Assembly: GCA_947589455.1 (NCBI GenBank)
Contig: CANQCD010000010.1
Location: forward strand, 1 to 32,681
DNA length: 32,681 bases
Source of the DNA: an uncultured Lachnospiraceae bacterium
Lineage (GTDB): Bacteria; Bacillota; Clostridia; Lachnospirales; Lachnospiraceae
Direction: 5' to 3'
The number at the start of each line of letters is the position of its first letter. Positions within the stretch are counted from its first letter, which is position 1. The notes below the pieces were generated by a model. That model made no database searches and was not told where the DNA came from. It worked only from the letters and a program-made list of their open reading frames with translations. Below are positions 1-32,681 of this stretch, one piece after another. A program made the translations under genes and the position numbers.

Positions 1-899
1 TGTGGTTCTGTGCTCCACGCGCATCCGCAAACAAGACACTTACATTCTATTTTTTTATGTGCACTTTCATATTCCCCTAGAATTTGTATTTTATCATTAA
101 TACTTTTTAATTCTTCTGCAAACTCTTCCGGTCCCATATCGTAGACTGTCTCGCCGCCCTCCATCCGCGGAAGCCCCGCATTGGGCTTGGCAATAACCGG
201 AACATCGGCATAAGCAAGCATCGTTTTTAATACCGGTCTCATTTTATCCGGCCCCGTGGAGCAGTTGACTCCCAGTGCATCGACTCCCAGGCTGTTTAAT
301 ACCAGCGCCGCTGTAGCAGGATCAGTTCCAAACAGAGTGCGTCCATCCTCCTGAAACGATAATGTCACCATCACCGGAAGCCCGCTGCACTCCTTTGCCG
401 CGATCACCGCCGCACGACATTCCTGCAGGCTCATCATCGTCTCCACAACGAGCAGATCCGCCCCAGCCTCCTCCAGACAGACAATCTGCTCTTTATAAAT
501 TTCTACCAGCTCTTCAAACTGCAGCGGGCCAACCGGCTCAACCTGCTTTCCAGTCATTGTCAGATCCCCCGCTGCAAAAACGCGGTTCTCTGCCTGTTCC
601 CGGCGGATAGCTTCTTTTGAGATTGCCACAAGCTCCCGGTTCATCTCGGCAAGCTTATCCTGCAGCCCATATTCCTCTAATTTAATCCGGTTGCCTGAAA
701 AAGTCGGCGCATACAGGATCGTCGTTCCCGCCCGGATATATTCCTGCTGCAAAGCACACATAATATCCGGATGCTGCAAAATCCACTCTTCCGGGCAGAC
801 GCCTGCCGGAAGTCCCCTCTTTTGCAGGTTTGTTCCCGTTGCTCCGTCTAAGATCAGTTTGGATTGTTTTGCCAGTTGCCTGAATTGCTGTTTTGTCAT
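1..899 (-). CDS. Homocysteine S-methyltransferase domain protein (MetH N-terminal-like), partial at the window edge; 3' part switches to zinc-ribbon-like sequence
   Basis: Own translation from ATG at 899: MTKQQFRQLAKQSKLILDGATGTNLQKRGLPAGVCPEEWILQHPDIM...ALGVNCSTGPDKMRPVLKTM...IAKPNAGLPRMEGGETVYDMGPEEFAEELKSINDKIQILGEYESAHKKIECKCLVCGCAWSTEP. Open to position 1. Confidence 0.85.
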   Translation of the reverse strand, partial: MTKQQFRQLAKQSKLILDGATGTNLQKRGLPAGVCPEEWILQHPDIMCALQQEYIRAGTTILYAPTFSGNRIKLEEYGLQDKLAEMNRELVAISKEAIRREQAENRVFAAGDLTMTGKQVEPVGPLQFEELVEIYKEQIVCLEEAGADLLVVETMMSLQECRAAVIAAKECSGLPVMVTLSFQEDGRTLFGTDPATAALVLNSLGVDALGVNCSTGPDKMRPVLKTMLAYADVPVIAKPNAGLPRMEGGETVYDMGPEEFAEELKSINDKIQILGEYESAHKKIECKCLVCGCAWSTEP

Positions 900-955
900 G
901 TCACACTAATCTCCATTTCTGAGTGAATTTTGTTCGCTCTTGCAGCTTATCGCCT

Positions 956-987
956 GGCTATTTGTTTTCGCTCAAAAACAAATAACC
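956..987 (-). promoter_or_regulatory. Strong hairpin in the 5' leader of the MetH-like gene
   Basis: Minus strand GGTTATTTGTTTT-tgagcg-AAAACAAATAGCC: 13 pairs with one G-U. Confidence 0.5.
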
Positions 988-1170
988 AAGCTAATTCCTT
1001 TCCTGCTTTTTTAAATCGCAGATCCGTTTTCCATTAATCTCCATTATACAAAATGATTTCGTGTAAGACAATATCCAACCTGTAAGAAGGCAGTGTAAAT
1101 TTATCTTCGGATTTTATAGAGCAGAATACACCTACGATGCTCAAAAGCATATGGATTAATGTCCTAAAGG

Positions 1171-1212
1171 ACACCGCCTAGCCTGTTTGCCGACAGGTTA
1201 GGCATTTTTTAT
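1171..1212 (+). terminator. Rho-independent terminator (+), ending at the toxin stop codon
   Basis: gcctagcctgtttgccgacaggttaggcatttttt: stem of about 10 bp followed by a T-run. Confidence 0.6.
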
Positions 1213-1325
1213 TTTCGCTTGTTCTTCCTATCTATGCAGGCAAGCAACGCTATCAGCAGAGTTCCGAAAGATACCAGCAAAGCCAGTATCCCCAGAAAAA
1301 CCATAATAGTTTCATAATCTGTCAT
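1209..1325 (-). CDS. Putative holin-like type I toxin, 38 aa
   Basis: MTDYETIMVFLGILALLVSFGTLLIALLACIDRKNKRK; SD GGGAGGTGA 5 nt upstream; one TM helix with a basic tail; TATAAT about 55 nt upstream. Confidence 0.75.
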   Translation of the reverse strand: MTDYETIMVFLGILALLVSFGTLLIALLACIDRKNKRK

Positions 1326-1441
1326 CAGCGTCACCTCCCATCTGGTGTAAGTCCGGCTAATCATAGATTATACCGGCTAAGTTTACAGTGACAGCTTGGG
1401 AGGCTACCACCCCGTCGAAGGGCTTTTCCGTATAAAAATTT

Positions 1442-1685
1442 TAACATACCTCATGCACGCATTCCCATGATCCCAACTATCTTATTACCATCAAATGCCG
1501 CATAGAGCGGACAAATCCCCTCCCTGCAATTATTGATAAATTCCTCATTCTCAACGATGTCACGCTTAAATGTTGTTACCCCCCTCTGGCGCATAATCAG
1601 GCGCTTCAAACTGCATAAAAACTTCTAAAGCAAGTGCAAGAGCCTCATTCACTTCGTTACATTTTATTTTTCTGATAGGATACCT
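1442..1685 (-). pseudogene. GNAT acetyltransferase N-terminal remnant, frameshifted and truncated
   Basis: Minus reading: IRKIKCNEVNEALALALEVFMQFEAPDYAPEG | +1 frameshift at GGGGGG | VTTFKRDIVENEEFINNCREGICPLYAAFDGNKIVGIMGMRA*. Confidence 0.7.
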
Positions 1686-1928
1686 AGTTTGTCCTCCACA
1701 AAACAACCCATAGATTTTACTCTATACGCTCTGGCGCTTTGTTTCTGTTTCGTTGTAACTGTAGCAGATATTTCCTGTCCCACATATCATTTCCCCCAAC
1801 CGTCTTTATTACTGCCGGTTTCATAACTCAATGGAGAAGTATGAGGGTACTCGTCAACAGAACTTTGATATTTTAACGCCCATGTCTTTTGAGGGATATA
1901 GAGCAGGGATTCAAATTCCATGTTCCAT

Positions 1929-1976
1929 CCATTTTCCAACTAGACTTTCATTAACTTTTCTCCGCTCAGTCCGACT
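1929..1976. repeat. Direct repeat copy 1 flanking the 1980..2492 gene
   Basis: ccattttccaactagactttcattaacttttctccgctcagtccgac; near-identical to 2639..2684. Confidence 0.8.
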
Positions 1977-1979
1977 GAC

Positions 1980-2492
1980 TCATTCCTGTGGAATCAGCTC
2001 AGGTACGCCCGAACACTCCAATTTGGGCATGGAATCTAATTTATCTAAATATACAAAAATGGTCTGCTCGTCACCCAACATTCCCGAATCAGGCTCTCTT
2101 GTGCATAATGTAATATGATAATATCCCGGATCTATGGGGACGATCTGTTCCTCTGGGATCTCCGGGTTCCAATCTGACAACCAAAACAGATCGATCACAC
2201 ATAATTTATCATCTTGAATATCAATGCCCAGACGAATCGATACCGGATATTCTGCTAACAATTCTTCTTTTGGGTAGCCTTCTCTGAATTTAAGTATAAA
2301 ATCCCCACCGGTTCCCGTACAAAAGCCCACTACATCTCCCTTTTTAATGTGCTTAGCCACATCTTCCGGTTTTTGATATTCTTCTTCAAAGAAGTCATAA
2401 CCCTTTGGAATATTCTTGTTTGTTTCCGGTGAGTAAAATACGATACCCATCCCATCTAGCACTAAGTCCATGTCTTTTTCTTTAAAAATCAT
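1980..2492 (-). CDS. Hypothetical protein, 170 aa; immunity-like context is a guess
   Basis: Single clean ORF: MIFKEKDMDLVLDGMGIVFYSPETNKNIPKGYDFFEEEYQ...; SD-like ggagaag upstream. Confidence 0.65.
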   Translation of the reverse strand: MIFKEKDMDLVLDGMGIVFYSPETNKNIPKGYDFFEEEYQKPEDVAKHIKKGDVVGFCTGTGGDFILKFREGYPKEELLAEYPVSIRLGIDIQDDKLCVIDLFWLSDWNPEIPEEQIVPIDPGYYHITLCTREPDSGMLGDEQTIFVYLDKLDSMPKLECSGVPELIPQE

Positions 2493-2638
2493 AATTTAAT
2501 CTTCTCCTTTTCAACTACCGATTTTCCCGCTTCAAAATCAAAATGATTTTTCATAGGCATCACCCCCATTCTTTTGGAATGGGGTCAACGCACCCTGTAA
2601 CACAATGGTTCCACGACAAGATTCTACCACAATCACAC

Positions 2639-2684
2639 CCATTTTCCAACTAGATTCTCATTAACTCTCTCCGCTCAGTCCGAC
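2639..2684. repeat. Direct repeat copy 2 flanking the 1980..2492 gene
   Basis: ccattttccaactagattctcattaactctctccgctcagtccgac. Confidence 0.8.
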
Positions 2685-2703
2685 CTCTTCCTTAACCTGC
2701 TTT

Positions 2704-3579
2704 TTAATACGTCTTTCCAAAATAATACATATAGACATCCTCCAACGTCACATTTACATGGCTCCTATCTGCTTCCGGAAAATCCTGACCGCCTACCAGG
2801 TGCAGAATAAAATCATCTTTCCCCTGCACAATACCGCTGACACAGTATTTCTCCTGGTATCCCAAAACCTCTTCCTCACTGCAGTGCACCACTCTGACCC
2901 TGCCTTCGATCTCTTCCAGCAGCCGAGCCGGCGTATCGCACCGCACAACCTTCCCCTTATTTAATAATATAATATGATCTGCAAGGCATTCGATATCGCT
3001 CACAATATGCGTGGCCACTAAAACAATCCGGTTCTTACTGCTTCTTGCTATACAGTTTCTCAGAGCAATCCTCTCCTTAGGATCCAGTCCCGCCGTAGGC
3101 TCATCCAGGATCAAAAACTCCGGCTGCCCTAATAAAGCCTGCGCCAGCAAAATCCGTCTTTTCATTCCCCCAGAATAATTCCCGATCTTCTGGCCTCTCT
3201 TTTCATATAAATTTACTTCCTGCAAAATAGCGTCAATCTCTTCTGCCGTTTCCTTCTTTTTTCGGTTCATTCCCTTCATCACCGCCATATATTCCAAAAA
3301 TTCTTTTGCGGTAAACGCATCATAACAGCTCTGTTCCTGCGGCATATATCCTATCTTTTCCCTATACCGCCTTCCCATTTGCGCAATCTCTTCCCCTTCA
3401 CACAAAATCGCACCGTCACTGCGCCTAATATTATCCGTCAGTATGCCGATCATTGTCGACTTTCCAGCTCCATTTGGCCCAAGCAGGCCGTAAATCCCAT
3501 TCTCCAACGTAAGACACAGTCCATCCAGCGCCCTGACGTTCCCATATTCTTTCACCAGATTTTGAATTTCTATATTCAT
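2704..3579 (-). CDS. ABC transporter ATP-binding protein (ABC-2 exporter type)
   Basis: Start set at MNIEIQNLVKEYGNVRALDGL (SD GGAGGG); Walker A GPNGAGKST, signature YSGGMKRR, Walker B LILDEPTAGLDP. Confidence 0.93.
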   Translation of the reverse strand: MNIEIQNLVKEYGNVRALDGLCLTLENGIYGLLGPNGAGKSTMIGILTDNIRRSDGAILCEGEEIAQMGRRYREKIGYMPQEQSCYDAFTAKEFLEYMAVMKGMNRKKKETAEEIDAILQEVNLYEKRGQKIGNYSGGMKRRILLAQALLGQPEFLILDEPTAGLDPKERIALRNCIARSSKNRIVLVATHIVSDIECLADHIILLNKGKVVRCDTPARLLEEIEGRVRVVHCSEEEVLGYQEKYCVSGIVQGKDDFILHLVGGQDFPEADRSHVNVTLEDVYMYYFGKTY

Positions 3580-3818
3580 GTGTTTTTCCCTCCACATCAG
3601 GTCTCTTGCCAAAATGCATCTCAAAATTCCTCTATATTCATTTGCTTTTCCCTCCACATCAGGTTTCTTGCCAAAATACGTCTCAATGTTCCTCTATATT
3701 CATTTGCTTTTCCCTTCACATCAAGTCTCTTGCCCCAACACGTCTTAAAGTTCCTCTATATTCATTTACTTTTTCCTCCACATCAGGTCTCTTGCCCAAA
3801 TACGTCTCAATGTTCCAT
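3571..3818. repeat. 62-bp tandem repeat, 4 copies, spanning and upstream of the ATPase start
   Basis: tatattcat... units begin at 3571, 3633, 3695 and 3757 (period 62). On the minus strand each carries an SD-like sequence plus (A)TGAATATAGA. Confidence 0.9.
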
Positions 3819-3829
3819 CATTCCACTCC

Positions 3830-5938
3830 CTAAAATCCCAACAAGAAAACCGGCAGACAAAATAAAACAAAAGAAACCATCCCTGTCAAAATATAGCTCT
3901 CCATCTTATTTCTAATCAAATCCACCAGCCTTCCGGCAAGATAAAGATACAGTAAATGCAATATGCAAAAACCGACGATCGCCGCTCCAATCGGCATCGC
4001 CCGGAAATAACAATCCTGATACACAGCCATACTCCCAAGCGGCGCATCCCAATAACCGCAGCCATATGTCTGCATGACGCGATAGATCCAGGGCAGAATG
4101 GATATCGAACAAATAATTACAGCAAGCAATAAAATATGCAGACATTTCATCCTTTTTAAATATCGCTTCCCTGCTGCGCTGATGCACAGAACCTGATCCA
4201 TTCCGCTCCACGCCTCAATCCCCCAGACTGAGACGGCGAACCCCACCATTAAAAGTACGGCGATCAAGCGGATTTTCAGCAGTTCCCACTTTCCCTCGCA
4301 GCCCCCAAACATCGTGAGATATCCCTTTTCATACAATAGATAGGACCAGCCATTGTCCCGCACATATTCTACATTCCTGATTGCCCTCATAAGCCCCTGA
4401 TATTTTTCGGCCTTTTTCTGCAGAATATCCCGCTGCACATCTGTATATTGCGTACCTGCATCCAACTGTTTTTGTATTTTTTCCAGCTTCTCTTTCTCGC
4501 GGTTCAGCCAGGATAATTTGCTGTCGGAATATTTTCCCTCCACTCGAAGCATATAACTGTGATAGGCGACCTCATCCTTATCCTGAAAATTTTCAACAAT
4601 CGGCGTATATAAAACAGAAAAGAAAAAAACACCTGCCGCAAACAGCCAGATCCCTTTTTCGCCAATCCAGACCTTCTTGCACTCCTTCCAGAAGAGAAAG
4701 ATAGGATTCGGGAAAAATCCGCCCGCCGACCTGCCATAAGCAGATTGATAAGAGCCTCTCCTTTTCCTTATGCCGGACAGGAAGCGCACGCCGGACTCTA
4801 TTTTCCATTCGAAGGCAAAAATCCCCAATATCATAAAGAAAATAAAACAGCAGATTTCCACAAAAGATACGACATAGGCATAATCCGCCGGATGCTGAAA
4901 CAAGTTCACATTTTGATACCCGCCCAAAACAGCGCCGCTGTCCAAAAACGAAATAAGATTGATCTTTCTAAGGATGCTTAACCAGCTGTGTTCTGAGATT
5001 ATCACGCTAAAAAGCCCTTCCAGTCCCATAAAAAGACCGCAGAAACCGTACAGAAAGATTACCTTCCGGATAAAAACCGCAAAGAAAAACAAAATCGAGT
5101 AAAGAGCGACGTATGCCGCCAGCCTGCTGACTGCCGAAAGTACAAGAAAGCCGCCAACTGTCAATCCATACCGGCAGGCGCCATAGGAATCAACAGACTG
5201 GATGACACAATCCCAGCCATCCACCCCATATGTACACAAAACCAGAGTCGTTTTCAAGGCATAAACGCCAAGTATCCCAGCCAAAAGAAGCATTACCCCG
5301 CACCAGTATTTCACTGCACCGGCATGTTTCCTTCCATAGCAGGTAGTGCGCAGCAAAAAGAGCGTCCCCTCTTCCTTTTCCACAGCGATCAATGACGCCA
5401 CCAAAAGGATAAGAAACACCACTAAGATCCCATCGGCAAAGTCCAGCCTCGCCAAGAGCTGCACGCCCCGATATGGCGCAAAAGACACTGGAAGAGAGCC
5501 TAACCGTTCAAAATCCTGTACCTCCTTCTCCTGCTCTCTTCTGATATATTCATTTTTTTGAAACAGGGCGATCTCGCCTTTTTGGGCGTTTTTAACCAGA
5601 TCCTCTGCGTATTCTGCATAGCCGGCGACATGGCGCATCTGCTTTAACATTTCCCCATATAAAGCATCCTCTGAATAGAAATTCTCCGTATACAGCTCCG
5701 CATCGGAAAAATCCTCCCTCTGTCTCTCCAGCCTTGCAATCTCCTCCTGCAAATGCTCTGTGTCAATCGAATCCGCCAGCTGCTTATATGCGTGGTAAGA
5801 ATATTGATCCTGACCTGTTTTTCCATTTATTTCCCCAATTAGATAAAATGTATAGCCAAAGATCAGGATCAGTAAAAAAAACCACATCCCGCGCCTTCTC
5901 CATACCTTTTGCAGCTCCGTCCTAAAAATCAATCTCAT
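3830..5938 (-). CDS. ABC-2 type permease, two homologous halves fused (702 aa)
   Basis: Multiple hydrophobic segments; N-half starts ELQKVWRRRGMWFF and C-half starts ECKKVWIGEKGIWLF, each followed by a large charged extracytoplasmic segment. Confidence 0.85.
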   Translation of the reverse strand: MRLIFRTELQKVWRRRGMWFFLLILIFGYTFYLIGEINGKTGQDQYSYHAYKQLADSIDTEHLQEEIARLERQREDFSDAELYTENFYSEDALYGEMLKQMRHVAGYAEYAEDLVKNAQKGEIALFQKNEYIRREQEKEVQDFERLGSLPVSFAPYRGVQLLARLDFADGILVVFLILLVASLIAVEKEEGTLFLLRTTCYGRKHAGAVKYWCGVMLLLAGILGVYALKTTLVLCTYGVDGWDCVIQSVDSYGACRYGLTVGGFLVLSAVSRLAAYVALYSILFFFAVFIRKVIFLYGFCGLFMGLEGLFSVIISEHSWLSILRKINLISFLDSGAVLGGYQNVNLFQHPADYAYVVSFVEICCFIFFMILGIFAFEWKIESGVRFLSGIRKRRGSYQSAYGRSAGGFFPNPIFLFWKECKKVWIGEKGIWLFAAGVFFFSVLYTPIVENFQDKDEVAYHSYMLRVEGKYSDSKLSWLNREKEKLEKIQKQLDAGTQYTDVQRDILQKKAEKYQGLMRAIRNVEYVRDNGWSYLLYEKGYLTMFGGCEGKWELLKIRLIAVLLMVGFAVSVWGIEAWSGMDQVLCISAAGKRYLKRMKCLHILLLAVIICSISILPWIYRVMQTYGCGYWDAPLGSMAVYQDCYFRAMPIGAAIVGFCILHLLYLYLAGRLVDLIRNKMESYILTGMVSFVLFCLPVFLLGF

Positions 5939-5951
5939 GATTTTCCCCCCG

Positions 5952-7112
5952 CTACTTCATGTAAAGTGTATGACGAATTGAGAAATCGCCGTTTCGCCAT
6001 TTCTCCGTATCCAGAATCGGAATACTGTTATTATCGCCAATTCCATAAGTTGCATGGTCATATACCGCGTAAAATATAATACTGGAATTTCCAGCCTTTT
6101 TTAGAGCGCCATCCTGATCGCACACATAGTATGTGGAGGTACCGTCTTTCTCTCCCTGCCCTATGATCCCTGTTTCCTCCGTCATCCGATTCGCAACCAA
6201 AAAAATATTTTTCCCCTGCCTGATTGTCTTTCTCTTACCCTCCTGCGGCAAATAAGCCTGCAATCCGTCCAATGTGGTAAAAAGCACCATCTCCCCAACC
6301 TTTGTCACCCCAGCGCACGTAGTAGAGATCTGGTCAGCGATCCGCTCTTCTTTTCCGCCGTCTATCGGTACTCGATAGAGCTCGATCACTTCCTTTTGCT
6401 GCTCCTCATTTTTGGAAGAAGCAGACTGCTTTAATATTTCCTCTTCTGACAAAGGACAGTAATTTCTGCAGAAATAAAGATATCCATCAATAATATTTAG
6501 CGAAAGGATCGTGTTGTTCCAGGCCTTTTCACAGTATATCTTTTTCCCCTGTTTCTTTTTCCTGTCATACACATAAATACCTGCTTCCCTGTTATTTACT
6601 TCCTCCCTCTTCCTGATATCCGTCCCATTGTAATACCCGATCGCCAGAAAGTCCCCCTGATACACAATCGCTGACGGAGACTGAATATCCGGAAAATCTG
6701 CAATCTTTTTCCTGTTCTCCCCATTGATATCACACTCGGTCAGATTCAGGGAACTAAGATCTTCACTGTCGCCAATGTAATATAGTTTCTTCCCATCATA
6801 CACAATCCCCGCACGAAATAAGGAATCTTCGATAAACGCCGGACAATTTTCATCCTCATGCCGGCATCCTGCTTTTGTGCAGACAGACACTCCTTTTCCG
6901 CTCTCGGCGTCAAAATAACTGATTCCCTCGTCGCCATAATAAAAAATGCCTTTGTCAGAATAATTATACGTCCCCATCAGAGGAGAACAATACCAATCAT
7001 CCAATGAAAACGAGTCCTCCCCGCTGCCTTTATACAGAAGCGCTCCGGCGGCAGCTGCCAACGCTATGACAAATACTGCCAGCCCCGCCACTTTAAGCTT
7101 TTTGCCGCTCAT
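5952..7112 (-). CDS. Membrane-anchored propeller-like/DUF5050-like protein with CTKAGCRHEDENCPAF motif
   Basis: MSGKKLKVAGLAVFVIALAAAAGALLYKG TM anchor; repeated YYxG/YF motifs; 4-nt ATGA overlap with the upstream gene stop. Confidence 0.65.
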   Translation of the reverse strand: MSGKKLKVAGLAVFVIALAAAAGALLYKGSGEDSFSLDDWYCSPLMGTYNYSDKGIFYYGDEGISYFDAESGKGVSVCTKAGCRHEDENCPAFIEDSLFRAGIVYDGKKLYYIGDSEDLSSLNLTECDINGENRKKIADFPDIQSPSAIVYQGDFLAIGYYNGTDIRKREEVNNREAGIYVYDRKKKQGKKIYCEKAWNNTILSLNIIDGYLYFCRNYCPLSEEEILKQSASSKNEEQQKEVIELYRVPIDGGKEERIADQISTTCAGVTKVGEMVLFTTLDGLQAYLPQEGKRKTIRQGKNIFLVANRMTEETGIIGQGEKDGTSTYYVCDQDGALKKAGNSSIIFYAVYDHATYGIGDNNSIPILDTEKWRNGDFSIRHTLYMK

Positions 7113-8653
7113 CCGGCCTGTTCTTGCCCCTTCCATTGCTTTTCCAATTCCTTTCTGATATTTTTATCCGCCTCTGCCGTCTCCCTGGCAGCCTTCTGGT
7201 ATTCGCTGTCAAAATTCTTCTCTTTCCAGATATCGAAATAACTCTTCCATAGATCGGAATCGCTCAGCTCTTTTTCCGAAAAAGCAGATTCGTCAATTTG
7301 GAAACCGGCGGCTTTGGAAATTTTACAGTGCGAAGAACGGTAAATTTCTCTTTTTTGCTGTCTGATATCGCCGGAATAGACTGTCTCATCCTTATCCGGA
7401 TAAGAACTCCGAAAAAGCCCTAATGCATCGATCGTCCAGGTATCCGCCTTTTGTTCTGACACAATCTTTCCATTCTTCAGCGTATAGTCTTTCCCCTCTT
7501 CGCCATATAATAATAAGTGGGCATATTCCTCTTCTGTGTGCAGCAATGTCAGAAGCTGCATAGCGTCTTTCGCTTTCTTTGATTTGGCACAAATGCCGTT
7601 CGTCCCGCCTGCTCTGGCAAAATTAGGAGTAAAATCGAGATCGACAACTGTCACGGCATCTCCTAACGCTTTTATTTTATCGGAACGCGTCGTCAAAAGA
7701 ATGCCAAAATCTCTATCCTTGATCAGATCTTTTATTTCTTCATTGCTTCCTTCTCCGAGCAGGCTGCATTTTTTCGAGATACAGCCCGCCTGGTCAAAGT
7801 CATGCAGCATAGATAAGAATTTCTTTAGTCTTTCGCACGCAAACGGGGTGCAGATCTTACCGGAATCTGCCTCAAAAAATGCTCCGTACCTCTCGCAATA
7901 CCCCAGCACACTTGCTACATCGGAATTTCCCCATGTAAAGAGCAGCGTATTTTCTCCCGCCTCTTTCTTTATATCTCCCGTCAAGAATGCTCCCAGCTCC
8001 GTGACGTCTCCCTGAAAGTCCTTGATTTTTTCCCTGTCAATATATTTATGGTTAAATACAACACAAAATCTGCCATCATCATAGATGCCGTTTGGAATCG
8101 TATAAATTTTTCCATCGACTGACACGCTTTTCCAAAGAGGCTCTTCATACTCTTTTAAGAGCGGTTTACACTTCTTCGATTTTAAATATTTGCCGATATC
8201 CATAAAAAGCCCGTCCCGGCAAGCCTTCGCTACTACATTGGAATATTCGCCGTCCTGACCGCCCACTGCAATATCTGTATCTCCATTTTTCAATACTTCC
8301 CTGATCTCATCATTATAATTTTCTTCATCCAGATATTGAAATTTCAACTGAAAATGATATCCATCCTGTTTCAATTTTTGATTAAATAGTTTCAGATACT
8401 TCTGTCTGATGCGCACATCATCGGAAACCGTCCAGATGATATCGCCTTTCTGCCGCTTTACTTTGCGGGACTCGACATCCGCTTCTATATCAATCTCTTC
8501 TTCCTTTTCCGTCTCCCCAATATAATGCCCTGGAACATCTCCCGCAGTGTCATTGGTTTCCTTTTCCCTTCCCCGAAAATAAAACGCTGCGCCTGTTAAT
8601 AATACCACCACTGCCAGAAAACAGCCCAGAATCATCCAATTTCTTTTTTTCAT
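7109..8653 (-). CDS. Extracellular solute-binding protein, family 1-like, N-terminal TM anchor
   Basis: MKKRNWMILGCFLAVVVLLTGAAFYF, then SBP-like YLKSKKCKPLLKEYEEPLWKSVSVDGKIYTIPNGIYDDGRFCVVFNH; no clear lipobox Cys. Confidence 0.75.
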   Translation of the reverse strand: MKKRNWMILGCFLAVVVLLTGAAFYFRGREKETNDTAGDVPGHYIGETEKEEEIDIEADVESRKVKRQKGDIIWTVSDDVRIRQKYLKLFNQKLKQDGYHFQLKFQYLDEENYNDEIREVLKNGDTDIAVGGQDGEYSNVVAKACRDGLFMDIGKYLKSKKCKPLLKEYEEPLWKSVSVDGKIYTIPNGIYDDGRFCVVFNHKYIDREKIKDFQGDVTELGAFLTGDIKKEAGENTLLFTWGNSDVASVLGYCERYGAFFEADSGKICTPFACERLKKFLSMLHDFDQAGCISKKCSLLGEGSNEEIKDLIKDRDFGILLTTRSDKIKALGDAVTVVDLDFTPNFARAGGTNGICAKSKKAKDAMQLLTLLHTEEEYAHLLLYGEEGKDYTLKNGKIVSEQKADTWTIDALGLFRSSYPDKDETVYSGDIRQQKREIYRSSHCKISKAAGFQIDESAFSEKELSDSDLWKSYFDIWKEKNFDSEYQKAARETAEADKNIRKELEKQWKGQEQAG

Positions 8654-8759
8654 ACACACACCTCATCTCATATGTTCTTTTCTTTGCTAAGTTAAATGTA
8701 TCTATTGGAAAAGCCGTTACGCTTTCAAATAAATATTAACACATTTTAATCCGCCATGC

Positions 8760-8830
8760 GGTTTTTTGCGCGAATGTTATGATTTTTTGCGCGAATGGTA
8801 CGATTTTTTGCGCGAATGGTACGATTTTTT
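8760..8830. repeat. 21-bp tandem repeat (3 copies plus partial) in a divergent intergenic region
   Basis: gattttttgcgcgaatggtac at 8781 and 8802, variant at 8760, partial at 8823. Confidence 0.85.
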
Positions 8831-8884
8831 GTCAAAATGCAAAAAAGTATATACTGTTAGTTTATAAATAGAGGTCTGGCCTAA

Positions 8885-8916
8885 TTTACACAATAAACAG
8901 TATTTGTGATATAATG
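8885..8916 (+). promoter_or_regulatory. Candidate promoter for ABC-F leader and gene
   Basis: TTTACA, 19-nt spacer, TATAAT. Confidence 0.45.
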
Positions 8917-8983
8917 AACAAAAAGCATGTGCAGAAATATTAAGAAAAAAAAGGAACGCATCCAGTGCGTCGATCTCAGGAGA

Positions 8984-9034
8984 ATGCAGAAACGGCATTC
9001 GCCGCGATACAAAAAGCATATGCGGAAATATTAA
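8984..9034 (+). CDS. Candidate leader peptide MQKRHSPRYKKHMRKY upstream of ABC-F
   Basis: SD caggaga before ATG; stop TAA 20 nt before the ABC-F ATG; start codon lies in hairpin GAATGC-agaaacg-GCATTC. Confidence 0.5.
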   Translation: MQKRHSPRYKKHMRKY

Positions 9035-9054
9035 GAGAAGAAACGAGGAAACCT

Positions 9055-10995
9055 ATGATTTTACAATGCAGCCATATTTGCAAGGCATTTTCAACAGATA
9101 CGATTTTAAATGATATCTCTTTTCATATTGAAAAACAGGAAAAAACGGCGATTGTCGGCATCAACGGCTCCGGCAAATCTACGCTTTTAAAGATCATCGT
9201 CGGGGAGCTGTCCGCCGACAGCGGCGAAATCATTCTCGCAAAAGGCGTTACCGTCGGTTATCTGGCGCAGAACCAGTCCTATGATTCCAGCAAAACCATT
9301 CTGGAAGAAATGCAGGACGCCAAGCCGGAAATCCCAAAATTAGAGCAGCAGATTGCCGAATTGACGGAAAAAATGCATCACGTCCCGCAGGAAGAGCTTG
9401 ACAAATATATCGGACAATTTGACGAAGCAAACCGCCGCTATGAACAGTTGGACGGCTATGCATACCAGAGCGAGCTGACCGGCGTATTAAAAGGACTCGG
9501 ATTTTCCGAGGAAGAGTTTAACAAACCGGTCGTCTCCCTGTCCGGCGGCGAGAAAACAAGGGTTGCACTGGCAAAGATGCTGTTACAGGCGCCGGATCTG
9601 ATCATATTAGACGAGCCGACAAACCACCTCGACATGGACGCCGTCCACTGGCTGGAAAATTATTTATCCTCCTATCGGGGCGCTGTCCTGATCGTGGCGC
9701 ATGACCGCTATTTTCTGGATAAAATCGCAGAAAAAGTGATTGAACTGCGCAGGCAGAACGCCACAGTATATACCGGAAATTATACTGCCTATTCTGCGAA
9801 GCGCAGACAGCTCTTAGATACGATGATGAAGCAGTATTTAAACCAGCAGGCACAAATAAAACATCAGGAGGCCGTCATTGACAAGCTGCGCCAATTTAAC
9901 AGGGAAAAATCCATCAAACGTGCAGAAAGCAGGGAAAAACAATTAGAAAAAACGGAGCGCTTAGAAAAGCCCGTGGAAGAAAACACAGAAATGCGCCTCT
10001 TTTTTTCACCGGCATACCAGAGTGGAAAAGACGTTCTTTCCGCTCAGGGATTAAGCAAACGCTTTGGCGACAACCTTCTTTTTGAAAATCTTGATTTTTC
10101 ACTCAAACGCGGCGAGCACGTCGCCATCATCGGAAGCAACGGAAGCGGAAAAACAACGCTCTTAAAGATCATAAACGAACTAGAGCCCGCAGACAGCGGA
10201 ACATTTACGCTGGGCAGCAATGTAAAGATCGGCTATTATGACCAGGAACACCATGTGCTGCACATGGAAAAGACAGTATTTGACGAGATCAGGAACGCCT
10301 ATCCCGACATGACAAACACGCAGATCCGCAATGTCCTCGCCGCCTTTCTTTTTACAGAGGACGATGTATTCAAGCAGATCAAAAACTTAAGCGGCGGAGA
10401 ACGGGGACGCGTCTCCCTTGCAATGCTTATGCTTTCCGACGCCAATTTCCTGATTTTGGACGAGCCGACAAACCATTTAGACATCGACTCCAAGGCAATC
10501 CTGGAAGACGCCTTAAACCAGTTCGAGGGCACAGTGCTGTATGTCTCCCACGACCGCTATTTTATCAACACCACCGCCCACCGAATCCTGGATTTGGCCG
10601 GACATACCCTGACAAATTATCTCGGCAATTATGATTATTACCTGGAGAAAAAAGACGCGCTCTCACCACAAAAGACTCCTTTGCCAGACAGTACAAAGTC
10701 CGACGGAGAGGCGGCCGTCACAGATACCAAGCGTTCCTGGCAGCAGCAAAAAGAACAACAGGCGCGAAAAAGGAAACTGGAAAATGAGATCAAAAAAACA
10801 GAAGAAGAAATTGCCGCCCTGGAATCCGACAATGAATCTGTCGACCAGCAGCTTGCCAATCCGGTCAATGCCACCAACAGTGTTAAATTGCAGGAGCTTG
10901 CAGGCCGCAGAGAGGAAAACGACAGCCGGCTTCTGGAATTGATGGAACACTGGGAACAGCTGATGTCAGAAAAAGAATCAGAAAGCGGAAAATAG
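9055..10995 (+). CDS. ABC-F family ATPase with C-terminal coiled coil (YdiF/Uup-like)
   Basis: Start reassigned to MILQCSHICKAF; two NBDs (GINGSGKST/LSGGEK/LDEPTNHLD and GSNGSGKTT/LSGGERG/LDEPTNHLD), charged C-terminal coil. Confidence 0.93.
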   Translation: MILQCSHICKAFSTDTILNDISFHIEKQEKTAIVGINGSGKSTLLKIIVGELSADSGEIILAKGVTVGYLAQNQSYDSSKTILEEMQDAKPEIPKLEQQIAELTEKMHHVPQEELDKYIGQFDEANRRYEQLDGYAYQSELTGVLKGLGFSEEEFNKPVVSLSGGEKTRVALAKMLLQAPDLIILDEPTNHLDMDAVHWLENYLSSYRGAVLIVAHDRYFLDKIAEKVIELRRQNATVYTGNYTAYSAKRRQLLDTMMKQYLNQQAQIKHQEAVIDKLRQFNREKSIKRAESREKQLEKTERLEKPVEENTEMRLFFSPAYQSGKDVLSAQGLSKRFGDNLLFENLDFSLKRGEHVAIIGSNGSGKTTLLKIINELEPADSGTFTLGSNVKIGYYDQEHHVLHMEKTVFDEIRNAYPDMTNTQIRNVLAAFLFTEDDVFKQIKNLSGGERGRVSLAMLMLSDANFLILDEPTNHLDIDSKAILEDALNQFEGTVLYVSHDRYFINTTAHRILDLAGHTLTNYLGNYDYYLEKKDALSPQKTPLPDSTKSDGEAAVTDTKRSWQQQKEQQARKRKLENEIKKTEEEIAALESDNESVDQQLANPVNATNSVKLQELAGRREENDSRLLELMEHWEQLMSEKESESGK

Positions 10996-11100
10996 CACAA
11001 AACAGGGCGCTTCCTGAAAGAACAAATCGATTGCACAACAAAGCGATGACCAAATCAGGTAACGCGCTATGACATATCATAAAAACGATAAATATAACAC

Positions 11101-11138
11101 AAAATCGGTGCAACCGATCCAGGCTGCACCGATTTTAT
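11101..11138. terminator. Bidirectional terminator between convergent genes
   Basis: aaaatcggtgca-accgatccaggc-tgcaccgatttt, 12-bp perfect stem with A/T flanks. Confidence 0.85.
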
Positions 11139-11156
11139 CTGGTTTTCCTTCTCGTT

Positions 11157-12434
11157 CTATTCTTTCTTCATCCGAGTAATACTCTCCGTTACTTTTGCGT
11201 AAACCTCCTCCGGTTCCACACCGATATCAAACCTGCCGTCCTCATATAAAATCTTACCGTTTACCATCGTCATTTTTACATTCTGCTTACTGCCGCTGTA
11301 AACGATATTTTTTGCCATATTATTCACCGGCTGCATATTGGGCTGTTGCAAATCGATCATCACCAGATCGGCACATTTCCCCTCTGCCAGTACATCGCAG
11401 TCGACAAGCCCCATTGCCAATGCGCCGTTGGTACAAGCCATCCGGAGGACTTCCAGCGCATCCATAACAGCCGCATCGAGACAGACTGCCTTTTGCAGTC
11501 CTGTCACCAAAAACATCTCACGGAACATATCCAGGCAGTTATTGCTCGCCGCACCATCTGTTCCGATCGCCAGTCTAATGCCCTTCTGCAGCATTTTTGA
11601 CAATGGCGCGATCCCGCTGGCAATCTTTAGATTGGAAGAAGGGTTTGTGATGACCCAGATTCCTTTTTCCCTGCAGATCTGCAGATCTTCCTCGCTCATA
11701 TAGACGCAATGAAATCCGCCGCCGCCATATTCAAACATTCCCAGCGAATCTAAAAAAGCAGTCGGCGTCTTCCCATAACGCTCAAGGCAGCCCTCCACCT
11801 CGCTTTTCGTCTCGGAATTATGCGTATAGACAGGCGCTTTATATTTCTGTCCCAGCGCTGCAAGCTCCTCTAAAAGAGGACGGCTGGTCGTATACTCCGC
11901 ATGAAACCCAATCTGATAGGAAATCAGCGGATGATACTGATTAAAATGCAGATATTCCTGTTCTACATCCTGTACTGTACCGCCAAAATCATTGATACTG
12001 CCACACAGCACAGTCCGGAAGCCCATATCTGCCGACGCCTTCGCACCGGCGTCTATTTTTTTGTACATATCAAAGTTTGCCGTGATGCCGCTGGTCAGAT
12101 ATTCCATATTGGCCAGCACGCTGCCCCAGTAGACGTCCTCTTCCGTCAGCTTATCTTCCATTGGGAACACCTGCTTAAAAAGCCAGTCCTGCAGCGGCAT
12201 ATCGTCGGCATAAGAGCGAAGCAGTGTCATGCCAGAATGCGTGTGGGCGTTTTTAAATCCTGGCAGCAACAGGTTGCCGCCGGCATCAATCTCTCTGTCC
12301 CATGTTTCCTCTCTGCCATCTCTCTCTTCACCTACATAAACGATCTTCCCATCCTCGACACAGAGTTCCCCCTGAAAAATTTCCTTTCCCGGCTCCATGG
12401 TCAGAATAGAAGCATGATAAATACGAATCCTCAT
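11157..12434 (-). CDS. Amidohydrolase, MTA/SAH deaminase-like
   Basis: LPGFKNAHTHSGMTLLRSYADDMPLQDWL; HAEYT; AIGTDGAASNNCLDMFREM. Confidence 0.88.
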   Translation of the reverse strand: MRIRIYHASILTMEPGKEIFQGELCVEDGKIVYVGEERDGREETWDREIDAGGNLLLPGFKNAHTHSGMTLLRSYADDMPLQDWLFKQVFPMEDKLTEEDVYWGSVLANMEYLTSGITANFDMYKKIDAGAKASADMGFRTVLCGSINDFGGTVQDVEQEYLHFNQYHPLISYQIGFHAEYTTSRPLLEELAALGQKYKAPVYTHNSETKSEVEGCLERYGKTPTAFLDSLGMFEYGGGGFHCVYMSEEDLQICREKGIWVITNPSSNLKIASGIAPLSKMLQKGIRLAIGTDGAASNNCLDMFREMFLVTGLQKAVCLDAAVMDALEVLRMACTNGALAMGLVDCDVLAEGKCADLVMIDLQQPNMQPVNNMAKNIVYSGSKQNVKMTMVNGKILYEDGRFDIGVEPEEVYAKVTESITRMKKE

Positions 12435-12454
12435 AGTAAATAACCCTTTCGTTT

Positions 12455-13309
12455 CTAAAATTTACCCTGAACCATACTTTTATGAATGTTTTTTATACTC
12501 TCTGTCACAAGCTGTTTAAACAGCGGCGCCACACGATCCGCCGTAGCCTGAACCTCGGCGTGGGTCAATGGATTTGCCGTGATGCCGCAGCCCATATTAG
12601 AAATGCAGGAAATGCCGCAGATCATCATCCCCATGTGGTTTGCGGCTACTGCCTCGCACGCCGTACTCATTCCCACAGCGTCAGCTCCCAGGGTACGGCA
12701 CATACGCACTTCTGCAGGCGATTCATAATTTGGCCCTGTCAGCTGGATATATACGCCCTCCTGCAGCGGAATGTCCAGCAGAGCCGCAGTCCGCCGGATC
12801 ACTCTCTGAAGCTCCTTATCGTAGATATTGCTCATATCAGGAAAACGGACGCCAAACTCATCTAAATTCGGTCCAATCAGCGGCGATGGGACAAAATCGG
12901 CAATCTGATCCTTGATCAGCATAAAATCTCCCGCCTGGAACGTGACATTGACGCCGCCGGAAGCATTTGTCAGGAACAAAATCTTTGCCCCCATTAACTT
13001 CATCAGGCGGATGGGCAGAACCACGTCGCTGATATCATAGCCCTCGTAATAATGCACTCTTCCCTTCATGCACACAACCGGAACTTCGCCAACCCGGCCA
13101 AAAATATATTTCCCCTCATGCCCCGGCACCGTTGACACAGGAAATCCCTCGATCTCACTGTAATCCAGCTCCGCCTCCACTTCAATCCCCTCCGCATAAT
13201 CGCCGAGCCCGGAGCCGAGTACCAATGCGATCTCCGGCACAAAATCAATCTTTTCCCTCACGCATTGATAGCACTTCATTAACTTTTCATAAACCTGTCC
13301 CATATCCAT
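12455..13309 (-). CDS. Purine nucleoside phosphorylase
   Basis: IALVLGSGLGDYAE, VPGHEGKYIFGRVG, GRVHYYEGYD, LTNASGGVN, GPNYESPAEVRMCRTLGADAVGMST; start ATG overlaps upstream stop (TAATG). Confidence 0.93.
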   Translation of the reverse strand: MDMGQVYEKLMKCYQCVREKIDFVPEIALVLGSGLGDYAEGIEVEAELDYSEIEGFPVSTVPGHEGKYIFGRVGEVPVVCMKGRVHYYEGYDISDVVLPIRLMKLMGAKILFLTNASGGVNVTFQAGDFMLIKDQIADFVPSPLIGPNLDEFGVRFPDMSNIYDKELQRVIRRTAALLDIPLQEGVYIQLTGPNYESPAEVRMCRTLGADAVGMSTACEAVAANHMGMMICGISCISNMGCGITANPLTHAEVQATADRVAPLFKQLVTESIKNIHKSMVQGKF

Positions 13310-13929
13310 TACTCCCCTTTGCACCCTTCTTCCAGCCTGGTGCGGACGATTTTTCCGACACGCATCGCATCGGCATATGCATACAGACGATCAAGCTGTT
13401 TATGTTTCATCTCCATAAAATTTGCCACGATCGTAGACACTTCTTCTTCTCCGATATCAGCCCGAAAACGGATCGCGTCGCAGACGCTGCGCTCCAGTCC
13501 GTACACATTGATGATCCCCGCCGGCGTCTTTATTCTCTCTAAATCCTCATCATATGCCAGATCAGAATAGTAATGCCTTGTCACCGGAAACTGCATCTGC
13601 ATCTTTGCCCGGTCCGTCTTTAGCGTCGCGATTGACAGCTTTTCCGGCTCCTTGTCGATCAGGCCATGGAAATAGCACGCGCTGTCTGCACAGATAACAG
13701 CCTTCGGGTTGACCATGCAGACTTCGATCATACGGTAATTCTCCGGTTTCCCATTTTCCTTGTCCACCATCCAGTAATTGCCATGGGCAACCCTCTCGAT
13801 CACCCCTTTGTTGACCAGTTCCTTGATCTGGATCGTTGTGACCCCGGCCTCTTTCAATTGCGCCGCTGAGCGGTATCCCTCATGGTCTCTAAATAATTTT
13901 GTCACCTTTTCGTAGGTATTTAACAGCAT
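13309..13929 (-). CDS. AbiEi-family antitoxin-like/winged-helix transcriptional regulator
   Basis: MLLNTYEKVTKLFRDHEGYRSAAQLKEAGVTTIQIKELVNKGVIERVAHGNYWM...ADSACYFHGLID...; SD GGAGGAAAAACT. Confidence 0.78.
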   Translation of the reverse strand: MLLNTYEKVTKLFRDHEGYRSAAQLKEAGVTTIQIKELVNKGVIERVAHGNYWMVDKENGKPENYRMIEVCMVNPKAVICADSACYFHGLIDKEPEKLSIATLKTDRAKMQMQFPVTRHYYSDLAYDEDLERIKTPAGIINVYGLERSVCDAIRFRADIGEEEVSTIVANFMEMKHKQLDRLYAYADAMRVGKIVRTRLEEGCKGE

Positions 13930-14009
13930 AGTTTTTCCTCCTTCCACTGATATCCTGTGCTCCTGCCAGGAATCATTTTCCTATATGCAGCAAATATGAT
14001 ACAGACGCA

Positions 14010-14058
14010 AAAACACATATGTTATTTTATTTCTATTGCATTATAACATATGTGTTTT
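14010..14058. promoter_or_regulatory. Perfect 16-bp inverted repeat, candidate AbiEi-like operator
   Basis: AAAACACATATGTTAT (14010-14025), 17 bp, ATAACATATGTGTTTT (14043-14058); minus strand contains TATAAT in the distal arm. Confidence 0.7.
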
Positions 14059-14109
14059 AAATTTAAAAGCCCATTTTTGATGTTTTTTCTTCAAAAATCG
14101 ACCCCAAAA

Positions 14110-16050
14110 TTAACCTGCAAGGTTTTTACCGGCTTTTCCGGTATAAAGCTGATAATATTTTCCCTGTCTGGCAATCAGCTCGTCATGGGTTCCCCGCTCA
14201 ATAATACGTCCATCCTCCAACACCATAATACAGTCGCTGTTGCGCACAGTCGAAAGCCTGTGGGCGATCACAAAAGTCGTCCTCTCTTTCATCAGACTGT
14301 CCATCCCCTGCTGCACCAGCTTTTCTGTGCGGGTATCAATCGAGCTGGTCGCCTCGTCAAGGATCAGCGCCGGCGGGTCTGCGATCGCCGCCCTGGCAAT
14401 GGCAAGAAGCTGCCTCTGCCCCTGGCTCAGGCTTGCCCCATCGCCCGTCAGCATCGTATCATAGCCCTCTGGAAGACGCTTGATAAATCCGTGGGCATTG
14501 GCAAGCTTCGCCGCCGCCACAACTTCATCGTGGGTCGCATCCAGCTTTCCGTAACGGATATTCTCTTCCACCGTCCCCGTAAAGAGATGCGTATCCTGCA
14601 AAACGATGCCGAGCGACTGCCGCAAATCTTTTTTTCTGATCTTATTGACATTAATATCATCATAGCGGATCTTCCCATCCTGAATATCATAAAAGCGGTT
14701 GATCAGGTTCGTGATCGTCGTCTTTCCTGCGCCGGTAGCCCCGACAAATGCAATCTTCTGCCCTGGTTCGGCAAACAGGCGGATATCGTGCAATATCATC
14801 TTATCGTCATGATACCCAAAATCTACGCCGTCAAAGACCACTTTTCCCTCTAACCTCTGATATGTTGTCGTATTGCTCTCCCTGTGATAATGCTTCCACG
14901 CCCATATGCCGGTGCGCGAATCACTCGGAACAACAGTCCCGTCCGGTTTCTCCTCTGCATTGACCAGCTCAACATATCCCTCGTCTACCTCCGGCTCTTC
15001 ATCCAGCAGGGCAAAAATCCTGTCTGCGCCGGCCAGCGCCATGACAATCGCATTTAACTGCATACTGATCTGGTTGATCGGCATACTGAACGATTTATTA
15101 AATGTCAAAAAGCTTACCAGTTTTCCAATCGTAAATCCAAACACTCCGTTCAGCGCCAGGATTCCCCCTGCCATTGCGCATAGCACATAGCTGATATTCC
15201 CGATCTGGGCATTTACCGGCATAAGGATATTCGCATATTTATTGGCATTATTGGCGCTCTCAAAAAGCTTTTCATTCTTTTCATTAAATTCCCGGATGCT
15301 CGCTTCCTCATGGCAGAATACCTTGACTACTTTCTGTCCGCTGACCATCTCTTCAATATAACCGTTTAACCCTCCCAGATCTCTCTGCTGCGCCATAAAA
15401 TAAGAACCAGAGAGTCCGGCGAGCTTTTTGGCTGCGAAAAGGGAGACTCCCACCATAATCAGCGTCAGGCAGGTCAGCGGGATACTCAATACCACCATGC
15501 TGATAAACACGCTGACGATTGTCACAAAACTGTTGATAAACTGCGGAATACTCTGGCTGATCATCTGCCGGAGCGTGTCGATATCGTTTGTGTACATCGA
15601 CATGATATCCCCATGGGAATGGGTGTCAAAATACTTGATCGGAAGCGACTGCATTTTGATAAACATCTCATTCCGCAGATTGCGCAGCGTCCCCTGCGTC
15701 ACATTGACCATCAGGCGGCTGTAAATATAACTGGAAAGCACGCCGATCAGATAAAATACCGCCACGCGCCCAAGCGCGCCGGCCAGCGGAGCAAAGTCCG
15801 GATGCGCAGACTTTGACAGAGGCAGGATATAATCATCGATCAATGACCGGATAAACATCGTCCCCTGCACATTGGCAAGCACGCCGATAAAAATGCAGAT
15901 CACCACGATCACACAGTGCAGCGTATAATTCTTCAATACATATCTCATCAGGCGCCAAAATAACTTGCCCGGATTCTCAATCTTTGGCCTTGGTCCCATC
16001 GCCCTCCGGCGTCCTCCCGGCCCCCTCACAGGCCTTCCTTCTGCTGGCAT
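14110..16050 (-). CDS. Heterodimeric ABC exporter subunit (TM + NBD, consensus site)
   Basis: Start MPAEGRPVRGPGG; Walker A GATGAGKTT, signature LSQGQRQ, Walker B ALILDEATSSID. Confidence 0.92.
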   Translation of the reverse strand: MPAEGRPVRGPGGRRRAMGPRPKIENPGKLFWRLMRYVLKNYTLHCVIVVICIFIGVLANVQGTMFIRSLIDDYILPLSKSAHPDFAPLAGALGRVAVFYLIGVLSSYIYSRLMVNVTQGTLRNLRNEMFIKMQSLPIKYFDTHSHGDIMSMYTNDIDTLRQMISQSIPQFINSFVTIVSVFISMVVLSIPLTCLTLIMVGVSLFAAKKLAGLSGSYFMAQQRDLGGLNGYIEEMVSGQKVVKVFCHEEASIREFNEKNEKLFESANNANKYANILMPVNAQIGNISYVLCAMAGGILALNGVFGFTIGKLVSFLTFNKSFSMPINQISMQLNAIVMALAGADRIFALLDEEPEVDEGYVELVNAEEKPDGTVVPSDSRTGIWAWKHYHRESNTTTYQRLEGKVVFDGVDFGYHDDKMILHDIRLFAEPGQKIAFVGATGAGKTTITNLINRFYDIQDGKIRYDDINVNKIRKKDLRQSLGIVLQDTHLFTGTVEENIRYGKLDATHDEVVAAAKLANAHGFIKRLPEGYDTMLTGDGASLSQGQRQLLAIARAAIADPPALILDEATSSIDTRTEKLVQQGMDSLMKERTTFVIAHRLSTVRNSDCIMVLEDGRIIERGTHDELIARQGKYYQLYTGKAGKNLAG

Positions 16051-16054
16051 GAAA

Positions 16055-17803
16055 TCACTCCTTTCCTTCTTCGTCAAAATCGCCGTTGCCATACATCTGG
16101 GATTCGTAAATCTCCCTGTAAATCTTATTCGTCTCTAACAGCTCCTTTTCCGTTCCAAACCCGTCAATCTGCCCGTTTTCCATAACAATGATCCTATCAC
16201 AGTCCGAAATACTGGACACGCGCTGGGCAATCACAAACTTTGTAGTACCGGGGATCTCCTCAGCAAACGCTTTCCGGATCTTTCTGTCTGTCGCCGTGTC
16301 CACTGCGCTGGTCGAATCATCCAGGATCAGTATCTTCGGCTTTTTCAAAAGAGCCCTCGCAATGCAGAGCCTCTGCTTCTGTCCCCCGGATACATTAGTC
16401 CCTCCCTGCTCAATATAAGTGTGATACCCCTCCGGCATATTTCTGATAAACTCATCTGCACAGGCCAGCTGGCACGCTTTGACGCATTCTTCTTCTGTGG
16501 CGTCTGCATTCCCCCAGCGGAGATTTTCCAGGATCGTGCCGCTAAACAGGACGTTTTTTTGCAGCACAACTGACACCTCGCTTCGCAGGACATCCAAATC
16601 GTATTCTTTGACATTGTACCCGCCAACGCAGATTTCGCCTTCTGTCACATCATACAGGCGGCTGATCAGATTGACAAGGCTTGACTTGGCGCTCCCGGTA
16701 CCTCCGATCACTCCGATCGTCTCACCGGATGCGATCTCCAGATTGATCTCTTTCAACACCATATCACGTGCATTCTTCTTATACGAAAAACTGACGTGCC
16801 GAAAGGAAACGGAACCATCCGGTACGGTCATGACCGGGTGCTCCGGATTGACAATATCTGCTTTTTCATTCAGGACTTCCGCAATACGCTCTCCGCTTGC
16901 GACACTTATCGTAATCATGACAAATGCCATAGAAAGCATCATCAGGCTCATCAAGATATTCATGCAATATGCCAGGAGCGAACTTAAATCGCCAGTCCGC
17001 ATAGAGCCGCCCACGATCATGTTCGCGCCCAGCCAGCTTATCAATATGATACAGGAATACACCGTAAACATCATGATTGGATTATTCAACACCGTCAAAC
17101 TCTCCGCCTTGACAAACATTCTATAGATATTTTCGCTTGCCCTGGAAAATTTTTCTTTTTCATATTCCTCTCTGGCATACGCCTTTACCACGCGGATCGC
17201 CGATACATTTTCCTGCACGCTCTCATTTAATTTATCATATTTTTTAAATACCTGGTTAAAATATTTCATAGTCTTTCTGACCAGAAAAAACAGGATCGTC
17301 CCCAGAAGGATCACGGCGACAAGATAAACGCTTGCCACCCTGGCGTTGACATAAAACGCCATTGCCATCGCACAGATCAGGCTTGCCGGCGCACGCATAC
17401 ACATCCGCAGGATCATCTGGTATGCATTTTGGATATTTGTCACGTCTGTCGTCATCCTGGTCACCAGCCCGGAAGTGCTGAACTTATCAATATTGGAAAA
17501 GCTGAATGTCTGAATATTTTCATACATCGCCTTTCTTAAATTTTTGGCAAAACCTGCCGAAGCGCTGGCTCCATACTTTCCGCCCATCACTCCGGTAAAC
17601 AAGCCGCATCCCGCCATGACCACCATGGCAAAACCCGCCAGATAAATATGCTGCATATTTCCCTCTTCCACTCCGTCATTGATAATAGACGCCATCAACA
17701 GAGGAATGATCGTTTCGCAAATTACTTCCAGGATCATAAAAACAGGAGTCAAAATAGAATCCCGCTTATATTCCTTGATTTGTGCCCCCAGGGTCTTTAA
17801 CAT
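16055..17803 (-). CDS. Heterodimeric ABC exporter subunit (TM + NBD, degenerate catalytic Glu)
   Basis: MLKTLGAQIKEYKRDSILTPVFMILE; Walker A GGTGSAKSS; VSGGQKQR; Walker B ILILDDSTSAVD. Confidence 0.92.
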   Translation of the reverse strand: MLKTLGAQIKEYKRDSILTPVFMILEVICETIIPLLMASIINDGVEEGNMQHIYLAGFAMVVMAGCGLFTGVMGGKYGASASAGFAKNLRKAMYENIQTFSFSNIDKFSTSGLVTRMTTDVTNIQNAYQMILRMCMRAPASLICAMAMAFYVNARVASVYLVAVILLGTILFFLVRKTMKYFNQVFKKYDKLNESVQENVSAIRVVKAYAREEYEKEKFSRASENIYRMFVKAESLTVLNNPIMMFTVYSCIILISWLGANMIVGGSMRTGDLSSLLAYCMNILMSLMMLSMAFVMITISVASGERIAEVLNEKADIVNPEHPVMTVPDGSVSFRHVSFSYKKNARDMVLKEINLEIASGETIGVIGGTGSAKSSLVNLISRLYDVTEGEICVGGYNVKEYDLDVLRSEVSVVLQKNVLFSGTILENLRWGNADATEEECVKACQLACADEFIRNMPEGYHTYIEQGGTNVSGGQKQRLCIARALLKKPKILILDDSTSAVDTATDRKIRKAFAEEIPGTTKFVIAQRVSSISDCDRIIVMENGQIDGFGTEKELLETNKIYREIYESQMYGNGDFDEEGKE

Positions 17804-17935
17804 ACTTTCTCTTCCTTTCTACATAAAATCATTCAGGCAATCTGATTCGCCCTATGCATGTTGTATCGCCTGCGCAAAAAAAGCACCGGACGCCCATGCC
17901 ATGTCCCGCCCCACAAACGCTCCATCCTGCGCCTT

Positions 17936-18433
17936 TCACAGCTGTTCATATGTAATTTTCAAACGGCTTAAATACTGTTTTACCGCCTCATCCCACTCCT
18001 GTAAGCCTATTCTTTCTATTGTAAATGTCATTTGTGAACATCCTGTGACCACTGACAGCTTCCCATTTTCAAACCGGATGTTCAGGATGCAGCCTAACTG
18101 TCCGCTTTGAACCATGGCAAGCAGTGTTTTCTCCTGTAAGAGCTGTGCGGCAGAGCAATCTGATAATTTCAGGGAGACCATAAGGGAACTGGGAGTTTTC
18201 TTTCCCCTGATATATTGGTAAATGTACGGCTTTGCCTCCTTCCAGTACAATAATTCCGGAATCGCCTGCTCTTGTTCCTCCGTATCATACCAGGATATGC
18301 TGCGTTTTCCCGAAAGGTTCATCCTGGCGCAGGTCACCACTCTGGCCTCTTCCAGGAAAAAACTGTCAAACGCCTCTTCGATTAAAAGTTTCGCCATAAA
18401 ATCTTTAATATCAAAAATATTTAATAAAATCAT
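17936..18433 (-). CDS. DUF5721-like hypothetical protein
   Basis: Start MILLNIFDIKDFMAKLLIEEAFDSFFLEEARVVTCARMNLSGKRS; the longer ORF start upstream is unsupported. Confidence 0.65.
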   Translation of the reverse strand: MILLNIFDIKDFMAKLLIEEAFDSFFLEEARVVTCARMNLSGKRSISWYDTEEQEQAIPELLYWKEAKPYIYQYIRGKKTPSSLMVSLKLSDCSAAQLLQEKTLLAMVQSGQLGCILNIRFENGKLSVVTGCSQMTFTIERIGLQEWDEAVKQYLSRLKITYEQL

Positions 18434-18614
18434 AAAATCCTTCTTTCTGTATATACTATCCATTACGGCCGGGCGTCTATAGCGAGAAGGCATCCTCATC
18501 CATCCGCTGTAGAAAGCACGCCCTGTCTTCAAAATACAAAGGCAGTGCAAACTACATTGCCGCCAGCTGGCAATCTGGTCAACCGTGCCATTCGGCACAG
18601 AGAAGGAGGTCACC

Positions 18615-18815
18615 ATGAAAAAGGATGCGAAAACATTCAAGGAAGTAGCAGAACGCTGCACCCGCTTCGCTTTGAGCGATGAGTGCCACTGTGACGCCAA
18701 AAATTCTACTTCCACGCAGGAATCCGTTTCTTGCAAAAACTGTAAGCATTACACCCCAGACAAAGTCTGCACGTTAGACTTGTATGAAGAAATTTTAGAA
18801 AACCATCATCTGTAA
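18615..18815 (+). CDS. Small Cys-rich hypothetical protein
   Basis: SD agaaggaggtcacc before ATG; MKKDAKTFKEVAERCTRFALSDECHCDAKNSTSTQESVSCKNCKHYTPDKVCTLDLYEEILENHHL. Confidence 0.7.
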   Translation: MKKDAKTFKEVAERCTRFALSDECHCDAKNSTSTQESVSCKNCKHYTPDKVCTLDLYEEILENHHL

Positions 18816-18978
18816 AAAGGGCAAACGTGTATCTCACCCTTTTTCCCACTGCTGTACAGGTAATTTTCCATGCAGAGTCCAGGGAAACTACGGCAAAGCG
18901 CGGTATGGAACCAGTGTGAAAAAGACTTTTAAAACAGAAAAAACAAAATTTCTCTTTGTACAGGCAAAGTTACAAAGG

Positions 18979-19003
18979 AAAGGGCTGCACAAAGCGCAGC
19001 CTA
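18979..19003 (-). terminator. Terminator-like hairpin downstream of the GH13 gene
   Basis: Minus strand GGCTGC-gctttgt-GCAGCC followed by a T-rich stretch. Confidence 0.5.
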
Positions 19004-19018
19004 CATAACCCCATACCT

Positions 19019-20977
19019 CTATTCCTCAACAAAAACTACAACAGAACGCGGCGGAACAACCGTCTTTCTCTGATACTGCGTCTGCCCCTCCGCTTTCCTG
19101 CGCTTCCTGCCAGTTTTCTTCTTGCGCGGAGCCAGCAGGCTCTCATCAAAGCGGTTGTCATAGCTGTCAATGATAACTTTCCATTTTCCATGGTTCGGCA
19201 GATTAGGCAGATCGAACGCCCTCGCCTCCCAGAACATATTATAGATCACATAGACAGAACGGTTATCCTCCCCCTCTGCATATGCGCCATAATATAACAT
19301 TGCAAGCATCCGGCTGTAATTGGAAAAATCAGCCCTCCACGCCTGTATCCCATGGATTGACAGATCCGGCATACCGCAGGAGAGATAGTCTACCATGCGA
19401 AGCGGTTTGTTCTGGTGGAGTACGGAAAAGCTTTTCCTGAAACGAATCAGCTTCTGCACAAACTCAAAAATCTCTTTTGACATCTTCGTCTCATTCCACT
19501 GCAGCCACGTTGTCTGGTTGTCCTGACAGTACGCGTTATTATTTCCATACTGCGTATTTCCAAATTCGTCCCCCGCCAGGATCATCGGTGCAGACTGACT
19601 GGTCAAAAGCATGATAAACGCATTCCGGATCTGTACCATCCTGCGATCAAGCACCATCTTTTTCCGGGTCTTTCCCTCTACCCCGCAATTCCAGCTATAG
19701 TTGTATTCCGTCCCATCCCGGTTTGACTCTCCGTTCTCTTCATTGTGCTTGATATCATAAGATACCAGATCCAAAAGAGTAAAGCCGTTGACATGCGTTA
19801 TAAAATTTACGATGGAATGATCCCACGCATTTTTTGCAAAGGATTCCGCCGCGCGCTCCACCATTCCCTCGTCGCTCTTTAAAAAACGTCTTGCATTGAC
19901 TAAAAAACTCTCGTTATATTCCGCCAGGGTATCTTTCTGTTCCCTGATCCCGGCATCATGGAGCATCCTCATATCCCAGTAGCTTCCCAGAATCTTTACG
20001 CCGGACAAAATCGGATCGGAAGCCAGCGACAGCGAAGGCATAACCTCCTGATTGACACGGAACCCATCAATATGGTACTTAAGAACCCAGTCGCGCAGGC
20101 AATCCATCATCAAGATCAGATTCGTCCCCGGCAAAAAATAAATATCCATCAGCACCTCAATGCCATTTGCATGAAACGCCCTGACCATCTCTTTAAATTC
20201 TGTAGAAGGGCAGGCGCCTTTGCTCGCATAGGACGCCTTTGGCGCAAAATAAAACGGCATGTCCGCGCCATATCCCCAATAATTAAGGCGAACCTTCTGT
20301 TCCTGCTCTGCAGAATCTCCTGTATCTTTTCTCCCCGCCTCGAACACACCCGGAATCTCCCCCGAAACCACTTCGTCAAATTCATATGCCGGAAGCAGCA
20401 TAACCCCATTAATGCCCAGCTCCTTCATGTAAGGGATTTTTTCAACGAGCCCCCGATAAGTCCCTTTATACCGGACTTTTGAAGAGCTGTGCCTGGTGTA
20501 TCCCCTGACGTGAAGCTGATATAAGATCAAATCAGAATACGGAATCCGTGGCGGCGCGTCGTCTCCCCAGGAAAAATTCTGAATGCAGATACCGCAGCGC
20601 AGTTCAGAAAGCGGCTGCGGCCTCTTCCCCCATTGATCCCGCCCAGTGACATAGCCGGCATATGGATCAGGCATATTGGCGCCGTCTACTTCATATAAAT
20701 ATTCATAGTCATCGGAAAGAATATCTTCAATCTTTCTGGAATCTCGGCATTCACTGGATTTATATATGGCAACAAAATATACGCTGCCTTTTTTATATTT
20801 ATCAGTCAATGCAATGCGAAATTCCGGTTCTGCCTGTCCTTTCCGATATAATTTCAGAAAGCAGTCCTTGCTGTCCGGAAGATACACTGCAAACTGTACG
20901 CCGTCCGATACCTTTGTCACCCCAAAAGACATGGTGTCTCCTACTCTGTATTCCAATAACTGTTTTCCCTGTCTCAT
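19019..20977 (-). CDS. GlgX/pullulanase-like GH13 protein, probably catalytically inactive
   Basis: Start MRQGKQLLEYRVGDTMSFG (SD aaggaagag); GH13_11-like blocks LILYQLHVRGYTRH, DGFRVNQ, DPILSGVKILGSYWD, VNFITHVNGFTLLDLVSYDIKHNEENGESNRDG, MILAGDEFGNTQYGNNNAYCQDN. Confidence 0.88.
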   Translation of the reverse strand: MRQGKQLLEYRVGDTMSFGVTKVSDGVQFAVYLPDSKDCFLKLYRKGQAEPEFRIALTDKYKKGSVYFVAIYKSSECRDSRKIEDILSDDYEYLYEVDGANMPDPYAGYVTGRDQWGKRPQPLSELRCGICIQNFSWGDDAPPRIPYSDLILYQLHVRGYTRHSSSKVRYKGTYRGLVEKIPYMKELGINGVMLLPAYEFDEVVSGEIPGVFEAGRKDTGDSAEQEQKVRLNYWGYGADMPFYFAPKASYASKGACPSTEFKEMVRAFHANGIEVLMDIYFLPGTNLILMMDCLRDWVLKYHIDGFRVNQEVMPSLSLASDPILSGVKILGSYWDMRMLHDAGIREQKDTLAEYNESFLVNARRFLKSDEGMVERAAESFAKNAWDHSIVNFITHVNGFTLLDLVSYDIKHNEENGESNRDGTEYNYSWNCGVEGKTRKKMVLDRRMVQIRNAFIMLLTSQSAPMILAGDEFGNTQYGNNNAYCQDNQTTWLQWNETKMSKEIFEFVQKLIRFRKSFSVLHQNKPLRMVDYLSCGMPDLSIHGIQAWRADFSNYSRMLAMLYYGAYAEGEDNRSVYVIYNMFWEARAFDLPNLPNHGKWKVIIDSYDNRFDESLLAPRKKKTGRKRRKAEGQTQYQRKTVVPPRSVVVFVEE

Positions 20978-21164
20978 GCTCTTCCTTATTCCTCCAATAT
21001 GATATCCTAGTGTCTCTGCCAGAAACCGCAGCCTCTCTCCCCTGCGGCTGCAGCCGGTTGCCGCGGCATAGCCGCGCCATGCCTGGCACACGTCATGTCT
21101 TGATTATTGAAAATAAGAATTTCCTCTATTTTACTACATCCTTGCTAAAAGGTCAAAATATTTC

Positions 21165-21192
21165 TTGCAAAATCCGCATATTTCTGTAAAAT
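21165..21192 (+). promoter_or_regulatory. Candidate promoter for the second ABC-F leader
   Basis: TTGCAA, 16 nt, TAAAAT. Confidence 0.4.
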
Positions 21193-21284
21193 AGATTACA
21201 TGTGCGGTATCGTTGCTTCCCGCGAGCGGCGAGCCAGCTGGACGCGCTTGCACAGACATTCGGTGACTGCTGCAGGGAGCGCTG

Positions 21285-21372
21285 TGTACCGGCAACATCT
21301 GTTCAGCGCCCACCGAAGCGGAGCGCTATGTACCGGTGGCATCTGTTCAGCGCCCACCAAAGCGGAGCGCGG
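21285..21372. repeat. 44-bp tandem repeat, 2 copies, in the ABC-F leader
   Basis: tgtaccggcaacatctgttcagcgcccaccgaagcggagcgcta / tgtaccggtggcatctgttcagcgcccaccaaagcggagcgcgg. Confidence 0.85.
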
Positions 21373-21479
21373 ACCAAATCCCCGCCCCTTGAGGCGGACA
21401 AACCAAGGACAGACAAGATCACGCCCCGCAGCCTGCTGTGGGGGATTTGACCTGATAAATTATGCCTGGAGGAATAAGT

Positions 21480-23111
21480 ATGATTCAAACGAGTAACCTT
21501 ACCCTGCGCCTGGGAAAAAAGGCGCTGTTCGAAGATGTAAATATTAAATTTACCGAAGGAAACTGTTATGGGCTTATCGGTGCAAACGGCGCTGGAAAGT
21601 CTACTTTTTTAAAAATCCTGACCGGAGAGATCGAGCCGTCCAAAGGCGAAGTGATCACTACGCCCGGACAGAGACTGTCTTTCCTGAAACAGGATCATTT
21701 CCAATATGACGAATATATGGTACTTGACACTGTCATCATGGGAAATGAACGTCTCTATGAGATTATGAAAGAAAAAGACGCCATCTATGCAAAAGAAGAT
21801 TTTACGGAAGAAGACGGGATCAAAGCAAGCGAGCTGGAGGCGGAGTTTGCAGGGATGGACGGCTGGGAGGCGGAGTCCAACGCCGCTATGCTCTTAAATG
21901 GCCTGGGGATTGCCTCAGAATCCCATTACAGCAAAATGAGCGAACTGCAGGCGAGCGACAAGGTCAAAGTCCTGCTCGCACAGGCTCTGTTTGGCAATCC
22001 TGACATCCTTCTATTAGACGAGCCGACAAACCACCTGGATCTGGACGCTATCCGCTGGCTTGAAGATTTTTTGATTGATTTTGACAATACTGTGATCGTG
22101 GTATCGCACGACCGGTATTTCCTGAATAAAGTCTGTACGCATATCGCTGATATTGATTATGCCAAGATCCAGCTCTATGCGGGCAACTATGATTTCTGGT
22201 ACGAGTCCAGCCAGCTGATGATCCGGCAAATGAAAGAAGCAAATAAAAAGAAGGAAGAAAAGATCAAAGAACTGCAGGAATTTATCCAGCGGTTTAGTGC
22301 AAACGCCTCAAAATCAAAACAGGCGACTTCAAGGAAGCGCGCGCTGGAAAAAATCGAGCTGGATGACATAAAGCCTTCCAGCCGGAAGTATCCATATATT
22401 GATTTCCGGCCAGAGCGCGAGATCGGCAATGAAGTGCTGACAGTCGAACATCTGTCAAAAACAATCGACGGCGTTAAAGTGTTAGACGACATCTCTTTTA
22501 TCATCGGAAGAGAAGATAAAGTCGCATTTGTCGGAAGCAATACTATCGCAACCACTACGCTGTTCCAGATACTCGCCGGTGAAATAGAACCAGACGAGGG
22601 AAGTTATAAATGGGGCGTCACAACCAGCCAGTCCTATTTTCCGAAGGACAATACAGAGCTGTTTTCCGGCAATGAGACAATCGTGGACTGGCTTATGCCA
22701 TTCTCACCGGAAAAAGACCCGACCTATGTCCGCGGATTTCTCGGCAGGATGCTCTTTCCCGGGGAAGACGGCGTCAAAAAGGTCAATGTCCTGTCCGGCG
22801 GCGAGCGCGTCCGCGTAATGCTTTCTAAAATGATGATCTTAGCGTCCAATGTGCTGATCATTGATGAGCCGACGGCACATCTGGACATGGAATCCATCAC
22901 TGCATTAAACAACGGACTGATTAAATTTCCGGGAGTTGTCCTTTTTACATCCCAGGATCATCAGTTTATCCAGACAATCGCCAACCGCATTATGGAAATC
23001 ACGCCAGGCGGACTGATCGATAAAATATCCACCTATGACGAATATCTGGATAGCGATGAAATGGCAAGAAAACGTCAGATATTATCGGTTCAGAAAGAAG
23101 ACGACGCCTGA
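21480..23111 (+). CDS. ABC-F family ATPase, YkpA/YbiT-like
   Basis: MIQTSNLTLRLGKKALFEDVNIKF (SD ggaggaa); NBD1 GANGAGKST, SELQASDKVKVLLAQALFGNPDILLLDEPTNHLD; NBD2 VGSNTIATTTLF, LSGGERVRV, IIDEPTAHLD. Confidence 0.93.
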   Translation: MIQTSNLTLRLGKKALFEDVNIKFTEGNCYGLIGANGAGKSTFLKILTGEIEPSKGEVITTPGQRLSFLKQDHFQYDEYMVLDTVIMGNERLYEIMKEKDAIYAKEDFTEEDGIKASELEAEFAGMDGWEAESNAAMLLNGLGIASESHYSKMSELQASDKVKVLLAQALFGNPDILLLDEPTNHLDLDAIRWLEDFLIDFDNTVIVVSHDRYFLNKVCTHIADIDYAKIQLYAGNYDFWYESSQLMIRQMKEANKKKEEKIKELQEFIQRFSANASKSKQATSRKRALEKIELDDIKPSSRKYPYIDFRPEREIGNEVLTVEHLSKTIDGVKVLDDISFIIGREDKVAFVGSNTIATTTLFQILAGEIEPDEGSYKWGVTTSQSYFPKDNTELFSGNETIVDWLMPFSPEKDPTYVRGFLGRMLFPGEDGVKKVNVLSGGERVRVMLSKMMILASNVLIIDEPTAHLDMESITALNNGLIKFPGVVLFTSQDHQFIQTIANRIMEITPGGLIDKISTYDEYLDSDEMARKRQILSVQKEDDA

Positions 23112-23142
23112 AACGGCGCCGCCCTGCGAACCATTGTCCCAA

Positions 23143-23204
23143 AAAAGGGACTGTCTTTTTCCTGAGAGTACAAAAACCCTCTGGAAACGGCAGTCCCCTT
23201 TTTT
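23143..23204. terminator. Long hairpin terminator between convergent genes
   Basis: aaaaaagggactg...cagtccccttttttt outer stem with inner TTTCCTGAGAG/CTCTGGAAA pairing. Confidence 0.75.
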
Positions 23205-23212
23205 TGTCTCGA

Positions 23213-23365
23213 AACTTCTTTTTCTCCCAGCGCATTGCCAGCTTCTTTTGAAAAAGAATATCCTTTGTTCCGTCTTTTAACTTCTCTTTCTCCCCAGCAC
23301 ATTGCCAGCTTCTTTCGAAAAAGAATATCCTTTGTTCCGTCTTTAAGCTTCTTTTTCCTCTTTGC
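23213..23365. repeat. 66-bp tandem repeat, 2 copies plus partial, reaching into the GT2 3' end
   Basis: aacttcttttttctcc...ccgtctttt-like units begin at 23213, 23279 and 23345. Confidence 0.85.
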
Positions 23366-24332
23366 TCCCCTTCTCTTTGTCTTCTCCCTTGCGGTAAAGC
23401 AGGCGCTCCACACAATACCGCGGACGATGCTTTACTTCCAGATACGTTTTGCCGATATATTCCCCAATCACTCCCAATGCCAGAAGCTGCAGGCCTCCTA
23501 TGCCCCATACGGAAATCGCGATCGTAGCCCATCCTGCAACCGTATGTCCGCGGAGCCAGACGACAAAGAAATAGATCAGGAGCAAAATACTGGCAGAAAA
23601 CAACAAAACACCTAACCCGGTGATAATCCGAATCGGCTTAATGCTAAAAGATGTGATTCCCTCAACAGCAAATGCAAGCATTTTCTTTAACGGGTATTTT
23701 GACTCGCCGGCAAATCGCTCATGGCGCTGATAATAGACAACATCTGTCTCAAAGCCGATCGTTGGCACAATCCCCCGGAGAAATAAATTGACTTCCCCAT
23801 ATTCCGACAGCGCCTCCAATGCCCGCCTGCTCATCAGCCGGTAATCTGCATGGTCTTCCAATGTGTCGGCGCCCATCATTTTCATCAGTTTATAAAAAGC
23901 ATGTGCCGTTCCCCTTTTGAACCAGGTGTCCGTATCTCTTGCCGAGCGGACTCCATACACAATATCTTTCCCCTCATTAAATTTATCGATAAACTGCTCG
24001 ATTGCCCCTACATCATCCTGTAAGTCCGCATCCAGGGATATCACCGCATCCGCATATTCCCTGGCAGCCATCAGCCCGGCATATAACGCATTCTGATGTC
24101 CTCTATTGTGCGCCAGGTTAATCCCGGCATAAAGCTCGTCCTTTTCGTGCAGCTCTTCAATCATACTCCACGTAGCGTCCTTAGAACCGTCGTTGACAAA
24201 GGCAATACGGCTGTCGCTGTCTATTTTGCCACGTTTCACCAAATCCTGCATAATCTTTTTTAACTGCTTTGCTGTCTCCGGCAAAACTTCCTGCTCATTA
24301 TAGCAGGGAATCACTAACCATATTGTACCCAT
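23343..24332 (-). CDS. Glycosyltransferase family 2 (GtrB/DPM1-like) with C-terminal TM helices
   Basis: IWLVIPCYNEQEVLPETAKQL, VNDGSKDATW, ISLDADLQDD, YGVRSARDTDTWFKR; two TM segments. Confidence 0.92.
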   Translation of the reverse strand: MGTIWLVIPCYNEQEVLPETAKQLKKIMQDLVKRGKIDSDSRIAFVNDGSKDATWSMIEELHEKDELYAGINLAHNRGHQNALYAGLMAAREYADAVISLDADLQDDVGAIEQFIDKFNEGKDIVYGVRSARDTDTWFKRGTAHAFYKLMKMMGADTLEDHADYRLMSRRALEALSEYGEVNLFLRGIVPTIGFETDVVYYQRHERFAGESKYPLKKMLAFAVEGITSFSIKPIRIITGLGVLLFSASILLLIYFFVVWLRGHTVAGWATIAISVWGIGGLQLLALGVIGEYIGKTYLEVKHRPRYCVERLLYRKGEDKEKGSKEEKEA

Positions 24333-24516
24333 TCTATCCTTCCTCTCTGTTTTTTAGTATCTTTCCTGCGGTACGCCGACCGAACCCGCCCATCTCCAGG
24401 AAATCGCAGCATTCCCGCGCAAAGCCCAGTCCTTCTGCACAAACGTCAGAATATATGCATCTGCTGTCTTTTATGCCAAAATTTAAAACAGCCAGAGCCT
24501 GCCCATACAGAGTACA

Positions 24517-25818
24517 TTATGTGGCGGGATCGTCCACAAGAATGTGGATTGTCAGTACCTGGTCTTTCACATCGCAGTCGTATACTGCCTGATAACGGTC
24601 AATAAATGACTGGACGCTCCGCAGCCCATAGCCATGACCGTCCTCTCCCGCTGTCAGCTTTAAATATTTGCTGTCGTTTAGCTCCAGCTTCCCCTGAAAA
24701 GAATTGGTAATCTCCAACAGGAACCTCCCTTTGTCCTTTGTCAGGCTGATGCTGACAAACCGTTTCTCTGGCTCTTTTGTTTTTATTGCAGCCTGGACTG
24801 CATTTTCCAGAAGATTGGATATGACCGTTGCCAATCCCAGTTCAAAACTGTTGTTGCTAAATTGATTGGGAATTTCAATGCGGCAGTGGAATGCAACGCC
24901 AAATTCATCTGCTTTTTTCTTTAAATGGGTTATCATACCATTGATATAGACATTTTCACAGTAACTCTTCATCTGCTGGCGCTGCAAGTCTTCCTGCACA
25001 TATTGTATCATCTCTTTCAGTTTTTCCAGGTCGTTCTTTTCAATACACGCCGTTGCCATATTGACATAGTGCCTCATGTCATGGCGCAGCACGGCAAACT
25101 CTTTTTCCTGATCGGAAAGGATTTCCGCCTCGTGGCGTACGCTTGCGATATAATTTTCAAAAACCGCCTGCTCATGGCGCAATTCAAATTCCCGCCTCCG
25201 TCTCGAAATAATCTGTATCACAAGGATAAAGACGTAGACCATCAATAAGATCACGATGATCGCCGGATAATAATTCTGCGGCACGTTGCGGACGCTGACC
25301 GGCCAGATAAGCAGCGAATAGATCAGGCTGTAAAATAAAACGGGCAAAATGCAAAGCGCTCCCCAGCCATCCCGATTCCACTGCTGTTCTTTCCGGTATT
25401 CTTCAGAAGTTCCAAGGATCAGGATCACCGCCAAAAAAACATTCAGCAAAAACTGGGCGGCAACCGAAAAAAGAATACTCTTCGTCTTCCAAAGCACCAT
25501 CAAACTGATAATATTTGCCGGCTGCACATAAACATACGAGGATAATCCTGTAAACAGCCCCCTGAAATCGCGAAATTCATTAATGATCAGGCTAAAAAAC
25601 AAAATGACAGAGATCTCCACCAGCAAAATACCGACAGAATATACGGCACGTCTATGTAATATAACTTCTATCCAGTCAATCAGACCAGTGAGCAGATAGC
25701 AGCCTCCAATCAGAGCAATCGTTTTCAGCCTGTGATACCGGCGTACAGAAAGCCAGTAAATATAAAGCATTACAAAAAGTTCTGATATTCGATACTGTAT
25801 ATATACAAACCAAAACAT
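24517..25818 (-). CDS. GHKL sensor histidine kinase, AgrC-like
   Basis: Start MFWFVYIQYRISELF (SD agaggtg); HDMRHYVNMATACIEKNDLEKLK; NLLENAVQAAI; GHGYGLRSVQSFIDRYQ. Confidence 0.9.
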   Translation of the reverse strand: MFWFVYIQYRISELFVMLYIYWLSVRRYHRLKTIALIGGCYLLTGLIDWIEVILHRRAVYSVGILLVEISVILFFSLIINEFRDFRGLFTGLSSYVYVQPANIISLMVLWKTKSILFSVAAQFLLNVFLAVILILGTSEEYRKEQQWNRDGWGALCILPVLFYSLIYSLLIWPVSVRNVPQNYYPAIIVILLMVYVFILVIQIISRRRREFELRHEQAVFENYIASVRHEAEILSDQEKEFAVLRHDMRHYVNMATACIEKNDLEKLKEMIQYVQEDLQRQQMKSYCENVYINGMITHLKKKADEFGVAFHCRIEIPNQFSNNSFELGLATVISNLLENAVQAAIKTKEPEKRFVSISLTKDKGRFLLEITNSFQGKLELNDSKYLKLTAGEDGHGYGLRSVQSFIDRYQAVYDCDVKDQVLTIHILVDDPAT

Positions 25819-25895
25819 GTGACACACCTCTAACTTTACACAGCAGACACACCTGCACAAAAAGCAATACGCTGCGCCCACCGAATCCCCATTCT

Positions 25896-26065
25896 AAGCG
25901 AATTTTATTCGCTTCGCATTTTCATTCGCCTTGCATTTTCATTCGCCTTGCATTTTCATTCGCTTTGCATTTTCATTCGCTTTGCATTTTCATTCGCTTC
26001 ACATTTTCATTTGCCTTGCATTTTTATTCGCTTCACATTTTCATTTGCTTTGCATTTTATGCGAT
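25896..26065. repeat. 17-bp tandem repeat array (8 clear copies) with inverted-repeat boundary
   Basis: cattttcattcgcYttg units from 25917 to 26052; boundary AAGCGAAT-TTT-ATTCGCTT at 25896-25914; ends ttttatgcgata. Confidence 0.88.
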
Positions 26066-26167
26066 AAGGCGACCTGCGGATACCGTTTCTCATCTTGTCA
26101 CAAAAGAGAAGCGCAGCTTCCCTTCGCTGCTTGTGACGCTCCGGCACAAATTTTCCTGTAATATAAC

Positions 26168-26947
26168 TTAACCAGGCGAATGATTCCCATCCAGTGAAAT
26201 ATCCGCCAGATAATTCAAATATTTCTTCTTCGTCTCATTTTTCCGGTTTCTACTGATAGGAATATCTGTTCCATCATCTAATATAATAATATTAGCACGA
26301 AATTCCCGGATGTAATACATATTGACTAAATAAGACTTATGTGGCTGAAAAAACTGTTGCAATTTCGTCAGAGGCATAACCGTTTCCTCAAATCTTCCAC
26401 GGTTACAAAGCCCTGTTACGCTCAGACCGCTTTTCAGGTGATACACGGCGCAGCGTTCCACATTCTCCACATAGATAATATCCTGCGCCCGGACATTCTG
26501 CATCCCTTCCTTTGCCTTGATCACAATGCCCTGCCTCCAAAGCCACTCTCTTTTTTTCCAGGCGACATACAGCACTTCTTCTAATTTCTCTTTCTGAATT
26601 GGTTTCAGCAGATAATCGGAAGCCTGAACGCCAAACGCTTCATAGCCATATTCCTTAAAGGAAGTCGTGTATACAATCTGTGAATTTTTATCAAATTCCC
26701 TGATCTTTCTCCCAAATTCAATCCCTGTCATCTCAGGCATGACAATATCAAGCAGATATAAATCAAAAATATCATCCATCCTGCCCGATGCCTTATTTTT
26801 TTCGATATAATCCAGCAAATCAACAGCAGAAGAAAAAATCTGGATCGTCCCTCCGGCCTCATCGTTCCTATCCAGAAAAGACTGTACCATAGAAACTGTT
26901 TCCTCGAGTTCCTCTTCCTCATTATCACAGACAGCAATCCTAAACAT
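26168..26947 (-). CDS. LytTR-type response regulator, AgrA-like
   Basis: MFRIAVCDNEEEELEETV; LYLLDIVMPEMTGIEF; QVASDYLLKPI; C-terminal LytTR IIYVENVERCAVYHLKSG...FFQPHKSYLVN. Confidence 0.92.
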   Translation of the reverse strand: MFRIAVCDNEEEELEETVSMVQSFLDRNDEAGGTIQIFSSAVDLLDYIEKNKASGRMDDIFDLYLLDIVMPEMTGIEFGRKIREFDKNSQIVYTTSFKEYGYEAFGVQASDYLLKPIQKEKLEEVLYVAWKKREWLWRQGIVIKAKEGMQNVRAQDIIYVENVERCAVYHLKSGLSVTGLCNRGRFEETVMPLTKLQQFFQPHKSYLVNMYYIREFRANIIILDDGTDIPISRNRKNETKKKYLNYLADISLDGNHSPG

Positions 26948-26968
26948 CCCCATCTTCCCCCTCACTCA

Positions 26969-26998
26969 AAAATCGCAGAAACATACATTCCTGCGATT
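26969..26998 (-). terminator. Terminator of the tRNA-Gln unit
   Basis: Minus ATCGCAG-gaatgtatgttt-CTGCGATTTTT. Confidence 0.55.
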
Positions 26999-27006
26999 GA
27001 AAATGA

Positions 27007-27078
27007 CTGGGCTACAAGGATTCGAACCTTGAAATGCTGGAGTCAGAGTCCAGTGCCTTACCATTTGGCGATAGCCCA
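27007..27078 (-). tRNA. tRNA-Gln (CTG)
   Basis: TGGGCTA...TAGCCCA acceptor; anticodon arm CTGGA-CTCTGAC-TCCAG; T arm AAGGTTCGAATCCTT; CCA not encoded. Confidence 0.93.
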
Positions 27079-27109
27079 AAATATATAATTTTCAGCATTT
27101 CGCTGATAA

Positions 27110-27181
27110 CTGGGCTACAAGGATTCGAACCTTGAAATGCTGGAGTCAGAGTCCAGTGCCTTACCATTTGGCGATAGCCCA
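27110..27181 (-). tRNA. tRNA-Gln (CTG), identical second copy
   Basis: Same 71-nt sequence as 27008..27078. Confidence 0.93.
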
Positions 27182-27319
27182 ATTTCTGCCCACTATAACC
27201 GCAAGCAAAGACTATTATATATGATAACAAATAAATTTGCAAGTACTTTTTGGACATTATTTTTTAGGTATTTGGACATTATTTTTTATATATGTATTTT
27301 ATGTCATTATTTTTATACA

Positions 27320-29272
27320 TTATTTTTCTATATAACCCCTGTCCTTTAGATATTCAACGATCCGGAGGATTAAATCAACCCTCTTAAACGGCGTGATCAG
27401 ATAAAACCCATCCACATACTCCGCAATTCTGCTGATAATATCCGCCGATATCCGGAAGGCGAGCGCCTCTCCTTCCTCTCTGTCCTTCCCCTCGTAGCGG
27501 CGGATGATTTCTTCCGCCACCTCAATCCCTGCCATCTCATGATTCATAAACAGCGCGTTCCTATGGCTGACGACCGGCATCACTCCGCCCAGGATTTTCA
27601 CCGGAAGTTCTTCCCGCGCTCGCTGCAGGTTTTTTAATCCCCTCTCTGAAAGTACCGGCTGTGTAAACAAAACAGAGACGCCGTTTTCTATTTTCTTTCT
27701 GGCATGGGCAAGCTGCGGCTCAAACTGCAGGGCATTAATATTTAATGCGCCAGACACCATAAATGGATTCTCGCCAAATACTTCCTCATTTAATGACCGG
27801 ATATGCCTTGCCAGAACGGCCGAATTGTAACTAAAAACCGTTTTTATCTCGTCTCGGGCTGCCGTAGGCACCGGATCGCCAGTCACAGTCAGGACATTAT
27901 TCACCCCTTCTACATTCAGCCCCAAAAGAAGCGCCTTTGTCGCATTCCGGTTCCTGTCACGGCATGTCATGTGCGGAATTGCCGTAAGTCCCAATTCCCT
28001 TGTTACCTTACAGGCAAGAATACTGCTGTCAATCCGCGCCTTGGCAATCGGACAATCCGCGATGTCAATCGCATCCACACCCGCATGTTGGTATCTCGCC
28101 GCCCCTTCCATAAAAAAAGCAATATCCGGGTCTAGCGGTGGATCCAGTTCCACGACAACTGCCTTCCGCCCGGCAAACAGTTTTTCGGCAAATCGGTTTT
28201 TGGGATTATCCCATCCCTCTCTCGCATAGGCGACATCGCTTCCCTGCCCCGCAGAGGAAAAAAAGCCAGACTTTTCTGCCATCCTGTCTCCCGGCTGTTC
28301 CACGGAAATAGTGCCAGACTTTTGTCCCGTCCTGCCTTTCTGCTGTTCCACGGAAATAGTGCCGGACTTTTGTCCCGTCCCGTCTTTCTGCTGTTCCATA
28401 GAAAAAGTGCCAGGCTGTTCCGCTGTCCTGTTTATCTGGGATACTGTTTCCGCAATATCGTCAGGAGAAGTCCCGCAGCAGCCGCCGACCATCTGCGCTC
28501 CGCACTGTGCCAGCTTTGCCAATACCGATCCAAAATACCCGCTGTTTTTCCCATAATACATACGGCTGCCAAGCAGTGCCGGATAACCGGCATTTGGCAT
28601 AACCGTTAAATACTTTCTTATCCTGGCGCTGTCAAGTCCCGAAACCAGCTCCAAAAGATGCTTTGGCCCGGAAATACAGTTAAAACCGACTGCATCAATC
28701 TCTGCCACATCCTGAAGGTCCCAGAAAAGATGCTTCGCCAGGAAACCACTCCTTGTATACCCTTCTGGAGAAGCTGCAAACGACACAGCAAAAAAAGCTT
28801 CCGGCGCTTTACTCTTAATATAGCCTGCTATCTCCCCCAAAGCTTCCTTTGTCTCCATTGTCTCAAACAGGAAATTCTCTGCGCCGCAATCCAGGAACAC
28901 ATCAACTATCTTTTTGTACTCCTGAAAAAGAGCCCCCTCTTCTTCCAAAAGAACCGGACCAACATCCGCAAAAACAAACCGTTCCCCCTCCGCCTGCTCT
29001 GCGGCACGCGCTGCAATCTGCCACGCTGCGCGGATTATCTTCTCATAATTTTCTTCTCCCTGGAGCGGGGCATTTGCCAAAAAAGTATTTGTCTTGATCG
29101 CCACAGCGCCCGCCGCCAGGTATTTTTCATGGATTTCCTGAATCCATTGCGGATGCGACAGATTAGAAAGCTCACAGTCTTTCCCCTGACCCGGATGACA
29201 ATCCGCTAAATAGGTGCCCATTGCCCCGTCAAAAACTAAAATATGCTCTTCCAGATATGTTCTTATGCTCAT
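27320..29272 (-). CDS. Bifunctional homocysteine S-methyltransferase/methylenetetrahydrofolate reductase
   Basis: MSIRTYLEEHILVFDGAMGTYL; GFNCISGP; VGGCCGTSPDDI; then MTHFR-like VVVELDPPLDPD...HMTCRDRN...LTVTGDP. Confidence 0.9.
   Translation of the reverse strand: MSIRTYLEEHILVFDGAMGTYLADCHPGQGKDCELSNLSHPQWIQEIHEKYLAAGAVAIKTNTFLANAPLQGEENYEKIIRAAWQIAARAAEQAEGERFVFADVGPVLLEEEGALFQEYKKIVDVFLDCGAENFLFETMETKEALGEIAGYIKSKAPEAFFAVSFAASPEGYTRSGFLAKHLFWDLQDVAEIDAVGFNCISGPKHLLELVSGLDSARIRKYLTVMPNAGYPALLGSRMYYGKNSGYFGSVLAKLAQCGAQMVGGCCGTSPDDIAETVSQINRTAEQPGTFSMEQQKDGTGQKSGTISVEQQKGRTGQKSGTISVEQPGDRMAEKSGFFSSAGQGSDVAYAREGWDNPKNRFAEKLFAGRKAVVVELDPPLDPDIAFFMEGAARYQHAGVDAIDIADCPIAKARIDSSILACKVTRELGLTAIPHMTCRDRNRNATKALLLGLNVEGVNNVLTVTGDPVPTAARDEIKTVFSYNSAVLARHIRSLNEEVFGENPFMVSGALNINALQFEPQLAHARKKIENGVSVLFTQPVLSERGLKNLQRAREELPVKILGGVMPVVSHRNALFMNHEMAGIEVAEEIIRRYEGKDREEGEALAFRISADIISRIAEYVDGFYLITPFKRVDLILRIVEYLKDRGYIEK
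28262..28414. repeat. 48-bp in-frame tandem repeat (3 copies) in the interdomain linker
   Basis: GTFSMEQQKDGTGQKS / GTISVEQQKGRTGQKS / GTISVEQPGDRMAEKS. Confidence 0.88.
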
Positions 29273-29389
29273 GTAACCTCTCTCCTGAACTGTCTTGCCA
29301 AATAACGGTAACGCAACAGCCTGTCCTGTCAATATGCTACTGTATTCGGATGATTTCTGCGCTGTCCAAAACCGCCTTTTACAGTAAAG

Positions 29390-30217
29390 TTACTGATTCC
29401 CTGTTATTTTTATCAAATGTTGCAGCAGGAAAAACAGGCAAAACGCTGCAAGATGCACCAACACTACACTGGCGCCTGCCGGCATTGCCGACTGATAGGA
29501 AATAACCATTCCAATACAAAAACAGACAACGGCCAGACAACCGGAACATAAGACAACGCCTCGAAAACTCCGAAACAGCCGTATGGAAGTCAGGGAAGGA
29601 AAAATCACCAGGCTCGAAATAAGCAGCGCGCCCATCATCTGCATTCCCAAAACAATCGTAACTGCTGTTAAAATAGCAATCATACTGTTAAAAAATCCAG
29701 TCTTTACCCCAGTTGCCTTCGCAAAATTCTCATCAAAAGTCACAGTAAAAATCTGATGATAAAAAAAGACAAACAAAAACAATACAACAACTGATAAGAA
29801 AACGCTTAAAATAACATCCTCCCGCGTCATAACTAAAATACTTCCAAACATATAACTGCTGACATCCATCGTCATGCCAGTGGTAAGCGACGTCACACTG
29901 ACGCCAATTGCAAGCGCTGACGCCGAGACAACAGCAATCGCCGCATCTGATTTCATAAAACCTTTTTCTGTCATGCGCAAAAGCAAAAATGCAGCGCACA
30001 CCACGATTGGAATCGAGACAAACAGCGGCGCTGCGTTGCAGGCAAGCGCAATGCACAGCGCCGCATAAGAAACATGAGACAAGCCATCACCTATCATGGA
30101 ATACTGCTTTAATACAAGGCTGACTCCCAAAAGCGCCGCACATAAAGAAACCAGGATTCCCACAATGAATGCCCTGGCAATAAAGGGATACGCAAACATC
30201 TCAACGATACTGTCCAT
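29390..30217 (-). CDS. Metal (Zn/Mn) ABC transporter permease, ZnuB-like
   Basis: MDSIVEMFAYPFIARAFIVGILVSLCAALLGVSLVLKQYSMIGDGLSHVSYAALCIAL; start after SD ggaggattaag. Confidence 0.9.
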   Translation of the reverse strand: MDSIVEMFAYPFIARAFIVGILVSLCAALLGVSLVLKQYSMIGDGLSHVSYAALCIALACNAAPLFVSIPIVVCAAFLLLRMTEKGFMKSDAAIAVVSASALAIGVSVTSLTTGMTMDVSSYMFGSILVMTREDVILSVFLSVVVLFLFVFFYHQIFTVTFDENFAKATGVKTGFFNSMIAILTAVTIVLGMQMMGALLISSLVIFPSLTSIRLFRSFRGVVLCSGCLAVVCFCIGMVISYQSAMPAGASVVLVHLAAFCLFFLLQHLIKITGNQ

Positions 30218-30221
30218 CTTA

Positions 30222-30337
30222 ATCCTCCATTCCAAGCGAATCGATTTGCTTTGCGTATGTATTCGCTCTGTAAATTTATTCGCTTCGCGTATGTATTCGC
30301 TTTGTAAATTTATTCGCTTTGCGCTTTTTATGCGATG
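30222..30337. repeat. 17/34-bp tandem repeat related to the 25896..26065 array
   Basis: cgtatgtattcgctYtgtaaatttattcgcttYg units between ccattccaagcgaat and ctttttatgcgat. Confidence 0.8.
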
Positions 30338-30408
30338 GGATGCCATCAAAACACGCATGGCTTTCTCATCAGAACCGGCTCTGCCTGCTTTTTATAATGC
30401 CATTCTTG

Positions 30409-31131
30409 CTATTTTCTGTCCGAAAAAATATCAGAATATTCCGAGTCCATATATTTTTCTACTGAACCATAAAAATAATCGCCGTCATTTAAATGTAAAA
30501 TATAATCTGCCTGGGAAACGGCGCTGCGGATATCATGTGTTACCATCACAACCGCCATCCCTTCTTCATGGAGCATCTCTAAATTTTCATACAAGCTCTC
30601 TGCCGCCATCGGGTCAAGTCCCGTCGCCGGCTCATCCAAGACCAGGATCGCCCCCGCCGCACACAACGCCCGCGCCAGCAGGACACGCTGTTGCTGTCCA
30701 CCGGACAGATTAGCATAACAGGCATTCGCAAACTGCTCCATCCCAAGCTTTTTTAACTGTTTCCACGCAATTTTTTTCTCATCTGCCCGGAAAAACGGGC
30801 TCTTTCTTTTCCTGTTCAAAAAACCGGACAGCACAACCTCCATGACACTTGCCGGAAACTGCCTCTGTATCTGTGTCTGCTGTGGCAGATAACCAATCGC
30901 CCCCTGACGGATGGCATCATCTAAGACAACTTCCCCTTTTACCGGTTTGATCAACCCTAATATTGTTTTTAGCAACGTACTTTTGCCCGAGCCATTTTCA
31001 CCGACGACACAGACATAATCCCCCGCAGCAACCTGAAAATAAAAATGCTCTATAATTGCCTGATTGTCATATCCTAAACTGGCATCCTCACAAAAAATCA
31101 GGTATTTTTTTTCTTTTTCACGTCCACTCAT
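30409..31131 (-). CDS. Metal ABC transporter ATP-binding protein, ZnuC-like
   Basis: MSGREKEKKYLIFCEDASLGYDNQAI; Walker A GENGSGKST; NLSGGQQQRVLLARAL; LVLDEPATGLDP. Confidence 0.92.
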   Translation of the reverse strand: MSGREKEKKYLIFCEDASLGYDNQAIIEHFYFQVAAGDYVCVVGENGSGKSTLLKTILGLIKPVKGEVVLDDAIRQGAIGYLPQQTQIQRQFPASVMEVVLSGFLNRKRKSPFFRADEKKIAWKQLKKLGMEQFANACYANLSGGQQQRVLLARALCAAGAILVLDEPATGLDPMAAESLYENLEMLHEEGMAVVMVTHDIRSAVSQADYILHLNDGDYFYGSVEKYMDSEYSDIFSDRK

Positions 31132-31169
31132 ACTAATCCCCATTTCTACTGAGCAAGTCCTGTCCGCTC

Positions 31170-31217
31170 TTGCGACTTGTCGCAAAGATAGCGATACACC
31201 ATTGCAGGCGCAATGGT
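31170..31217 (-). promoter_or_regulatory. Leader hairpins upstream of the ZnuC-like gene
   Basis: TTGCGAC-TT-GTCGCAA (31170-31185) and ACCATTGC-AGGC-GCAATGGT (31198-31217). Confidence 0.5.
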
Positions 31218-31304
31218 AAGAAAGCTGCGCGATTTTTCAATCTCCCCTTCGCTTTCTTTTAATATCTGCCCACTATGGATACAATTTATATTGTCCCAAG
31301 ATAA

Positions 31305-32579
31305 CTATTTGCCATTGCTTTCTATATAATATGCCTTTGCGCCATGACATGGAAGTTCCGCAATAATGGATTTTTCCGCGGTAATCTTCTCCCCGCTCCA
31401 AAGTTCTGTCCCGAAAACCGGCTCATAAATTTCCACATCCTCCAGAGGGATTTCTATCTTTCCAGACTCCTGTCCAGTATGAAAAACTGCCAGATAGGAA
31501 CCGCCCTCTGCACTGACGGCTGTCCATAAAATATATTCTGCACCATCTTGTTCTCTGCGCCACACCTGATGGGAATGTCTCGCATTCCGGTGCATCTTCA
31601 AAATTTCTTCGTTAGTTACCAGAGACAATGTAAATTCGTCAAACCCGGTCAATTCGCCGCCAATCATAAGTGGAGAACGGAAAATACTCCACAGCGTCAT
31701 CATAGTAATCTGCTCTGCCCTGGTAAACTTTGTCCGGTTTGCCTTATCATAATCCTGCAGGATTGGACCAATCGGCAGCATATCCGCGTCCGGCCAGTGG
31801 CCTGCGCCGGTATGGGTACACCATTTTTCTGCACGCTCAAACATATGATACAATGCTTCCCAATTATCCCAGAAATCATCTGTTATACGCCACATATCAG
31901 CCGTTCTTTTATATAACTCCGCCTTCTCTAACAGAGCCGGTCCCGGCGACAAACTCAATATCATATCCCGCCCGCAGTTTCTCAGACAGCTGCTAAGAAG
32001 GAGCAACTCCCCCTCCTCGTGCGGCAACTCCCTTGCAATATCATCACATTTGACCAGATCAACTCCCCAGGAAGCATATAGTTCAAAAAGACTCTGATAA
32101 TACTCCTTTGCCCCGTCTTTTCCTTCATCTACGCCATACATATCTGTATTCCAGGAACAGATGCTTGACATCTTTGCAATCTCTCTTGCCGTCTTCTCAG
32201 TGCCCAAAATAGCAGCATTTCTGTGTACTGCCTGCCTTGGTATCCCACGCATGATATGGATGCCAAATTTTAACCCCAGCGAATGCACATACTCCGCCAA
32301 CGGCGCAAAACCTTTTCCTCCTGCTGAAGACGGAAATCTGTTTTCTGCTGGAATCAGCCTGGAATACTCATCCATACAAAGTTCGGTAAAATTATGGTAT
32401 TCATGATTTTGAGCTGTCGGCTCCGCCCACTGGATATCTACGACAATATATTCCCATCCGTATTGTTTTAAATGCTCTGCCATATACGCCGCATTCTTCC
32501 GCACAGTCTCTTCATCAACAGCGGCGCCATAGCAGTCCCAGCTGTTCCATCCCATCGGAGCATTTCTCCTGTCCATCAC
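31305..32579 (-). CDS. GH27 alpha-galactosidase-like glycoside hydrolase
   Basis: APMGWNSWDCYGAAVDEETV; YIVVDIQWAEP; VDLVKCDDIA; MWRITDDFWDNWE; LWSIFRSPLMIGGEL. Confidence 0.9.
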   Translation of the reverse strand: MMDRRNAPMGWNSWDCYGAAVDEETVRKNAAYMAEHLKQYGWEYIVVDIQWAEPTAQNHEYHNFTELCMDEYSRLIPAENRFPSSAGGKGFAPLAEYVHSLGLKFGIHIMRGIPRQAVHRNAAILGTEKTAREIAKMSSICSWNTDMYGVDEGKDGAKEYYQSLFELYASWGVDLVKCDDIARELPHEEGELLLLSSCLRNCGRDMILSLSPGPALLEKAELYKRTADMWRITDDFWDNWEALYHMFERAEKWCTHTGAGHWPDADMLPIGPILQDYDKANRTKFTRAEQITMMTLWSIFRSPLMIGGELTGFDEFTLSLVTNEEILKMHRNARHSHQVWRREQDGAEYILWTAVSAEGGSYLAVFHTGQESGKIEIPLEDVEIYEPVFGTELWSGEKITAEKSIIAELPCHGAKAYYIESNGK

Positions 32580-32681
32580 CTTGATCTCCTTTCAACCTTG
32601 AATATTTGTAGGCGTTTGCGAAACGCCACAAGCCGCATGAATACGGCATTTTTTTGTTGCTAAAGTCAAAAATCTCCTCAC

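Follow-up and report, generated by a model that had tools for sequence, protein, structure and literature searches.

Introduction

The plant isoamylase ISA2 (PDB 9j6x, 9lfn and 9xvi) has the isoamylase fold, has lost its catalytic residues and is kept by selection. It is non-catalytic and increases ISA1 activity (PMC12892837); non-catalytic effects on polyglucan structure are described for it as well, and the reason for keeping a dead isoamylase is considered an open question in plants (PMC12510319). Four missense mutations that destroy the catalytic activity of maize ISA1 lie in a "border lobe", of which W578 touches glucan in the secondary site SBS2; ISA2 lacks the SBS2 sequence and keeps SBS1, and the CBM48 of the isoamylase subfamily is reported to be without a working glucan site (PMC12510319). 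The bacterial GlgX/isoamylase enzymes (GH13_11; TIGR02100; E. coli 2wsk, S. venezuelae 7u39, TreX 2vnc) have the order CBM48, barrel and C domain; the S. venezuelae GlgX is regulated by c-di-GMP and has an ExR(X)6R motif (PMC9530166).

Here, we describe a gene that combines traits of both systems, found in a stretch of 32,681 nucleotides from an uncultured Lachnospiraceae bacterium (the window, meaning the whole of the DNA analysed). Like ISA2, its product has an isoamylase fold and has lost the catalytic residues under continued selection; with bacterial GlgX it shares the domain order, the fold and many invariant residues.

Results and Discussion

Gene and predicted fold

The gene (19019..20977, minus strand) comprises 652 codons plus stop, from an ATG at 20977 to a stop codon at 19019-19021; it was identified by profile and structure matches, its start region is conserved among homologues and the plus strand of the same interval is full of stops. 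A possible Shine-Dalgarno sequence, GGAGG, is read 13 bases upstream of the ATG (20991..20995, minus strand) and AAGGAAG stands directly before it (20981-20987, minus strand), which makes the Shine-Dalgarno sequence noted in the preliminary description plausible; the intact frame of about 650 codons noted there is confirmed.

The homology to isoamylase/GlgX is beyond chance as judged from profile and alignment scores. The TIGR02100 GlgX profile matches at 3e-95 with 319.7 bits, half of the equivalog cut-off of 640.9 bits, and the matches to sequences of known structure rank plant ISA1 (4e-79) before Sulfolobus TreX (2e-63), E. coli GlgX (4e-61) and ISA2 (6e-33). The AlphaFold2 model, built on an alignment of 63 sequences (pLDDT 88.1, pTM 0.90), predicts an isoamylase fold with confidence; its best Foldseek match is rice ISA1 (1.9e-55, TM 0.79), with TreX and GlgX next, while ISA2 chains appear only from rank 42 on. 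Because the protein is closer to ISA1 than to ISA2 in both sequence and fold, an origin separate from that of plant ISA2 is most likely.

The expected order of CBM48, (beta/alpha)8 barrel and C domain is present. The CBM48-like N-terminal domain (residues 18-106; 20660..20926, minus strand) matches Pfam PF02922 marginally over the cut-off (E 9e-5), and the C-terminal beta domain (approximately residues 540-652; 19022..19360, minus strand) is suggested by AlphaFold strands and by weak matches to PF21156 and PF02806, both below their cut-offs. In contrast to the GH13_11 isoamylase/GlgX enzymes, the protein has neither the D/E/D triad nor domain B, it lacks the N and H of region I, and it stays under the TIGR02100 cut-off. 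The best explanation of these data is that the product is a cytoplasmic, catalytically dead GH13_11-like isoamylase, hereafter the pseudo-isoamylase.

Loss of the catalytic motifs and conservation of the gene

The four conserved regions persist as remnants, all on the minus strand. Region I reads MDIYFLPGTN (residues 277-286; 20120..20149), which has neither the N nor the H of DVVxNH and is followed by the deletion of domain B (~45 residues); region II reads GFRVNQE (residues 305-311; 20045..20065), with N309 in place of the nucleophile Asp; region III reads ILGSYWD (residues 329-335; 19973..19993), with S332 in place of the acid/base Glu; and region IV reads HVNGFTL (residues 395-401; 19775..19795), with V396-N397 in place of His-Asp, N397 being the third acid position. 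The replacements first read from the sequence (D to N, E to S, HD to VN, together with the missing domain B) are thus all correct.

These losses extend to the whole family. The full D/E/D triad is found in 0/147 pseudoenzyme sequences (none of the three residues in 113, one in 33 and two in 1), and the D/E/D triad is complete in every sampled active isoamylase of Lachnospiraceae. Asn occupies the nucleophile position in 101 of the 147 pseudoenzymes, the others having V, T, M, I and more, and the third acid position is Asn in 124, with both catalytic aspartate positions being Asn in 92. Between the region I aspartate and the nucleophile position, 30-31 residues are counted in the 147 pseudoenzymes against 75 in most active isoamylases of the family (a single value of 31 in the active set belongs to L083, the pseudoenzyme with two triad residues), and this fixed spacing indicates that domain B was excised to a fixed length. 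A short class of pseudo-isoamylases, 570-615 residues long and present in some genera (L182-L188), has lost region III too. On an unrooted tree of 86 sequences, one branch (SH-aLRT 100) parts 67 pseudoenzymes from 19 active enzymes, and the simplest reading would be that the catalytic loss happened once. Two highly divergent members of the pseudoenzyme group, L225 (G086) and L226 (G126), were placed on long branches.

The pseudo-isoamylase was detected in 28/28 congeneric genomes, counting that of the window, at 52-74% identity in full-frame alignments; the catalytic set is lost alike in all of them, and no intact copy of the window orthologue was found among the sister strains. A scan of species genomes yielded 80 further loci, mostly from Lachnospiraceae (Anaerocolumna, Lachnotalea, Lacrimispora, Konateibacter, Lactonifactor), none with a full catalytic set. 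With one genome per genus, about 124 of 150 Lachnospiraceae genera carry the gene, a few of these calls being possibly wrong as presence was scored from match span and frame length. Among 196 genomes scanned across the order, no family other than Lachnospiraceae gave a full-length match to the pseudoenzyme, and the matches in these other families are interrupted at domain B, like those of active enzymes. A literature search of open-access papers found no account of such a family.

The missing catalytic motifs would also be expected of a pseudogene in decay that is intact in appearance only. However, the frame is open in nearly all species, residues are invariant family-wide in a gene carried by most genera, and dN/dS between congener pairs is 0.05-0.19 (approximate values, dS being >0.6 in all pairs). 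The pseudo-isoamylase is under purifying selection, and this conservation together with the dN/dS refutes decay, to which we assign a negligible probability. Since the losses recur in all 147 homologues, neither a sequencing error nor recent decay can explain them. The initial view of a pseudoenzyme, as opposed to simple decay, is therefore upheld, and the sequence makes a non-catalytic role almost certain. The plant beta-amylases BAM4 and BAM9 belong to GH14, a different glycoside hydrolase family from isoamylase. They are plastidial, unlike the pseudo-isoamylase, and they are likewise inactive starch enzymes kept as regulators (PMC8774843; for BAM4, see also PMC12892837).

A retained lobe as candidate glucan site

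Conservation in the barrel is uneven. The lobe at residues 398-495 (19493..19786, minus strand) has kept 36/55 of the residues that are invariant in active enzymes, compared with 32/139 in the rest of the barrel (Fisher 5e-8, for a count that excludes deleted columns and in which adjacent residues are not independent). When the maize numbering was transferred to the rice ISA1 sequence, a single offset yielded R504, N561, W578 and N628 of the border lobe/SBS2. Their equivalents in the alignment are R363 (19889..19891, minus strand) and, within the retained lobe, N412, W429 (in SWNCG) and N479 (in GNNN), kept respectively in 142, 147, 146 and 147 of the 147 pseudoenzymes (97-100%).

Because of which residues were kept, glucan binding is the most economical account, and the window protein most likely binds branched alpha-glucan via this lobe; the retention could also reflect structure and not sugar binding, and the report that CBM48 has no working glucan site in this subfamily (PMC12510319) counts against this account. 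The glycogen-binding part of the preliminary description is thus in line with the retained border lobe/SBS2 residues of ISA1 (PMC12510319), which lend it weak support. Unlike plant ISA2, the bacterial protein has lost domain B and has kept the SBS2/border-lobe residues, so that the pseudoenzymes of bacteria and plants seem, from their alignments, to have kept different glucan sites.

Glycogen genes and possible partners

The window's genome encodes GlgA, two GlgB proteins, of which one is intact and the other altered, MalQ, and GlgP as one full copy plus pieces of another at contig ends. Neither a GlgX-type isoamylase nor a type I pullulanase over the cut-off was detected in this genome, which is 87.7% complete. 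Within the genus, type I pullulanase over the cut-off is absent from 21/28 genomes and an active isoamylase is seen in 2/28, none being detected in the window's genome and in 25 of the 27 others. Across the family, GlgA is over the cut-off in 149/150 genera and GlgB in 146/150, whereas an active GlgX-type isoamylase is found in about 44/150, and about 82 of the 124 genera bearing the pseudoenzyme are without a GlgX-type enzyme.

A lineage that needs debranching and of which many members are GlgX-less could have kept an enzyme that is still active, its catalytic residues having moved or been exchanged for others. The gene content of the window's genome is in agreement with this hypothesis, as are N232, K247, E370, E417, Q449, Q461 and D530, which are conserved mainly in the pseudoenzymes. 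Nevertheless, the alignment places no intact triad elsewhere and shows no family-wide conserved acid new to the barrel, E417 and E370 occurring in some active enzymes; the incompleteness of the genome and the presence of another GH13 protein (C69, 715 aa) that could cut alpha-1,6 bonds weaken the metabolic argument as well. Relocated catalytic residues were rejected on the basis of this alignment, and residual activity of the protein is very improbable.

The precedent of ISA2, non-catalytic and able to increase ISA1 activity (PMC12892837), suggests in turn a heteromer with an active isoamylase, which the pseudoenzyme would stabilise or target as in plants. The pseudoenzyme is indeed more frequent in genera having an active GlgX-type isoamylase (42/44) than in those without (82/106; Fisher 0.008, uncorrected for shared ancestry). 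In contrast to plant ISA2, it is mostly found in genomes without active isoamylase, and the SBS2 residues lost in ISA2 are kept. The GlgX-less genera and the retained SBS2 imply that ISA2-like pairing can hold in a subset at most, and we consider it unlikely. As a general rule, the bacterial partner of an active isoamylase that had been envisaged fails on the same genomes, and the strict ISA1-ISA2 analogy is ruled out by the absence of active isoamylase from most carriers. Bacteria without active isoamylase isolate the non-catalytic role of a dead isoamylase.

Two observations point to GlgB. The 4/4 genomes without GlgB over the cut-off are also without the pseudoenzyme (hypergeometric 7e-4, ignoring shared ancestry), and the pseudoenzyme lies at most 15 kb from glgB in 9/98 genomes (about 2 expected, P 1.6e-4) against 0/100 for glgA; both tests ignore phylogeny and their P values are optimistic. 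Given this co-loss and loose linkage, GlgB is the likeliest functional partner of the pseudoenzyme. In four genera without pseudo-isoamylase (G029, G109, G142 and G164), GlgB occurs as two long copies of 735-820 aa.

The pseudo-isoamylase loci do not form operons with genes of glycogen metabolism. Within ~9 kb, the neighbours are DUF5721 (25/81 loci), DUF5662 (19), TraX (12) and, in many loci, ABC proteins; in the window, the DUF5721 gene (17936-18736, minus strand), a recurrent neighbour in many loci, lies directly downstream. That the conserved neighbours are non-glycogen genes would suit a soluble regulator or glucan sensor that binds maltodextrin in its inactive pocket, D to N at both aspartates, and controls another process; such substitutions can preserve hydrogen bonding yet abolish catalysis, and the pair of Asn occurs in the majority of pseudoenzymes. 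On the other hand, the N and H of region I and domain B are lost, and the pocket residues vary family-wide, as seen at the nucleophile position; this speaks against retention of subsite -1. We regard a sensor of this kind as possible but rather improbable.

Proposed role and consequences for annotation

The reading that we favor, and that we hold to be about evenly poised between right and wrong, is a non-catalytic glycogen protein that is bound to glucan by its lobe and modulates glycogen enzymes, with GlgB as the likeliest partner. Both domain B and the D/E/D triad would have disappeared a single time from an ancestral isoamylase, close to the base of Lachnospiraceae, leaving a cleft that can no longer cleave alpha-1,6 linkages. 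In plant ISA1, the lobe that follows barrel strand 7 provides a secondary glucan site beside the active cleft; in the pseudoenzyme, this lobe would have been kept almost unchanged and may anchor the protein on branched alpha-glucan. Thus anchored, the pseudoenzyme could act as a scaffold or an allosteric subunit that modulates the enzymes building or trimming glycogen, GlgB in the first place, or as a protector of branch points. More tentatively, and with the doubts outweighing the arguments in favor, we propose that the dead isoamylase is a core and family-defining factor of glycogen metabolism in Lachnospiraceae, which binds branched glucan by its ISA1-type border lobe and shapes branching together with GlgB without requiring an active isoamylase. 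If true, this bacterial system would be convergent with plant ISA2 but built on another glucan site.

The pseudo-isoamylase occurs in most genera of a dominant family of gut bacteria and probably bears the annotation of a glycogen debranching enzyme; pathway reconstructions that take it for GlgX would be in error. In a review of glycogen metabolism in the gut, glgX homologues were counted by annotation, with two in Blautia obeum (PMC10395257), and some annotation-based counts of this kind may include pseudoenzymes.

The second GlgB paralogue of the window's own genome lies outside the window (L190, G000:C3:26512-28806). It is about 765 aa long with an intact frame, and its catalytic motifs are lost: VDGLRVDAVA has become IDGLRIPELDA, IAEES has become LAGEA and SHDEVVHGK has become PHDGLSGGK. 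The second GlgB is altered as well in the relatives L206, L208 and L216 and is split in two frames in G017. As a general pseudoenzyme the long second GlgB, located near the pseudo-isoamylase gene, was rejected, being intact in most genera examined, with residues lost in part of the genus. The altered sequences group together (SH-aLRT 98), and most of the genus and of the family keep the intact version.
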